64,000 nucleotides of DNA. Origin: Mucilaginibacter gotjawali. GTDB lineage: Bacteria; Bacteroidota; Bacteroidia; Sphingobacteriales; Sphingobacteriaceae. Below, one piece after another: positions 1-64,000 of the stretch (positions are counted from its first letter, which is position 1; each line of letters begins with the position of its first letter). Position numbers and translations under genes: made by a program. The stretch covers positions 2,294,001 through 2,358,000 of the forward strand of contig NZ_AP017313.1 of assembly GCF_002355435.1 (NCBI RefSeq). Direction: 5' to 3'. Under the pieces are notes generated by a model. The model worked only from the letters and a program-made list of their open reading frames with translations, searched no databases and was not told where the DNA came from.

Positions 1-243
1 ACCGCCCTTTGTTAGCTGCAGCCATCTGCCCGGGTATTTAGCCATGGTTACTATTTCCCCGCTGGAATTGGTGTTCCACGAGGCCGGGAAATCACCGACG
101 TTGCCCGAAGTGAAATCATCGAAAAAAATTATTTTTTCACCGGGGATAAAATCAAATTTCGACACCGTTTTATTCTCGTCCTGGGCATAAGCCGCAACCG
201 AAAATAACAGCATCGCTGCAATCATTAGGTAAAGTGTTTTCAT
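1..243 (-). CDS. OmpA-family-like exported protein, 5' part only
   Basis: This is the first 81 codons of a gene that runs off the left edge; the ATG is the complement of 241-243. The product starts with a Sec signal peptide (hydrophobic core LYLMIAAMLLFSVAAYA, cleavage likely before QDEN). The next part contains FIPGEKIIFFDDF and GDFPASWNTNSSGEIV. From memory, this is the N-terminal pattern of Bacteroidota outer-membrane proteins that carry a C-terminal OmpA peptidoglycan-binding domain. That C-terminal domain lies outside the window, so the OmpA assignment is inference. It is transcribed on the same strand as the histidine kinase at 425-1756, which ends about 180 bases upstream of it. Confidence 0.55.
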   Translation of the reverse strand, partial: MKTLYLMIAAMLLFSVAAYAQDENKTVSKFDFIPGEKIIFFDDFTSGNVGDFPASWNTNSSGEIVTMAKYPGRWLQLTKGG

Positions 244-378
244 GGCTTAAATTTTCCCTAAATTAGGCCAGGCGGTAAAAAAGCTAAATGATTTTGCTCA
301 TTTAAATAAATGAAAGTTATCATCTATTTATTTGATAACGAATGGGGTAGTATAGTTAGGGCGGCTATTTTTGTTTAC

Positions 379-420
379 TATGAACCATGAACTATGATCC
401 ATGAACCATCAACTATGAAC
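379..420. repeat. Heptamer tandem repeat (YATGAAC)x6
   Basis: Six consecutive 7-base units follow the pattern T/C-ATGAAC, with single-base variants in units 3 (ATGATC) and 5 (ATCAAC). The array lies in the intergenic space between the histidine kinase and the OmpA-like gene. Seven-base short tandem arrays like this are typical noncoding repeats in bacterial intergenic DNA and may vary in copy number between strains. Confidence 0.8.
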
Positions 421-424
421 TTCT

Positions 425-1756
425 TTACAGTCCATCTTCAGGTAAATTAACACGGAAAATTGACCCACTGCCTTCTTCACTTTCCACTTCAATTGTTCCG
501 TTGTGTTTTTCAACAATCTGTTTAACTATGCTCAGGCCCAAACCGGTGGATTGTTCACCTTTAAGGCCGGGCCGGCCTGCTTTGGTAAAGGCATCAAAAA
601 TTATAGGTAATTTGTCTTTAGGGATCCCGATACCATGGTCCTTCACTTCAATGATGATACGGAAATTCTTTTTGCTGATATCTATCTCAATAGTGCTTCT
701 TTCTCTCGAAAATTTTAAGGCATTGCCAATAAGGTTGTCAATCACCCGTTGAAATTTCTCGTGGTTAAGCTGTACCCATGCAGGCACAACCCGGCAGTTT
801 AAGGCTATGGTTTTACTTCCTTTTTGATTTTCCCATTTATTGATAATACCCGCCATAAACTGGTCAAGGTCGGTCCTTACCGTAATAAATTCAGCTGTAT
901 TCTGGTTCCGGGCAGACTCAAGCAATTCCTCAATGATCGTACGTGCCTGTACACACGATGCTTTTATCATATTCAGGTTTTCCTGTAATTCAGCGTCTAT
1001 TTCGTCCATTTCCATCACCATGGCAAGGGTTTCAACCGCAGCTATCGGGTTGCGCAGGTCATGTGCCACGGTACCCAGCAATTGGCTTTTAAAATCACTG
1101 CTCCGCTCTATTTCCAGGTTTTTCTCTTTTATTTCGATCAACTGCAGGTAATAATTGAATTTGTATGAAAAGAAATAACGGGAGATTAAATAAAAGCCGC
1201 CCAGTAATACAAGGGAAATCAGTTCGTTATAAACTATTTCAGTAGGGTCGGTCTGTGCCCAGATCAATAGTGATGTGAATACCAGCGCCGCCATAATGAT
1301 CAGCATGATGGTTTCATAATATTCAAATACAAATAAGATGCTTACCGTTGACAGCGCTATTAAATAAAGAATCAGGGCGTTTTTGGGATCGGATGTTGCG
1401 AGAAAACTGGAATACATGCCGCAAACGATCAGGTACATCGCAAAACCAAAAATGAATAAAGACAATATGGCAGTCGCTTTAGGTTTTTTGCGATAAATAT
1501 TTATCATTAAATAGCTGAACGAATAAAATAAGGCACTTGATCCCAAAAATAGCCAGTTGGTGATATTGAATTCTGGAAAATTATCAGCCCTTGTGAGGCT
1601 TAAAGGAAATACCAGGTAAAGTACCCTGATAACAGCATTTAATATAAAGAATATGAGAGAAGCTACACGAACGGAAACCAGGTTTTGCCCGGTATAGTAG
1701 TTACGCCAGTCAAATTTATATTTATTACCTAAGTTTTTTAATTGGGCTTTGTTCAA
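425..1756 (-). CDS. Membrane-bound sensor histidine kinase
   Basis: A 443-residue kinase. The N-terminal ~200 residues form a sensor region of about six membrane helices with no large extracytoplasmic domain, followed by a short coiled linker (205-222). The HisKA domain has the phospho-accepting H232 in GTVAHDLRNPIAAVE. The HATPase domain shows the N box (NLIGNALKFS, 341-350), G1 (DHGIGIP, 373-379), F box (FDAF) and G2 (STGLGLSIV, about 403-411), so it should be catalytically complete. It would autophosphorylate and pass phosphate to a response regulator, but none is encoded next to it, making it an orphan kinase here. A promoter-like TACTTTTG lies 26 bases upstream of the start. The signal it senses cannot be read from the sequence. 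Confidence 0.93.
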   Translation of the reverse strand: MNKAQLKNLGNKYKFDWRNYYTGQNLVSVRVASLIFFILNAVIRVLYLVFPLSLTRADNFPEFNITNWLFLGSSALFYSFSYLMINIYRKKPKATAILSLFIFGFAMYLIVCGMYSSFLATSDPKNALILYLIALSTVSILFVFEYYETIMLIIMAALVFTSLLIWAQTDPTEIVYNELISLVLLGGFYLISRYFFSYKFNYYLQLIEIKEKNLEIERSSDFKSQLLGTVAHDLRNPIAAVETLAMVMEMDEIDAELQENLNMIKASCVQARTIIEELLESARNQNTAEFITVRTDLDQFMAGIINKWENQKGSKTIALNCRVVPAWVQLNHEKFQRVIDNLIGNALKFSRERSTIEIDISKKNFRIIIEVKDHGIGIPKDKLPIIFDAFTKAGRPGLKGEQSTGLGLSIVKQIVEKHNGTIEVESEEGSGSIFRVNLPEDGL

Positions 1757-1781
1757 TTTGGTTAGCGTTTAAACGGGGACA

Positions 1782-1789
1782 CAAAAGTA
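1782..1789 (-). promoter_or_regulatory. Candidate -7 promoter box of the histidine kinase
   Basis: Read on the minus strand this is TACTTTTG, an exact match to the Bacteroidota -7 consensus TAnnTTTG, 26 bases upstream of the kinase ATG. I did not find a TTTG -33 element at the usual distance. Confidence 0.4.
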
Positions 1790-2024
1790 TAAATTTTATG
1801 GTTCAACCTATAATCAAAAATCCTAAAAGCCGCTGTGACAAAATAACTTATTGAATTAAATTAAAAGGACATTTTAGCAGGATTCGGGTTGTGGCAGGAG
1901 ATTTGATCGGTTAACACCGGTAGCGATGAATAGACTGAACGGGTGTGTTATTTGCTTGTAATCGATGGTAATCCTTATCAAAACACTCAATCGGCTATAA
2001 AGGTCTATCCTAAAAACAAATATC

Positions 2025-4631
2025 ATGAATTTTAACAATTTTACCATAAAAGCACAGGAGGCTGTACAAAAAGCTTCTGAAATAGCTGCCGGGAACCAGC
2101 AGCAGGCGATTGAAACCGCACACCTGCTTAAAGGCTTGTTGCTGGTTGATGAAAATGTAATTACTTATTTGCTAAAGAAGTTAAATGTAAACGTTAACCG
2201 TTTAAATGAAACACTTGACGCGCAGATCAACTCGTTCCCTAAAGTAAGCGGCAGCAATATTTACCTGGCTTCGGGTACCAATTCGGCTTTACAAAAAGCG
2301 CAATCCTATTTAAAGGAATTTAAGGATGAGTTTGTATCGGTTGAGCATATATTACTCGGTATTTTATCAGTAAACGATAAAACCAGCACCGCATTAAAAG
2401 ACTACGGTGTAAACGAAAAAGACCTTAAAAAGGCAATCGTTAGCCTGCGCGGCGATAATAAGGTGACCGATCAGAATGCCGAAGCAACGTATAATGCCCT
2501 GAATAAATATGCCCGCAACCTGAATGAGTACGCGGAATCAGGAAAACTTGACCCGGTGATTGGCCGTGATGAGGAGATCAGGCGGGTAATCCAGATCCTA
2601 TCCCGCAGGACAAAAAATAACCCGATATTGGTTGGCGAACCAGGCGTTGGTAAAACAGCCATCGCAGAAGGTATTGCATTTCGTATTATTAAAGGGGATG
2701 TGCCTGAGAGCCTGAAAACAAAAACAGTTTATTCACTGGATATGGGCGCGCTGATAGCCGGAGCCAAATATAAGGGAGAATTTGAAGAGCGTTTAAAGGC
2801 AGTAATAAAAGAAGTAACGCAGGCAGATGGCGAGATCATTTTATTTATTGATGAGATCCATACCCTGGTAGGTGCAGGCGGTGGCGAAGGCGCCATGGAT
2901 GCAGCAAATATTTTAAAACCTGCCCTTGCGCGTGGCGAATTAAGAGCCATAGGCGCTACCACGCTGAACGAATACCAGAAATACCTTGAAAAAGATAAAG
3001 CGCTGGAGCGCCGTTTCCAAATGGTAATAGTGGATGAGCCGGATACTGCTGATGCCATTTCTATTTTGCGTGGCCTAAAGGAACGTTATGAGACTCACCA
3101 TAAGGTACGTATAAAAGATGAGGCTATTATTGCTGCGGTTGAAATGTCGCAACGGTATATATCCGACAGGTTTTTGCCGGATAAAGCGATTGACCTGATG
3201 GATGAGGCCGCATCAAAACTCCGTTTGGAAATGGACTCAGTTCCCGAAGCTGTTGATGAACTGGACCGCCGCATTATGCAGCTGGAAATTGAGCGGGAAG
3301 CGATCAAGCGCGAAAAGGATGATAAAAAAGTAAAGGAACTGAGCGAAGAGATTGCCAACTTATCAGCTGAAAGGGACTCGTTGCGTGCCAAATGGCAGGG
3401 CGAAAAAGACCTTGTGGATGGCATCAACATTAAGGTTGAATTGATAGAAAACTATAAGCTGGAAGCGGAGCAGGCCGAACGCGCAGGTGACTACGGTAAG
3501 GTAGCTGAATTGCGCTACGGTACCATCGTGAAAGCCCAAAAGGAAGTGGAAGAACTTAAGGCGGCGCTTTTGGAAAACCAGAGTGATAGCCGTATGCTGA
3601 AAGAGGAAGTTACGTCGGAAGATATTGCAGGGGTAGTTTCGCGCTGGACCGGGATTCCGGTTTCAAAAATGATACAAAGTGAGCGTGAAAAGCTGCTGCA
3701 CCTGGAAGATGAATTGCACAAACGCGTAGCAGGGCAGGAGGAAGCGATTGAAGCGATAAGTGATGCAATACGCAGAAGCCGCGCAGGCCTGCAGGACAAG
3801 AAAAAGCCAATCGGGTCCTTTATATTTTTAGGGACTACCGGTGTTGGTAAAACAGAGCTTGCGAAAGCTTTGGCAGAATACCTGTTTAATGACGAAGGTG
3901 CTTTGGTGAGGATAGATATGTCCGAATACCAGGAACGCCACTCGGTATCAAGGCTGGTTGGTGCGCCTCCGGGATATGTTGGTTATGATGAAGGCGGGCA
4001 GTTAACCGAAGCCGTGCGCCGTAAGCCTTACAGCGTAGTATTATTGGATGAGATAGAAAAGGCCCATCCTGATGTATTTAATATCCTGTTGCAGGTTTTG
4101 GACGACGGCCGGTTAACCGATAACAAGGGCAGGTTGGTGAATTTTAAAAATACCATCATCATCATGACATCGAATATCGGTTCAAACATCATCCAGGAAA
4201 ATTACCAGGATTATAGTGAGTTTGACAAAGACGAGATCATGTCGAAAACTAAAAATCAGTTGTTTGAACTGTTAAGAAAAACAATCCGTCCGGAATTTTT
4301 AAACCGGATTGATGAGATCATCATGTTCACACCTCTTGGCAGGGATGAGATTACCGATATTGTTAAAATGCAGTTTAAACAGGTGCAACAAACTCTGGCC
4401 GAAATGGGAATAAGCATCGAAGCATCGGAGGAAGCATTGGACTGGCTGGCACAATTAGGCTACGATCCGCAATTTGGTGCCAGGCCTTTAAAAAGGGTGA
4501 TCCAGAAAAAGATCCTGAATGAGTTATCCAAACAAATATTGGCGGGCAAGGTGGATAAAGACAGCAAAATAAAGCTGGATATGTTTGATAACCAGTTTGT
4601 GTTTTTAAATTCTCCTGAATTGGTGGGTTAA
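2025..4631 (+). CDS. clpB: ATP-dependent disaggregase ClpB
   Basis: An 868-residue ClpB (Hsp100) of normal length, a cytoplasmic hexameric unfoldase that works with DnaK/DnaJ/GrpE to rescue aggregated proteins. In order: Clp N domain (1-145, two repeats), first AAA+ module with Walker A GEPGVGKT (204-211) and Walker [10 protein letters not shown], a charged coiled-coil middle domain (about 400-530) that separates ClpB from ClpA and ClpX, second AAA+ module with Walker A GTTGVGKT (about 602-609), and a C-terminal D2-small domain ([14 protein letters not shown]). It lacks the IGF/L loop region expected for ClpP partners, consistent with a chaperone. It is monocistronic: divergent from the kinase and followed by two hairpin terminators. 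I saw no CIRCE-like inverted repeat in the 270-base upstream region. Confidence 0.98.
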
Positions 4632-4683
4632 CTATCCCCGGAAATACCGGTTTAATAAATAGACTTGTTTTTAGTAAATATGC

Positions 4684-4720
4684 AAGGGCCTCTGCTGTTA
4701 AGCAGGGGCTCTTGTCGTTT
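4684..4720 (+). terminator. Rho-independent terminator after clpB
   Basis: A 13-base stem (4684-4696 with 4701-4713, two G-T wobbles) with a GTTA loop, followed by a T-rich stretch. It lies about 50 bases after the clpB stop. Confidence 0.75.
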
Positions 4721-4766
4721 TCGTGCATTTTTAATGCTGAGTTATAGTCTTTTTACCCTAAAAATG

Positions 4767-4799
4767 AAGCCGGGAAATACCTCGCGTAATTCCCGGCTT
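4767..4799 (+). terminator. Second hairpin terminator after clpB
   Basis: A perfect 10-base stem (AAGCCGGGAA with TTCCCGGCTT) around a 13-base loop, ending in a T-rich run. It is probably a back-up terminator or insulates the SusC/SusD unit downstream. Confidence 0.65.
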
Positions 4800-5044
4800 T
4801 AATTAACTTATTAACTGTCATCTTATTAACTACGATTTAATTTCTTTTCATAGGTAATAATTTGCTAGTTTTTTAAGGACGCCAAAAATGAGATTTAATT
4901 TTATAATATAATCGTAAAAAAATCGTTACAGTTAATAAAATTAATTGTAAGTAAGAAGTTACACGAAATTAGTGAAATTTCCGAAAGCAGGCGTTAGCTT
5001 TATCCCCTCAATTATTATTAACTAAAAAACAATTTACATTATTT
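4800..5044 (+). other. AT-rich leader upstream of the SusC-like gene
   Basis: Non-coding. No open frame with protein character and no exact TAnnTTTG box was found. It probably holds the promoter and 5' UTR of the SusC/SusD operon. Confidence 0.4.
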
Positions 5045-8000
5045 ATGACAAAAAATCTACTTATGATTTTGTGCATATTGCTATTAACTGGAAACCAGTT
5101 ATTTGCTCAAAATCTAACCGTAACAGGTAAGGTTACGGGGAAGGACGATGGGTTGCCCTTACCAGGCGTAAGTGTAAGCGTTAAAGGAAGCCCATCCATC
5201 GGTACGCAGACAGATGTTAATGGTAAATACTCGCTTACGGTACCGGCAGGCGCAACATTATCATTCAGCTTTATCGGTTATTCAACACAATTTTTGCCGG
5301 TTAACGGTGGCGTGTTAAATGTGGTTTTGGCGCCGGCAAGCCAGCAACTGGGTGAAGTTGTGGTTACTGGTGCGCTCGGTATCACGCGTACCCGAAATCA
5401 GCAAAGTTATGCCGCCCAACAGGTAAGCGGCGACGAAGTCAGCAAGCAGCGGTCAGATAATTTTATTGACGGTTTATCCGGAAAGGTATCCGGCCTTGAA
5501 ATCAAGCAGAATAACGCGCTGGGTGGTTCCACTAACGTTGTACTTCGGGGTGTAAAATCCATTACAGGAGATAACCAGGCTCTTTTTGTTATCGACGGGG
5601 TGCCCGTAGGTAATGAAAATACAAATGGCAGCAACCAGCAGCAGGGGGGCGGAGGATATGATTATGGCAGCCCGGCATCAGACCTTAATCCCGATGATAT
5701 AGAAAGTATTACGGTGTTAAAAGGCGCTGGTGCATCAGCTCTTTACGGTTCACGCGGAAGCAACGGTGTTATTTTAATAACTACTAAAAAGGCAAAAAAA
5801 GGTTTGGGTATTGTTATTAATTCAACCGTTAGCGTTGGTGAAATTGATAAGTCAACTTTTCCGCAATACCAAAAACAATATGGTGCGGGCTATGCTCAAT
5901 ATTTTAATAGCGGAAATATTTTTGGCAATGCAAATGCGCAGGTTGCGCCAACCGCTGATGACGCCTCCAACGGAACGGCCTTTAATCCAAATTTAAAAAT
6001 CTATCAGTGGGACGCATTTGATCCGACCTCGCCTAACTATGGCAAAGCAACACCATGGGTGGCAGCAAAAAACGACCCTTCGACATTTTTTGTGAAGCCG
6101 GTATCTACTAATCAAAGTATCATGATTACCAGTGGCGGCGAAACAGGCACCTTTAAATTAGGGTACACCAAGAGTATTGAAAATGGGGTGATTCCAAACA
6201 GTAAACTTGACAAAAATCAGGTTGATTTTGGCGGCACTTATAATATCACGCCGAAGTTAACAGTTGGAGCAGAGATCAATTTTTACAATACCAACGGCAC
6301 TGGTCGCGGCGGTACAGGTTATGATGGCAGTAACTCCGATAACCGCAACGTAATGACTAATTTCAGGCAGTGGTGGGAGACAAACGTGGATGTGCAGGAA
6401 TTGAAGGCGGCCTATGAAAGAACGCAATCAAATGTCACCTGGAATATGGCCGATCCGATTGACGGCAATACAAACCCCGCTTATTGGAATAACCCTTATT
6501 GGGTAACTGATCACAATTATGAGACCGATACACGTAACCGGTACCTCGGTAATATCAATTTAACTTACAAACCGACCTCATGGCTGAATATTACAGGCCG
6601 TACATCGCTGGATTCCTATTCGGAACTTGACCAGGAACGTTATGATGTGGGAAGTATAGGCGTTCCATATTATTCGAGATATAACCATTCTTATTCGGAA
6701 ACGAACTATGATTTGTTGGCAAACGTAGATAAAAACATTTCGAATGATTTTAACTTGAAAGCCCTGTTGGGTGGAAATATTAGAAGAGACTACGAAAACA
6801 GCATTTTCGCAAGCACTAACGGCGGTTTAATTATTCCCGGGCTATATTCTCTTTCAAATACAGTAAACGCACCATTGTCACCAACTGAATATGATGCCAC
6901 AAAAGAGGTTGACGGTATTTTTGCAGGCGCTACACTCACCTGGAAAAAGATGCTGACCTTAGATGGTACCATCAGGAGGGATAAATCATCCACGCTGCCG
7001 GCTGCAAATAACAGCTATTATTATCCTTCAGTTTCGGCAGGTTTCGTATTCTCAGAACTGCTGAAAAATTACACCTGGCTTTCATACGGAAAAATAAGGG
7101 CGAATTACGCACAGGTGGGCAGTGATGCACCGCTTTATACAGTTAACGATACTTACTCCATCGTTCCGCCGTTTGGTGCAAACCCTCAAACCCTGGTTAA
7201 CACCACAAAAAACAATCCTGATTTAAAACCTGAACAAACCAAAAGCAAGGAAATTGGTATTGAAATGGCTTTCCTGAAAAGCAGGCTTGGGTTTGATGCA
7301 AGTTACTACAGCACCAACACTTTTAATGAAATATTACCGGTAAACGTTTCAGGCGCAACAGGGTACAACTTTAAATATTTAAATGCGGGTTCTGTTGAAA
7401 ATAAAGGTGTTGAGCTCTCATTAAACGGAACCCCTGTATTAACCAATAGCTTTAGCTGGAAAATTAACGTAAACTTTACCGCTGCAAAGAATAGGGTTAC
7501 ATCACTTTATACTGATGCAACAGGTAAAGAAGCAAGTAACCTTGAGCTGGCAAGTTTTCAAAATGGCGAGTCGCTTAATGCGCCGCTTGGTCAGCCGTTT
7601 GGCACTATCCGTGGAACAGACTACGTTTACAACTCAAAGGGACAGAAAATCGTTGGGGCCGATGGGCAATACCTGATCACATCGACATCTAACAACAATA
7701 TCGGCAATACCAATCCCGACTGGACCGGTGGTATTAACAACAGTTTTACCTATAAAAACTTTTCGTTAAGCTTCCTTATTGATATCCGTCACGGCGGTTC
7801 GGTGTTTTCAAATGATTTGGCTTATGGTTTGGCTGATGGAATTTATCCGTTAACAGCCTATACAAATGACCTCGGCAAACCAGTTCGTAATACATTAGCT
7901 GATGGCGGTGGTTTCATCAGGCCGGGCGTTTATGCCAACGGACAGCCAAATACCACCAGGGTGACCGCCTATAATTACGGCGACTTTGGCGATGGCGCAG

Positions 8001-8278
8001 GTTTATTGCCGTTATCTGCTTTTGTATACGATGCAAGTTATGTAAAACTGCGCGAAGCGCTTATTGGCTATACAATGCCTCAAAACGTGATCAGCAAATT
8101 AGGCCCGATAAAGGAAGTAACCTTTCAGCTTATTGGACGGAATTTATGGATCATCCATAAAAACCTGCCCTATGCCGATCCCGAAGAAGGGCTAAGCGCG
8201 GGTAATTTGCAGGGCATCCAGGAAGGTGCCTACCCGACCGTTCGTACCATTTCGTTCAACCTAAAATTACGTTTCTAA
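5045..8278 (+). CDS. SusC/RagA-type TonB-linked outer-membrane transporter
   Basis: A 1077-residue TonB-dependent transporter of the SusC class, which imports oligosaccharides or other bulky nutrients through the outer membrane with a SusD lid. The Sec signal peptide ends at FAQ (20-22). Residues 25-105 form the carboxypeptidase-D-like regulatory domain typical of SusC (VTGKVTGKDDGLPLPGVSV). The plug domain (about 120-250) carries ALFVIDGVPVGN and GASALYGSRGSNGVILITTKK-type motifs, and the remainder is a 22-strand barrel ending in an aromatic C-terminus (FNLKLRF). A SusD-like gene starts 10 bases downstream. No glycoside hydrolase or ECF sigma/anti-sigma pair adjoins it, so the substrate cannot be inferred. 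Confidence 0.96.
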   Translation: MTKNLLMILCILLLTGNQLFAQNLTVTGKVTGKDDGLPLPGVSVSVKGSPSIGTQTDVNGKYSLTVPAGATLSFSFIGYSTQFLPVNGGVLNVVLAPASQQLGEVVVTGALGITRTRNQQSYAAQQVSGDEVSKQRSDNFIDGLSGKVSGLEIKQNNALGGSTNVVLRGVKSITGDNQALFVIDGVPVGNENTNGSNQQQGGGGYDYGSPASDLNPDDIESITVLKGAGASALYGSRGSNGVILITTKKAKKGLGIVINSTVSVGEIDKSTFPQYQKQYGAGYAQYFNSGNIFGNANAQVAPTADDASNGTAFNPNLKIYQWDAFDPTSPNYGKATPWVAAKNDPSTFFVKPVSTNQSIMITSGGETGTFKLGYTKSIENGVIPNSKLDKNQVDFGGTYNITPKLTVGAEINFYNTNGTGRGGTGYDGSNSDNRNVMTNFRQWWETNVDVQELKAAYERTQSNVTWNMADPIDGNTNPAYWNNPYWVTDHNYETDTRNRYLGNINLTYKPTSWLNITGRTSLDSYSELDQERYDVGSIGVPYYSRYNHSYSETNYDLLANVDKNISNDFNLKALLGGNIRRDYENSIFASTNGGLIIPGLYSLSNTVNAPLSPTEYDATKEVDGIFAGATLTWKKMLTLDGTIRRDKSSTLPAANNSYYYPSVSAGFVFSELLKNYTWLSYGKIRANYAQVGSDAPLYTVNDTYSIVPPFGANPQTLVNTTKNNPDLKPEQTKSKEIGIEMAFLKSRLGFDASYYSTNTFNEILPVNVSGATGYNFKYLNAGSVENKGVELSLNGTPVLTNSFSWKINVNFTAAKNRVTSLYTDATGKEASNLELASFQNGESLNAPLGQPFGTIRGTDYVYNSKGQKIVGADGQYLITSTSNNNIGNTNPDWTGGINNSFTYKNFSLSFLIDIRHGGSVFSNDLAYGLADGIYPLTAYTNDLGKPVRNTLADGGGFIRPGVYANGQPNTTRVTAYNYGDFGDGAGLLPLSAFVYDASYVKLREALIGYTMPQNVISKLGPIKEVTFQLIGRNLWIIHKNLPYADPEEGLSAGNLQGIQEGAYPTVRTISFNLKLRF

Positions 8279-8288
8279 TCATACAGAC

Positions 8289-9793
8289 ATGAAAAAAACA
8301 GCATTTATTTTTGTACTCGTCTCGATGCTTTCGGCCTGTACAAAAGATATAACCAAACTAAATATCGACCCTAAAAACCCGGTGAATGTTCCGTCTTACA
8401 GTTTGTTTACCGAGGCTGAAAGATCAATAACAAATACCGTTACATCAGCGAGCGTCAATTTAAATATTTTCCGTTTAATTGAGCAGCAATGGACCGAGAC
8501 TACTTATTTAAATGAGACGGATTACCAGATAACCTACCGCAAGCAACCGGATGCCATCTGGAGCGCTATTTACAGTGGCGCACTTACCAATTTGGACAGG
8601 GCCAAAAAATTAATTCCAACGGATGTAAACGATGCCGGAACCCAAAAAATGAGATAGCAATTGCCGACATAATGGAGGTTTACAGTTACTATTACCTGGT
8701 TACTACTTTTGGCAATATTCCCTATTCGCAGGCATTGGATATCAACCAGCCTTTTCCAAAATACGATGATGCGGCCACCATTTACAGTGAACTGTTAACT
8801 CGCCTGGATGCAGATATTGCGGCACTGAATCCTTCCGCAGGCAGCTATGGCAATGCGGATATTATATATGGCGGGATACCTGCCAACTGGGCAAAATTTG
8901 CAAATACGCTAAAGCTGAAAATGGGAATTACCATTGCAGACTTTGACAATGTTAAGGCTAAAGCCGTTGTGGAAGCGGCTGTTAAAGCAGGCGTTTTCAC
9001 CTCAAATGACGACAATGCTTTATTCGCATATGTAACAACCCCGCCCAATACCAATCCTGTTTGGGTTGACCTTGTGCAAAGTCAAAGACATGATTTTGTT
9101 GGTACCAGTCAGTTTATTGGTTTATTAAACCCTAACACAGCAACGCAGGACCCGCGCACGCCATATTTCTTTGCCGAAAACAAAAACAGTGTATACTTAG
9201 GGGCCGATAACGGCTCAGGTAGCGGTGGTATTGTTTATAGCAATTACTCGCTGCCCTCCGGGCCGCTGTTAACACCCGGGCCACCCACATCATCCCAACC
9301 CAAATCAATTGGCAGTGTAACAAACCCTGATTTCCCCGGCTTGCTGTTGGATTACTCTGAAACTGAATTTAACCTTGCTGAGGCTGTTGAAAGAGGGTAC
9401 AATGTAGGGGGCACAATTGAATCTCATTATGATGCTGCAATAACTGCGTCAATAACATATTGGGGCGGTACAGCCGCGCAGGCAAATGCTTATTTGCTGC
9501 TTCCAAATGTAGCATTTGCTACTGCCACAGGTACAACGCCACTACAAAAAATTGCCTTGCAGGAATATTTGGCTTTGTATAACCGCGGCTGGGATGCATG
9601 GATCGTAAACCGTAGGCTTGATTATCCCGCGTTAGTTGCGCCACCCAATGCTTATAGTGCGTTCCCCGTGCGTTTTACCTATCCGATAAGCGAGCAGAAC
9701 GTAAACGTGGTTAATTATAACCAGGCATCAACTGCCATTGGGGGCGATAAAGTTACAACGAAACTCTTCTTCGATACGAAGGGGGCTTATTAA
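8289..9793 (+). pseudogene. SusD/RagB-like lipoprotein, frameshifted
   Basis: A surface lipoprotein partner of the SusC-like gene 10 bases upstream, expected to bind the nutrient over the barrel mouth. It is split: frame one (8289-8657, 122 residues) has the lipoprotein signal with lipobox LSAC (C17) and the start of the SusD fold, then stops at TAG. The fold resumes in another frame with NEIAIADIMEVYSYYYLVTT and runs to 9793 (373 residues from ATG 8672). The break is at an A6 run (8644-8649); a seventh A would restore one 501-residue protein of normal SusD length. It resembles the SusD-like_2 (PF12771) branch. It is either a true recent pseudogene or a homopolymer error. The rest of the sequence is intact, which favours error or very recent loss. 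Confidence 0.9.
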
Positions 9794-9854
9794 CTATAAC
9801 TGGCCCTTCTGTAATTAACTACGAATAGGTGTAGTGGTAATTGTACTTTAAATT

Positions 9855-9888
9855 AAAGGCGCCCTTGGTAATACAGAGGCGCCTTTTT
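9855..9888. terminator. Bidirectional terminator between susD-like and PN-repeat gene
   Basis: AAAGGCGCC pairs with GGCGCCTTT around a 14-base loop, with T-rich tracts on both strands. It sits between two convergent genes and could serve both. Confidence 0.8.
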
Positions 9889-9926
9889 ATATTTATAACA
9901 AAGCGTCAAGCTTTTTGAATCGCCGG

Positions 9927-12080
9927 TTAATTGTTTTGTTTTACCGGTTTGTCCTGTTGCTTTGGTTTGTTTTCTGCTGGTTTGGCCGGTTTAGCCTGTT
10001 GTATAACGGGCTTCGGTGGATTAGCCGGCTTATTAACGGGCCGGGGCGGATTTGCAGGTAGTCCTGCTGGTTTTGCCGGGTTATTACCCTGCCCGCCTGG
10101 ATTGTTACCCACACGTGCTGGTCTGTTTGGATTGGTGGCCGGTGCGTTAGGGTTACCCGGATTGTTGCCTAAACCTGCCGGTTTGTTTGGGTTAGCGGCT
10201 GGCGCATTAGGATTAGCCGGATTGTTACCAGCACCCGCCGGGTTATTTGGATTAGCACCCGGTGCGTTAGGATTGCCGGGATTATTTCCTAAACCTGCCG
10301 GTTTGTTTGGGTTAGCGGCTGGCGCATTAGGATTAGCCGGATTGTTACCAGCACCTGCCGGTTTATTTGGATTAGCACCCGGTGCGTTAGGATTGCCGGG
10401 ATTATTTCCTAAACCTGCCGGTTTGTTTGGGTTAGCGGCCGGTGCGTTAGGATTAGCCGGATTGTTACCAGCACCTGCCGGTTTATTTGGATTAGCACCC
10501 GGCGCGTTAGGGTTGCCGGGATTATTTCCTAAACCTGCCGGTTTGTTTGGGTTAGCGGCCGGTGCGTTAGGATTAGCCGGATTGTTACCAGCACCCGCCG
10601 GTTTATTTGGATTAGCACCCGGTGCGTTAGGGTTGCCGGGATTATTTCCTAAACCTGCCGGTTTGTTTGGATTGGCACCCGGCCGGTTGGGATTGCCCTG
10701 GTTGTTACCAACACCTGTTGGTTTATCTGGATTGGCCCCCGGTGCATTTGGATTTCCCGGATTTGCATTCTGGATACCAGGTTTTCCCGGGTTATTTCCC
10801 CGGCCGGTTGGCCGTCCCGGATTATTGCCTTGTGGCTGATTTTGTTTGCCTCCTACACCCTGGCCTACCTTGTTTCCGCCATTATTTTGCGGGTGAAAGG
10901 GGATAACTTTTGGAACGGCTAAGTTGGCGGGTTTTCCCCCCGGGTTCCCTTTGGTGAATTGGTTGGGATTCTGCCTTGCCCGCCACTGGTTACCGTTTTG
11001 TTCGGCAGTTGGCTTGTAATGGCGCTCACGGCCTGCAGATACTTCTGCTGCTGTCGGCCTGTCATCTACGCCTCCGCGCCCGCCATTAAAGCTGTTGCGG
11101 TTATGCCTTTCGTTATTTCTGATCACTATCCTGTTTTCGTAAACATTCCTTATTACCGTTCTGTTTACCCTAACCACGGCTGTATTATAGTGAAAACGCC
11201 CTTCACGCCATTCTCCGCCATAATAACCATGGCCTGAATAACCATATCCATAGTTTATCCCACCGTAAAAACCAATATGATCGCCCCAATAACCTATATG
11301 GAAAACGTAGCGGTTGCCTTCATAACCCCAGTAAGGAGGTGTCCATAAAACACCCGGATTTGGCGGAGCCACCCATGCTCCCGGCACCCAGTAATAATCT
11401 CCTCTTTCCCGGCTAAAGGCCCAATAGCCAGGCTGCCACAAGTAGCCATCGCTTGGGCATTCAGGTTGTTCGTATTCAGGCATTTCTGGTGGCGCAGTGT
11501 CTGCGGCAACATCCGCATCCACGGGCTGGTCTAAATCAACCGAAGCATCAACAGCAACCTGCCCGCCCTGCTCCTGTAAAGGTTGGTTGGCAAACTCCTC
11601 ATTAAACTTTTGGGCATACATTGCGGCTTTTCTAAGGTTAAACACATTGTTGGCCAATATTCTTTCCTGTACCCATGCCTGCGTGTTCTGGTCATAATAA
11701 TATAAGGTATTATCATCTGCGTGATAAACGAAGGTGTAGAGATTAACATTTTGCTCCGGATCCGGCGCCTGGTAATCAAGGGAGATCTGGTAGCCGTTAA
11801 TATTCGTTTCAACCCCCATTTGCGTAACGGTAAAAGTTCTGTTTTTGTATTCAGGAGAAAGGCCTGATATTACTGCTCTTGCACTTGGCGTAGCTCTTAC
11901 CAGCTCGATGAGTGAATTTTTAAATAAGATCGCCAAATCGGTACTCACAGGAGTTTCCTGGCCCGATTGGGGGTCGATAACGTAAATTTGGGCCCTCGGA
12001 TGTGTGTCCACAACAGGGTTTTGCGCATAACTTATGCTGCAAAAAGCGAACATAAACAAAGCCAGAAAAAATGATTTCAT
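9927..12080 (-). CDS. Secreted YXWGXW-type protein with Asn/Pro-rich repeat tail
   Basis: A 717-residue exported protein. The Sec signal peptide ends near SYAQ (20). Residues 21-180 form a folded N-terminal region I cannot assign. Residues ~205-300 are rich in Trp, Tyr and Gly (GYLWQPGYWAFS, YYWVPGAWVAPP, TPPYWGYEG), as in YXWGXW/WXXGXW-repeat proteins of Gram-negative envelopes. From about 380 onward the chain is low complexity: units of about 20 residues built on NPNKPAG-x-GNNP-x-NPNAP-x-A, alternating between GLGNNPG and GAGNNPA types, then a Pro/Lys-rich end. This tail is probably disordered and extended, either spanning the periplasm or exposed outside. Function is unknown. Transcription probably starts at a TATCTTTG box about 105 bases upstream. 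Confidence 0.75.
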   Translation of the reverse strand: MKSFFLALFMFAFCSISYAQNPVVDTHPRAQIYVIDPQSGQETPVSTDLAILFKNSLIELVRATPSARAVISGLSPEYKNRTFTVTQMGVETNINGYQISLDYQAPDPEQNVNLYTFVYHADDNTLYYYDQNTQAWVQERILANNVFNLRKAAMYAQKFNEEFANQPLQEQGGQVAVDASVDLDQPVDADVAADTAPPEMPEYEQPECPSDGYLWQPGYWAFSRERGDYYWVPGAWVAPPNPGVLWTPPYWGYEGNRYVFHIGYWGDHIGFYGGINYGYGYSGHGYYGGEWREGRFHYNTAVVRVNRTVIRNVYENRIVIRNNERHNRNSFNGGRGGVDDRPTAAEVSAGRERHYKPTAEQNGNQWRARQNPNQFTKGNPGGKPANLAVPKVIPFHPQNNGGNKVGQGVGGKQNQPQGNNPGRPTGRGNNPGKPGIQNANPGNPNAPGANPDKPTGVGNNQGNPNRPGANPNKPAGLGNNPGNPNAPGANPNKPAGAGNNPANPNAPAANPNKPAGLGNNPGNPNAPGANPNKPAGAGNNPANPNAPAANPNKPAGLGNNPGNPNAPGANPNKPAGAGNNPANPNAPAANPNKPAGLGNNPGNPNAPGANPNNPAGAGNNPANPNAPAANPNKPAGLGNNPGNPNAPATNPNRPARVGNNPGGQGNNPAKPAGLPANPPRPVNKPANPPKPVIQQAKPAKPAENKPKQQDKPVKQNN
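10101..10760. repeat. 60-bp in-frame tandem repeats (120-bp higher-order unit)
   Basis: About eleven 60-base units encode the 20-residue Asn/Pro repeats of the gene above. Two subtypes alternate, giving a 120-base higher-order unit that is nearly identical four times between about 10141 and 10620; the units at both ends are diverged. This is the pattern left by recent unequal crossover or slippage in the centre of an array. Confidence 0.9.
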
Positions 12081-12182
12081 AAAATTAGAGGTTAAATGGT
12101 TGTGAAACTGTAAACGGGTTATTTAAATAAGGATGTAATAAAACGGCGGGGTATTATAAAAGTAGTTATTTTCGTATGTTAT

Positions 12183-12190
12183 CAAAGATA
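12183..12190 (-). promoter_or_regulatory. Candidate promoter box of the PN-repeat gene
   Basis: On the minus strand this reads TATCTTTG, matching TAnnTTTG, with a TTTG 16 bases upstream (12207-12210), slightly closer than usual. Confidence 0.35.
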
Positions 12191-12288
12191 AACAGTATTT
12201 TTTTTTCAAAAAATGATATACATCAGGAAAATATATGTCACTAACTTTTTTAATATCACCTGATTAATCATTGGTTTTTGAATTGTTT

Positions 12289-12321
12289 TTTGCTGCACTT
12301 TGCGATTATATGATAAATTTG
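12289..12321 (+). promoter_or_regulatory. Promoter of the glycerate permease-kinase operon
   Basis: TTTG (12289-12292) and TAAATTTG (12314-12321) are separated by 21 bases, matching both elements of the Bacteroidota housekeeping promoter. The ATG lies 43 bases downstream. Confidence 0.5.
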
Positions 12322-12364
12322 ATTTTTCCTGTTATTCTCTCATAAATCATTAAACTCCAGGCGG

Positions 12365-13693
12365 ATGACTGCATCTTTTTTTTACTTGTTAATATGCCTG
12401 ATTGCCGCAATCGCCTTAATTGTTCTGCTTACCACCAAATATAAAGTTCCTGCTTTTTTTGCTTTGATCTTATCTGCGTTCATGGTGGGTTTGAGTGTGC
12501 AAATGCCCATTGGTTTAATGATAGGAACAATTAAAGATGGGTTTGGCAATATCCTTAAATTATTAGGCCTTGTGATTGTTTTGGGCACAACGTTAGGGGT
12601 ATTGCTTGAATACACAGGAAGTACGGCAGTAATGGCTGGTTATATTTTGAAAAGGACCGGCGAAAAACACGCAGCCTGGGCGATGAGCATTACAGGTTTT
12701 ATAGTCGGGTTACCTATATTTTGTGATTCAGGATTCATTGTATTGAGCGGATTGAACAACAGCCTTGCACGGCGGTCCGGAGTACCGTTAACCATGATGT
12801 CGGTTTCATTGGCGACTGGCCTTTATGCCGTTCACTGCCTGGCGCCCCCGCATCCCGGCAGTACAGCGGCCGCGGGAATCATAGGAGCCGATATTGGTAA
12901 ACTAATGGTATACGGAGCCATCATCGCTATCCCCGGAATGATTGCCGGAAACCTATGGGCAAAGTATGCGGGAAGAAAATACCCGGGAGAGAAACCCGTG
13001 ATTGAAGTAAACACCACAGTAACACAGCCGGGTCCTTCGGTTATCAAAGCCTTTTTGCCAATTATAGTGCCTTTATTATTAATAGGATTAAAATCTTTTA
13101 TCACGTTGGCCGCTTTAGCCAATACACAATGGCTTATCCAACTGCTCCCGGTTGGTGACCCTGTAACCGCTCTTATGATCGGCATTTTACTGGCGTTCAA
13201 TTGCAAAAGAAAGTGGACGAAGACTGAATTGGGACACCTTTTGCAGGATTCGGTGGATAAAGCGGGCGGGATATTGATCATTATTGGTGCAGGAGGCGCT
13301 TTTGGCGCCATATTGGCTGCCACAAAAATAGGAGCCCACTTCAGTGAGTTTTTAAACCTCGGTTATTTGGGTTTATTTTTCCCGTTCCTGTTAACCTTTG
13401 TTTTAAAAACTGCGCAAGGTTCGTCAACAGTAGCCATTATTACGGCAGCTACTATTGTGCAACCCTTGTTGGCAAACCTGGGCCTGGATACCGAAAACGG
13501 AAGGGTATTATGTGTACTGGCAATGGGAGCCGGTTCAATGATGATATCGCATGCCAATGACGCCTATTTTTGGGTGATCGCCAGATTTTCAGGCCTCGAA
13601 ATGAAGACAATGCTTAGGGTTTATACTATCGCTACTATTTTCATGGGGTTAACGTCCATCACTTTGGTTTATATTCTTTCTAAATTCATCTGA
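12365..13693 (+). CDS. GntP-family permease, probably glycerate/gluconate uptake
   Basis: A 442-residue inner-membrane carrier of the gluconate:H+ symporter (GntP) family, with about 12-14 hydrophobic segments from the first residue on. Family signatures include GLPIFCDSGFIVLSGLN (about 117-133) and HCLAPPHPGSTAAAG (about 157-171), the Pro-His-Pro loop of GntP transporters. GntP members carry gluconate, glycerate or related sugar acids. The partner gene starting two bases after the stop codon is a glycerate kinase, which makes D-glycerate the best substrate guess. Length is normal and there is no sign of decay. Confidence 0.92.
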   Translation: MTASFFYLLICLIAAIALIVLLTTKYKVPAFFALILSAFMVGLSVQMPIGLMIGTIKDGFGNILKLLGLVIVLGTTLGVLLEYTGSTAVMAGYILKRTGEKHAAWAMSITGFIVGLPIFCDSGFIVLSGLNNSLARRSGVPLTMMSVSLATGLYAVHCLAPPHPGSTAAAGIIGADIGKLMVYGAIIAIPGMIAGNLWAKYAGRKYPGEKPVIEVNTTVTQPGPSVIKAFLPIIVPLLLIGLKSFITLAALANTQWLIQLLPVGDPVTALMIGILLAFNCKRKWTKTELGHLLQDSVDKAGGILIIIGAGGAFGAILAATKIGAHFSEFLNLGYLGLFFPFLLTFVLKTAQGSSTVAIITAATIVQPLLANLGLDTENGRVLCVLAMGAGSMMISHANDAYFWVIARFSGLEMKTMLRVYTIATIFMGLTSITLVYILSKFI

Positions 13694-13694
13694 C

Positions 13695-14828
13695 ATGCAC
13701 ATATTAATAGCCCCAAACGCTTTTAAAAACAGCCTTTCTGCTGAAGATGCGGCATTGGCTGTCAAACAGGGGCTGCAAATGAGTAAACTTAAATGTACGG
13801 TCACCTGTTTCCCGATTGCCGATGGGGGCGATGGCACGGGATCATTGATTATCAAACAATGCAAGGGTAAGGTTATAAAAAAAGAAGTCCATCATCCTTT
13901 CGGTACGAAGATCATGTCTCAGTTCGGCCTGATCGATAACGGGAAAACGGCCGTTGTTGAAATGGCAGATGCATCAGGATTAAGACTTTTAAATAAAGAT
14001 GAGCTAAATCCAATGCTGGCCTCGTCAGCAGGAACCGGCGAACTGATCAGCTTTGCACTGGATGAAGGTGTAAATAAGATTATTATTGCGATGGGTGGCT
14101 CAGCCACGGTTGATGGCGGTTGCGGCATATTGGCCGCGCTGGGCGCAAGGTTTTTTGACCGGGCAGATAATCTTTTGCAACCTGTTCCACAAGGTCTTGC
14201 AAATCTCGCACGGATAGACATATCGCAGCTTGATGAACGGGTATTTGATTGCGAAATAATTGTGTTATGCGATGTAAATAACAAACTGCTGGGCCCCGAT
14301 GGTTCAGCTGCTATATTCGGTCCGCAAAAGGGCGCTGGCCCTGAAGAGGTGGCCAGGCTCGAAAAATTCCTGGTCAACCTTGATGATATTACCGGTAAAC
14401 AGGCAGGAAAAAGACTATCGGCAATGAAGTATGGCGGTACTGCCGGCGGGGCAGCTGCTGGTTTAAGTGCCTTTTTAAATGCAAAACTGGTTAATGGAAT
14501 CGGGTACTTTTTACAGGTAACCGGTTTTGATGCTGTGCTTAAAAAGAGTAATTTATTGATAACCGCCGAAGGTAGTATTGATATGCAAACGCTGCAGGGC
14601 AAAGGCCCTTTTGGCGTTGCCGAACTGGCAAAAAAAAATGATATACCGGTAATTGGACTAGCCGGCCTTATCCCGCTCACAGAAAATATAGAATTGAATA
14701 AATATTTCGATATCCTGTTGGCTATTGGAAACGGGGCTGAAGACCTGCCCGAAGCTTTAAAGCATACAAGGGTGAACCTGGTGAGGACAGCCAGGGTGAT
14801 TGGAGATTTGCTGTCGATGAAAAAGTAA
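13695..14828 (+). CDS. Glycerate kinase (GarK/GlxK type)
   Basis: A 377-residue cytoplasmic kinase of the type-I glycerate kinase family (PF02595). It phosphorylates D-glycerate with ATP, in the enterobacterial GarK/GlxK branch giving 2-phosphoglycerate that enters lower glycolysis. It has the family N-terminus (ILIAPNAFKNSLSA), the ADGGDGTGSL motif (about 35-44), the Gly-rich GGSATVDGGCG segment (about 135) and GGTAGGAAAGLSAFL (about 246-260). It starts one base after the permease stop codon, so the two are translationally coupled and form an uptake-and-activation unit. The next gene is convergent, 23 bases away. Confidence 0.96.
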   Translation: MHILIAPNAFKNSLSAEDAALAVKQGLQMSKLKCTVTCFPIADGGDGTGSLIIKQCKGKVIKKEVHHPFGTKIMSQFGLIDNGKTAVVEMADASGLRLLNKDELNPMLASSAGTGELISFALDEGVNKIIIAMGGSATVDGGCGILAALGARFFDRADNLLQPVPQGLANLARIDISQLDERVFDCEIIVLCDVNNKLLGPDGSAAIFGPQKGAGPEEVARLEKFLVNLDDITGKQAGKRLSAMKYGGTAGGAAAGLSAFLNAKLVNGIGYFLQVTGFDAVLKKSNLLITAEGSIDMQTLQGKGPFGVAELAKKNDIPVIGLAGLIPLTENIELNKYFDILLAIGNGAEDLPEALKHTRVNLVRTARVIGDLLSMKK

Positions 14829-14851
14829 GCCAGCCGGATAATAAAGCCATC

Positions 14852-15982
14852 TTATTTTTGCTGCTTACCTTCCACCAGGTAGTTGAAACTCAGTCCTGCT
14901 GCCGGGTATCGTATTTCCAACTGGTGCTGAATTTTTTTATAAACCCTTATTTCGGGATATGGCGCTACATTGGTTTCGGATAGGGCCCAATATCCAAGGT
15001 CGATAGTACTGTAGTCGTTGCAAAGATGGCGGTAATCAGGCTTGCAAAATCGCCTCAACCCGGGGCATTTGCTGGTGTCTTTAACACAAATAATCATTTG
15101 GGGTAGTTTGCCGGAATACATTGCCGACGATAAATAATTGTCCCAGTAACCTGCCAGGTTGAAGGCAGGTAAAATGCCCCAGCAAATCAAAACAGGTACA
15201 TTCCTGCCGGAAAGAAGATGTTTAAAAGCCAGATCTGATTTGTTATTTTTAAAGAAGATGAGGTATAAATAGAGGATCATTGCCATATTCCAGGGCCAGA
15301 CAATGCGGTTATAGTTTAAGCCGGGCGGACCTAAAAATATAAGGATAAACAGGTGCATTAATATCAGCAGCCCTGCTGCTATTCTCCTGGTTCTGGTAAA
15401 TAGCAGTCCCAACCCAGCCGTTAACTCAAAAAATCCGGCACAATACCCGCCATAAAATAACCATCCCTGTTGTGCTGTTTTTGCCGGGATCCGGAGGAAC
15501 AAATGAAGGATCATTTTACTCCAGATAGTTTGCAAAAAGCCCTCATTAAGTTTGCCCAAACCGCTGTAAAAATAAGTTGACGCTAAAATAAATGCAAAAG
15601 CAATGGTGGCTAACTTTTGATTGCCTGTATTTACAATAAAAATAAAGAGCGTAAACATGTACAGGTAATCCCATGGCTGAATCCTGTTTTGATCGAGCAG
15701 GCAGGATATGATTTCTGCTCCCAGTAAAGCGGCCAAAAATATTTTGTTTTTTGGAGAGATGAGCAATAAAAAAAGAAGTAAAATGGAAAGGCTAAACAGG
15801 GCGATATGAATGGCCGGCGGGAATCGGCCAGTAATTTCAAAAACCGGCGCCGTTGGAAATAACCGGTTGGTAGTAAACATTCTCCACCCCAACACTTTAA
15901 CCGGCAGCCAGCATAAACAGGTTATTCTTATGATGAGTATATTTAATTTGTTATAGTCGCCGGGTAAGGAGTTGTTGTGCAT
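14852..15982 (-). CDS. HTTM/DoxX-like multi-pass membrane protein
   Basis: A 376-residue integral membrane protein with about eight hydrophobic helices and a soluble C-terminal ~90 residues. Recognisable blocks are DQNRIQPWDYLYMF (about 93-106), FYSGLGKLNEGF (about 138-149) and NYNRIVWPWNMAM (about 224-236), which recall bacterial HTTM (horizontally transferred transmembrane) proteins related to vitamin K-dependent gamma-carboxylase. I cannot confirm catalytic residues and infer no carboxylase activity. The C-terminal part contains four Cys (VCVKDTSKCPG... and CKP...LC) that could form disulfides. It stands alone between a convergent kinase and a co-directional DUF4397 gene with its own terminator. 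Confidence 0.6.
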   Translation of the reverse strand: MHNNSLPGDYNKLNILIIRITCLCWLPVKVLGWRMFTTNRLFPTAPVFEITGRFPPAIHIALFSLSILLLFLLLISPKNKIFLAALLGAEIISCLLDQNRIQPWDYLYMFTLFIFIVNTGNQKLATIAFAFILASTYFYSGLGKLNEGFLQTIWSKMILHLFLRIPAKTAQQGWLFYGGYCAGFFELTAGLGLLFTRTRRIAAGLLILMHLFILIFLGPPGLNYNRIVWPWNMAMILYLYLIFFKNNKSDLAFKHLLSGRNVPVLICWGILPAFNLAGYWDNYLSSAMYSGKLPQMIICVKDTSKCPGLRRFCKPDYRHLCNDYSTIDLGYWALSETNVAPYPEIRVYKKIQHQLEIRYPAAGLSFNYLVEGKQQK

Positions 15983-16016
15983 TGGCGGATTTTAAATCTC
16001 AGCAAAATAAAAAAAT

Positions 16017-16048
16017 AAAACCCGATTTACTTACGTAAACCGGGTTTT
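16017..16048 (-). terminator. Terminator of the DUF4397 gene
   Basis: A 14-base stem with one mismatch (AAAACCCG-ATTTAC with GTAAAC-CGGGTTTT) and a TTAC loop. On the minus strand it is followed by TTTTATTTTTTTATTTT, a good minus-strand terminator downstream of 16102-16821. Confidence 0.75.
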
Positions 16049-16101
16049 ATTTATAATGATAGCGGCCAGTGCTGTTTGTTGTTTAACCGTTGCGCAGGCT
16101 G

Positions 16102-16821
16102 CTAGTAAAAATAAGCGTTAGTGATCAGGTCAGCAGCCAATTTGTCCCCGTTATTTGTGGTATTGGCCAGGCCATGAAACAAAATAGTATATACAAAACC
16201 GTTACTGATGGTTACACCTGGTAACGTTGCTAACACCGTATTTGTGCCGGTTTGCATGATTTGGAAAGTATAATTTGTTTGCCCGCTGATTGGCAAAAAT
16301 GACGAATATCCTTTAAAAGCCTTGTTTGAAACCAAAATAGCACCCCCCTGTATTTTCAGATCAACGGAAGGGGCATCAGGACTCAGATTTACAAGGCGTA
16401 CACTTGCTTTGCCGGAAGCTGGTCTGTTAAGTGTATCGTTTAGTAATACAATTTCCGGGTGGGCGCTCGTGTTGGCCAGGAAAAGCGAGTAGGCATTATT
16501 GGCTACAAGTGTAACGGGCGCTGTTGCAATGGTGTTTAAGGAGTTTGTGAAAAAGAGATTAACAGTTCTTTGTCCTGCGTAAGCCCTGAAATAGTCAATG
16601 TCATCACCATAGTATATCGGGTTTTGATTAACCTGGTTGGTGTTTAAAGCAAGGTTCATAGCGGGTTCATCAGGTGAGGCCTGGTAAAAAGTTACCAGGG
16701 CTGTAGGCGGGGCCACGTAATTAGAGGTATCTTTCAAACAAGAACTTAGCAATAAGGAAAATAAACCCAACGCCCCGATTCCCAACTTCATTTTTTTTGA
16801 ATTTTTTAAAAGCCTTTTCAT
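16102..16821 (-). CDS. DUF4397 domain lipoprotein
   Basis: A 239-residue envelope lipoprotein. The signal ends in the lipobox LLSSC (C28). The annotated ATG adds ten basic residues before an internal Met-11 (MKLGIGALG) that would also give a normal signal, so the true start may be 30 bases later. The mature part shows the DUF4397 pattern: ALVTFYQASPDEPAMNL, then YFRAYAGQRTVNLFF, then ASVRLVNLSPDAPSVDL, i.e. two Ig-like beta modules. Family function is unknown; members sit in the Bacteroidota envelope. It is followed by its own terminator. Confidence 0.88.
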   Translation of the reverse strand: MKRLLKNSKKMKLGIGALGLFSLLLSSCLKDTSNYVAPPTALVTFYQASPDEPAMNLALNTNQVNQNPIYYGDDIDYFRAYAGQRTVNLFFTNSLNTIATAPVTLVANNAYSLFLANTSAHPEIVLLNDTLNRPASGKASVRLVNLSPDAPSVDLKIQGGAILVSNKAFKGYSSFLPISGQTNYTFQIMQTGTNTVLATLPGVTISNGFVYTILFHGLANTTNNGDKLAADLITNAYFY

Positions 16822-17067
16822 AATGCGGAAATTTTTGAAACTATTTTACTGCCATAACGAGTTCCGGGCTTAATTCGCTACAAAAGCGATGTGAAATTTG
16901 CCGTTTTTAATGAAAGTGAAATAGCACGAAGCGGCAAACACTTCGCATCGGCATTCATAAAATCCCGTAAAACTACGTGGCCAATTGCCGTAAAAACCCT
17001 TTAAATTCCGGGGTATAATTTTTTTAGATTTATACTAACATTACTAAACACGCAAAATCTTAACGCT

Positions 17068-17844
17068 ATGGAAGCTCACAAAACAGATCATTCCAATATG
17101 AAACTTGGAAAGTCGCCGGCAGTTCACGACCCCCGGACCTTACTGATGGCTAACTATTTAACCCCTGACGCATTGCCGCCAACGCCTGCAAAATACGTGT
17201 ATGCAAAAAATATACCTGCAAACGGATGGGGGATGATGGTTAATGATAAAATTGGAGATTGTACCTGTGCCGCTGCCGGTCATTTAATAATGGAGTGGAC
17301 GGATGATAACGGCGCCCTGTTTACCCCATCAGATCAGGATATCGTTAATGCTTATTCGGCCATAACCGGCTATAATCCGGTTACAGGAAAAAACGACAAT
17401 GGCGCGGTTGAAACCAATGTGCTGAATTATTGGAGGAAGAACGGAATTGCCGGGCATAAAATAATGGCGTACGCATCGCTTGAACCCAAAAATGAATCTC
17501 ATATCAAATTAGGTACTTTTTTATTTGGCGGCTGTTATATCGGGGTATCCTTACCTTTAACTGCGCAAACACAAAAAGTTTGGTCGGTGCCGCCGGGCGG
17601 GGCAGCGGGTAGAGGTGCACCGGGATCATGGGGCGGCCACGCAGTTTGCGTTGTGGGTTATGATAGCCATGGTTTAACCGTTATTACATGGGGCGCTACC
17701 AAGAAAATGACATGGTCTTTCTGGAACGCCTATTGTGACGAAGCCTATGTCCTGATCAGCACTGATTTTGCTGCCGGAAAGACCGCTCCAAGCGGGTTTG
17801 ACCTCGCCGCATTGCAGGCCGACCTGAAATTAATTGTGGCGTGA
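17068..17844 (+). CDS. Cys/His protein, possible papain-like fold; function unknown
   Basis: A 258-residue protein with no signal peptide or membrane segment. I do not recognise a named family. Three blocks are suggestive: KIGDCTCAAAGH (C65, C67), SWGGHAVCVVGYDSHG (H191) and VITWGATKKMTWSFW (W208-G209). The order Cys early, His in a GGHAV-x-VVGY context, then a WG strand is the layout of papain-like (C1/C39-like) proteins, where His precedes the Asn/Asp-containing WG strand. The usual Asn before TWG is not seen, so activity is uncertain. A strong terminator follows directly, and the gene is monocistronic. It could also be a non-catalytic relative. Confidence 0.6.
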   Translation: MEAHKTDHSNMKLGKSPAVHDPRTLLMANYLTPDALPPTPAKYVYAKNIPANGWGMMVNDKIGDCTCAAAGHLIMEWTDDNGALFTPSDQDIVNAYSAITGYNPVTGKNDNGAVETNVLNYWRKNGIAGHKIMAYASLEPKNESHIKLGTFLFGGCYIGVSLPLTAQTQKVWSVPPGGAAGRGAPGSWGGHAVCVVGYDSHGLTVITWGATKKMTWSFWNAYCDEAYVLISTDFAAGKTAPSGFDLAALQADLKLIVA

Positions 17845-17858
17845 GGAAGTTGAAATAA

Positions 17859-17909
17859 GTTGTAAGGGTTGTAAATTGCCGCACCCTTACAACCCTTGCA
17901 ACCTTTTTT
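17859..17909 (+). terminator. Long-stem terminator after the Cys/His protein
   Basis: A 16-base stem (17859-17874 with 17887-17902, one G-T pair) and a 12-base loop, followed by C and a T6 run. Confidence 0.85.
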
Positions 17910-17939
17910 ACCAACTAATCATAACAAAGTATATATTTG
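17907..17939 (+). promoter_or_regulatory. Promoter of the sugar-porter gene
   Basis: TATATTTG (17932-17939) matches TAnnTTTG exactly, with TTTA (17907-17910) 21 bases upstream as a partial -33 element. It overlaps the T tract of the preceding terminator. The ATG is 28 bases downstream. Confidence 0.5.
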
Positions 17940-17967
17940 AACAACCTTCAATTATTTCACCTTTATT

Positions 17968-19308
17968 ATGATTCAGAGAAAAGTTATCCTATGGTCCGTC
18001 ATTGTCGCTATTGGCGGATTTATTTTTGGGTTTGACACCGTTGTAATTTCCGGCGCCGAACAAGCCATCCAGGCCTATTGGCAATTAGGTGCATTAGCGC
18101 ATGGCCTTACTACATCAATAGCTATTGTCGGCACCGTTTGCGGAGCGTTTTTCGGCCGGATCCCGGCAGACGCCCTTGGACGCAAAAAGTCGCTCCTTAT
18201 CATTGCGCTTATATTTTTATTTTCCGCGATATTTTCTTCCTTCGCAACCAACTGGTATCTGTTCATGATCTTTCGCTTTATCGGCGGGATAGGAGTGGGC
18301 GCTTCATCAATTATTGCCCCTATATACATCTCCGAAATTTCGCCGGCAGCTGCCAGGGGCAGGTTGGTGGTTTTATTCCAGTTTAATATCGTGTTTGGTA
18401 TCGTTATCGCTTTACTTTCAAATCTCGTGATCGTGCGCATCCTTGGCCCCTCGCATAACGATGCATGGCGATATATGCTTGGCGTAATGGCGGTGCCTTC
18501 ACTTATATTTTTAATCTTGCTGAAATTAGTACCTGAGAGCCCGCGCTGGCTACTGCTGCAAGGCCGTTATGATGAAGCAAAAAATATATTTCAAATTATT
18601 AATCCTGATGGTTTTCAAGGCGAATTGGATTCGATCGTAAAAAGCAATAAGGAGGATGCTGAAGAACCGGGTGGTAAAGAACTATTCAGCGGCAGGTACA
18701 AAGTGCCCGCCAGGCTTGCCGTACTGATTGCATTTTTTAACCAGGTTTCGGGTATTAACGCTATACTTTACTACGCGCCCCGGATATTTGAAATGACGGG
18801 CCTGGGTAAAAACGCTTCCCTGGCCTCGTCGCTGGGCCTGGGTATCGTTAACTTTACGTTTACGATGATAGCCATCAAATTTATTGACAGCGTAGGCCGC
18901 AGAAAGCTGATGTTTATTGGGTCGGTCGGGTTGATCCTCACCTTAGGGCTGGTAAGCTTTTCGTTTTTTACACAAAATTTCAGTGGCTATTATATTATTA
19001 TCTACCTGTCGTTGTTTATCGCATTTTTCTCTTTTTCGCAAGGCGCCGTTATCTGGGTGTTTATTTCCGAGATCTTTCCGAATCAGGTGCGGGCCAAAGG
19101 GCAAACATTGGGCAGCTTTACCCATTGGTTTATGGCAGCGCTCATTACGTTTATCTTCCCCTATTTTACAGAAAAACTTGGCGGCGGAAATACCTTTCTG
19201 TTTTTTACCATTATGATGATGTTCCAGCTGCTGTTTGTTTGGAAAATGATGCCCGAAACCAAAGGGAAGTCACTCGAAGATATTGAGCATACTTTAATAG
19301 GGCATTGA
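17968..19308 (+). CDS. Sugar-porter family MFS transporter
   Basis: A 446-residue inner-membrane carrier of the major facilitator superfamily, sugar porter (XylE/GLUT-like) branch, with 12 predicted helices. Signature motifs are present: DALGRKKSL in loop 2-3, PESPRWLLLQG (about 189-199) in the central loop, QVSGINAILYYAP in helix 7 (the sugar-binding QxSGxNxxxYY), DSVGRRKL in loop 8-9 and PETKGKSLEDIE at the C-terminus. It probably imports a hexose or pentose by H+ symport. Which sugar cannot be told; no catabolic gene is adjacent. A YCII-like secreted protein follows 41 bases downstream. Confidence 0.95.
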   Translation: MIQRKVILWSVIVAIGGFIFGFDTVVISGAEQAIQAYWQLGALAHGLTTSIAIVGTVCGAFFGRIPADALGRKKSLLIIALIFLFSAIFSSFATNWYLFMIFRFIGGIGVGASSIIAPIYISEISPAAARGRLVVLFQFNIVFGIVIALLSNLVIVRILGPSHNDAWRYMLGVMAVPSLIFLILLKLVPESPRWLLLQGRYDEAKNIFQIINPDGFQGELDSIVKSNKEDAEEPGGKELFSGRYKVPARLAVLIAFFNQVSGINAILYYAPRIFEMTGLGKNASLASSLGLGIVNFTFTMIAIKFIDSVGRRKLMFIGSVGLILTLGLVSFSFFTQNFSGYYIIIYLSLFIAFFSFSQGAVIWVFISEIFPNQVRAKGQTLGSFTHWFMAALITFIFPYFTEKLGGGNTFLFFTIMMMFQLLFVWKMMPETKGKSLEDIEHTLIGH

Positions 19309-19349
19309 AACGTAGGTAAACATTGATTTAATTTGAAAATTTAACAGGC

Positions 19350-19826
19350 ATGAAAAAGCTGATTCTTTTTGCGGTGCTTTTTTTGAGCATTACAACGGTC
19401 CAATCGCAAAACCAAACTAAGGTTACCAATCCTGATTATGATGAGGTGCTTGCAAAAAAGCTTGGGGCTGATAACTATGGTATGAAGCAATATGTTATGG
19501 CTTTTTTAAAGGATGGCCCGAACAGGATAACGGATTCTGTTAAAAGAAATGATTTGCAGCGGGCGCACCTTAAAAATATTATCAGGCTGGCTAAAGAAGG
19601 GAAGCTATTGATAGCAGGCCCGTTTTTGGACGGTAAAGAAGTAGAAGGTATATTTATTTTTAATGTGCCCACTGTTGAAGAGGCACGGGCGCTTACCGAA
19701 ACTGATCCTGCTATTCAGGCTGGTTCGCTGGTAATGGAATTAAGGCCCTGGTACGGTTCGGCTGCTTTGGTCGAAATCTATTCCATCCATAAAAAACTGG
19801 AAAAAAAGAGTGTTGCCGATTTTTGA
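19350..19826 (+). CDS. Exported YCII-like domain protein
   Basis: A 158-residue protein with a clear Sec signal peptide (MKKLILFAVLFLSITTVQSQ). The mature part matches the YCII ferredoxin-like fold: MKQYVMAFLKDGPNR at its start, then HLKNIIRLAKEGKLLIAGPF, then GIFIFNVPTVEEARALTETDPA. YCII proteins are small alpha/beta-barrel dimers, often with unknown enzymatic role. An exported version is seen in several Bacteroidota. It may be co-transcribed with the MFS gene 41 bases upstream. Confidence 0.85.
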   Translation: MKKLILFAVLFLSITTVQSQNQTKVTNPDYDEVLAKKLGADNYGMKQYVMAFLKDGPNRITDSVKRNDLQRAHLKNIIRLAKEGKLLIAGPFLDGKEVEGIFIFNVPTVEEARALTETDPAIQAGSLVMELRPWYGSAALVEIYSIHKKLEKKSVADF

Positions 19827-19900
19827 GTTTTTATATTGATTGCCAGTGTGTTATGAATTTATAGCGTGCTTGATAGATAGAGTTAATTGATTTAGCGGCG

Positions 19901-20395
19901 TTATATTTGTTGGTTTTTATTATTTGTTCCCAATTTGATTACTTGGTAAATAACACCAATTAAAAAAATAGCCAACAATACCAATTGCGCTTTTTGCACA
20001 AGCGGATCGTCAGGGCCAGCGGCTAATGGGTGGCCCATTGGCAATCTTGTTGATGTTTCAACAATAGCCGGTATAAATGAAAGAAAAACGGTTGTTGACA
20101 ACAGGATAAGCTGGATGTAAGCCCTCGCTTTTCCGGAAATACGCTTTGCATAAACCCCAAGCGCAAGCAATACCAGTATGATTACACCAAGATAGTGCCC
20201 CGGCGTGGGGTGTCCGAATCTCATTATTGGGAAACCCGTAATACAGGTAATAACCGTCAATAAAATGTACAATTTCCCGGGGGAAGTCGCCGGGTTTATT
20301 TTTCCGTCCTTATATAAGGCATAGAGCGCAACCAGGATGGCTAATATGCTGATTGCTGTATGAATAATTCCCAAAATTGAAAGGTGGTTCGGCAT
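19901..20395 (-). CDS. Small integral membrane protein, function unknown
   Basis: A 164-residue, very hydrophobic protein with about five membrane helices (HTAISILAILVALYALY near residue 12, LYILLTVITCITGF, YLGVIILVLLALGVYA, IQLILLSTTVFLSFIPAIV, AQLVLLAIFLIGVIYQVI). I recognise no catalytic motif. The loop GFPIMRFGHPTPGHY contains two His that could bind haem or metal, but this is speculation. Single gene, convergent with the YCII gene. Confidence 0.65.
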   Translation of the reverse strand: MPNHLSILGIIHTAISILAILVALYALYKDGKINPATSPGKLYILLTVITCITGFPIMRFGHPTPGHYLGVIILVLLALGVYAKRISGKARAYIQLILLSTTVFLSFIPAIVETSTRLPMGHPLAAGPDDPLVQKAQLVLLAIFLIGVIYQVIKLGTNNKNQQI

Positions 20396-20517
20396 AGTGT
20401 TAACGAATAAAGCGTTCGGTGCAGTTTAATAAACTAAATATCAGAAATAAATTTCATAAAACGCAACCACTTCATTTCGGCATTAGTTAACAAGCGGAAT
20501 GTTTTTCCGATCTGTTT

Positions 20518-21624
20518 TTACTCCCATTTGAATGACCTGATGGATAAGGGGATGATGGCACAAGTCCAAAGCAAAAGACCGGCAACCGTGAGGGGCATTT
20601 GCCAGATATGGGTGCCCTCAAAGGCTATTTTACGCAAACCGGTTACAAAAAGCGTTAAGGGGAGCGCACTGCATATTTGCTCCATAAAATGCGGATAGTT
20701 TGTAATCGGGAAAAATAAACCGCAAAGCAGGATCTGCGGCAACACTACCGTATTGGCAATAGGGGTGATGGAATTTTCATTTTGCACCAACCCGCTGATG
20801 ATGAACCCTATGCCCATAAAAATACTTAAACCAAAAAGCGAGAACACCAGCATTTCAGCTAATGTGGCAAACCCGTTTACCAGGGTGAACTTAAAAACAA
20901 AATAGCCAATGGCCACCATTACCAGGAAGCTGAGGATATGGAAAAATAAACGACTCAGCATTTCGCCTGCAATAATGGCCCTGCGCTTTACCGGCGCGGT
21001 GCGTAACCGCTTGAGCACCATGTTTTGGCGGAGGCTGAACAGCAGGAATGACGAACCGTAAACCCCTGCCATCAGCAATGAAAACCCCAGCTGCCCGGGT
21101 AAAATAAAATCGATATTGCGGTAAATGCGGCCTGGGGCTTTAGTCACCTGCAATAAAGCAATTGATGGATTATGCGGGAAGGCTTTGTGGTCAATTTTAC
21201 TGATCGTTTCATTCAGCTGGGTTTGCAGCAGGCTAAGGTTATCTCCGGACGAGCCAGAGCTCCGTAAATGAACATTATAATGCGGCGCCAGGGTGAAAAT
21301 ATGATCGGCCGTAATATTTAAGATGGCGGTTATTTGCCCTTTCCGGAGTTCCTCGGATTGCCCGGTTTCGGATAAACCGGTGAGCAATTTAAGGTTTGGA
21401 ACAGTTTTAATTGCTTTATACATCACGCTGCTTGTATCACATCCCGGCGCTACAGCTAACTTTATTGCCGGCGGCGCACCTACGTTAATTGACCCGAAAA
21501 CGGTAATAAAGATTAATGGAAACAGCAGCGAAAAGACAATAGAAGTAGGGCTGCGTAAAGTAGCGAGTAAACTGTACCTTGAAATAGTTAACGCTGCCTT
21601 AAGCTGGTTTGCGGGATGGCTCAT
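20518..21624 (-). CDS. ABC-2 type transporter permease
   Basis: A 368-residue membrane subunit of an ABC-2 exporter (YbhR/DrrB-like, ABC2_membrane_3). It has an N-terminal anchor helix (SIVFSLLFPLIFITVFGS), a periplasmic domain of about 130 residues, then five C-terminal helices. The segment between helices 2 and 3 carries LRQNMVLKRLRTAPVKRRAIIAGE-type coupling residues (about 207-228) that contact an ATPase. No ATP-binding subunit lies next to it, which is unusual since the ATPase is normally encoded just upstream. It must pair with a subunit elsewhere or be a relic of a broken operon. Confidence 0.9.
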   Translation of the reverse strand: MSHPANQLKAALTISRYSLLATLRSPTSIVFSLLFPLIFITVFGSINVGAPPAIKLAVAPGCDTSSVMYKAIKTVPNLKLLTGLSETGQSEELRKGQITAILNITADHIFTLAPHYNVHLRSSGSSGDNLSLLQTQLNETISKIDHKAFPHNPSIALLQVTKAPGRIYRNIDFILPGQLGFSLLMAGVYGSSFLLFSLRQNMVLKRLRTAPVKRRAIIAGEMLSRLFFHILSFLVMVAIGYFVFKFTLVNGFATLAEMLVFSLFGLSIFMGIGFIISGLVQNENSITPIANTVVLPQILLCGLFFPITNYPHFMEQICSALPLTLFVTGLRKIAFEGTHIWQMPLTVAGLLLWTCAIIPLSIRSFKWE

Positions 21625-21710
21625 ACCAACAAATATATTTCATTAGATACAAATAACTGAGTGGCCTGGTATTTTATTCAAATATTAAAACAAAAAAAGG
21701 AAAGCTTTAT

Positions 21711-21718
21711 TATTTTTG
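21711..21718 (+). promoter_or_regulatory. Candidate promoter box of the DUF4403 gene
   Basis: TATTTTTG matches TAnnTTTG, 55 bases upstream of the ATG. No clear TTTG is found at -33. Confidence 0.35.
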
Positions 21719-21773
21719 CTGCCGCTGAACCGTCGGGCTGTTTAAGCGGTAAAGCGTTAAATTTCCCCTTAAA

Positions 21774-23180
21774 ATGAAACTAAAACCAAGGCTCCTTTAC
21801 GCACTTATTCTGTTAATCTTTACCTTTTATTCGTGCAAAACATTAAAACCATTGGCGCCGGCAAATGAGCAATCTGCAATCCCAAACATAGTTCAACCGG
21901 TTTCAAATGTGGAGGTGCCCGTTTCAGTGGACCTAAAGAATTATATTGTGCAGGCAGAGAATTCCGTCCCGCTTAAATTTGCCGATAACCAGCAGGCCTG
22001 CCAGGGATTAAGCTATGCTTATACCTTCACCCGCACCCCTTTTACCATCACCGGCAGCAATAACGTTGCCAGCCTTAAATTTACGGGCAGTTATGGCATC
22101 AGCGCATCTTATTGCGCCAAATGCGCCGCTGTTTTTGGCTCCGGGCCAAGGTGTATTGTGCCTACGGTTTCTGCACAATGCGGCTGGGGCGATGAGCCGC
22201 AACGGCGGATGGTGATCTCCTACCAGTCTACCATAAGCGTTATGCCTGATTATCACCTGCGTTCAAAAACTGTTTTATTCCCGGCCCCAAAGCCAATTGA
22301 CAGGTGCAATATCCTATTGGGAAATATTGATGTAACCGACCGCCTCATCCAATACCTGAGCGGCCCGTTAAACGACCTTGGTAAACAGGTGGATACCAAA
22401 ATTGCCGCGTACAACATCCGCCCTATGGTGGAACAGTTATGGAAAAACATTGCCACCGAATATAAGATGGAGGATATCGGCTACCTGTCCATTAACCCGC
22501 AATCAGTTCGGCTCAGCAGCTTTAATTTAAGCGGGTCGCAGCTAAACTTTTCTGTCGGGCTCTCTGCAAAGCCGGTGGTTACTACGGTAAGCATTGCCGC
22601 GCCGCCCAAACCTTTGCCCAACTTAACCACTTATGTGCCCGCCAAAGGCTTTAACGTGTACCTGGACCTGGTGGAAAACTATGATCATCTTACCAATATG
22701 GTGAACCAGCAGGTGGCCGGCCAAAAGACCACGGTGGCAGGCAACGAATTTATTGTTGACCATGCCCGCGTCTTCGGCACGGGTAAACAAATTGTGATGC
22801 AGATCGATTTCAGCGGTTCTTCAACCGGCACTATTTACCTGGTAGCAACGCCTACGTACGACCCGGTAACGCACATCCTCTCGTTCCCCGACCTGAGCTT
22901 CGACCTGCAAACCAAGGCATGGATGCTTAAAGTGGCCAAATGGATGTTTAATGGCAAAATAGTGGATGCTATCCGACAAAAGTCCGCCTATAATTTCACT
23001 AAGTTTTTGGCCGACAGCAAAAACCGCATCCAAAAACAAATGAGCCGCGACTATGGCAATAACATCAGCTCCGAAGTAACCATACAGGATATGGATATCC
23101 AGGCCATTTATCCAACGGTGGATAAGCTGGTGATCCGCACCCTGTCAAACGGGCAGCTGAAGGTAAAGGTGGTGATGTAA
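21774..23180 (+). CDS. DUF4403 family envelope lipoprotein
   Basis: A 468-residue protein with a lipoprotein-like signal (FTFYSC, C21). The mature region has the DUF4403 (PF14356) pattern: an N-terminal VSVDLKNYIVQAENSVP block, a Cys-rich segment (SYCAKCAAVFGSGPRC, about 104-119), duplicated alpha/beta halves, and a C-terminal NGQLKVKVVM. DUF4403 proteins are Bacteroidota envelope proteins of unknown role whose repeated fold resembles lipid-binding tubular domains. This is an inference from fold impressions only. Single gene with its own promoter-like box. Confidence 0.88.
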   Translation: MKLKPRLLYALILLIFTFYSCKTLKPLAPANEQSAIPNIVQPVSNVEVPVSVDLKNYIVQAENSVPLKFADNQQACQGLSYAYTFTRTPFTITGSNNVASLKFTGSYGISASYCAKCAAVFGSGPRCIVPTVSAQCGWGDEPQRRMVISYQSTISVMPDYHLRSKTVLFPAPKPIDRCNILLGNIDVTDRLIQYLSGPLNDLGKQVDTKIAAYNIRPMVEQLWKNIATEYKMEDIGYLSINPQSVRLSSFNLSGSQLNFSVGLSAKPVVTTVSIAAPPKPLPNLTTYVPAKGFNVYLDLVENYDHLTNMVNQQVAGQKTTVAGNEFIVDHARVFGTGKQIVMQIDFSGSSTGTIYLVATPTYDPVTHILSFPDLSFDLQTKAWMLKVAKWMFNGKIVDAIRQKSAYNFTKFLADSKNRIQKQMSRDYGNNISSEVTIQDMDIQAIYPTVDKLVIRTLSNGQLKVKVVM

Positions 23181-23502
23181 TTGGTAACCGTCGCTTTTGT
23201 CCGCGGGTGTTCCTCCTTATAGCAGGACAGCCTGTCAACAGTATGAAACACCCTGAACAGGATCTGAAAACCGGGTACATTTACCTTTGCAATCTGTATT
23301 TTTCTTGACACTTACGCCGATTCTTTCATTTTTACGGGCTGCACAACGAGTTGATAAACAAGTAGTAATGCTTTTTAATTAGCCATAAATTATTCTTTTT
23401 TTAACCTTTGCTAAATATTACGTTGGAATTTGATTGCTTAATAAGTAATAAATTCAACTGGCAGAATTTCAAAATAATTTGCATTTATTCTTCCTGTTGT
23501 CT

Positions 23503-23588
23503 ATATTCATCGGTAGTTAAATATCACAAAGCCCGGACGCCGAAAAGGGAACAAAAGAGTAGGCATACCTAAAATCTTTTACATCATG
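23503..23588 (+). repeat. Leader copy 1 (decayed duplicate of the operon leader)
   Basis: This stretch is homologous to 23717-23802, exactly 214 bases downstream. Shared blocks are GGTAGT, CCCGGA, GAAAAGGG, AGAGTA, AAATCTTT and ACATCATG, in the same order. In this copy the promoter box is degraded (TATATTCA), and the ATG opens only a 12-codon frame. Confidence 0.75.
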
Positions 23589-23624
23589 AATCATCATTTA
23601 ACCATCATCCTGTTGCGTATTTAG
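23586..23624 (+). CDS. 12-codon mini-frame after duplicated leader (MNHHLTIILLRI)
   Basis: A short open frame starts at the ATG that corresponds to the real start at 23800. It is followed about 65 bases later by a terminator-like hairpin. It may be a relic of a lost gene or a leader peptide; nothing shows that it is translated. Confidence 0.2.
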   Translation: MNHHLTIILLRI

Positions 23625-23689
23625 TGGCTTTGCCTTGGCAAACCAAATTTTAAATACCGTAAAAACACCTTTTTAAATACCGTGAAATT

Positions 23690-23709
23690 GCCCGTTACCG
23701 GGCGGTTTT
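23690..23709 (+). terminator. Hairpin before the second leader (possible attenuator)
   Basis: GCCCG-TTAC-CGGGC followed by GGTTTT. The stem is short. It lies between leader copy 1 and the promoter box of copy 2. Confidence 0.45.
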
Positions 23710-23716
23710 GGGTGTT

Positions 23717-23802
23717 TAGTTTTGAGGTAGTGAAATAGTAATAAATACCCGGAAGCTGAAAAGGGATTTTAGAGTAAGCGGACTTAAATCTTTCACATCA
23801 TG
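23717..23802 (+). promoter_or_regulatory. Promoter and leader (copy 2) of the lysis-like operon
   Basis: TAGTTTTG (23717-23724) matches the -7 consensus. The following ~70 bases are the functional copy of the duplicated leader, ending at the ATG of the 514-residue membrane protein. Confidence 0.45.
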
Positions 23803-25344
23803 TTCAATAGTGTTATCTTGGATGTCGCGATTGGAGTTGTGTTTATTTTTCTGACTTACAGTTTGTTGGCTACATCCATACAGGAAGCGATTGCAACTGG
23901 CCTTTCCCTTAGGGCACGTAATCTCAAGGACGGTATCGTTAACGGAATGCTCAGTGATACGCCAAACGATCCGAGGTGGTTAAGCTTTTTTAAAGGTATA
24001 TGGTCAAAAGGTGTTTGGTCGTTTCTTTTAAGTCTTTTTTATATTTTTGTTCCAAGACCCAAACCCAAATGCAAAAATCTGGGGCATCATTTTTATGAGC
24101 ATCCAATCATAAAAAATTATGGTTCCAGTCGTTTCTACCCGCATCCCTCGTATTTGCCTACTTCCAATTTTTCAAGCATCTTGGTGGACGTTTTAAAAAA
24201 GGATTTTACATTTAAAATTAACGACATCGCCAATAAAAAGGCGATGATGCAGCCAAACCTTACTCAAAATCAAATAAAACAGAATCTTCAAAACAGCCCT
24301 GATGTGGTTAAACTAAAGGAGTTGTTGTCTTATTACGACAATATAATATACCGACAAAGTAAAGGGGTCGATAAAGAAAGTCAAGCAAACGGGGGAGTAA
24401 TCATTGATAAAGACACATTGCGGATACTTCAAATGCATTTGCGTAATAGTTTATATAATATTGATGATTTTAATAAAACCCTCGAAAGTTGGTTTGATGA
24501 TACTATGAACCGTATTTCCGGTTGGTACAAAAGGCAGGTTCAGGTCATTCTTTTTTTGATAGGATTTTCTTTCGCGGTTATTTTTAATGTTGATATTATT
24601 CAAATCGAGGGGAAACTGTCTACGGATAAAGATGCCCGCGATCAACTAGTTCAGCTTGCTGTCAAGCAAGCCGCCACAGATAAAGCTAACCCGCCCGGCG
24701 CGCCTGCAAATGCAACCCAAAATACTAATCATCTTGAGGAAGCTAAAAAATTGATAAACGATAATGCAATAAAAGCCAATACGCTAATGGGCCTTGGCTG
24801 GGGCGACTATGGCAGAAAGCAGGATAGTGCAAAAATTGTTTCTGATTACTTTAAAAGCAATAGTGATTCATCACATATACTATTTAATCAAATTGCGGAT
24901 ATTAAAAAATTAGCCTTAAGCCAGATAACGCCATTAAATACCATAGTTAAACAAACAAAAAACCTGAGCGCACTTGAGGCAAAAAAAATAAACGAAACAA
25001 ATTCAGCTAAAGCTCAGAAAATTCAACAGCAGGCAATGGCAGAGGCCAATAAGATCAGAAAAAAAATAGTTGATAGCGAATTCGGTGCTGGTGATAAGAT
25101 ATCTTTTGTTTGGCACAAGTTGAGAAATTGGGAAAAAGTTCTTGGCATGTTGATCACTGCTTTTGCGGTTTCACTTGGTGCTCCGTTTTGGTTCGATTCG
25201 CTTAGCAAACTAATTTCTTTACGTGGCACCGGCGCAAAGGAAGGCAGTAGCGGCAATAAACCGGCAAACAATGCTTCCGCTGCTCAAACCCAACCGGTAA
25301 CAGTAAATGTTGCACAACAACCAGGTAAGGAGGCGGTAGGATAA
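23800..25344 (+). CDS. Membrane protein with GAPFWFD motif, function unknown
   Basis: A 514-residue protein, first gene of a four-gene operon. An N-terminal membrane helix (6-27) is followed by the conserved-looking SIQEAIATGLSLRARNLKDGI (26-46). Further hydrophobic segments lie at 71-85, 247-267 and 447-463, the last followed by LGAPFWFDSLSKLISLRG (459-476). Between helices 3 and 4 lies a polar, partly coiled domain (270-430), and the C-terminus (480-514) is Ala/Pro/Gln-rich. I recognise this as a recurrent bacterial membrane family but cannot name it. As the membrane component beside muralytic and proteolytic enzymes it could act as a pore or anchor; that is inference. Confidence 0.7.
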   Translation: MFNSVILDVAIGVVFIFLTYSLLATSIQEAIATGLSLRARNLKDGIVNGMLSDTPNDPRWLSFFKGIWSKGVWSFLLSLFYIFVPRPKPKCKNLGHHFYEHPIIKNYGSSRFYPHPSYLPTSNFSSILVDVLKKDFTFKINDIANKKAMMQPNLTQNQIKQNLQNSPDVVKLKELLSYYDNIIYRQSKGVDKESQANGGVIIDKDTLRILQMHLRNSLYNIDDFNKTLESWFDDTMNRISGWYKRQVQVILFLIGFSFAVIFNVDIIQIEGKLSTDKDARDQLVQLAVKQAATDKANPPGAPANATQNTNHLEEAKKLINDNAIKANTLMGLGWGDYGRKQDSAKIVSDYFKSNSDSSHILFNQIADIKKLALSQITPLNTIVKQTKNLSALEAKKINETNSAKAQKIQQQAMAEANKIRKKIVDSEFGAGDKISFVWHKLRNWEKVLGMLITAFAVSLGAPFWFDSLSKLISLRGTGAKEGSSGNKPANNASAAQTQPVTVNVAQQPGKEAVG

Positions 25345-25345
25345 A

Positions 25346-26170
25346 ATGGCTATATATGTTGTAACCGTGGATAAACTTAACAGACGCAGCGTGATACCGT
25401 CAAAAATGCCCGACACGAATAATATTGTTGGAGTAGTAAATAAGGGGTATAAATTTAATGGTCATGAAGTAGACCCGGACGAAATACCCAACTACACCTT
25501 GGGAAAATGGTATCGGGGAACCGATGGGAGCTTTTATTGGGGCGGTGGCGTTTCACTTGTTCAGGCGGATGTGAAAAAAACATTATTGGACTTAAACCAA
25601 ATCGTTATAGTAACCGGGGCAACCCTGGCAATCGCCCAATTGTTTCTTCAGTATATTAACCATGCCTGTGCCAGGTATCAAATTAATACGCCGGTAAGGC
25701 AATTGTGTTTTTTGATTCAGCTTGGCCACGACAGCGACGGGCTTTTTTATACCGAGGAGGTAGCGACCGGACATGGATACGAGGAAGATAAACATTTGGG
25801 CAATACACATAAACACGACGGGGTAACCTACAAAGGGCGTGGGCTGCTGAAAATTGTTGGCCGGCGCGCGTATGAAGAACTTGAAAATGAATTTGACAAA
25901 AACTTTGTTTTAAAGCCAACCATTTTAGGAGGCAAAAACGCCACTTTGTGCGAATCGGAACAACTAAAATATGCTGCATTAAGCGCAGGCTGGTTGTGGG
26001 ATAAAAAAGAACTAAATAAACTAGCTGATAAAATCGATATAAAGAAACCCATCGATGAAGAAACAAATCTTAAACACTTTGAAGCAATAACCTATAAGAT
26101 CGCTGGCAGCTATCAGGGCCTTTCCGATCAAATAAAAAAGTTTAACGCTGGCTTGCAATATTTTAAATAA
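25346..26170 (+). CDS. GH19-like muralytic enzyme (endolysin type) with SH3b-like domain
   Basis: A 274-residue protein with no signal peptide. Residues 3-65 form an SH3b-like module (VVTVDKLNRRS...VGVVNKGYKF). Residues ~108-274 resemble glycoside hydrolase 19 / phage-type lysozymes: FLIQLGHDSDGLFYTEEV (123-139), YEEDKHLGNT (145-154), DGVTYKGRGLLKIVGRRAY (158-176). This fold cleaves chitin or peptidoglycan. The catalytic acid of GH19, normally Glu in an HE(S/T) motif, is Asp here (H128-D129-S130), which may lower or change activity; E137/E138 remain. The start is one base after the stop of the membrane protein, and a protease sharing its SH3b module follows 2 bases downstream. Absence of a signal means it needs a holin-like or lytic release route. 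Confidence 0.82.
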   Translation: MAIYVVTVDKLNRRSVIPSKMPDTNNIVGVVNKGYKFNGHEVDPDEIPNYTLGKWYRGTDGSFYWGGGVSLVQADVKKTLLDLNQIVIVTGATLAIAQLFLQYINHACARYQINTPVRQLCFLIQLGHDSDGLFYTEEVATGHGYEEDKHLGNTHKHDGVTYKGRGLLKIVGRRAYEELENEFDKNFVLKPTILGGKNATLCESEQLKYAALSAGWLWDKKELNKLADKIDIKKPIDEETNLKHFEAITYKIAGSYQGLSDQIKKFNAGLQYFK

Positions 26171-26172
26171 CC

Positions 26173-27339
26173 ATGACACAATACATTGTAACCGCTGATT
26201 TATTAAACGTTAGGAGGGAAACCCCGCAAAGTCTTACTGATCCGAATGTTGTGGGGACAGTAAATAAGGGCCATGCTTTTGACGGAACTCCAGTTCCAGC
26301 CAATCAACTGACTAATCCTGATTTAGGGCCTTTTATTAAGGATAATATTAGCGGGAATGTTGTTTCGGGCGCCTTTGTGATGGCCGGAGATGAAAATGGT
26401 TCTTTAATCCCGACATCCCAAAGTGATATTGACACTTTCAACAACAATGCCAAATTTCCACCAACCTTAATTAATTGGAATAGTAGAGTTGTAAAACTTC
26501 CGGCTGAAATAAGAAATACCTTAGGTAGCGGGATTAGAGTTGCAGTTTTGGATACCGGGATCGAAAGGACGCATATAGACTTAGCTCAAAACTTAGTTGA
26601 TTCAGTAGATTTTACAGATGCGGAAGCCGGGGATTCAGATCAAGTGGGCCACGGAACCGAAATGGCGTCTTTAATAGCGGCAAGCGCATATTTTGCTGGC
26701 ATCAAAGGGATTACAGGCGTAGCTCCACAAGCGAAAATTTATTCGGCAAAAGTTATGTATGATGAAGGTGGTCCCGGCGACAATGACCCCAAAATATTTC
26801 TGAGTGTGGAAAATGGACTGAGTCATGTTTTACAAAAAAATGTTGACATAGTTAATATGTCAATCGGACGTCCTCCAGCATTCCCTTTTCCAGATGTCAA
26901 AAAGGGAATTACCAACATGATTTCTCAGAATACTACAACTGTTTTTTTCGCGGCCACAAAGGAAATTAGTCAAATTAATAGTGCATCCGATTTATTAGAT
27001 ATTTTTCCAGCTAATATTGAAAATGTTATTCCCGTTTGCACATTAACAAAAGAACTTGTCAATGAATATTGGGATCAACTGCCGATACCCTTGATAATAA
27101 TCCCTGTTTTTAAACCATGGGCCTGTGACATCCAAGTTAATCAATATTATTCTCAAAATTCCGGCAGTAGTATTTCTACTGCATTGATGGCCGGGATTAC
27201 TGCGCTCATCTTAAGTCACAATTCATCCGTCATTAGAACTAAACAAGGAATTATCGACGAGTTGAAAAAGTATACTTCGAACATAGATGAAGCCTTTAGT
27301 AATATCGGAAACGAAATTCACCTAATCTTAAAAAGTTAA
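26173..27339 (+). CDS. Subtilisin-like (S8) protease with SH3b-like N-terminus
   Basis: A 388-residue protein without signal peptide. Residues 4-40 (IVTADLLNVRRET...VVGTVNKGHAF) are an SH3b-like module clearly related to that of the gene just upstream. Residues 118-350 are a subtilase domain with Asp127 (VAVLDTGIERTHIDL), His160 (VGHGTEMASLIAA) and Ser333 (SGSSISTALMAG). The strand that normally ends in AAGN, supplying the oxyanion-hole Asn, reads FFAATKE (Asn position is K263), so catalysis may be weak or use another residue. The prodomain seen in secreted subtilisins is absent. It is translationally linked to the GH19-like gene (2 bases apart). Likely target: envelope or partner proteins; unproven. 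Confidence 0.85.
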   Translation: MTQYIVTADLLNVRRETPQSLTDPNVVGTVNKGHAFDGTPVPANQLTNPDLGPFIKDNISGNVVSGAFVMAGDENGSLIPTSQSDIDTFNNNAKFPPTLINWNSRVVKLPAEIRNTLGSGIRVAVLDTGIERTHIDLAQNLVDSVDFTDAEAGDSDQVGHGTEMASLIAASAYFAGIKGITGVAPQAKIYSAKVMYDEGGPGDNDPKIFLSVENGLSHVLQKNVDIVNMSIGRPPAFPFPDVKKGITNMISQNTTTVFFAATKEISQINSASDLLDIFPANIENVIPVCTLTKELVNEYWDQLPIPLIIIPVFKPWACDIQVNQYYSQNSGSSISTALMAGITALILSHNSSVIRTKQGIIDELKKYTSNIDEAFSNIGNEIHLILKS

Positions 27340-27349
27340 ATAATGTGCC

Positions 27350-29353
27350 ATGAAAAAATTTAGTTTGATTGTATTCTCTCTTTTTCACCTGAGTATTTGT
27401 TATTCTCAGGTCGCGTATTACGATGCGAATAGTTTATCGAAGTTACTCGATACTAACAAACACTTTAGCAAAACGGCAGTTAAAGTGTCAATGCTGTATA
27501 CCATACTGCACAAAAGCTATGGTGTTGATAGTGCAAGCTTCATTAAACTTCAAAACGATCCGAAATATAATCCGTTTCTGTATCCGTTTTTTGAGTCAGC
27601 AAACGGAAAAACTTTAGCAGAAACGACGCCAATACTGTCAAATAATTGGGTGTCAACTACAGAGAATGCAATTGGAAATCTGCCAGTAACAAATATCGCC
27701 AGTGGGCTAGCTGGTTTTTTAGTAAAAAGAGCCAAGGAAGAGTTGTTTATCTCAATAATCCAAAAACTTCAAGATCCCACAAAATTTCCTGAGTTTCAGA
27801 TCCTTTTTCCCAAAACTATGGCTTTAATGAAAAATTTTAAAGCCTGGGAATATTCCAATGTATTAAACACTTTAAAAGCAGCCTTTGAAAAGGATTTACA
27901 ACAATTGCTGATCGATATCCCCCAATTAACTACGTTACCTAACTTAGATACTACAGGTATGCCCGCAGTTAGTAAAAAGAAAATAGATAGTCTTTATTCT
28001 AAAGCCGTAATCAAAAGGGTTAATGCAATACGGAAATTTCTTAATACGGCTGATGCACGCGTTTTAATCTCTGCCATGCGGATAGGCGGAGGAATTATTA
28101 ACGGGGAAAAAATTCCGGATATCATTCATGTTGTTTCAGGTGACAAGTTTCTAGCAAATATACCTGGCGAAAAACCGAATGTCACAAATGCAATCAAATT
28201 TCTCGATATCCTCAGTTATAGTTTGCGAAGCCAGACAAAAGGACAAAATTATATTCCATTCAAGGAATTTGAAGCTTTTATTGCTGATAATGTGTCCGCT
28301 AAGCTTTATCTGGGTTTGATCTATCAGCAAATGATCAATGAAAATATACAATTTACAAACATTAATATCAGTAAATTAGAAGGAATTCTTAATTCAAATG
28401 GGCTTAGAACATATTTGGACAGTTTGGTACATAATGGAGAAGATTTAAATACAGCAATGTCTGGCTTGACGGCTGCAAAAAAGAAAGGTGAAAAGGATTT
28501 ATCCACCTACTGGTCGGCAATATTTCAATCTGCAAATGGATTGATCCAGTCATTATCCGATATTAAAGTAATAGACAATGACTTCGAGGTTCCGGCCAGG
28601 GTTGATTCAGTGTTTAGTTACAGTTCAAAAACATTGGAGGTTGCCCAGGATATTGCAAGCAATAACTATAGCGGTGCGATCGTTGGAATAGATGCTCTTA
28701 TACCAGCAACAGGTAAGGATAACGATTTTAAAAAGCTTTTTCTAAAATATGGATCTTTTGTGGCGAATTTGGTGGAGGCTAAGACTGCCGGTGATGCAGA
28801 AAATGCTATCGAGGCGGTTGCCTTGCCCGTTGGAAGTTATACAGTGAAACAAAATTCAACATGGAATATCTCCGTTAACGGATACGTCGGCTATGGGAAA
28901 GATGGTAACTACGCAAGCGGGATATATGCTCCCATCGGCTTTTCAGCGTCGACTTCAAACTTTTGGGGATTATGTAATTGCCAAGTGCCTTTAACACTTT
29001 TTGTTCCGATATTTGATGTCGGAAGTATTGCTCAGTATCAACTCAACAATCCAACCACAACCGGTACTTCAACAACCGGTACTCCAACTGGTACTTCCAC
29101 CACGGCATCTACCATTAACACCTCATCAAGCAACCAGCAAATTAAATTAGGGAGTCTTTTTGCCCCAGGTGCCGAATTGCTTTTTGAATACCCTAAATGG
29201 CCATTCGCTTTTGGAGCTGGTTATAGGAGAACGCCCACGCTATCTTATTCAAGCGGATCGACTTACACAACGGTAGGGGCAAGGTGGGAAGTGAATTTCA
29301 CGATTTTAATTGATATTCCAATTTTTACCTTGCTTAATAGAAGTAAAGATTGA
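27350..29353 (+). CDS. Exported protein, possible outer-membrane beta-barrel end
   Basis: A 667-residue protein, last of the operon and the only one with a Sec signal peptide (MKKFSLIVFSLFHLSICYSQ). The middle (about 100-480) looks mainly helical. The C-terminal ~190 residues are beta-rich with aromatic ends: NISVNGYVGYGKDGNY, YAPIGFSASTSNFWG, FAPGAELLFEYPKWPFAFGAGYRR-like strands, and VGARWEVNFTILIDIP. A Thr/Ser/Gly-rich linker interrupts it (about 564-598). This suggests a small barrel or surface domain in the outer membrane. I know no named family. In the context of a muralytic enzyme and a protease it may be the outer-membrane component of the same process. A terminator follows. Confidence 0.6.
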   Translation: MKKFSLIVFSLFHLSICYSQVAYYDANSLSKLLDTNKHFSKTAVKVSMLYTILHKSYGVDSASFIKLQNDPKYNPFLYPFFESANGKTLAETTPILSNNWVSTTENAIGNLPVTNIASGLAGFLVKRAKEELFISIIQKLQDPTKFPEFQILFPKTMALMKNFKAWEYSNVLNTLKAAFEKDLQQLLIDIPQLTTLPNLDTTGMPAVSKKKIDSLYSKAVIKRVNAIRKFLNTADARVLISAMRIGGGIINGEKIPDIIHVVSGDKFLANIPGEKPNVTNAIKFLDILSYSLRSQTKGQNYIPFKEFEAFIADNVSAKLYLGLIYQQMINENIQFTNINISKLEGILNSNGLRTYLDSLVHNGEDLNTAMSGLTAAKKKGEKDLSTYWSAIFQSANGLIQSLSDIKVIDNDFEVPARVDSVFSYSSKTLEVAQDIASNNYSGAIVGIDALIPATGKDNDFKKLFLKYGSFVANLVEAKTAGDAENAIEAVALPVGSYTVKQNSTWNISVNGYVGYGKDGNYASGIYAPIGFSASTSNFWGLCNCQVPLTLFVPIFDVGSIAQYQLNNPTTTGTSTTGTPTGTSTTASTINTSSSNQQIKLGSLFAPGAELLFEYPKWPFAFGAGYRRTPTLSYSSGSTYTTVGARWEVNFTILIDIPIFTLLNRSKD

Positions 29354-29418
29354 AAAGAATTTGTAGCCAGATTTTATAGAATTTTAAATATAACAGAAAC
29401 CTAAAGTCTAAGCCTTAA

Positions 29419-29455
29419 AAGCCTTGATCGCAAAACGGTCAAGGCTTCTTAATTT
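29419..29455 (+). terminator. Terminator of the lysis-like operon
   Basis: AAGCCTTGATCG pairs with CGGTCAAGGCTT (12 bases, one wobble), loop CAAAA, followed by CTTAATTTTT. Confidence 0.85.
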
Positions 29456-29856
29456 TTAGCGCCGAAGGGACTCAGGGCCTTTTGCAAACCTGGTTTAAAA
29501 ATAAGCTTATGTTTGTCATGAATCTGTGGAAGGAATTCCCCAATTAAAATGAAACACATTGAAAATAAGTTAGTTACCAGAATGTATTTTAAAAATTAAA
29601 TTTTAAATAATTGATTATCAGTTTTTTAGCTAAAATCGGTAATTTGTTAAAATGTGAAATATCCTGATAATGAGCGTGTTTCACAACGTTCCACTTTGTT
29701 CCGCGAGTAAAAATGGGACACCTGGAACGCCATAAGCAAAGGTTCCGCCAAGCGTGACCTGTTGATCAGTCCCATCCAGATCGTTAATCAAAAAAGAAGA
29801 ATTTCACAATTTCAGAGGGTTTCTAAGTATAACGCGCTAAAAACCACGATCCCCCC
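29456..29856. other. Intergenic region with a possible gene remnant
   Basis: No complete gene. On the minus strand, 29684-29803 is open for 40 codons with protein-like composition (contains NDLDGTDQQVTLGGTFAYGV) but no start codon, and it is closed by a stop on both sides. It may be the stub of a lost gene. The rest is AT-rich. Confidence 0.3.
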
Positions 29857-30447
29857 TTACTTCGCTATCCCCTCCAAATATTCCACAAACTTTTTATTCG
29901 TATAGTCTGCGCCGCCTTCGTGCCTTAACACCATTTTGCCGGTTTTGTCAAGGATGACGGTGGTGGGGATGGCGTTGCCTAAATAACCTTCGGGCATTTG
30001 GCTGGCCAGGTTATAAACGGGCAGGGCGTAGGCGTTCTTCTTCATAAAGGGTACCGACTTGCTGAAGTTATTGTCTACATCTACCGGGAAGATGACGATA
30101 TGGGGGTTGTTTTTAAACCGTTTGTACAGCGCGTTGATGGACGGCATTTCGGCCACGCAGGGCGGGCACCAGGTGGCCCAGAAATTAATCAGGATCACTT
30201 TGCCTTTCAGATCCTGGATATTGAGCGTTTTGCCGTCGGAGGATTTAAGCAGCAGGTAGGGTATTGCCGTATTGCCGGTATTTTCTTTTTCATTAACTGT
30301 ACTGCCTGTCGGCGGCTGAAAGAAACCGATCTTCATACAGCCTTCAATCATTAACGCTTTGGCTTGCGGGCTTATAATAAGGGTCACCATTAATGCCCCG
30401 ATGATTATATTGGTTATAGCAGACTTGTTGAACAGTTTCTTTTTCAT
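29857..30447 (-). CDS. TlpA/ResA-like membrane-anchored thioredoxin
   Basis: A 196-residue periplasmic thiol-disulfide oxidoreductase. Residues 11-30 form an N-terminal membrane anchor or signal. The thioredoxin fold begins near 60, with the TlpA/AhpC-TSA style core VILINFWATWCPPCVAEMPS: the redox pair is C94 and C97 (WCPPC). The cis-Pro segment is GNAIPTTVILDKTGKMV. Enzymes of this class reduce disulfides in the periplasm, for instance for cytochrome c maturation or to serve envelope proteins. No cytochrome gene is near. An extra Cys (C37) sits just after the anchor. It is divergent from the giant cluster and appears monocistronic. Confidence 0.93.
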   Translation of the reverse strand: MKKKLFNKSAITNIIIGALMVTLIISPQAKALMIEGCMKIGFFQPPTGSTVNEKENTGNTAIPYLLLKSSDGKTLNIQDLKGKVILINFWATWCPPCVAEMPSINALYKRFKNNPHIVIFPVDVDNNFSKSVPFMKKNAYALPVYNLASQMPEGYLGNAIPTTVILDKTGKMVLRHEGGADYTNKKFVEYLEGIAK

Positions 30448-30628
30448 GCGCTAAATTTATGTTTATTAAGTGGATATTTTATTATATCAGACTGATCCCC
30501 GTAAGGGCAGTTGCAAACAGGGGCTAAGGTCGGGATAAATTTATAGCGGTATGGTAACAAAAGTTACCATATACGATGAAATGGTGAGGCGCAACAGGAG
30601 GGTCCAAACACCGGCACGCCTGGATAGC

Positions 30629-31081
30629 CTAGCTATTTTCAAATCGTCCGGATTTTTTGCTCAGCGTAATTTTGTAAACGATCACTTCGATTTTGGTATC
30701 TATTTCGCTTTCTTTTTCGGCTATTGCATGGTGAGGGTGTTCCGCAGGTTTGTCAACCAAAGGCATTATGCGGTGGATCAGCCCCTGCATTGCCTGTTGT
30801 TTCTCATCAAAATCGGTAATCTCTTCATACTTGCCCCAGGCAATAACGCTTTGCCATTTAAACACACTTTGAATATCATCTACCTGGAAACATACTTTCG
30901 GGTTTTTCCGCATCATGTCAATTTTTCGCCCCTTTGCTGAATGTGCGAAAATATACGGATCGCGGTAAAAGTAATTGATTGGTACCACATAGGTAATGCC
31001 ATCCGCATGGCAACCAAGCCGACCTGTTACCTGTTTCTTCAACAGGTCTTCAATCTGTTTTTCGTTTAGCTTGCCCAGCAT
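30629..31081 (-). CDS. Pyridoxamine 5'-phosphate oxidase-like flavoprotein
   Basis: A 150-residue cytoplasmic protein of the split-barrel FMN-binding family (PNPOx-like, nitroimidazole-resistance NimA-type branch). Supporting segments are GRLGCHADGITYVVPINYFY near the N-terminus, IFAHSAKGRKIDMMRKNPKVCFQVDD in the middle and WQSVIAWGKYEEI, which together outline the FMN site. These proteins bind FMN or F420/haem and reduce small substrates; the real substrate is often unknown. A true pyridoxamine oxidase is unlikely because of the short length and missing PLP-contact C-terminus. Confidence 0.87.
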   Translation of the reverse strand: MLGKLNEKQIEDLLKKQVTGRLGCHADGITYVVPINYFYRDPYIFAHSAKGRKIDMMRKNPKVCFQVDDIQSVFKWQSVIAWGKYEEITDFDEKQQAMQGLIHRIMPLVDKPAEHPHHAIAEKESEIDTKIEVIVYKITLSKKSGRFENS

Positions 31082-31614
31082 GGCCTTAGTTTTTTGGTTA
31101 TTATTGGATTTGCTTCTTATAAAATTAAGCCGTATTAAACCGGAAATAAATGACAGTGGTCAGTTAAAATAATAACACTCATCATAATGCCCTGCTCCAT
31201 TTCAGGCAGCACAATTAAATGGAATTTTCGCCATTTAATATGCCGGAAAGGTTGAATGCTTTAAGCAATTAAGTGCTCAAAAGTTAAATTCTGTTTTAGT
31301 ATCAGGCAAAACTGAGTTCAAATAACGCAGTTGGTATATACAATAACAGCGTTGGTGTAATAAATTTGGAACTCGATTTTTTTAAAACCTAACTTAGGGT
31401 ATTAATTAATCAATAATCCCCTGTTTTATGGAAGCGGTTAATTAGTAATGTTCCTGAACCCCGATCATATTATCCAAATTATAAATAAAAGACTTGAACC
31501 TGATCTGCCTTTAAATAGTGCTTATTAAAATTTGTTCTTAAATCATTGGTAAAGCTAACCAGGTAAAAATCTTAGGTCACCTATTTAAAAACGTCTTCTA
31601 AAAAACATAGCATT
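31082..31614 (+). other. Long upstream region of the DUF6603 cluster
   Basis: AT-rich, with no open frame worth calling. It contains one exact TAnnTTTG match (TAAATTTG, 31361-31368), about 245 bases before the ATG, without a -33 TTTG at the right distance. It probably holds the cluster promoter and a long 5' UTR, but I cannot place the start site. Confidence 0.35.
31361..31368 (+). promoter_or_regulatory. Weak candidate promoter box of the giant cluster
   Basis: TAAATTTG fits the -7 consensus. With no proper -33 element and a large distance to the gene, this is a low-grade match. Confidence 0.2.
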
Positions 31615-34600
31615 ATGACCATCCTTGGGCCAGACTCTATAAACCCGGTTGCCATGCAAATTGGCACGCTGATAGGGCTTTTTACCAAAGTTGAGGACGA
31701 GTACGTGTTTAACAATGCTTGGTTTAATGATCCTTGGTCGTACATCAGCGCCATACCGGCGAACCCGGAGATGTTTGAGCTGCTGGGTACACTGATGACA
31801 AGCGCCCAGGGCACAGCGGTAGGTACCCCCAGGCAGGCCCTTAACCGAACCTGGTATCCTATCCTTAACCCTATCGTGGAAGAAGGCGGAACCCCGGCGC
31901 CAACCGGTATTTATATTGTTGCCAGCCAGCAGGTTAAAGGGAAACCTACCGAGCTTGGCGTGGGCGCGCTGTACGAGTGGAAGTACGATGATTTTTCGAT
32001 GCTGCCTTACGCTTATTTCCCTATATTAAAATTACCAACCCAGGAAGGCGGCAGCTTTGAATTTATATTAGGCGATGAGGCACACCCTGTGGAAACCGGT
32101 ATCAATATCACCGGCTCAAACGGTGTTTTTAATACCGGCAATGGCATCGCGAGCCTGTCGTTCGATGGTTTCCAGGCGGCCAGCCAGATCTATTTTGTGG
32201 AGGGCAAATACCCTTCGCTCGACCTCACCTTTTTAAATCTTAAACTACCCGGCGAAAAACAGGGCAGTAACCGCTCGCTTTTCGATCTGATCCAAAATGC
32301 ATCGGTACAGCAAAGCATCACCGTTGCCCTTTCCGTATTGGGCAGCCAGCTGTCGCAACTGGAAGGCGGTGCGGGCACCGCGGGTAAGATGGTAAATTCG
32401 GTATTGGAATTGCTGGGCCTGCTGGGCCCGGTGCCGGGGATAGATTGGGATGCGCTTGTGCGCGACCCTGCCAACGTAGTAAAAATATTTACCGACTGGC
32501 TGCAAAACATCACCAGTAACAATGCCACCCTTAAAGCATGGCTGAATGATTGGTATTGCCTGTTTAAAGGTTTGGATGCTACCGAAGATAAAAGCTATGT
32601 GACAGGCGATGGCACAAGGGTGAGTCCTTTTTCTGCTAATCTGCTCTCGGCAAAGTTTACTGAAACGCTTTCTGTTGATTTTGACCTTACGTTTGCCACA
32701 CAGCAAACGCCGGAAGGCGAGTTGAAAATTTATCCCGGCTTTAGCGTGGCGTCCTCAGCCATCAACCCCATTGAAAGTATGCCCGAGTTTGGTGTGAAAG
32801 TACTTGCGTCTGCCGAAGTGTTGTGTTACACCATGCATCCAAAATCTACCAACCAAAACAGCACGATCAGCTTTTTCCCGCAATACAGTGTCATGGCTTC
32901 GGCGGCCAATACTGTAAAAGGCAAGCCTTTATTTGCGGTAAACGATACTTTTGGCGCCCATGAGCTGGCTGCAGACGAAGCGCCTGCGGGATTTAGTATA
33001 GGCAGCATGGAAGTTGGTTTTATTTACGATGCCGCCATTGCTGCAAGTAAAATTCCAAGCCCTAACTTCAGGCTGCACGATGTGCAAACTGCTATTGGCT
33101 CCTGGCCGCTGATTGATCTTTCCAACTTCAATGTCGAAACGATTGAAAAGGCGATTGGCCCAATAGTAAGCGCTGCAATAACAGCCTTTTTCGGCGAAAA
33201 TAATGCCTATGCAAAGGCGTTTACCGCAGTGTTCGGTATCGATCCGCCGTCTTCCTACGTGGGCGAGTGGCCTTTAAAGGATAAAATGCTGCTGTCGCCA
33301 AACGAACTGGCCCTGCTGATTAAAAATCCGTTTGCCGCCATCGGCGCATATTATTCCCGGTGTTTGAATACAAACGGCGATGGAAAGCCATTATTCAAAT
33401 ACCTGGTTCCGGATTTTTCGACCCTGTTAGGCAGCGAAAGCGATACGGTAGTGGGCGAGGGGACGGAGAAATTGCCATGGCTGATCCCCATCCTGAAAGT
33501 GGGCACAGCCACTATCAACCTGGCATTATGGGAACCTGCAGAAAATCAATTGGGCATCGCCTTTGATTTTGTTGTGCCGATGCCGTTTACCTTTATTTCG
33601 GCTACGTTTGATTTGCATGCAGCGATGATGGTGATGCAATTGCCGGGTAATGATGGCGCAGGCACCTGGAACGCTGCCTGGATGCAAACTATAACCGGGA
33701 CGCTGGTTATAAAAGATGCAGACGGCGGAAAATTGATGACGCCGCAAATTGGCGGTGTTTCCATTGCCGCTACAGATGTTTACGTTACCGGCGGCTGGAA
33801 AAATAACAGCAGCTTTTTTGTGGTGGCCGGCATTGATAACCTGCAATTAAATTCAAGCATTGGCACTATTGTATTAGGAGATATTGAATTCAGTACCGTA
33901 GGATGGGATGTTGAACAACTAAAGAAATTTACACCGGCCATAGTAAATGGTTTGGGTTTGCTGATGCTGGAAAATGGCGGAACAGTAGGCGTACTGATCA
34001 CCACCACGCTGGGATTGCTGCCTAACCTGCCTCAAATATTCGACGGGCAGGAACATCCCGAATATAACTTCCCGATACCTGAATACCTGATCATACCACA
34101 AAACTGGCCGGTTATTTCGATAGACAATTACACCAATCCATGGATCGATGTAGTGAACCAGCTGAGCGCCCTTTATTCAGGCAGCGAGTTTATGGTGCCG
34201 CTGATGCAGATGATAGGCTGGGGCATTACCGGTATAGTGCCGGGCGCGCCGGATATCATCCCCGCAGGCACCCTCGCCGATCCTTGGAATGTGAGTATCC
34301 CAGATGTGTTTGGGATAGACCTGCTCACTTATATAGAGGATAGCCAGGCCGGTTATGGGGTGCGTAAACTGTTTAACGTTAACGCAACGGAGTCGGTACA
34401 AATAGCTACTATCTTAAGGGCGGATGTTCCGGGCGTAATGCTGAACGGGGCCACCGGTCCTACAAACAATTATCCAGGCATATCGTTCATTAACGTCATT
34501 CAGAATCCAAATGTAACGCTGCCGCTGATTGATGAGGGTGGTTTGTTTATCGATAAAGTGCAGCTCGGCGCATTTTTGCAGCTGCAAAATGGTCAGCTGG

Positions 34601-37600
34601 TACTGATCCCTGTGCTCCGGTTTGTGAACAGCAGGCTAAAAGATACAGAGATCTTAAGAGACATCGAGCTGATCCCCGTACCTGGCAAGCCGCAATTTAC
34701 CGCTAATGACGCTATCGACGCCTTCAACTCCCTTATCAATGCGATGATGGAAAAACTGTCGGCGACCATCCAGGCTGAAGGCTTTACCCAGTTACAGGCA
34801 TTTTTAGATATTTTGGCCCTTTACAGGGTGGTGGATATAGTGATTGACGAGGATACCAAATTAAAAACCTATTCCTTCAATCCCGGGGCATGGGCATCTA
34901 TACTTTCCAACCCGGGCGGCTATTTGTTTACACAAACAACACTCATACTGCAAAATGAACAGCCTTGTGCCGACCTGGTAAAATCGTTGGCGCAACTATT
35001 AGGTTATACCAGTTTCAACCTGCCGGCGGCCTGGCAGGGTATCCAGTACCTGCTGCAATCGCTCGAACTGGCGAAAGATTATAACGGATTTTATATCCCC
35101 GTGTTTGATGCCTGGCTGGCCTTGTTTAAAGATCCGGTAGGTTATCTGCAAAACAGCGTTTCCCATCTCTTTAACACCCCGGCACTCATCAAACAATTGG
35201 TTACCAATGTAGCAACGCTGGTTACCCTGCCTAAAGGGCCTGGCGGCGTTAACCTGGAGAAATATTTTAGTGTTGATACCAGCGGTACCATCCTTACCAT
35301 ACAGGTGCCAACCGATAAAATAGTGATGATAGGTGACGAGATCCAGTTGTTTGCCGACCTGGTAATTGATGTAAACGCCTATACGCTCACCAACAGCATT
35401 GCACTTGGTTCGCGTACGCTTGATTCTTCGCTGGCCTTCAACTGGACACCAAGCTTTACCGGCGGCCATCTCAGCGCTGATTATGGATTTTATCTAACAG
35501 GTATCCCGCATACCCCGCAGGCATTCCCGCCGCTGCCGCTTTGGCCGTTCCCTGCCGATACCCAAAAGTATTTGCAGCAAATTGGCTTCCAGGTGCCGAT
35601 GACCTTGCTGAGTTCGTTTTCAGTAAAATATGTGAATGATTTTGTGGTGCCGCAAAACCCGGCGGTCATCAATATTTTCAAGGTGCTGGGTTTAACTTCT
35701 ACCGTTGAAGGAACTGATTTGGTGAAACCGCTCACCGGCATTTTCATGAACCCGCTGCAATGGCTGCTTACACCCGAAGTATTGGGTAACGGCACTGGTG
35801 GTGTCGATCTTTCAAAATTGGGCGGATTACTATACGCCATTACCGATGCTGCAGGCATTAAAAACGGCAGCATTGAGTTAAAGGCTTACGAGCATGACGG
35901 TAAAAAGGATGGGGTTGAATTGACGGGTCTGCCATGGGGTGTTAGCTTCATCGTTTTTGCAAACACCTTAGAAGGGGCCAACCTGAGGGGTAACTTTAAA
36001 CCGGCACTGCCATCGCCGGCGCCAAATATCAATCTTACAGCAGGCGTTGCATTTGGTACACCAAACGGCGTAGGTATTGATGGCAGCATCAGTATGAGTT
36101 ACGACCTGGGCGAAGGCTCCGGAGGTACCAATAATACCTTCGGTATTACCGCCGCGTATGCCAAAAAAGGATTTGTACTTTCGGCAAAAGCCAATGCGAA
36201 CGAATATCTGCTGCTGCCATGGGGTGGTTTTAACCAATTTTTAAACGAAGGCACGGCAGGCACACTCTTAACCATTATTGGCGATAAACTCTTTGGCGCC
36301 TACCACGAATATGTGCTCGAAAACCCCGGCACCCCGCTTGAACCTTTTGTTAGAAGTATTGAAATACTGACCAAAATAGTTGATGGCGCAACCCTGTTCA
36401 ATTTCTTTAATGCTATTTACCAGGATCCGCTGGGCCAGTTTACCGAAGCTAACATCACGGTAACCCTGCCAAGGATCAATGAATTCCTCACCACGATATT
36501 AACGCTTGAAGGATTTAGCATAAGCAGCGATGAGAAACTGCTGGTATATGAACACACCTTTGCATCGTTCCCCGGTGCAAAAGTGGTCATCAACATTGGT
36601 TTGAGGACGGTGGAGGGTGTTACCATATTTGGTTTATGGCTGCAACCGGTGGCTACTTATAGCTGGATGTCGCTCGGGCTCGTGGATACGGGTGTGGGTA
36701 TAGTGATGCCGGTAAATTACGACAGCCCCGATTTGCGGTATGAAGTTAACATCGCCATCGGCACAAATTTCAGCAGCTTTAATATCCCGAACGTGCCGGA
36801 ACCAACGCTGGTTTTTGGGTTGAATGGCGATTTGAAGACCATCCATGGGCCAAACCTTAAATTTTACCCGGTTACGGTATCCGATGCTGCCGGGACGTTG
36901 CAGATCGAAATATTACCAACCGCTCAATTGCTTATAGCAGGCAGAAGTAATGTAACTACCGAACAATGGATGATCAACTTTGGTGTTGAATTCCTTATTC
37001 CTTTTATGGCGAATACCGCCCTCGGCGTAAAAGCGGTTAAAGACTGGCTTGATCTGACCAAAATAGGAAATGTTGTCGGGATCCCCGGTAAGGTACTGGT
37101 GGATTGGGGACTGCTGGAAAAAACCGGCGGCAATTATTACCTCAGCAACCTGCGCGAAGCCTTTGACCTGAATGACCCTATTGAAATAGTTACCAAACTT
37201 ATTTTCAGCGCCCTTAACCTGCTCGACGGACAAAGGGTTGTGCCGATAAAAGACCATGGCATATACGTACAAAGTGAAACGGAAGGTACCAATAGGCGTT
37301 ACGGTGTCCGCATCCAGATCACTGATATTGAAGTTACCAGTTCCTTAAACTCCGATGGGGCCAAACTCCTGTTCCAACTGGGCAAATACTACGCAGACCA
37401 GGATAAAAACAATAACTGGACAGGCCTGAAAAGTGATCCGGGCTTTGTGGTTTATTTTATTAACAGGGATACGGCTAATGATACCATGACCTTCCTGCCA
37501 AAATTTGATCTGGTAAGTGTGGGTCTTGATTTTGCCGGCGCTAATGCGCAAAAGCCGTTAATCAATACCAAAGGGGTAACCATTCAATCCATAGAACCCC

Positions 37601-40600
37601 GCGTGTATGTGTCCCTTGATTTAAATGGTAATTTAAAAACCGATTTCGGCGCGGGGATCATGTTGTACAATTTGGGTGTTCCGCTTGGCCCCGGATTCGA
37701 TAAACCAAGTAGTAACACCAACCCCGTAGCGCAAAACCTGCTTACCGGTGGCGGAGATCCCGGCAAAACTGATGCCATTAACCCCGCATTCTCCGTTGCG
37801 GCATCCTATGTTTATAATTCGCAAACATTCACCCTGCAGCTTTACGATTCAAAAAACCTGCCGGCAGATAAAGTTTGGATCTCCATCATGCGGGCATTCG
37901 GGCCATTGCAGGTACGTAAAGTAGGTATTGGGTGGAAAGGCTCCGCCGTACCAAAACGCCTCGATTTTCTTTTCGACGGGCAGGTGTCGCTGGCTGGCCT
38001 CATGGCCAACCTGGTTGAACTGGACATCGGGATCCCGATCACCGATCCAACAAACTTTGGCGAATATTCATTGGACCTTGCCGGGCTTGACGTATCCTAC
38101 AACGCCGGCGCGGTATCCATTGGCGGTGGCTTCCTGAAAGATGATAGCGCCGGCTATATTCAATATACAGGCCAGGCAAAAATACAAACTGCGGCATTCG
38201 GTATAGGTGCATTCGGTGCTTATGCATTGATAGAAGGCCATCCGTCTTTATTCATCTTTGCTTATCTGAATGCGCCGCTGGGCGGGCCTCCGTATTTCTT
38301 TATCAACGGGCTTTCAGGTGGTTTTGGATATAATCGTACCATCAATATTCCTCCGGCGAAAGAAATTGAGAATTTTCCTTTTGTAGCAGGTATTGAAAAT
38401 CCGGCTGCACTGGGTGGCAAAGATGGCAAAGCGCCAACCAACGAGGAAGCCTTAAAAACGCTCGGCACAAAGACAGTTCCGCCACAACTTGGTTCATATT
38501 GGGTTGCTGCGGGGATCATGTTCGCCTCTTTTGAGCTGATCAACTCCAAAGCAGTGCTGATGGTGATCTTCGGGAACGATTTTGAGATCGCCTTATTAGG
38601 CCTCTCGGGCATGGTTTTGCCCAAAAAAGGCAAGACCTATGTGGGTGCGCAAATAGCGTTCAAGGTTACCTACAAAGTGTCAACCGGCTTGCTGGCCATG
38701 GAAGCTGTATTGACCTCCAACTCCTATGTGATCGACTCCAATTGCAGGCTAACCGGCGGACTGGCCTTCTTCGTTTGGTTTAAGAACCAAACAGATTCAG
38801 CAGCCAAAGCAGGTGAGTTTGTATTTACCCTTGGCGGCTATCACCCGGCCTTTAAAAAACCCGATTATTTCCCGGATGAACCGCGGCTTGGCTTTAGCTG
38901 GGCTGTTGGCGGCGGGGTATCCATAAAAGGCGGTGCCTACTTTGCCTTAACGCCATCTGCGGTTATGGCAGGGGGCTCGCTGGAGGCCGTTTACCAGAGC
39001 GGCAACCTCAAAGCCTGGTTCACTGCCTATGCTGACTTCCTCATTATGTGGAACCCGTTTTATTACGATATCCGGGTAGGAGTGAGCGTGGGTGCATCCT
39101 ATACCGTTAAATTTATCTGGACAACAACCTTCAAGGTTGAACTTGGCGCTGATGTGCACATCTGGGGGCCTGAAATGGCCGGCAGCGCTACTGTACACTG
39201 GTGGGTTATCTCCTTTACGGTTAATTTCGGCGCAACAAATACCCGTCCGAACACAACCAATATTATTGAGTGGGGCGAGTTTAAACCCTATTTCCTGCCC
39301 AGCGACCAGGCCCCTGCCGTTGCCCCGCAACAGCAGCCGCAACCTCAGCCGGACGAGAAAGGTTTGGTAAAACGTACGATAGCTCCGGCTCCGCAGGAAA
39401 CCATACCGGTGCAGCAGGTATCGCATATCAAGCAGACAGCGGGTTTGATCAAAGAAATTCCAAACCCTGATCCTGCCGTAAGCGAAAAGAGCCCTGTTTT
39501 GTGGCAAATAACAGCAGACGGCTTTGCGTTTACCGTAAGCACGGTTGTACCGCTCAATAAGATCACTATTACCGGGGTTGAGCAACCGATCACCAGTGAT
39601 AAAAAATTCGGCATCCGGCCGATGGGTAATGTGGTTTTCGGTACACCAGGCCAGATGTCTGAACTAACCTTCACCGTAAAATATAACAATGATATTTACA
39701 AGGCTTTCCAAAACTGGAATTTTAACGGCGATCTGAATGGGATCCCCGAATCGTTATGGGGAACTACCAACGACGGTAAAACAGCTATCGACGCCAAAAT
39801 AATACCTGATGCACTGGTAGGTCTTTCGGCTAAGATAATTTCTTCTTCGGATAACCTGCCCGTGGGGGGCCCGCCGATGTTCCCTTTGTCCAACCTGGGT
39901 TATGCCGCCTGGCCATGGCGGAAACTGACGCTGGCCAATAACCCGCACCTGCATCCTTCAGAACCGGCCAAACAATCAGATCAGTCGTTGATCATTATTG
40001 AAGACACCGTTATGGCAGTCGGAGTGGTCACTGTGAGGGAAATGATTCTAAACGCTATAGTAAGTGCCGGGATAAACGTGGTGACAGATGGCAGGCTTGA
40101 TCAGATGGCGGCCTATGCATCCGCTACCTTCCAGTCGTTCCCGATGCTGGGCGAATTAGGTAGCCTGGGCTATCAGCCTGAATTACAACTCGCTGCCATT
40201 CCGCAAACTTTCCACCGCAGTAAACCTGAGCTTTTACTGAAGGCGGAACCACGTGAATTTGCAGCGCCTTTGGTTCGGGCCGTTGCATTCCAATATGCCG
40301 GGCCGGAACTGCCGTCAACCGTGTTTATGGCAGCATCAACCAATGATGTAAAAATGACCCGGCCTGTAAAGGGTAAAATGTTTAGTTACGACAATACCCA
40401 GCAATGGATGGTAGATGCCGTAAAACAAGGTACCAACCTGAGGGCTTCGGGTGCTGAAGGCTTGCCTGAATTTACCATATACCCGGGCGTCTCTGTCATT
40501 GTTGACTTTGATCCGGATGGCCCTGCATCACTCATCAAATTGGCGGGTAATGATCCGGTATTCGCCTGCTGGTTCGATCAGTATAACCAGTTGCTGGGCA

Positions 40601-41283
40601 GCGAGGTGCTGAGCGCAAGCAAGGAACTGCCGGCCGGTGTGGCCCAGCTGATCCTGAGCGGGCTGAATATCGAAGCATTAAAAATACCTTATGCCTACGG
40701 CTGGTATGCTACATCTGAACTTACCCTGGTTAATCCCAATTCACTGATCGGTATGGGCGCCGTCATCGCGCCGGATGCCCCTGTCCGCGTAAAAACCAGG
40801 ATTTCGTCAGAAGGGTACGGTTTGATCCAGGGCCAGGGCATGATAAAGGTTAACCGCATCATGAAGGATGGGGTAAGCGTTCCTGCGGGAGTTAAAACAA
40901 TTATGCCGTCAGATTTGAAAACGGTGGCCGCTATTGCTTTGAAGAAGGACCTGGGAATGCCTTTCAACAGTGATAGCATCAGCCTGGAAATAAAAGTGCT
41001 CACCGGAAATATACCTGAATACCGGAAGCTGACACCGGCGAAGGTTATTGACGGATCATACGAAGCTGCTGTATTATTTGAGGTGCCCGGCGATACAGGT
41101 TACAATTATAATGTGATCTATACTACATCCGACGCGCAGACGACAATTACCGGGGTAATGGGGCTAACGGAAGAAGTGAAATATGTAGAAGAAAACTGGA
41201 AGGATATCGTCATTCAGCCGGCATTACCGTACCCTTATACCTGGCCGCAACCAACTGCTACCATAACCATTGAAACAATTTAG
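31615..41283 (+). CDS. Giant 3222-residue DUF6603 protein
   Basis: One uninterrupted frame with no signal peptide. The first ~2000 residues alternate beta-rich stretches with helical blocks that recur with similar character ([17 protein letters not shown] near 270, [11 protein letters not shown] near 1070, NPGGYLFTQ). About 2090-2545 matches what I remember of DUF6603: [53 protein letters not shown] and [15 protein letters not shown] (about residue 2226). After a Pro/Gln linker (about 2562-2582) comes a further ~640-residue C-terminal region. Function is unknown. It heads a set of co-directional genes, and a separate reading frame starts 25 bases after its stop. The large beta content suggests a structural, fibre-like or scaffold role; this is inference. 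Confidence 0.9.
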
Positions 41284-41308
41284 CTATCAAAAAATAGAGC
41301 TGTCAATT

Positions 41309-42835
41309 ATGAAAAACTCAGAGTTTATTTTAAATGCTTCCTTAGACGATAGCCAGGTGCAGATGCAGCTGTACGATTATTGTTCGCCCCCGTTGCCCTC
41401 GGGTACCTTCACTATTGAAACACACCAGCAGGTAGTGTGGACCGAAAAGAAAGTGAATGAACCGTACGATAAACTGCAGCAATTTTTTGTGGATGGGCCC
41501 AGGTTTACCTTAGATCCCAACTATGTTTATTCCATCTTTCCGCCCGCTAATAAGCAGGGGCAGTTTGATGTTTATGTACCCGATATCGTATTAACCAAAA
41601 GGACCCTGCCCTGGGAACGCACCATTGATGATAAATCGCCGCTTATTCCGCCCGAGCCCTGGATGGCCCTTTTAATTTTTACGCAGGAGGAGGTCGAAAA
41701 AGTAAAAAACGGCACCGTGGGCGATGTGGTAACCCCAACCGATCCAAAAGTGATGGGCCCGCAGAACCTCACGACTACCGAAGCAGAGCGGGCCGTACAG
41801 TGCCTTTATGCCGATATCCCAAAAGATATTTTTAGTGCAGTTGTACCTGCACGCGCTGAACTGCCCGACCTGGCGCATTGCCGCGAGGTAGATATGGCTG
41901 ACAAAGAGCTGCGTGCAGATATACAGGAGGGTTGGTTTTCTGTAGTGGTAGCCAACCGCTTTCCAACGCCCGGAATGGTAAATAATGCCTTCCTTGTTTC
42001 GCTTGAAGGGTTTTCCGAATACTTATATGGCGGCAAGCCAATACCGGCGCAATATGATACGGTGAGAATGGCGGTGCTGGCTGCCTGGAGTTTTACCGCT
42101 TTGCCCGCACAGGGCGAAACTTTTGAGGGTTTGGTGCAAAATATAAATGTATGCTCGCTGCACCTGCAGAATAAGCCTGTAAATGTAGTTACCGATGCAG
42201 AGAAACTGGTAGCCGACGCTTTTCATGATGGCTACGTAGCGATGACTTACCACACCCGCGACGGCGAAAAAACCGCCGCCTGGTATCGTGGTCCCTTAAC
42301 CCCCGTAAAACTGGACTTTGTGAAGCTTGATCCTTTTTTCAGCGCTGAATCAGGGATGATCTATGATGCAAAAACCGGCCTTTTTGACCTGTCGTATGCC
42401 GTTGCCTGGCAGATAGGGCGGTTGTTAGCCCTGTCCGACTCCGAATTTTCAGTCGGGCTGATGCGGTGGCGCAAAGAACAGAAAGTCGCCCAAAATCTTA
42501 ACATGGAGCAGGGGAACACCCTGGCCAGGATGCAGGGTTTGTTTGGCGATACTGCTGCGCAGTTTGAATACAATGACAAAAAAGCAATAGCTAACCTGAT
42601 CCACACCTTTTTGTCAATGGATTTCGCCAACATGGTAAGGCCGGAAAGCATAGCCGCCGAACCGCTGATACGCCTGGCCGATCACACCGGTACAAGAGGA
42701 AGAACCAGCCAGATGCCAGGCCTGCTGTCAAAACAGGAAGTCGCCGATTTATTAAGACAAGGCCCTTTTATCATGGAAAGGCTGAAACAGATCATTAAAA
42801 CGCCGGGGGCTAACAATACGGAGGAACAAATATGA
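41309..42835 (+). CDS. Cluster protein A (508 residues), family unknown
   Basis: The frame opens at 41270, inside the DUF6603 gene, but the ATG at 41309 ([12 protein letters not shown]) follows its stop and is the better start. There is no signal peptide or membrane helix. The N-terminal 150 residues are beta-like. The block [11 protein letters not shown] then [16 protein letters not shown] is a pattern I associate with other uncharacterised proteins of such clusters. The C-terminal third is helical ([34 protein letters not shown]). Its stop codon overlaps the next start (ATGA), so the two are translationally coupled. No enzymatic motif is seen. Confidence 0.72.
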
Positions 42836-43785
42836 TAAAGAACTTACCCGACGGAGGCGAGTACCTTAATGCGCTGAAAGGCGGTGCGGAGGTAAAAAAA
42901 CTAAGACTGAGCCTTAATTTTGAGGAAAGCGTTTTACCTCCGTACCTGGAAGACTGGCTGGGAAAATTATCCCTGTTATACGGCGTGCCATTTGAGCATT
43001 TGGTACCTAATGCAGCAATGTTACCCATTGAATCGATGCGTTTTTTTTACGTTGACCCGAACTGGACAAGCTGCCTTGTAGACGGCGCCCTCAGCGTAGG
43101 TGCGCAATCTTCGCGGGATACGGCTATCACGAAGTCGGTTTATGCGCAGGTGCAGTTAAGCCTGAATGCATCCATGCAACTGGTACGCAGGAGGCTGGCG
43201 CAGGCGGAACTGCCCGGGGAGGTAAATTCAAATATTGCGGTTGCCGGTTTGCTTATCCGCTCGCAACTGATCTCTGGCTGGCCCGGCCTTGAAATAGCGG
43301 CCTATGAAAATTATACCGTTCAGGAAAATCCCGAAAAATTGATCCCCGCCGATAAAATTGAAAACCTGCGGCTGGAGCGGCTTGCGCCTGATGTTATGCT
43401 GTGCCTATATGGCAAAATGCCCAAACTGGTTCAACTGAACGAGCCTAAAGAGGGGTTATGTTTTGGTGCGCGTAGTAATGGCAAGGTAGTACCGCGCTGG
43501 CTGGGCTACCATCCAAACCAGCCGGCCGGTGAATTTATAACTGAAAACCCCGGCCCCGGTGATCAAACGGAAATTTTTAAACGCAATAACGGCAAAGGGG
43601 TAATTGACGTTGCTGCCACAAAAGCGGGGCTTGTTAACATATTAAAGGAAAAAAATGCGCTGAGCAGTTCGGGCGAATTATCACCGGCTGACTTTGCCAT
43701 ACAATTGATCAAATCGGCAGAGCAGCAATCCTTTTTAAGCGGCGAAATTGTAATACCCAACATAAATGATTGTACAGATTATTAA
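42832..43785 (+). CDS. Cluster protein B (317 residues), family unknown
   Basis: Starts in a 4-base ATGA overlap with protein A. No signal peptide. The recognisable conserved-looking block is [20 protein letters not shown] followed by [20 protein letters not shown] and [11 protein letters not shown] (residues ~48-104). A second part, [21 protein letters not shown] (about 135-155), is followed by beta-rich sequence, [17 protein letters not shown], and a helical end. I have the impression of having seen this sequence type beside similar giant proteins in other bacteria, but cannot name a family or function. Confidence 0.72.
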
Positions 43786-43807
43786 TTCATTCAATTGAAA
43801 AAAGATA

Positions 43808-46800
43808 ATGGCAAAATCTGCAAATAATACCGGGCAATTTTTATGGAACGGCCCATCTCTTTTGGTCCCTGTAGATGTGGAAGCGCTCGTTGTGTCCAAT
43901 CTTTCGCAAGCGCTACCCTGGGCGCGCGTAAACATGAAATACAACAATGCCGGTGAGTTTTTAAGCGTACAGCCCAACCTTTTCCAGGGAACAGATGCTG
44001 ATAAACCGAAAGTGGGCATTACCCTGCATTGGGCGCTTCCTGACGGTATTACGCATGGCAGGCAGGAAGTAGCCGGAAACAATATTGTATATCCTTATGT
44101 TCCTAACCGCTGGCTGGTGATCAGGTATTATGACGGGAAATCAAAATCATGGATTTTGCAAAGCGATTACCTGGATCCGGATGATGGCGTTAACCTTTTT
44201 CTCGACCCCGGCGCGCCCGAGCCTGAAACCACCAGGATTGGAAAAGTTTGGCCGGCAGAAGCCTGGCCCGGCGAAGGCGGCGTAACACAGGAAAAGTTTT
44301 TAATAGCATTGGGCCCTGGTAACCCGGGCTTTACCGCATTTACTGCAAATATTGATGCCGTATTTTCTTTTTACGATAGTATGGAAGATATTATCGATAA
44401 AACAACCCCGGTTACCTATATGATATTGGGTTGGTACGCTAATGCCGAAGATGATCCTTTATTCAAATTCACTAACCTGACCGAATGGCTGGGCCTGATG
44501 GACGAATTAAAATGGACTGTTGGTAATAACAACGATCTGCAAAAAGCAGTGAACGACTGGACCGCATGGGCCACTGCCAACGGTATCACGGTAGATCAGG
44601 ATAAACCGAAAGATATTTATCCTTCGCGTACGATCTGCCAGGGGATGATATACGATGTTAACTGGGAAGGGCGAAACGGAAAATTGCAAAGTGGCGTTCC
44701 TTTGTATAATACATCAACCGACCCGCTCAATACCCTGCCCCAAATTGCGATTGCCAATACGGCTGTTGACGCTTTAGCCGCGCTGGTTCAATATGAACTG
44801 GATTTAACCGGGCAGAGCGGCGGGGCTGCCGCTGCTGAATTGCTGGAGGCTTTTAATTATAACCTGCTGGATAATTATGAGAAACAGGGCGGGCAGTTTG
44901 AGCTTTATCGCGAGATCTATAAAAATTGGTTCGGGGAGCACGATGCCGAATATTACCATTATATTGAGGATACCGACAAACCCACCAGCCCGTTTATTGA
45001 CCCGGAAAGGTTAGCCAAACTAATACTGTTAAATAAAAAGTCAGAACAATACGACGCTATCTACCATTTGCTGAATGCTGCACAATCAGGCCTGTATGGC
45101 GATTGGTGGAAAACCGGTAAATCCGCCCAATACGTGGTTAAGCCGCCTCCTGATGTTACTCCGGACCAATGGAAAAAAATAAAGGCGGATTTAAAGGCTG
45201 CGATACCTGTGGATAAGGCCGCTGTGACAAAATTACAGGCCGATCTTGATGCGCTTGCGGTTGAAATAGCGCAATTGGTAACTGAAGTGAGCACAGGCCT
45301 TCCGTCTACCCAGCAATTGAAAAAGAATATAGGTAGCCGTTACCGCCAGGCAAACGAGCCGGTAGTGCTTATTTACGGTGCACACCGGGCGTACAGGCAT
45401 GGCGAGGACGGACGTTTTGATGAGGACGACAGATTGTTTACCCGTTTTACCGGCCAAACTATCCTGGGCCTTAAAGTGATGCTGCCAGATCAGGCTGATC
45501 AGCCCGTAACAAGTGCAAATGTTACTTTACCGCCCGTAAATATCCCGGTAACTTTGGTGCCGAAAGAAACCGGCAGTTTATGTATCGAAACCTACTTTTT
45601 TGATACGCTTAATGCTGAATCCATTGCAAAAGCAGCCTGCACATTGCTCGGGATCCCTTTTCTTCCTGAATATACAGCCATTGTAGCCGCACAGCAGACC
45701 TCCGCCTGGAATATAGATGTAAATGATCTGGACAGGGAGCAGGTTTTATATGCATCGGGATTTATGGGTACTATCCCTTCAAAAGTTGCCGTTCAGCTAT
45801 GGGCGGCTCCTTGGGCCCCGCTTTATATGGCCTGGGAGATCAGGTGGTTTCCATCCTATGATACCCCTGTTGAAGCTTTAAAAAAATGGATTTTCGACCC
45901 GGCCATACTTGAATATAGGTGGAATACCGATTACACGCCCGATTTAAGTACAGGTGTTACCATAACCGGGAGCTGCATGATTACACCCAAAAGCGCTTAT
46001 GTAATGAAGCTGCAGCTGGAAAAATATTTTGAGGACACCGGGAAGTTCCCTGATCTCAAAAACTTTTTGGATTCGGTAAGTCACTGGGATTTTTTAACCC
46101 AAAGTATGAGTGGCTTTAATGACCTGTTGCTGGGGTTAACCACAGATCAGCTGAACCAGCCGCCGCCTGATATTAACACCCTGGCGGGGACAATGACCCA
46201 GCTTTCGCCAATTCCTAATGAAAGCTTTGGTTTTTATCCCATCAGGGCAGGGCATTTCCAGGTAACCAAACTGTGGGTGGTGGATGATTTCGGGCAGGTG
46301 TTTGACCCCATTTCGGCTGTCAACCAAAATCCATCCAGCTACAACCTGGTTTTGGGTACGGGCATGGTTACACCCACTAAAACAGGCGAAAATAAAAACC
46401 TTGCGCAGTTGCCGCCGCGTGTTACCCAGGCCACAAGGTTTGATTTTAACTTCGTGAACGGAAGCGGCAAAAACGATGATAATTTACAGGAAAACCAGCT
46501 GACCGACCCGCTTTGCGGCTGGTTGCTGCCAAATCACCTGGATAATGCGCTGTCCGTATACACGCCCGACGGGCATTTGCTTGGTGAGTTGATTTTAACA
46601 GGCAATACCAAATTAATGAGGTTGCGCTGGGATAACGCTCCCGGAAAAAATACGCCCGTCGGTACGCCTTTAAGCGAAATTATTGAAAATGAATATTTAC
46701 GGTCATTTGTTGAACAATTGCTGCAAAGGGTTGATAATGCAAAGGCTTTCCAGGATTTTTTAAAGATCATAGATGAAACCCTGTGGACCGTAGAACCCCT

Positions 46801-47464
46801 CGGCGGAAGACGAAATGAACTGATCTCGGTATTTATTGGCAGGCCGCTGGCGCTGGTAAAGTCAGTGATGCAATATAAATTGATGGATTCCCTGGTATAC
46901 GACCAAAGTTGGTTGGATTCGACGCTCAAAGTGACCAATGGATATGAAAACGTAAGTTTCCCGGTTCAGGTAGGCTCGATACAGGATCCGCAGGATGGTA
47001 CTATTGGCTATTTCTTTGATGACTTCGCCACCTTTAATTCCATCCTGTCCAAAAAAATATCTGTTTCATCAGGGTATATCACCGATAACCCGGTGTCACT
47101 CAACCTTGCCGACCCAAAGAAGAATGTTTTTATACTGGTTGATCCCCGCGGCGAAGTGAATACAATATCGGGCATATTGCCGGTGCAGGTTAATGTATTG
47201 CCTGGCCCGCTGGTTGAAGATGCGATGGCCAATATGCATGTAACTTTCCGTACAGGTCCGCTGATCACCGATCCCGATAAGCTTTCGATGCCGCTGCCTT
47301 CCGAAATGAGCGGTAACTGGTCGTGGATCCAGCACACCGGGGTAACCACATGGGAAGAGATCGATAAGATAGCGCAGGCAAATGTAAAGGCCCGCCTTGG
47401 GCCTGATTACGAACTAAAAGACGGCTGGCTTAAGCTAACCAACGCAATACATGAAAATGATTAA
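43808..47464 (+). CDS. Cluster protein C (1218 residues), family unknown
   Basis: A large protein without signal peptide, 22 bases after protein B. The N-terminal region has FLWNGPSLLVPVDVEALVV and KVGITLHWALPDGITHGRQE (about 58-77). A central charged helix with coiled-coil character spans about 450-510 (AVTKLQADLDALAVEIAQLV) and is followed by EPVVLIYGAHRAYRHGEDG and RFDEDDRLFTRF. The remainder mixes beta and helical segments. I recognise no catalytic motif. The coiled coil suggests self-assembly. Its position between giant beta protein and kelch proteins suggests it is part of one complex. Confidence 0.72.
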   Translation: MAKSANNTGQFLWNGPSLLVPVDVEALVVSNLSQALPWARVNMKYNNAGEFLSVQPNLFQGTDADKPKVGITLHWALPDGITHGRQEVAGNNIVYPYVPNRWLVIRYYDGKSKSWILQSDYLDPDDGVNLFLDPGAPEPETTRIGKVWPAEAWPGEGGVTQEKFLIALGPGNPGFTAFTANIDAVFSFYDSMEDIIDKTTPVTYMILGWYANAEDDPLFKFTNLTEWLGLMDELKWTVGNNNDLQKAVNDWTAWATANGITVDQDKPKDIYPSRTICQGMIYDVNWEGRNGKLQSGVPLYNTSTDPLNTLPQIAIANTAVDALAALVQYELDLTGQSGGAAAAELLEAFNYNLLDNYEKQGGQFELYREIYKNWFGEHDAEYYHYIEDTDKPTSPFIDPERLAKLILLNKKSEQYDAIYHLLNAAQSGLYGDWWKTGKSAQYVVKPPPDVTPDQWKKIKADLKAAIPVDKAAVTKLQADLDALAVEIAQLVTEVSTGLPSTQQLKKNIGSRYRQANEPVVLIYGAHRAYRHGEDGRFDEDDRLFTRFTGQTILGLKVMLPDQADQPVTSANVTLPPVNIPVTLVPKETGSLCIETYFFDTLNAESIAKAACTLLGIPFLPEYTAIVAAQQTSAWNIDVNDLDREQVLYASGFMGTIPSKVAVQLWAAPWAPLYMAWEIRWFPSYDTPVEALKKWIFDPAILEYRWNTDYTPDLSTGVTITGSCMITPKSAYVMKLQLEKYFEDTGKFPDLKNFLDSVSHWDFLTQSMSGFNDLLLGLTTDQLNQPPPDINTLAGTMTQLSPIPNESFGFYPIRAGHFQVTKLWVVDDFGQVFDPISAVNQNPSSYNLVLGTGMVTPTKTGENKNLAQLPPRVTQATRFDFNFVNGSGKNDDNLQENQLTDPLCGWLLPNHLDNALSVYTPDGHLLGELILTGNTKLMRLRWDNAPGKNTPVGTPLSEIIENEYLRSFVEQLLQRVDNAKAFQDFLKIIDETLWTVEPLGGRRNELISVFIGRPLALVKSVMQYKLMDSLVYDQSWLDSTLKVTNGYENVSFPVQVGSIQDPQDGTIGYFFDDFATFNSILSKKISVSSGYITDNPVSLNLADPKKNVFILVDPRGEVNTISGILPVQVNVLPGPLVEDAMANMHVTFRTGPLITDPDKLSMPLPSEMSGNWSWIQHTGVTTWEEIDKIAQANVKARLGPDYELKDGWLKLTNAIHEND

Positions 47465-47475
47465 TACATAAAAAA

Positions 47476-49536
47476 ATGGACGAGGAACTACCTAAACTTA
47501 AATACACCGTACTGCCCGAAAGCGTTTATTATACCCGCGATGCCAAAAGCCCGTCGATGGCGTTGATCACAATAGGCGCCAGCAATATTACGGATGCGGA
47601 CATAAAAATTACCGGCTTCCAGGTGGTGATCGTTGTGAACAGCGATGTGAAAAAAACCGATGCGCTTACAGCGAATCCCTCGTCAATTATTCCGGCTTCG
47701 CTGCAACCCCTCGAATGGGATTTTCAACAGGTAGATGACGGGGTTTACTATGCAAAACCTGTCAAAAAAACAACCGTAGTTCCAGCGGGTGCAAGTATAA
47801 CTTTTCAATTGCAGGGGGTTACGGTGAATGAAGCTGCAGGAACCACTGTCATCACCATTGCTGAAATTGACGGAACCGATGTGTTGTTTGATTATAAAAC
47901 CATCGGGAAGGTGAAAAGTGCGCTTGAAATCACCAAATTTGAAGCCGTGCCTGATCATGTTGCCTCTGGCGAAGCCAGTATTTTATCATGGACCACCGTC
48001 AACGCTGCGCGGGTAACATTAAGCCCCGGGGAATACCCGGATTTAGAAACAACCGGGCAGGTTACCGTAAACCCGGGAACGACTACTTTTTATACGCTTA
48101 CCGCTTACGGTGAGGGACCAAATGTATCCGCGCAAAAAACCATTGCTATTGATCCCCCTCAAATCGTAGATTTTAAATCGTCGGCCTCAAAAGTTGATGC
48201 AGGCGATATGGTTAACCTGTCATGGGATGTAAAATATGCCAATGAAATTTCCATTTCGCCGGGCGATCACAAGAATCTTCCGGCTACGGGCAACTTCGAT
48301 GTGCAGGTATGGACAGAGACAAATTTTATTTTAACAGCCAAAAACAAAGGGAACGAGACAGCCAACAGGCCTGCCCCGGTGGGCATTAACCCGGTTACGA
48401 TCAACTTTTTCAGGGCCACGCCCTCTTATGGGGCACGCCTGGGTGAGCCGATTGTGCTTTCATGGGAAGTTAAATCAGCGGTTTCAGCATCTGTTGAATA
48501 CAGTACAATAAGCGGGGTGGCACAGGATAAGTTAAAGCAGGGCACCTTAAGTGTAATTCCCAATACAGGTGTGGCCTATTCGTTGATCGCTCAAAATTCC
48601 CTGGGTTCGGCCATGAGCAGTATTGAGCTTTTGCCAATGCCTGTGGGCTGGTATAAGTTTACTTCCGGCGCACCCTTCAAGTTTCCTGAACCGCCTTTGC
48701 TGCTTAAATACAAGAATAAGATCTGGGCAATGGCCAGCGGCCTGATGAACTCGGTATACCAGTCATTTGACGGGTTAAACTGGATCCCCGTAACAAACAA
48801 TATCCCCTGGTCGCCGCGTAGTTATAGCGCAGGCACTATTTTTAAAGATAAGATGTGGCTGATGGGGGGATGGGTAAACGGGAACACCTGCATGAATGAT
48901 GTTTGGAGCAGCGCCGATGGTATTACCTGGACGCAGGAAACACCCGGCGCGCAATGGGCAGGGCGCCGTAGTTTCGGGTGTTTCGTGCTGCCCGGTGTCG
49001 ATAAGGTATTCATAACCGGCGGAATCGATAATTCAGGCAATTGCCTCAATGATGTATGGAGCAGTACCGACGGCAAAGATTGGGTAAGGGAAACAGAGAA
49101 TGCATTTTCCCTGGCGAGGGGCGCCTTTGGAATGGCCGTATATAATGGCGCTGCCTGGGTAATAGCAGGGCTGGTGAATGGAAAAGAGGGAACCGGAACA
49201 CCTACAAATGATGTGTGGTACAGCACCAACGGAAGCCAATGGTCTATCCTTAACAAAAGGCCCAATTGGCAGGAGCGTTATTACCCCAGCGTAGCGGGGC
49301 TTACCACCGGACTGTTTATGTGCGGTGGCATTGACGATAAAGGCACCGGTTTAAGCGACCTCAATAAAATGAATACCGACAAAAACTGGTCGGCACAACC
49401 CGGGCCGGCATGGGGGGATGTTAAAGTTACCAGCGGCGTGGAATACCAGGATTCGTTATGGTGTGCAGGAGGCAGTTTGCAAAACAACAAAGCAAATACA
49501 TCGGTATGGGCCTATTCGCCCGCACCGGTGGTTTAA
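47476..49536 (+). CDS. Ig-like triple repeat plus kelch propeller protein 1
   Basis: A 686-residue protein without signal peptide. Layout: an N-terminal beta domain (1-150; LKYTVLPESVYYTRDAKSP), three related Ig-like modules (about 151-400; each with an F-x-A/S-x-P start and an LSWD/LSWT core), then a kelch beta-propeller (about 400-686) with repeats such as NDVWSSADGITWTQETPG and VFITGGIDNSGNCLNDVWSS. It is a clear paralog of the 784-residue protein at 52088 but lacks its extra C-terminal domain. Kelch propellers mostly bind proteins or glycans. Lies 11 bases after protein C. Confidence 0.85.
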   Translation: MDEELPKLKYTVLPESVYYTRDAKSPSMALITIGASNITDADIKITGFQVVIVVNSDVKKTDALTANPSSIIPASLQPLEWDFQQVDDGVYYAKPVKKTTVVPAGASITFQLQGVTVNEAAGTTVITIAEIDGTDVLFDYKTIGKVKSALEITKFEAVPDHVASGEASILSWTTVNAARVTLSPGEYPDLETTGQVTVNPGTTTFYTLTAYGEGPNVSAQKTIAIDPPQIVDFKSSASKVDAGDMVNLSWDVKYANEISISPGDHKNLPATGNFDVQVWTETNFILTAKNKGNETANRPAPVGINPVTINFFRATPSYGARLGEPIVLSWEVKSAVSASVEYSTISGVAQDKLKQGTLSVIPNTGVAYSLIAQNSLGSAMSSIELLPMPVGWYKFTSGAPFKFPEPPLLLKYKNKIWAMASGLMNSVYQSFDGLNWIPVTNNIPWSPRSYSAGTIFKDKMWLMGGWVNGNTCMNDVWSSADGITWTQETPGAQWAGRRSFGCFVLPGVDKVFITGGIDNSGNCLNDVWSSTDGKDWVRETENAFSLARGAFGMAVYNGAAWVIAGLVNGKEGTGTPTNDVWYSTNGSQWSILNKRPNWQERYYPSVAGLTTGLFMCGGIDDKGTGLSDLNKMNTDKNWSAQPGPAWGDVKVTSGVEYQDSLWCAGGSLQNNKANTSVWAYSPAPVV

Positions 49537-49577
49537 ATACCTGTTCTTAATCAATTATCAACATAAACTAAACAACT

Positions 49578-50692
49578 ATGGCAACTTACAATGGTATTTT
49601 TATGCGTTCTTCACTGAACCAGCTAAACACAATTCCGCGGCCGGGGGCGCAGAGCAATTCGCCCGACATTATTCCCTACGGGATTTTTAATCCGGATGAC
49701 CCGCAAAAATATTTCAAGGATACCTATGAGCAGGATGTAGGTAAGTTGCTGGAAGCCAATAAAACCAACTACATTTATTTACGTGGTAAAAACTATGCGG
49801 CACAGGATATTGACGATAGCGGCGATAACCGCCCGCGGCTTTACTGGACAAAGGCTTCCCTGCTTTCGTACCCTAATAAATGGAATGAACTAACCCAAAC
49901 AGGTTCAAGGCAGCCTGTTTCATTAAAAGTGCCGGCAAACGGCGGTATAGGAGTGATCAGCGAACCGCTGATCTGGGTTCCTGACAATATCGACAACGAT
50001 CATTACTGTATGATTGCCAGCGTACCATCCCCGGGTTATGATAATTCAATACCTAATACCTTGCAGATAAGTGATTTAGCTGGTTGGGTTGCAAAAAGCG
50101 GCGGCGTAGCATGGCGGAATGTAACTGTTATCAATTCAAAAACACTTACGTTAACCGGCGAAAAACTATTTTATCAGCAGGGCACAGAAGCGGGTACAAT
50201 GGAGTTTACCATTAAATGCGTGAATGTACCAATTGATACTGTGGTGTCTTTTTCGGCGGGTAAGGCGGGGCCGGTTCCCCAATTCAGCTTAAGGAAACAA
50301 AAGTTTCCACTTATCCCAGTTTTAATACGGGGATAGAATGCCAGGTGCCCGCAAATTACGAAAGTGATATTTATTTTAACCTGGTGGCCCCCTCCGGGGT
50401 AACCTCCCTGCCCGACGCCAAAGTAACCATCCAGGCTACCTATACGGTTAGTGGTGAAAGTGAATTGTATGCGTATGGAATGACACGGCAGGAGCTTGGT
50501 ATGCCAAGCCCGGATGAAGCCTACGCAATGATTTGGCGGCAGCTGCTGGCTGCGGGTAAAAACAGGCTTGAGCCGCATCACGAACAATACCTGGAGCAGC
50601 TTACGGATTTATTTAAACCCGGCAATAAGATGCAGGCTGCTGACAGGAAAATTGTGGTAGGACAGAATAATTATGATTGGAAAACGATCTGA
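49578..50692 (+). pseudogene. Cluster protein D (371 residues if repaired), frameshifted
   Basis: The frame from ATG 49578 runs 252 residues and then drifts out of the fold at 50277-50280, where CCCC would need a fifth C. In the other frame the sequence continues as KETKVSTYPSF and QVPANYESDIYFNLV, which aligns with the sister genes at 50712 and 51704, and runs to 50692. The intact protein would have an N-terminal domain shared with the 306-residue gene (NSPDIIPYG, NYIYLRGKNY), the ~90-residue beta domain, and a C-terminal helical tail (YAMIWRQLLAAGKN). The second half could also start separately at a GTG (50345), but its fold would then be incomplete. Confidence 0.8.
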
Positions 50693-50711
50693 CTAATAAA
50701 AACCAAAGAAA

Positions 50712-51632
50712 ATGAAACCATACGATAAAATATTAATCCGTACATCCCTTGATGAGGGCGGAGAAGTACCGCGGACGGGCGATCTTTCCGATTCGCCTGA
50801 TGTTATTCCCTATGGCACCACCAAAGTTGAGGATCCGGTAAGTTTCTTTCTGGACAACTACGATGATAACGTGAACGCCGATTTGAAGGCAACAGAGGTA
50901 AATTATATTTATATCCGCGGCAAGGACCTGGTTAGGGGGGTTCAAAAAGGTGATATGTATGTTTATTACGCGCTGGATGCGGAACTGGATATGCCGGCAT
51001 CCTGGGCTAATAACAAGCTGAAAACAAGTTCGGGTAAAAATTTTGTCTCAGTTTTGGGGCAAAATAAGGATGATATATTGGTTGGCGCCGAGCCATTTGT
51101 ATGGACAGTGCCCAACCCGCCGACAGGCGTTACTTACAGCCTGATAGGGATTGTTGTGCCTGCCGGAACAGTGCCTGATTTTAGCGGCGTTACTGACTTT
51201 GAAGCTTTTGTTGCCGATAACGTAAATGTTGGGTGGACAAAAGTGACCATTAAAACACCGCCACCGCCGCCAATACCAAAATTACGCTGGCAAACTACCT
51301 TTAACTATAAACAGGGTGATGTGGCAAGAACCATGACTTTTGACATCGGATGGAATGGTATACCCATAGGAACTTACGTGAGTTTTAAAGCCGAAAAAGA
51401 GGAAGGCCCGGTACCCCCGATATTTTTGGATAAAACTAAGGTTGTTGAAACAAAGGCTCACTTCAGTATTGATTCTGATGTGCCTGCCGGGTATGAAAGC
51501 AATATCACTTTTTACTTTTATTGTGATAATGCGCCGGCAGCCGGTAGTACGGTCACTTTAAAGGCCTATTATCTTACCGGGGAGTCTCCGCAGAAACCTG
51601 TTACGGTTGCATCGGTTACTACAGCAAATTAA
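50712..51632 (+). CDS. Cluster protein E (306 residues), paralog of D
   Basis: No signal peptide. Residues 1-180 match the N-terminal domain of protein D (RTSLDEGG, DSPDVIPYG, NYIYIRGKDL), with DPVSFFLDNYDDNV and EAFVADNVNVGWTKV further on. A Pro hinge (182-188) leads to the shared beta domain (190-295; TYVSFKAEKEEGPVPP, DVPAGYESNITFYF). The role is unknown; two-domain architecture and close paralogy suggest alternative subunits or tips of one structure. A strong terminator follows 8 bases after the stop. Confidence 0.78.
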   Translation: MKPYDKILIRTSLDEGGEVPRTGDLSDSPDVIPYGTTKVEDPVSFFLDNYDDNVNADLKATEVNYIYIRGKDLVRGVQKGDMYVYYALDAELDMPASWANNKLKTSSGKNFVSVLGQNKDDILVGAEPFVWTVPNPPTGVTYSLIGIVVPAGTVPDFSGVTDFEAFVADNVNVGWTKVTIKTPPPPPIPKLRWQTTFNYKQGDVARTMTFDIGWNGIPIGTYVSFKAEKEEGPVPPIFLDKTKVVETKAHFSIDSDVPAGYESNITFYFYCDNAPAAGSTVTLKAYYLTGESPQKPVTVASVTTAN

Positions 51633-51640
51633 TTTTTTTT

Positions 51641-51675
51641 GCAGGCGGCAGATAAATCTGCTGCCTGCATTTTCA
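51641..51675 (+). terminator. Terminator inside the giant cluster
   Basis: GCAGGCGGCAGA pairs with TCTGCTGCCTGC (12 bases, one wobble), loop TAAA, followed by ATTTTC. It is preceded by a T8 run. It splits the cluster into a 20-kb first unit and a downstream unit. Confidence 0.75.
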
Positions 51676-51703
51676 ATATTTTCAAATCTCGATTTTACAA
51701 AAT

Positions 51704-52063
51704 ATGAATCAGCTAAAAATTACACATAGTCAAAGTCACTCATTAGCGGGAACAGATACCAGAATTGAACATGCTATGCCCTATGAGCAGGGCTCTACGG
51801 GAGGGCTTGTACAGTTTTCACTTATTTGCCATGAAATTCCTCTTGGAACGACAGTAGGCTTTAGCAGCGACAAGCCGGGCCCCCATCCTCCTATTAATTT
51901 ACTGCCCACCATTGTGAGTATCTACCCGTCATTTATTACCGGCATGGTTTCGGACGTGCCTGCAGATTATAGCGCAACAATAACATTTTATGCAATTTTT
52001 AACCAGCCCCCTCCGGTGGGGGCCTCAATTCAATTGCAGGCAGCATTTGTGGTCCAAAACTAA
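51704..52063 (+). CDS. Cluster protein F (119 residues), stand-alone shared beta domain
   Basis: A small protein made of little more than the domain shared with proteins D, E and the 784-residue propeller protein: LVQFSLICHEIPLGTTVGFS, then SDKPGPHPPINL, then SDVPADYSATITFYAIFN. An N-terminal 30 residues (MNQLKITHSQSHSLAG) precede it. No signal peptide. It may be a minor subunit or cap. It opens a second unit after the internal terminator. Confidence 0.7.
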   Translation: MNQLKITHSQSHSLAGTDTRIEHAMPYEQGSTGGLVQFSLICHEIPLGTTVGFSSDKPGPHPPINLLPTIVSIYPSFITGMVSDVPADYSATITFYAIFNQPPPVGASIQLQAAFVVQN

Positions 52064-52087
52064 AATCTATTTTTTTAAAAATCACCC

Positions 52088-54442
52088 ATGAACGAGGATA
52101 AACCCAAACTTGATTACACGATAACCCCCACAAGTATATATTATACCAGGGATTCAAAAAATCCATCAGTAGCGCTTCTTACTATTGGGGTGAGCAACAA
52201 TACTGAAGGGGACATTGATATAAATGGTTTCCAATTGCTTTTGCCGGTTTCTTCTGATGTCAAAAACCCCGATGCGGTTACGGCTGATCCAGCATCGATT
52301 ATACCGGTATCATTGCAACCAGCCCAATGGGATTTTGTAACGGTGGATGACGGTTTGTTTACCGCTAAACCGGTGCCGCCGGTTACCGGTATTAAAGCAG
52401 GGAAAAGCATAACCTTTCAGCTTAAAAATATCATCGTAAATCAAGCGGCTGGTACCGTAGTGATTCCGATTGCCGAAGATGATGGTGGGGGAGAATATCC
52501 TTCAATCAACAAACAAATTATTAAAATAAAAAGCGACCTGGATATCGTAACCTTCACGGCTGTTCCAACAGATATTTCGTCTGGCGACCCCAGTCAATTG
52601 TCATGGTCGACTATCGGCGCCGCAAAAGTAACCTTAGCACCGGGAGATTTTCCCGACATAAAAGTAAATGATTCGGTGATCGTTCACCCTGACTTAACTA
52701 CAACTTTTACGCTAACAGCTTTAGGCGAAGGTCCGAATGTATCAAAACAGGTCACCGTGCAGATTCCGCCACCTAAAATTGTAAGCTTTATTGCCGACCC
52801 TTTGAATGTGAATGCGGGCGATTTGGTTACCTTAAGCTGGGAGGTGCAATATGCAAGTGATGTGTCCATCATTCCCGGGGACTTTCAAAACCTTCCCCTC
52901 AAGGGCTCAAGGCAGGTTCCGGTAACGGCCGACACTACTTTTATATTATATGCAACCAACCAGGGCCATCAATCAACCAATGCTGCGCAGGCGGTAAAAA
53001 TAAACTCAGTACGCATAAAATCATTTAATGCCAACCCCGGCTATGGCGTGCAGGTTGGCGATGCAGTTGAGCTTCGCTGGGAAATAGAATCTGCCACCAG
53101 CGCGTACATACAACCCGGCAGTATAAATATACCCAAAGATAATTTAAAAAGCGGTTCCTGGTGGGTAACGCCTACGGCTGCAACATCATATTCGCTTTTC
53201 GCCCAAAATAGCTCCAACCTGGAGGTAAGTGTGGTCAACGTGCTGCCAATGCCGCTGGGGTGGTATCAATTTTCATCTTCGGCGCCCTTTAATTCACCTA
53301 CAATCGGTGTGTTAAATTTTAAGATCAGGATGTGGCTTTTTACACAGTCGGGCCGTACCTATAATTCGTGGGATGGCCAAAGCTGGACACCCTCAGCCGC
53401 CCTTGCACCATGGCAGGACCGAAAAGGTTGCGCAGTATGCGTGTTTAATGACAAAATGTGGCTGATGGGTGGCGAGAAGCAGTCGAGTTGTTTAAATGAC
53501 GTATGGAGCAGTGCAGATGGAATAACCTGGATACCGGAATCGAATGCGGCACACTGGCCGGCGCGAAAAGATTTTGGCTGTTATACAATGCCGGGTACCG
53601 GCAAAATGTATATTGTTGGCGGGGCAGATAATGGCGGAAATTTTTTTAACGATTTGTGGAGTACTGCCGATGGAACAAACTGGACACTTGAGTCAAACAA
53701 CGCTTTTTCAACAGGGAGAAGCGGTATGGCTATTGCAGCGCCCGGCCCTACAGCTTTTGCTGTTGGCGGAACCACTTCAAATGGTAATGTAAACGAGACC
53801 TATAGCTCTTCTGACGGAAAAACCTGGAATAAAATGGGAACGCCTGCCTGGGCGGCGCGGACCGACGCAAAAGCAAGTATCAATATATCAGGGCTCTATT
53901 TTGGCTACGGGACAAATAATAACGCGAGTTTTTATGATCTTTTTACTTTGAATGGAACCGGATGCTATCTTAATCCCTTAAGCCAGCCCGCAAGCAATGT
54001 TTCGCCATTTTTACTTGACTACCAGGAAGCCCTTTGGCTTGTCGGCGGTTCGCAGGGCAGCGCCCTCAATCAAAATATATGGTCATATAATCCTCCTGTC
54101 ACATTAGATACCCCAACACAAAAAAGAATTGTTGATGATTTTGATTCGGGTAATGAACCAGCGCGGCTTCAGTTTGCTATCGTATGCAAAAATATTCCGC
54201 TGAACAGCAAAGTTGGTTTTTATGCTGACAAGCCCGGTACCAATCCATTGATTTGCGCGGTAGATATAACCGTGAGTAACCAGGGTAACTTTATGGTCGG
54301 GCTTCAAAGTGATGTTCCGGCGAATTTCCGATGCAATATAACCGGGTATGCCAATACCCCTCCCAATGTGGTTTTCCCGGATAACGCGTCAATTTCTATC
54401 GTAGTTTTTTATCCAATGGGCGGTGAGCTGATGAATAAATAA
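52088..54442 (+). CDS. Ig-like triple repeat plus kelch propeller protein 2, with extra domain
   Basis: A 784-residue paralog of the 686-residue protein at 47476 with the same layout: N-terminal beta domain (LDYTITPTSIYYTRDSKNP), three Ig-like modules (about 150-395), and a kelch propeller (about 400-675; NDVWSSADGITWIPESN, YIVGGADNGGNFFNDLWS). In addition, the last ~95 residues are the beta domain of proteins D, E and F (IVCKNIPLNSKVGFYADKPG, SDVPANFRCNITGYANTP). It thus physically links the propeller family with the small-domain family. No signal peptide. Confidence 0.85.
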   Translation: MNEDKPKLDYTITPTSIYYTRDSKNPSVALLTIGVSNNTEGDIDINGFQLLLPVSSDVKNPDAVTADPASIIPVSLQPAQWDFVTVDDGLFTAKPVPPVTGIKAGKSITFQLKNIIVNQAAGTVVIPIAEDDGGGEYPSINKQIIKIKSDLDIVTFTAVPTDISSGDPSQLSWSTIGAAKVTLAPGDFPDIKVNDSVIVHPDLTTTFTLTALGEGPNVSKQVTVQIPPPKIVSFIADPLNVNAGDLVTLSWEVQYASDVSIIPGDFQNLPLKGSRQVPVTADTTFILYATNQGHQSTNAAQAVKINSVRIKSFNANPGYGVQVGDAVELRWEIESATSAYIQPGSINIPKDNLKSGSWWVTPTAATSYSLFAQNSSNLEVSVVNVLPMPLGWYQFSSSAPFNSPTIGVLNFKIRMWLFTQSGRTYNSWDGQSWTPSAALAPWQDRKGCAVCVFNDKMWLMGGEKQSSCLNDVWSSADGITWIPESNAAHWPARKDFGCYTMPGTGKMYIVGGADNGGNFFNDLWSTADGTNWTLESNNAFSTGRSGMAIAAPGPTAFAVGGTTSNGNVNETYSSSDGKTWNKMGTPAWAARTDAKASINISGLYFGYGTNNNASFYDLFTLNGTGCYLNPLSQPASNVSPFLLDYQEALWLVGGSQGSALNQNIWSYNPPVTLDTPTQKRIVDDFDSGNEPARLQFAIVCKNIPLNSKVGFYADKPGTNPLICAVDITVSNQGNFMVGLQSDVPANFRCNITGYANTPPNVVFPDNASISIVVFYPMGGELMNK

Positions 54443-54478
54443 TCAAAAAAAATTAAATAAAATTAAATAAAAATAGCC

Positions 54479-54964
54479 ATGGTACTAACTTATGATCATT
54501 ACGCATCTTACCTGATAGATTGGTGCAATGAAAGAGGCCCCACATTTAAATATTATTTTCCGCTAAAAGGCGGATGGGAGTTGTGGGTTCAGGCAGATTT
54601 TGCGGCCTATGTTTTAGCCAAAGACAGTACTTATGATATTTTAAGGGAGGTGCAGATCTATAAAGACGTGTATCAAAGGGTTGATATGCTCTTTAATGAA
54701 AATGCACCGCTTGTTACTGATAAAATTGCCATTGAAATTAAATGCCAAACATTTTTAAGCCAGAATGATTTTATAGCAGGGGTAGGGGCTGATATTGCAA
54801 AGCTTGCACAACCTAAATTAAAAGTTCAGTTTCAAACCTGCCAAACAGGAGTATTGGGGATTTATTTTACACAGCAGGCGCACGACTGGCTGGTGACTAA
54901 TAATTTTACTATTATTTATAACTATGGCGAAGTTGGCTGCGCCATTAGAAAACTTTACCCGTAA
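54479..54964 (+). CDS. Small PD-(D/E)XK-like protein
   Basis: A 161-residue protein without signal peptide or membrane segment, last gene of the cluster. The core resembles the PD-(D/E)XK nuclease fold: ELWVQADFAAYVL at 34-46 (helix), then VYQRVDMLFNE with D69, then DKIAIEIKCQ with E86-I87-K88 and Q90 on the next strand, then a helix (DFIAGVGADIAKLAQ). D, ExK and Q at this spacing match that superfamily. Catalytic activity is not established, and members can also be structural. A nuclease at the end of a set of non-secreted structural-looking proteins would be a candidate cargo or effector. Overall evidence is modest. Confidence 0.55.
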   Translation: MVLTYDHYASYLIDWCNERGPTFKYYFPLKGGWELWVQADFAAYVLAKDSTYDILREVQIYKDVYQRVDMLFNENAPLVTDKIAIEIKCQTFLSQNDFIAGVGADIAKLAQPKLKVQFQTCQTGVLGIYFTQQAHDWLVTNNFTIIYNYGEVGCAIRKLYP

Positions 54965-55108
54965 AAAGTAATACTTAAATCAACCTAACCAGTTCGCCGG
55001 ATTTTCCTGCCGGTATCTCCAATACTTTCCGAAAAGGGAAACGGAACGTTTGCTGCCCGATTTTCTTTACTCGTCATCAAATGAAAAATAAATGGTAAAG
55101 GTATCGCG

Positions 55109-55133
55109 TACCCGATAAACCGTTTACCGGGTA
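55109..55133. terminator. 25-base palindrome after the giant cluster
   Basis: TACCCG and CGGGTA enclose TAAAC and GTTTA around a central C, with one unpaired base on each side. It is followed by ATAATTTC. It may end the cluster transcript or be a regulator site. Confidence 0.5.
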
Positions 55134-55184
55134 ATAATTTCAAATCGAAAAATCGATTCCTAAAATTTTATAATACCTTTAAAA

Positions 55185-55211
55185 GCCGGCAACGCAAACG
55201 ATGTTGCCGGC
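55185..55211. terminator. Perfect 9-base hairpin before the GH123-type gene
   Basis: GCCGGCAAC pairs with GTTGCCGGC. A-rich DNA follows on the plus strand and a T run follows on the minus strand, so as a terminator it would act better on the minus strand. Confidence 0.45.
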
Positions 55212-55228
55212 AAAAAAAGTAGTGCACC

Positions 55229-55236
55229 TATTTTTG
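55229..55236 (+). promoter_or_regulatory. Candidate promoter box of the GH123-type gene
   Basis: TATTTTTG, with GTTG 22 bases upstream (55203-55206) as a partial -33 element. The ATG is 62 bases downstream. Confidence 0.4.
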
Positions 55237-55298
55237 CGCGCAGTTATATCATATTAAATGTGAGATAATTAAGGCGCTGTGCGGGTATTCATAAATTA

Positions 55299-58298
55299 AT
55301 GCAGATGAAAATTAAACTGTTGTCCTTCGTTTTTCTTTTAGCCGGATTTGCTGCCTATTCACAACAAGTACCTTATACCAATTGCCCTAATTGCTGGCTT
55401 CCGGATTCATTGGGGAATCACCGGGTTGTGCTTGAATTTAATGGAACAGGTAAAATTGCGAAAGCGGTAATTAATTGGAGGCGGCGGGATAACGATCCGC
55501 AAAATAAACGCATCATTGTTGAAGATGGCGCCACACACCAAAAAGTGGTTAATACAAAAACCGGCACGTTAAACCGGGAGTACGGCGAAATTTATTTTGA
55601 GCCTGTTTCGGGGAAAGGCGTATATTACGTGTACTATCTGCCCTATAAAAATGAAGGGCGTTCCAATTATCCAAAAGGCGTTTATTTGAAGCCTGAAAAT
55701 ATTGCTTCAGCCGATTGGTTAAAAAGGGTGCTTGATGCAGGCAATGAGCTGCCATCCGCTACGGTAAGGGAATTTCAATCCATAGATGCATTTAATAGTT
55801 TTTACCCGATGGAGGTTATCGCCACCAAAGATGAAACCAACCGCCTGGTTAAAACGCACAAAGCTGATAAATTCCTTGTTTTTCCTGAAGACAGGTTGAA
55901 TTCGATCAGGATGGAAAACGATTTGCCTGAACGGTGGATAGACCGCGGGCCGCAGGATAATTTTACGGGAGAGGTAGCAAAAGGAGAGAATTTTGCATTT
56001 CAGTTGGGTATTTATGCGCTGCAAAACCTTGACGATGTTAAAATTAAATTCAGCGATCTGAAGTCGGCAGCCGGGCAGGTTATTAAAGCTCAAAATCTTT
56101 TTTGTATGAATACCAACGGAGTGGCTTATGATGCAAACCTCCTCACAAAAACAGTAAATGTAGCGGCCGGTAAAATACAAGCGATGTGGTGCGGTATTGA
56201 TGTGCCTAAAAATGCTGTCGCTGCGACCTATACCGGCAAGGCCATCTTAACCCCTAAAGATGGGCCGGCTAAAGAGATCAGGTTATCTATCACTGTAAAT
56301 AATATCGCATTGGCTGACGGCGGCGTAAATGAACCCTGGAAAATGACCCGCTTGAAGTGGCTCAACTCCACCATGGCGCAGCAAAATACCGTCATAGCGC
56401 CCTACACGCCGCTTGTGGTTAGCGACCATAGCATCAGTTTGCTGGGAAGAAAAGTGGAGCTCAATAATGATGGTTTCCCCAAACAAATACAAACGTTTTT
56501 TACGCCGGAGATGACGGGCTATTCAAAGCTGCCCAATGATCTGTTAACAGAGGCCATTCATTTCCATTTTACCAAAATGGCGGACGGTAAAAATATGACT
56601 CTAAAAAACCAGGGCATAAAATTTACCAGAACCGAACCGGGTACTGTACAATGGAAAGCCAGCAGCGGCAATGATACCCTGCAAATGGAAGTATCCGCAT
56701 CAATGGAATTTGACGGCTTTATAGCCTATACGGTAAAAGTAAAAGCCCTGCAGGATGTTGATTTAAAGGATATTACCATGCACATCCCTTTTACAAAGGA
56801 CGTTGCTAAATATATGATGGGTTTGGGCCAGAAAGGCGGCTATCGCCCTGAAAATTTTGACTGGAAATGGGATGTTGCCCATAAAAACCAGGATGGCGCC
56901 TGGATAGGCAATGTAAATGCCGGCCTTCAATATTCGCTTCGCGATGAAAAATATGTTCGCCCCTTAAATACAAACTTTTACCTGCAGAAACCTTTGCTGC
57001 TGCCATCCTCATGGGGCAATGATAACAAGGGCGGCATTAAAGTTTCCGGCGCAGGAAAGGCTGTTTTAGCCGACAATTACAGCGGCGAAAGAAAATTGAT
57101 CAAGGGCGAAGAATTATATTATAATTTCAATTTACTCATCACACCCTTCCACCCGGTCAATACCGATTTTCAGTGGGCCACGCGGTTTTATCACGCCTAT
57201 AAACCTATCGATACCATTAAAGAAATAGGCGCATCTGTAATTAATATCCACCATGCCACGGCGATAAACCCCTATATTAATTACCCGTTTATCGCATGGA
57301 AAAAGATGAAAGCCTATGATGATTCTGCGCATGCGGAAGGCTTAAAGGTGAAAATTTACAATACCATCCGCGAGCTCTCCAACCACGCCTATGAAACCTT
57401 CGCGCTGCGAAGCCTGGGCCACGAAATTTATTCGCCCGGTAAAGGGGGCGGCTTTAGCTGGCTGCAGGAACACCTGGGTGATGATTATATTGCGGCATGG
57501 TTTGTCCCTGAGATCAAAGATGCCGCGATCATCAACAGCGGGATGAACCGCTGGCATAATTATTACGTTGAAGGCATGAACTGGCTAACCCAAAATGTGG
57601 GGATAGATGGAATCTACCTGGACGATGTCGCTTTTGACAGGGTTACCATGAAACGCATCAAACGGGTACTTACCGCTGATGGGCATCCCGGGATCATCGA
57701 CCTGCATTCAGCCAACCAGTACAATAAAAACGATGGGTTTAATAACAGCGCCAATTTGTATATGGAGCATTTTCCATATTTGAACCGCTTATGGTTTGGC
57801 GAATATTTTGATTACGAAAAAAACTCCCCTGATTTTTTCCTTACCGAGGTGAGCGGCATTCCTTTTGGCCTGATGGGCGAGATGCTGCAGGGCGGGGGCA
57901 ACCCATGGCGGGGTATGGTGTATGGTATGACCAACCGCATCCCATGGAGCGATAATGCTGACCCCCGGCCGATATGGAAAGTTTGGGACGATTTCGGGAT
58001 GAAGGGCAGCCAGATGATCGGCTACTGGGTAGATGCTAACCCTGTAAAGAGTGACAATGATAAGGTGTTGGCCACTGTTTACAAAAAACAGGGCAGGGCC
58101 CTGGTATCCATAGCCAGCTGGGCAGAAAGTGATACAGATATTGTATTAAATATCGACTGGGAAAAATTAGGCATTAACCCGTCCGAAGCGACAATCACCG
58201 CACCCGAAATCAAAAACTTTCAGCCCGGAAAAACGTTCGGGCTGAACGAAAAAATTCATGTTGAAAAGGGCAGGGGATGGTTGTTGATCATCAAATAG
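55299..58298 (+). CDS. Secreted glycoside hydrolase, DUF6067/GH123-like
   Basis: A 999-residue exported enzyme with a Sec signal (LLSFVFLLAGFAAYSQQ). ATGs at 55299 and 55305 are both possible. The N-terminal half is beta-rich (about 25-350), the middle (about 370-640) is a beta-sandwich-like region, and a TIM-barrel-like catalytic part follows, with GIDGIYLDDVAFDRVTMKR (about 768-786) as the likely active-site strand and MLQGGGNPWRGMVYGMTNR further on. The arrangement matches DUF6067-type proteins, which I associate with GH123-related hydrolases. Polar substrate-binding residues are plausible, but substrate is unknown. Single gene with its own promoter-like box. Confidence 0.8.
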   Translation: MQMKIKLLSFVFLLAGFAAYSQQVPYTNCPNCWLPDSLGNHRVVLEFNGTGKIAKAVINWRRRDNDPQNKRIIVEDGATHQKVVNTKTGTLNREYGEIYFEPVSGKGVYYVYYLPYKNEGRSNYPKGVYLKPENIASADWLKRVLDAGNELPSATVREFQSIDAFNSFYPMEVIATKDETNRLVKTHKADKFLVFPEDRLNSIRMENDLPERWIDRGPQDNFTGEVAKGENFAFQLGIYALQNLDDVKIKFSDLKSAAGQVIKAQNLFCMNTNGVAYDANLLTKTVNVAAGKIQAMWCGIDVPKNAVAATYTGKAILTPKDGPAKEIRLSITVNNIALADGGVNEPWKMTRLKWLNSTMAQQNTVIAPYTPLVVSDHSISLLGRKVELNNDGFPKQIQTFFTPEMTGYSKLPNDLLTEAIHFHFTKMADGKNMTLKNQGIKFTRTEPGTVQWKASSGNDTLQMEVSASMEFDGFIAYTVKVKALQDVDLKDITMHIPFTKDVAKYMMGLGQKGGYRPENFDWKWDVAHKNQDGAWIGNVNAGLQYSLRDEKYVRPLNTNFYLQKPLLLPSSWGNDNKGGIKVSGAGKAVLADNYSGERKLIKGEELYYNFNLLITPFHPVNTDFQWATRFYHAYKPIDTIKEIGASVINIHHATAINPYINYPFIAWKKMKAYDDSAHAEGLKVKIYNTIRELSNHAYETFALRSLGHEIYSPGKGGGFSWLQEHLGDDYIAAWFVPEIKDAAIINSGMNRWHNYYVEGMNWLTQNVGIDGIYLDDVAFDRVTMKRIKRVLTADGHPGIIDLHSANQYNKNDGFNNSANLYMEHFPYLNRLWFGEYFDYEKNSPDFFLTEVSGIPFGLMGEMLQGGGNPWRGMVYGMTNRIPWSDNADPRPIWKVWDDFGMKGSQMIGYWVDANPVKSDNDKVLATVYKKQGRALVSIASWAESDTDIVLNIDWEKLGINPSEATITAPEIKNFQPGKTFGLNEKIHVEKGRGWLLIIK

Positions 58299-58323
58299 GA
58301 TCTTCCGCCACAAAAAATGGTCG

Positions 58324-58641
58324 TTATATCAGGAAAATCAGGCCAAACAGTATGAGTAAGATAGCGATGATAAAAAAGACTACCGATACTCCGTAAAATG
58401 TGGTCCACCTCAGCCAGTTTACAAATTGCTTTCCCATTTGCACAACGGGGTCGTCCGTCTCACTTATCACCAGGTAACTGTTTTTTAAGTTCGTCTCGGT
58501 ATTGATCCTTTTGTCTTCCGCATACCGGAAGCGCCCGGGATCAAGGTGTGCTTGGCAATATGGGCATGTTTCATCAATTTTGCCAGTCCATTTGCTCCAC
58601 TTTCCGCAAACAGGACATTTTATTTCGCTAACCTGACTCAT
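58324..58641 (-). CDS. Zinc-ribbon plus transmembrane anchor protein
   Basis: A 105-residue protein: an N-terminal zinc ribbon with C9-x2-C12 and C26-x2-C29 (KCPVCGKW and TCPYCQAH), a polar middle, and a C-terminal membrane helix (FYGVSVVFFIIAILLILFGL). The ribbon therefore faces the cytoplasm, anchored by its tail. Similar proteins are widespread in Bacteroidota and lack assigned function. Convergent with the GH123-type gene, 25 bases apart. Confidence 0.8.
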   Translation of the reverse strand: MSQVSEIKCPVCGKWSKWTGKIDETCPYCQAHLDPGRFRYAEDKRINTETNLKNSYLVISETDDPVVQMGKQFVNWLRWTTFYGVSVVFFIIAILLILFGLIFLI

Positions 58642-59094
58642 ATCTATTTTTATTTAAAATTATCAAAGTCGTAAAGGATGTAAAAGCGCTAAGCGTATAT
58701 TAAAATTAAATAAAAATAATGGAGAATACAAAGGCCCGTATGCAGTAATTTTTTTGACCGGCGTGGAAAATTTCGACACCTATTTGCCTGGCCCAATTTT
58801 AAATCTGTTGTGCCTGATGTAATTTGCCCGCCACGGCTGTCGCGCAATTTTCCGGCCAACAGCTGTATCACTATACCAGCCATGTAATGCCCACCCCAAT
58901 TAATTGGCCACTGCAGATCAATTTAAAATGGCCATTTTGCGCATACAGGCCTTACCGGGGCCTTTATATTTATAGCTAAAAGTTAGCATCAGAACCTGCA
59001 AAACACTGTAGGTTTAATTATGTCCATATTATACCAGCAAAGCTATTTGGCTGATTACCATCTTTGTTAAAAGAAAATATTAAAACTTATTTTT
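58642..59094. other. Intergenic region, no clear gene
   Basis: AT-rich at both ends, with a short hairpin (AGGCC/GGCCT) near 58950-58968. Short open frames on the minus strand (for instance at 58689-58883) have no family character. It probably contains the promoters of the divergent zinc-ribbon and cupin genes. Confidence 0.4.
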
Positions 59095-59645
59095 ATGCAA
59101 CGCAGAAAATTTTTAACTACAGCCACAGTTGCAGGTATTTTAGCAACATCGGCAAAAAGTCTCTTTGGTTATACGGCAGCTAAAGTGGGTTTTGTGTTGA
59201 AAAAAGGTAAAAACCGTTTTAATGAACATACCATGCTCATTGGCAATAGCCCTGTTGATATTAAAGTTTCCGGCAAAGATACCGGCGGGGCTTTAACCAT
59301 CAGCGAATATACCGGATTTGCAAAAGGCGGCCCGCCGCTGCACATACATCCTTTACAGGACGAGGTATTCTACATTCTCGAAGGTGAACATCTTTTTCAG
59401 TTAGGCGACCGGCAATTTCATTTAAAACAAGGAGATACCGTCTTTATACCGCGCAATACGCCTCATGCCCCTGCCCAGTTGAGCGAAAAAGGCAAATATT
59501 TATTTTTTTCACACCCTCCGGAAAAATGGAGGATTTTTTCCGAGCTTTAAGTGCTTTAAAAAAAGATGCTACTTCGGCAGATGCCGTTAAAATATTTGAA
59601 GACCACGATATGAAAATTGTGGGTCCGCCATTATCTGTAAAATAA
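59095..59645 (+). pseudogene. Tat-exported cupin protein, frameshifted near the 3' end
   Basis: A cupin protein with a twin-arginine signal (RRKFLTTATVAG). The barrel has the complete metal-ligand set H83, H85, E90 and H124 (PPLHIHPLQDE, RNTPHAP), so it may bind a metal and act as a small dioxygenase- or isomerase-like enzyme. The frame stops at 59550 after 151 residues (HPPEKWRIFSEL). One base more at 59519-59525 (G2 or A5) would instead give GKMEDFFRALSALKKDA and run to 59645, 183 residues, a natural C-terminal helix. The AraC-type gene starts 11 bases after 59645, which supports the longer reading as the original one. Confidence 0.8.
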
Positions 59646-59656
59646 AACGTTCCCCA

Positions 59657-60493
59657 ATGCCCGTTTACGATTACCGACTTCCCAGCCCCGTTTTGGGTGA
59701 ATATGTCAGGATCTACCAGATCGTTGGCTGCTGTTTTCCTGCCAGTATGACTGATCTGCCGGTAAAGGCCTACTGGCCGCGGGCCGAGAATTGTCTGTCG
59801 TTTACACCGCGGGATCCTGAAAAGGTGGAGTATGGTTTTAATGGCAACCTGATTGAAACGCCAAGATCAAGAATTAACAGCCAACATATAATTGCAACAA
59901 ACCGGCATGTTGGCCGTGATTTTTTCATATTCCAGGTAGTATTCCAGCCCGGGGCTTTGTTCAGGCTCACAGGCATCCCTTCGCATGAACTGACTAATAC
60001 ATTAATAGATGCAGAAGCTGTTTTTTCTTCGGAGATCGGCATTGTGAATGAACAACTGGCCAACACTGCTCATTATGAGCAAATGATCGGGATTGTGGAG
60101 CGCTTTTTAAATTACCTGGTTGCACGTTCAAAAAAGCGGGCCCTTCCGATTGATAAGGTAAGCCGTTATTTGTTAAAAAATCCAAATACCGCCTCATTGG
60201 ATTGGCTCGCTGACCAGGCTTGCCTGAGCCAAAGGCAATTTTACAGGCAGTTTTTAGAAAGGGAAGGTATCAGTCCGAAATTATACGGACGTATAGCAAG
60301 GTTTGAAAACGCCATGAAGATTAAAAATGCCCACCCGGAAAGGGACTGGTTTAGCATTGCCATTGAGTTGGGTTATTATGACTACCAGCATTTGGCAAAA
60401 GATTTTAAGGAATTTACATGTTTGAACCCCACCGCGTTTGAAACGGCAACAGCCAAAGGGCCGGAAAGAACTTTTGGCATCAGGGAAACCTGA
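59657..60493 (+). CDS. AraC-family transcriptional regulator
   Basis: A 278-residue DNA-binding protein. The N-terminal ~150 residues form a sensor-like domain of the DUF6597 type (PVLGEYVRIYQIV, GRDFFIFQVVFQPGALFRLTG). The C-terminal AraC double helix-turn-helix lies at about 165-265 (TASLDWLADQACLSQRQFYR, then WFSIAIELGYYDYQHLAKDF, then FTCLNPTAF). It sits 11 bases behind the cupin gene, so it probably forms an operon with it and may control that operon or an adjacent carbohydrate locus. Confidence 0.93.
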   Translation: MPVYDYRLPSPVLGEYVRIYQIVGCCFPASMTDLPVKAYWPRAENCLSFTPRDPEKVEYGFNGNLIETPRSRINSQHIIATNRHVGRDFFIFQVVFQPGALFRLTGIPSHELTNTLIDAEAVFSSEIGIVNEQLANTAHYEQMIGIVERFLNYLVARSKKRALPIDKVSRYLLKNPNTASLDWLADQACLSQRQFYRQFLEREGISPKLYGRIARFENAMKIKNAHPERDWFSIAIELGYYDYQHLAKDFKEFTCLNPTAFETATAKGPERTFGIRET

Positions 60494-60953
60494 TAATGGC
60501 GCCATGACAATTTAATCCCGGATATGATGGTTAATGCTCCTCGTTTTATGGCTTCGGTGTTATTTATGTTCCCCTGGTCTTCAGTCCTTTAAGCCATCTC
60601 CGGCGCTATCCGGGGCGATTCAAAAAATGCCATAGATATAAAATCCGCACCGGCTTCCGCTTCTTTGATCGGACTAATTATAAATCTTGTTGTTAAAAGG
60701 GTTTGAAATATTTTAACCCCGCATCTGTTATCCATTGCATACTATTACAGATTGTTTAGTTTTTAAAAATGAATGCAATATATTGCTACGGCGGTAGCTG
60801 TCGCTATTTTTTACTACAACAGTAGCTGAACTTTTTATATGTTTAAACACTATTTATAGTATACTTGAAGCTGCGCTTGCTGATGAAATAGATTTTAACT
60901 ATATTGAGGCTTCAACCAGGCAAGGATGTTTAAATTAATAAGGAATAACGATT
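60494..60953. other. Intergenic region with short inverted and direct repeats
   Basis: No functional gene found. On the minus strand near 60600-60700 a short protein-like stretch occurs (contains SPIKEAEAGADFIS) that looks like a leftover of an aldolase-type TIM barrel, without start and soon closed by a stop. Near 60785-60830, CTAC-GGCG-GTAG forms a small hairpin, and GTAGCTG occurs twice. Confidence 0.35.
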
Positions 60954-63557
60954 ATGGAATATACGCGACTTTCCAAACCGCATAGTGAAAGGAAATGGAA
61001 AGTTTGGGGCCCCTACCTTTCTGAACGCCAGTGGGGAACCGTTAGGGAAGATTACAGCCCTTCAGGAAATACATGGAGCTATATCAACCACGACCTTGCC
61101 CGAAGTTACGCTTACCGATGGGGCGAGGACGGCATTGCCGGTTTTTGTGACATTGAACAGGTATTGTGCCTGGCGCCGGTATTCTGGAATGGTAAGGATA
61201 CTATTTTAAAAGAAAGGCTTTTCGGCTTAACCAACCAGGAAGGCAATCATGGCGAAGATGTAAAAGAACTCTATTTTCACCTTGATTCTTCACCAACGCA
61301 TGCTTATTGTAAATTTCTATACAAATATCCGCACGCAGCGTTCCCCTATATGGAGTTGCTGCAAAAAAACCAAACGGACCGTTTAAGCCCTGAATTTGAG
61401 CTGCTGGATACTGACGTTTTTAACGATAGCCGCTATTTTGACTGCTTTGTGGAGTATGCAAAAGCAGGGCCAAGGGACATTTTGATGAAAATTACGGTCC
61501 ACAACCGCGGACCCGAAGCGGCAAGTATTCATGTACTGCCGCACTTATGGTTCCGTAATTTCTGGCGGCATAACCCCCGCTATACCAGTCCTGAAATTAC
61601 GTCGCTATCAGGCCATTGTTTGCAGACCGATTCAAGCCGGAATGGAACTTATTATTTTTACCATGAAGATGGGGAACAACTTTTTTGTGAAAATGAAACC
61701 AATAGCGAACGCATTTTTCATAAACCGAATGTAACGCCTTTTGTGAAAGACGGCATTAATAACTACGTAGTTGACCGGCAAAAAACCATCAACCCGGCAA
61801 AAAAAGGCACAAAAGCTGCAGTATGGTTAAAGGGAGAAGTAGCGCCGGGAGCATCCAAAATATTTAAGGTAAGGCTTTGTGCTGAGGAGATGGAAGACCC
61901 ATGGGCGGATTTTGACGGCGTTTTTCAAGCTCGCCTCGCCGAAACGGATAGTTACTACAAAAAGCTTACCCCCGCTACTTTGTCGAAAAAGCAAAAAGGC
62001 TTGTTGCGGAGTACACTGAGCGGATTATTATGGGGCAAGCAGTTTTATTACTTCGACGTTTACAAATGGCTTTTTGGCGAACCGCATGAAAAGCAATTAC
62101 CACGCAACTTTCAGCGGAATTATGACTGGCAGCACTTAACCTGCCGCAATATCATCTCCATGCCTGATAAGTGGGAATATCCATGGTTTGCCGCCTGGGA
62201 CCTGGCTTTCCATGCCGCCACCTTCGTGCACATCGACCCGGAATTTGCCAAGCAGCAATTGCTGGTAATTCTGCGTGAATATTATATGCATCCCAACGGG
62301 CAGATCCCGGCGTATGAATGGAATTTCAGCGATGTAAACCCTCCCGTGCATGCCTGGAGCGTTTGGTATGTATATGAAGCTGATAAAAAGAAAACGGGTG
62401 TGTCCGACTGGGACTTCCTGGAAAGGTCCTTTCAAAAACTGCTGATGAACTTTACCTGGTGGGTAAACCAAAAAGACGCCAATGGTACCGATATTTTTGA
62501 AGGCGGTTTCCTGGGGCTGGATAATATTGGCGTATTCGACCGAAATTATATGCCCCCGGGCATTAAAAAGCTGCAGCAGGCCGATGCTACCAGCTGGATG
62601 GCCATGTATGCCATCAATATGCTGCGCATTTCGCTGGAGCTGGCGCAGCACAACCTGGCCTATGAAGAATCGGCCGCCAAATTTTTCCGCCACTTTTTAA
62701 ATATAGGCTGGGCCATGCACCATGTCGGCAAAAGAGAAATGTCTTTATGGGACGAAGAAGATGCCTTTTATTACGATGCCATCCAATTTGAAGATGGCGC
62801 CAGCGAGCGATTGAAAGTTCGTTCTCTGGTCGGCATTATCCCATTGCTGGCGGTTGAAATTATGAATGTCGATCTGTTTAAAAAGCTGAACGAGTTTAAC
62901 GCCAGGCTGGGCAGCATCAGGAGTACCAGGCCCGATTTAACCAAAGTAATATCAGACATTGAAAAGAAAAACAAAGACGGCAACTACCTCTTCGCCATTA
63001 TGGTGGGCGACCGGCTGGAGCATTTGCTGAAAAGGCTTTTGGACGAAGATGAATTTTTATCAGATTATGGCATCCGTTCCTTATCCAAATGTTACCACGA
63101 CAAGCCCTTCGTTTTCGGTTATAAAGGAAGCGAATACAGCATCCAGTATGAGCCAGGTGAAAGCTCAAGCTCCATGTTTGGCGGTAATTCCAACTGGCGC
63201 GGGCCCATATGGCTGCCCATTAATTATTTGATCATCAATTCGCTGCGGAAATATTACGAATATTATGGGGATAGCTATACCTATGAATTCCCGGTTCGGT
63301 CGGGTAATAAATTAACGTTGAAACAAATAGCCAATGAACTGACCAAGAGGTTACTAACTATTTTTGAGAAAAATGAGGAGGGGGCCTACCAATACCACTC
63401 CGCCACGCAGGAACAATGGACAGACGAACATTTTAAAGAACATCATTTATTTTATGAATTCTTTAATGGCGATACCGGCCAGGGCCTGGGCGCCTCGCAC
63501 CAAACCGGCTGGACAGCCTTGATCGCAAATTTGTTGCTGGAAATGGATGAGGGGTAG
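60954..63557 (+). CDS. GH63-type glucosidase (MGH1-like)
   Basis: An 867-residue protein without signal peptide. It belongs to the bacterial glycosyl hydrolase 63 / mannosyl-oligosaccharide glucosidase-like group: the N-terminal beta-sandwich has WKVWGPYLSERQWGTVREDY and NTWSYINHDLARSYAYRWGE, and the (alpha/alpha)6 barrel has PWFAAWDLAFHAATFV, GGFLGLDNIGVFDR (about 520) and NSNWRGPIWLPINYL, ending in FNGDTGQGLGASHQTGWTAL. Catalytic acid and base are probably Asp in the first barrel blocks and Glu/Asp near the end; I cannot fix the exact residues. It likely removes alpha-glucosyl or related units from imported oligosaccharides. A GH43 gene follows 20 bases downstream. Confidence 0.9.
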   Translation: MEYTRLSKPHSERKWKVWGPYLSERQWGTVREDYSPSGNTWSYINHDLARSYAYRWGEDGIAGFCDIEQVLCLAPVFWNGKDTILKERLFGLTNQEGNHGEDVKELYFHLDSSPTHAYCKFLYKYPHAAFPYMELLQKNQTDRLSPEFELLDTDVFNDSRYFDCFVEYAKAGPRDILMKITVHNRGPEAASIHVLPHLWFRNFWRHNPRYTSPEITSLSGHCLQTDSSRNGTYYFYHEDGEQLFCENETNSERIFHKPNVTPFVKDGINNYVVDRQKTINPAKKGTKAAVWLKGEVAPGASKIFKVRLCAEEMEDPWADFDGVFQARLAETDSYYKKLTPATLSKKQKGLLRSTLSGLLWGKQFYYFDVYKWLFGEPHEKQLPRNFQRNYDWQHLTCRNIISMPDKWEYPWFAAWDLAFHAATFVHIDPEFAKQQLLVILREYYMHPNGQIPAYEWNFSDVNPPVHAWSVWYVYEADKKKTGVSDWDFLERSFQKLLMNFTWWVNQKDANGTDIFEGGFLGLDNIGVFDRNYMPPGIKKLQQADATSWMAMYAINMLRISLELAQHNLAYEESAAKFFRHFLNIGWAMHHVGKREMSLWDEEDAFYYDAIQFEDGASERLKVRSLVGIIPLLAVEIMNVDLFKKLNEFNARLGSIRSTRPDLTKVISDIEKKNKDGNYLFAIMVGDRLEHLLKRLLDEDEFLSDYGIRSLSKCYHDKPFVFGYKGSEYSIQYEPGESSSSMFGGNSNWRGPIWLPINYLIINSLRKYYEYYGDSYTYEFPVRSGNKLTLKQIANELTKRLLTIFEKNEEGAYQYHSATQEQWTDEHFKEHHLFYEFFNGDTGQGLGASHQTGWTALIANLLLEMDEG

Positions 63558-63577
63558 GGGGATGAAAGTAAATTGAT

Positions 63578-64000
63578 ATGAAAGTAAAAAAATGCCTGGC
63601 CGGGTTGGTTTTCCTGTTAATCATCGCAAATGCTGCTTTGGCACAGGTACATCAAATTAAAACATATACTAATCCCCTTTTGCCGGCTGGAGCCGATCCC
63701 TGGGTGATCTATAAAGATGGCTGCTACTATTACACCAATAGTACAGGCAGGAATTTAACGATCTGGAAAACCCGCAATATGGCCGACCTTGACAAGGCTA
63801 AGGCAACAGTGGTATGGGTGCCGCCAGCCGGTACCGCATATTCAAATGAGCTATGGGCGCCGGAATTACATTATTTGCAGGGTAAATGGTATATGTATTT
63901 TGCTGCCGACGATGGCGACAATAACCACCACCGGATTTATGTGATTGAAAATACGGCCCCGGACCCAACAACGGGCCACTGGGTTTTTAAAGGCCAGGTT
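63578..64000 (+). CDS. GH43-family arabinanase/xylosidase, 5' part
   Basis: The first 141 codons of a gene cut by the right edge. The Sec signal peptide ends near LAQ (21-23). The five-bladed propeller of GH43 is shown by NPLLPAGADPWVIYKDG (D40 is the usual catalytic base), SNELWAPELHYLQGKWYMYF and RIYVIENT. The enzyme should hydrolyse arabinofuranosyl or xylosyl links outside the cytoplasm. It starts 20 bases after the GH63 gene, indicating a shared operon. The Glu general acid lies beyond the window. Confidence 0.9.
   Translation, partial: MKVKKCLAGLVFLLIIANAALAQVHQIKTYTNPLLPAGADPWVIYKDGCYYYTNSTGRNLTIWKTRNMADLDKAKATVVWVPPAGTAYSNELWAPELHYLQGKWYMYFAADDGDNNHHRIYVIENTAPDPTTGHWVFKGQV

Follow-up and report, generated by a model that had tools for sequence, protein, structure and literature searches.

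A recurrent gene cassette of the Bacteroidota in which a membrane protein of unnamed family is associated with exchangeable proteases and an exported protein suggests an envelope-breaching or envelope-crossing device

The window (the whole 64,000-nucleotide stretch of DNA of the soil bacterium Mucilaginibacter gotjawali that was analysed) contains four genes in the order A, B, C and D, all on the + strand of the window's ORF list. The initial annotation had described them as an operon resembling a lysis or release cassette. The genes are co-directional with intergenic gaps of 1, 2 and 10 bases and end at a terminator-like hairpin (29419..29447, + strand; 12-pair stem, T-rich tail), as an operon would. 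In the region, 14 terminator-like sites were detected versus 9.7 expected, and this hairpin has the longest stem among them, tied with one other. No same-strand ORF of at least 90 amino acids besides A to D occurs from 23800 to 31615. The G+C content of the cassette is low relative to its flanks.

Gene A (23800..25344, + strand) encodes an inner-membrane protein of 514 amino acids with three predicted helices. The hydrophobic stretches (residues 5-23, 249-267 and 447-465) bear out its annotation as a multi-helix membrane protein. The predicted topology is N-out and C-in, with a large part of the protein predicted to be cytoplasmic, and the AlphaFold2 model is all-helical (pLDDT 84.6, pTM 0.77). 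A exceeds the cut-off of no Pfam family, matches no PHROG family at E up to 1 and, used as a profile, no PDB sequence at E up to 1. Viral fold models match neither A nor D at E 0.001 or below. Fold alignments of A against the PDB cover mainly the helices 336-441 with Z below 8 and are uninformative. Unfused relatives of A comprise about 290-580 amino acids, and five A proteins are fused to a trypsin-like domain that contains the His and GDSG motifs and lacks the SH3b-like LNxR signature.

Gene B (25346..26170, + strand; 274 amino acids) is composed of an SH3b-like domain (about residues 1-70) and a GH19-like muralytic domain, assigned from PHROG, the PDB and the alignment. Its best endolysin matches are found in PHROG (1.7e-23) and with the PDB endolysin PWe2 (3.8e-16); no Pfam family is matched above its cut-off. 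Asp129 of B is located where relatives have the Glu of the motif H-E-S, which we take to be catalytic: the motif is HDS in B and HES in the relative from locus L016 and in PWe2. Gene C (26173..27339, + strand; 388 amino acids) contains an SH3b-like domain and a subtilase domain (Peptidase_S8, 8.2e-27), whose triad D127, H160 and S333 is invariant in the eight rows of the alignment (8/8). By eye, no oxyanion-hole Asn is present in the aligned stretch, at what is presumably its position, and some relatives depart there too. Since B and C each depart at a catalytic residue, the activity of the window's enzymes is uncertain. Neither protein has a signal-like N-terminus, so that both descriptions, a signal-less GH19-like muralytic enzyme and a signal-less subtilase, are upheld. 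In the PDB, C is most similar to two intracellular serine proteases. In the anti-phage library PADLOC, the protease part of C matches the models subtilase (3.5e-14) and IetS (best 1.7e-12). Assignment of C as a mycosin was rejected, the NCBIfam model giving 93.7 bits, far under its cut-off of 278.75. The N-terminal SH3b-like domains of B and C are 37% identical over 63 amino acids. The SH3_5 profile matches 4 of 21 SH3b-like sequences (best 7.2e-5), and a profile of these sequences retrieves nothing below 0.5 from the PDB.

Gene D (27350..29353, + strand) encodes a protein of 667 amino acids with a signal-like N-terminus and no Pfam match above a family's cut-off. Its model, which is weak (pLDDT 69.9), comprises a helical part (about 20-490) and a small predicted C-terminal barrel (503-665), in agreement with an exported, possibly barrel-forming protein. 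The best barrel match is an OprF domain (Z 5.1, rmsd 3.5, 96 residues aligned), an unrelated row being higher at Z 6.2. Profile matches of D in the PDB are weak (best 0.0051) and mostly concern coiled-coil and designed proteins. A signal-like N-terminus is found in 31 of 32 D proteins and is absent from 64 of the 74 ORFs downstream of A.

Upstream of A, a permissive search detected two leader RNAs similar to DUF805b (Rfam RF02914). The first (23530..23565, + strand; 33.1 bits, E 8.8e-8) contains a stem CCC/GGG and a second pairing GCC/GGC; a 12-codon ORF begins downstream of it with ATG. The second (23746..23780, + strand; 24.8 bits, E 5.8e-5) lies directly upstream of A, and in it GCT/AGC replaces the GCC/GGC pairing. 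The two copies were also detected as a repeat pair. Both score below the gathering cut-off of 35.6 bits, and at this threshold Rfam gives no match in the window; RF02914 does exceed it upstream of A in three of the seven other loci searched (L034, L068 and L071). The leader also contains a 12-pair hairpin (23683..23710, + strand) and two 17-nt direct repeats, 23 nt apart, which may be an operator (23648..23687, + strand). A 16-base form of this repeat is found without mismatch at two genomic sites, both in the leader. With one mismatch, five further matches are found versus five for the reversed control, and a role as a regulon operator is thus unsupported.

Relatives of A number in the hundreds, in at least 550 loci. 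A sample of 80 loci represents the best 80 of these and is biased towards close relatives of the query. A same-strand ORF begins within 150 bases after A in 74 of 87 loci, with a median gap of 3. The 74 ORFs comprise 23 S8, 7 GH25, 6 GH46, 3 Amidase_2, 2 C1 and 1 Phage_lysozyme according to Pfam; 79 control ORFs gave 126 families, and none of these six is among the 25 of them that were shown. Partner genes were counted in 93 cassettes. L068, without a complete A according to the ORF finder, belongs to neither the 87 loci nor these 93; L102 is counted among the 87 and not among the 93; L147, L149 and L150, which have A and no recognised partner, are in a 97-locus set and outside the 93. Near-duplicate rows are L030/L032/L033 and L151/L152.

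D is present in 36 of the 93 cassettes, and all 36 contain a protease, subtilase or trypsin-like (Fisher 2.3e-18), which in some of them is fused to A. In L057, an extra D is located past the gap limit, directly after an SH3b-subtilase. On the tree of A, from which L084 and L098 are excluded, 17 independent pairs differ in the protease; D is concordant in 14.1 of them on average and discordant in 0 (p 1.2e-4). A, the protease and D therefore constitute a linked core whose parts have repeatedly changed together, and the muralytic enzyme, of six families and present in 25 of the 93 cassettes, is an optional extra. The initial annotation had regarded the protease and the outer-membrane-like protein as the unusual parts, and the relation is the reverse. 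Its caution that homologs might be scattered without linkage does not apply, and the recurrence of the arrangement in dozens of genomes is more than chance. In 33 of the 93 cassettes neither a protease nor a wall enzyme was recognised, which is an upper bound for those that lack an enzyme because NlpC-like, patatin and other partners had no profiles. A is accompanied by a patatin and a large membrane protein in a small number of loci. D also occurs without A in six loci: in three its neighbour is a C39/C70-like peptidase, a caspase or a patatin, and in three no hydrolase was recognised beside it.

A was detected in 5 of 36 other genomes of the genus and in 23 of 296 genomes of the phylum, the window's genome included. 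Such a patchy distribution does not correspond to a housekeeping protein, a possibility that had been raised for A. None of 50,697 phage genome records matches the relatives of A used as queries (L088 and L123), and three IMG/VR scans recovered one distant contig, so that a phage origin of the cassette is unsupported. Some loci are associated with contractile injection systems. Pvc16 and the sheath directly follow A in two genomes that closely resemble each other; in a third, A is near three ORFs with an eCIS_core-type motif; in one further genome, D and a patatin lie upstream of eCIS genes. Convincing ORFs with this motif were found in just 1 of 84 scanned loci. Across the phylum, A (22 genomes in the test, of which G178 and G246 rest on short matches) coincides weakly with eCIS_core (8 genomes versus 4.8 expected, p 0.10) and with the sheath (10 versus 5.5, p 0.037). 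The window's genome has no match to PF04984 (sheath) or PF13699 (eCIS_core), which the same searches found in 74 and 64 of the 296 genomes, respectively; membership of the window's cassette in an injection system was therefore rejected. Nor is there an association with the neighbouring giant DUF6603 gene: among the 295 other genomes, DUF6603 is found in 12 and A in 22, with one in common.

Parts that are kept and swapped in related bacteria, two of them as a unit, suggest an undescribed device that breaches or crosses the envelope; no description of this gene set was found in the literature searched, a search that had preprints and most subscription journals outside its scope. The reading that we favour, with a little less than an even chance, is that the four genes form one accessory module with which a cell opens its own envelope one layer after another, probably releasing cytoplasmic cargo through the lysis of some cells. 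Wall enzymes after A in 25 of 93 cassettes and the presence of A or D in a few injection loci fit such a release, contractile injection particles being reportedly freed by lysis (PMC8213781). A would span the inner membrane, its C-terminus facing the cytoplasm, and would hold the signal-less enzymes there through the common SH3b-like domain or by direct fusion. On a trigger, A may open the inner membrane, whether or not its protease cleaves it; the muralytic enzyme would then cut the wall, and the protease, paired with the outer-membrane-like D, would weaken the outer layer. DUF805b-type leader RNAs may gate the expression.

Several observations accord poorly with envelope breaching. A cytoplasmic protease would meet an outer-membrane partner only once the inner membrane opens. 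Among the 74 ORFs after A, three RidA, one YdjC and two DUF900 hydrolases look non-lytic, and the cassettes without a recognised enzyme and the weak phylum-wide association with injection systems belong here too, as do the catalytic departures of B and C and the small barrel and weak model of D.

Non-lytic export, in which A is an inner-membrane docking platform that recognises SH3b-tagged cytoplasmic enzymes and hands them to D in the outer membrane, so that proteases, wall enzymes, lipases and other hydrolases reach the outside of intact cells, is the next reading and an unlikely one. Enzymes of different folds share the SH3b-like N-terminus, whose signature the five A-fused proteases lack, the range of partners is effector-like, and the signal-like N-terminus typical of D is missing from most downstream ORFs; but 57 of the 93 cassettes have no D, the predicted barrel of about eight strands offers no wide pore, an enzyme fused to A could not be exported by A, and the set has no energy-coupling protein. 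Distinctly less probable is a suicide or anti-phage module of gasdermin type, whose protease would sense infection or damage, cleave A or free D, and kill the cell. The exchange of the protease fold while A and D are kept, the caspase or C39/C70-like peptidase next to lone D, the loci with patatin and a large membrane protein, the patchy distribution and the low G+C content are consistent with it, whereas A, B and D match no PADLOC model at E up to 1 (C alone does), the window's set contains no sensor gene and wall-cutting enzymes would be superfluous. Envelope upkeep, in which A would tether wall enzymes and intracellular quality-control proteases to the inner membrane while D would be an envelope protein of unrelated function, would suit the PDB matches of C and the loci without a recognised enzyme, and is very improbable given how patchy A is and how strictly D is linked with the protease.

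A broader proposal, which we consider somewhat unlikely, is that A, the protease and D represent a trans-envelope machine of a new class that is widespread in Bacteroidota. Its inner-membrane platform would dock exchangeable cytoplasmic hydrolases by SH3b tag or fusion and act together with a dedicated outer-membrane partner; the machine would be used alone or for freeing injection particles, and switched by DUF805b RNAs in several lineages. To our knowledge, the exit of large cytoplasmic particles and of signal-less enzymes from Bacteroidota is poorly explained, and the recurrent pairing of a protease with an outer-membrane-like protein, the two accompanying a membrane protein of unnamed family as one unit, would offer a testable route. 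The DUF805b RNA also gains a repeated target outside phage.

The leader shares the sequence and pairing of the RF02914 DUF805b RNA, from which the window's copies differ by their sub-cut-off scores and their duplication 216 bases apart. Bacterial gasdermin operons contain a membrane-acting protein next to exchangeable proteases. The cassette likewise has exchangeable proteases, but A is integral to the membrane and D is exported, and neither is over a Pfam cut-off. The occurrence of A or D in or beside the eCIS loci of a few genomes recalls accessory genes of these systems, yet the window's genome shows no match to eCIS_core or the sheath. In Streptomyces, an injection system that targets the producing cell itself depends on a membrane protein, CisA; this has one membrane crossing and a periplasmic C-terminal domain, in contrast to the three helices and predicted cytoplasmic C-terminus of A (PMC12237407). 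Type 10 secretion and the holin, endolysin and spanin sets of phages similarly join a membrane protein, a signal-less muralytic enzyme and an outer-envelope component in a tight operon (PMC10847048). B corresponds to the signal-less endolysin of type 10 secretion, despite the Asp at its catalytic Glu position. A, with its 514 residues, three helices and large predicted cytoplasmic part, differs from a small holin; no i-spanin and o-spanin pair is found among the ORFs of at least 90 amino acids in the window's set, D having 667 residues; and the protease and D form the linked core to which the muralytic enzyme is optional. The resemblance to a lysis or release cassette thus holds for the linked A, protease and D, the wall enzymes and the few injection loci, and fails for the small holin, the spanin pair and phage homologs. 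On the best reading, an envelope-breaching module of this kind would work like type 10 secretion or a phage lysis cassette, and yet be neither.

The genes A to D occupy positions 23800-29353 of the plus strand, separated by 1, 2 and 10 bases, and are followed by a hairpin of 12 pairs with a T-rich tail, which confirms the tight run ending at a terminator described in the initial annotation. The cassette genes have a G+C content of 38-42%, against 49% in the neighbours DUF4403 and DUF6603, and this contrast fits an acquired set. The genome, of 6.34 Mb, forms a single contig. The region 31615-54442 encodes the 3222-aa DUF6603 protein and a series of further large proteins; by eye these display no evident signal starts, and two contain kelch repeats. 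No paper on DUF6603 was found in the literature searched.

Of the 93 scored cassettes (A with its partners within a gap limit), 44 have a recognised protease (S8 33, trypsin-like 8, C1 4; one holds two), 36 have D and 25 a muralytic enzyme (GH25 8, GH46 6, Amidase 5, GH19 3, GH24 3, M15 1; one holds two), and 33 contain no protease or muralytic enzyme of the searched families. All 36 D-bearing cassettes include a protease (Fisher 2.3e-18 over the 93 cassettes). When all loci were checked, one extra D was detected outside the gap limit, in L057 (L numbers denote compared loci), directly behind an SH3b-subtilase. The conserved co-occurrence proposed as a check of the four-gene set is observed for A, protease and D, and protease, D and muralytic enzyme occur jointly in 8 of the 93, the window included. 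On the tree of 91 A proteins, the minimum number of changes is 27 for protease class, 24 for D and 10 for the muralytic trait. For 17 independent pairs differing in protease, on well-supported branches, D changed the same way in 14.1 (mean), the opposite way in 0 and was unchanged in 2.9 (p 1.2e-4). Of the 295 further genomes of the phylum, 22 have A, 11 have D and 6 have both (0.8 expected, p 3e-5), and in these 6 the two genes always share a contig. The core of the cassette is A, a protease and D. In the close relative L016, A and GH19 are followed by an 82-aa ORF comprising little beyond the SH3b-like domain, which may reflect a joint loss of protease and D.

A has relatives in 5 of the 36 other genomes of the genus, in 0 of 23 genomes from other families of the class and in 23 of 296 genomes of the phylum (window's genome counted). 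Plasmid-borne relatives exist in Hymenobacter, Caballeronia, Rhizobium, Agrobacterium, Paracoccus, Vitreoscilla, Nostoc and Kovacikia, and Nonomuraea gave a weak match; the A genes of Caballeronia and Hymenobacter are directly followed by an amidase gene. Scanning the GTDB species set for A gave at least 550 confirmed stretches (550 of the 591 listed), from which the best 80 loci were used. At 74 of 87 loci, a same-strand ORF begins at most 150 bases downstream of A (median gap 3). Among the 25 of 54 Pfam families listed for these 74 ORFs are Peptidase_S8 (23), GH25 (7), GH46 (6), Amidase_2 (3), RidA (3), C1 (2), DUF900 (2) and single members including Phage_lysozyme, patatin and YdjC, and none of those named figured among the 25 listed of 126 for 79 control ORFs lying over 6 kb away from A. 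In L145 (8328-16379), L050 and L020, A is accompanied by a patatin and by a large membrane protein (about 1340 aa), which in L145 gives a weak Cache-like match below the cut-off. In L083 the large membrane protein was seen with A, and no patatin was recognised. Seven loci (L024, L038, L050, L052, L083, L090, L145) display A without protease or D, then a 95-140 aa ORF, and also a 375-437 aa ORF whose start looks like a signal and whose product may be another kind of outer-membrane partner.

The hydropathy of the window's A reveals three hydrophobic stretches; of 71 aligned A proteins, 62 possess three and nine possess two. In the 51 of these 71 that were measurable, the mean K/R count rises from none to 4.1 across helix 1 and from 2.4 to 3.9 across helix 3, and is an uninformative 3.2 vs 3.3 on the two sides of helix 2. 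The asymmetry at helices 1 and 3 favours an N-out, C-in orientation. The AlphaFold2 model is all-helical (pLDDT 84.6); no Pfam family reached its cut-off, and the A profile matched no PDB sequence. D begins with a signal-like segment, continues with a long helical region and is predicted to end in a small barrel, whose matches to the OprF and OmpA barrels are weak and no better than unrelated rows. Six loci with D and without A were inspected. In three, D adjoins a hydrolase (Pfam): a caspase in G236 (G numbers denote genomes of the phylum set), a patatin scoring just under the cut-off in G192, and a C39/C70-like peptidase in the window's genome, directly behind which lies a second D gene (G000:C1:4241776-4243710; L139 8774-11011). 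In G277, G283 and G344, no hydrolase was recognised beside D by eye.

Both B and C begin with an SH3b-like domain; 4 of 21 such domains match Pfam SH3_5 (best E 7.2e-5). It precedes a GH19-type endolysin domain in B and a subtilase in C, for which the two top PDB matches are intracellular serine proteases. The window's B carries H-D-S in place of H-E-S, and K and V instead of Q and T in the second conserved motif; the L016 relative retains the usual residues in both. The catalytic triad of C is present; its oxyanion Asn was not seen by eye in the expected stretch, nor in that of some relatives. These departures affect positions with a presumed catalytic role, and the window's copies may be less active or function differently. 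In L056, L063, L071, L073 and L079, A bears a C-terminal trypsin-like domain with His and GDSG motifs and lacks the LNxR signature of the SH3b-like domain; four of these five A genes are followed by D. On a simple view, SH3b would tether free enzymes to A and become dispensable once the enzyme is fused.

Upstream of A, two pseudoknot-like, DUF805b-like leader RNAs (23530-23565 and 23746-23780) lie 216 bases apart, and a 12-codon ORF comes after the first. Their Rfam scores, 33.1 and 24.8 bits, are under the curated cut-off of 35.6, which was passed upstream of A in three of seven other loci searched (L034, L068, L071). The consensus (at most one substitution) precedes 7 of 97 A genes vs 5 of 1442 other same-locus ORFs (p 2e-6). 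The exact pattern occurs in at least 120 viral stretches, so the motif is not specific to the cassette; among the 80 viral loci listed, a start codon mostly lies 16-27 bases 3' of it.

Some relatives neighbour contractile injection systems. In G284 and G265, whose sequences hardly differ here, A precedes Pvc16-like and sheath genes on the same strand by 223-233 bases (families confirmed for G284, the sheath by a C-terminal model). In G006, three ORFs with an eCIS_core-type motif lie close to A and an amidase, and in G192 D and the patatin are upstream of eCIS genes. The association is weak over the 295 genomes as a whole: A occurs with eCIS_core in 8 (4.8 expected, p 0.10) and with sheath in 10 (5.5, p 0.037), D with eCIS_core in 6 (2.4, p 0.016) and with sheath in 5 (2.8, p 0.15). 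Family searches matched neither eCIS_core nor sheath in the window's genome.

We tentatively rank first, at somewhat under even chances, a module breaching the envelope layer by layer: A would hold the signal-less enzymes at the inner membrane and a trigger would let them through. This proposal draws on the recurrence of wall enzymes from six families beside A, on the linkage with the outer-membrane-like D and on the occurrence in some loci of injection systems, the particles of which exit cells by lysis according to PMC8213781. Non-lytic export is a less likely alternative, and suicide triggered by the protease a still less likely one.

Near A in L020, L053, L054 and L075 lie two ORFs that recall o-spanin and holin: one is small and lipoprotein-like (about 154-163 aa), the other has 108-114 aa and a hydrophobic stretch at its C-terminus. 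In L020 the two are on the strand opposite A. Behind A in L042 (11329-12743), a 127-aa ORF that looks coiled-coil and has a single hydrophobic stretch stands with a 187-aa ORF and a GH24 lysozyme in a spanin-like layout. The initial annotation had likened the cassette to type 10 secretion. The cassette would work similarly to the type 10 system that PMC10847048 describes for Yersinia and Serratia, but judged by its parts it is not one.
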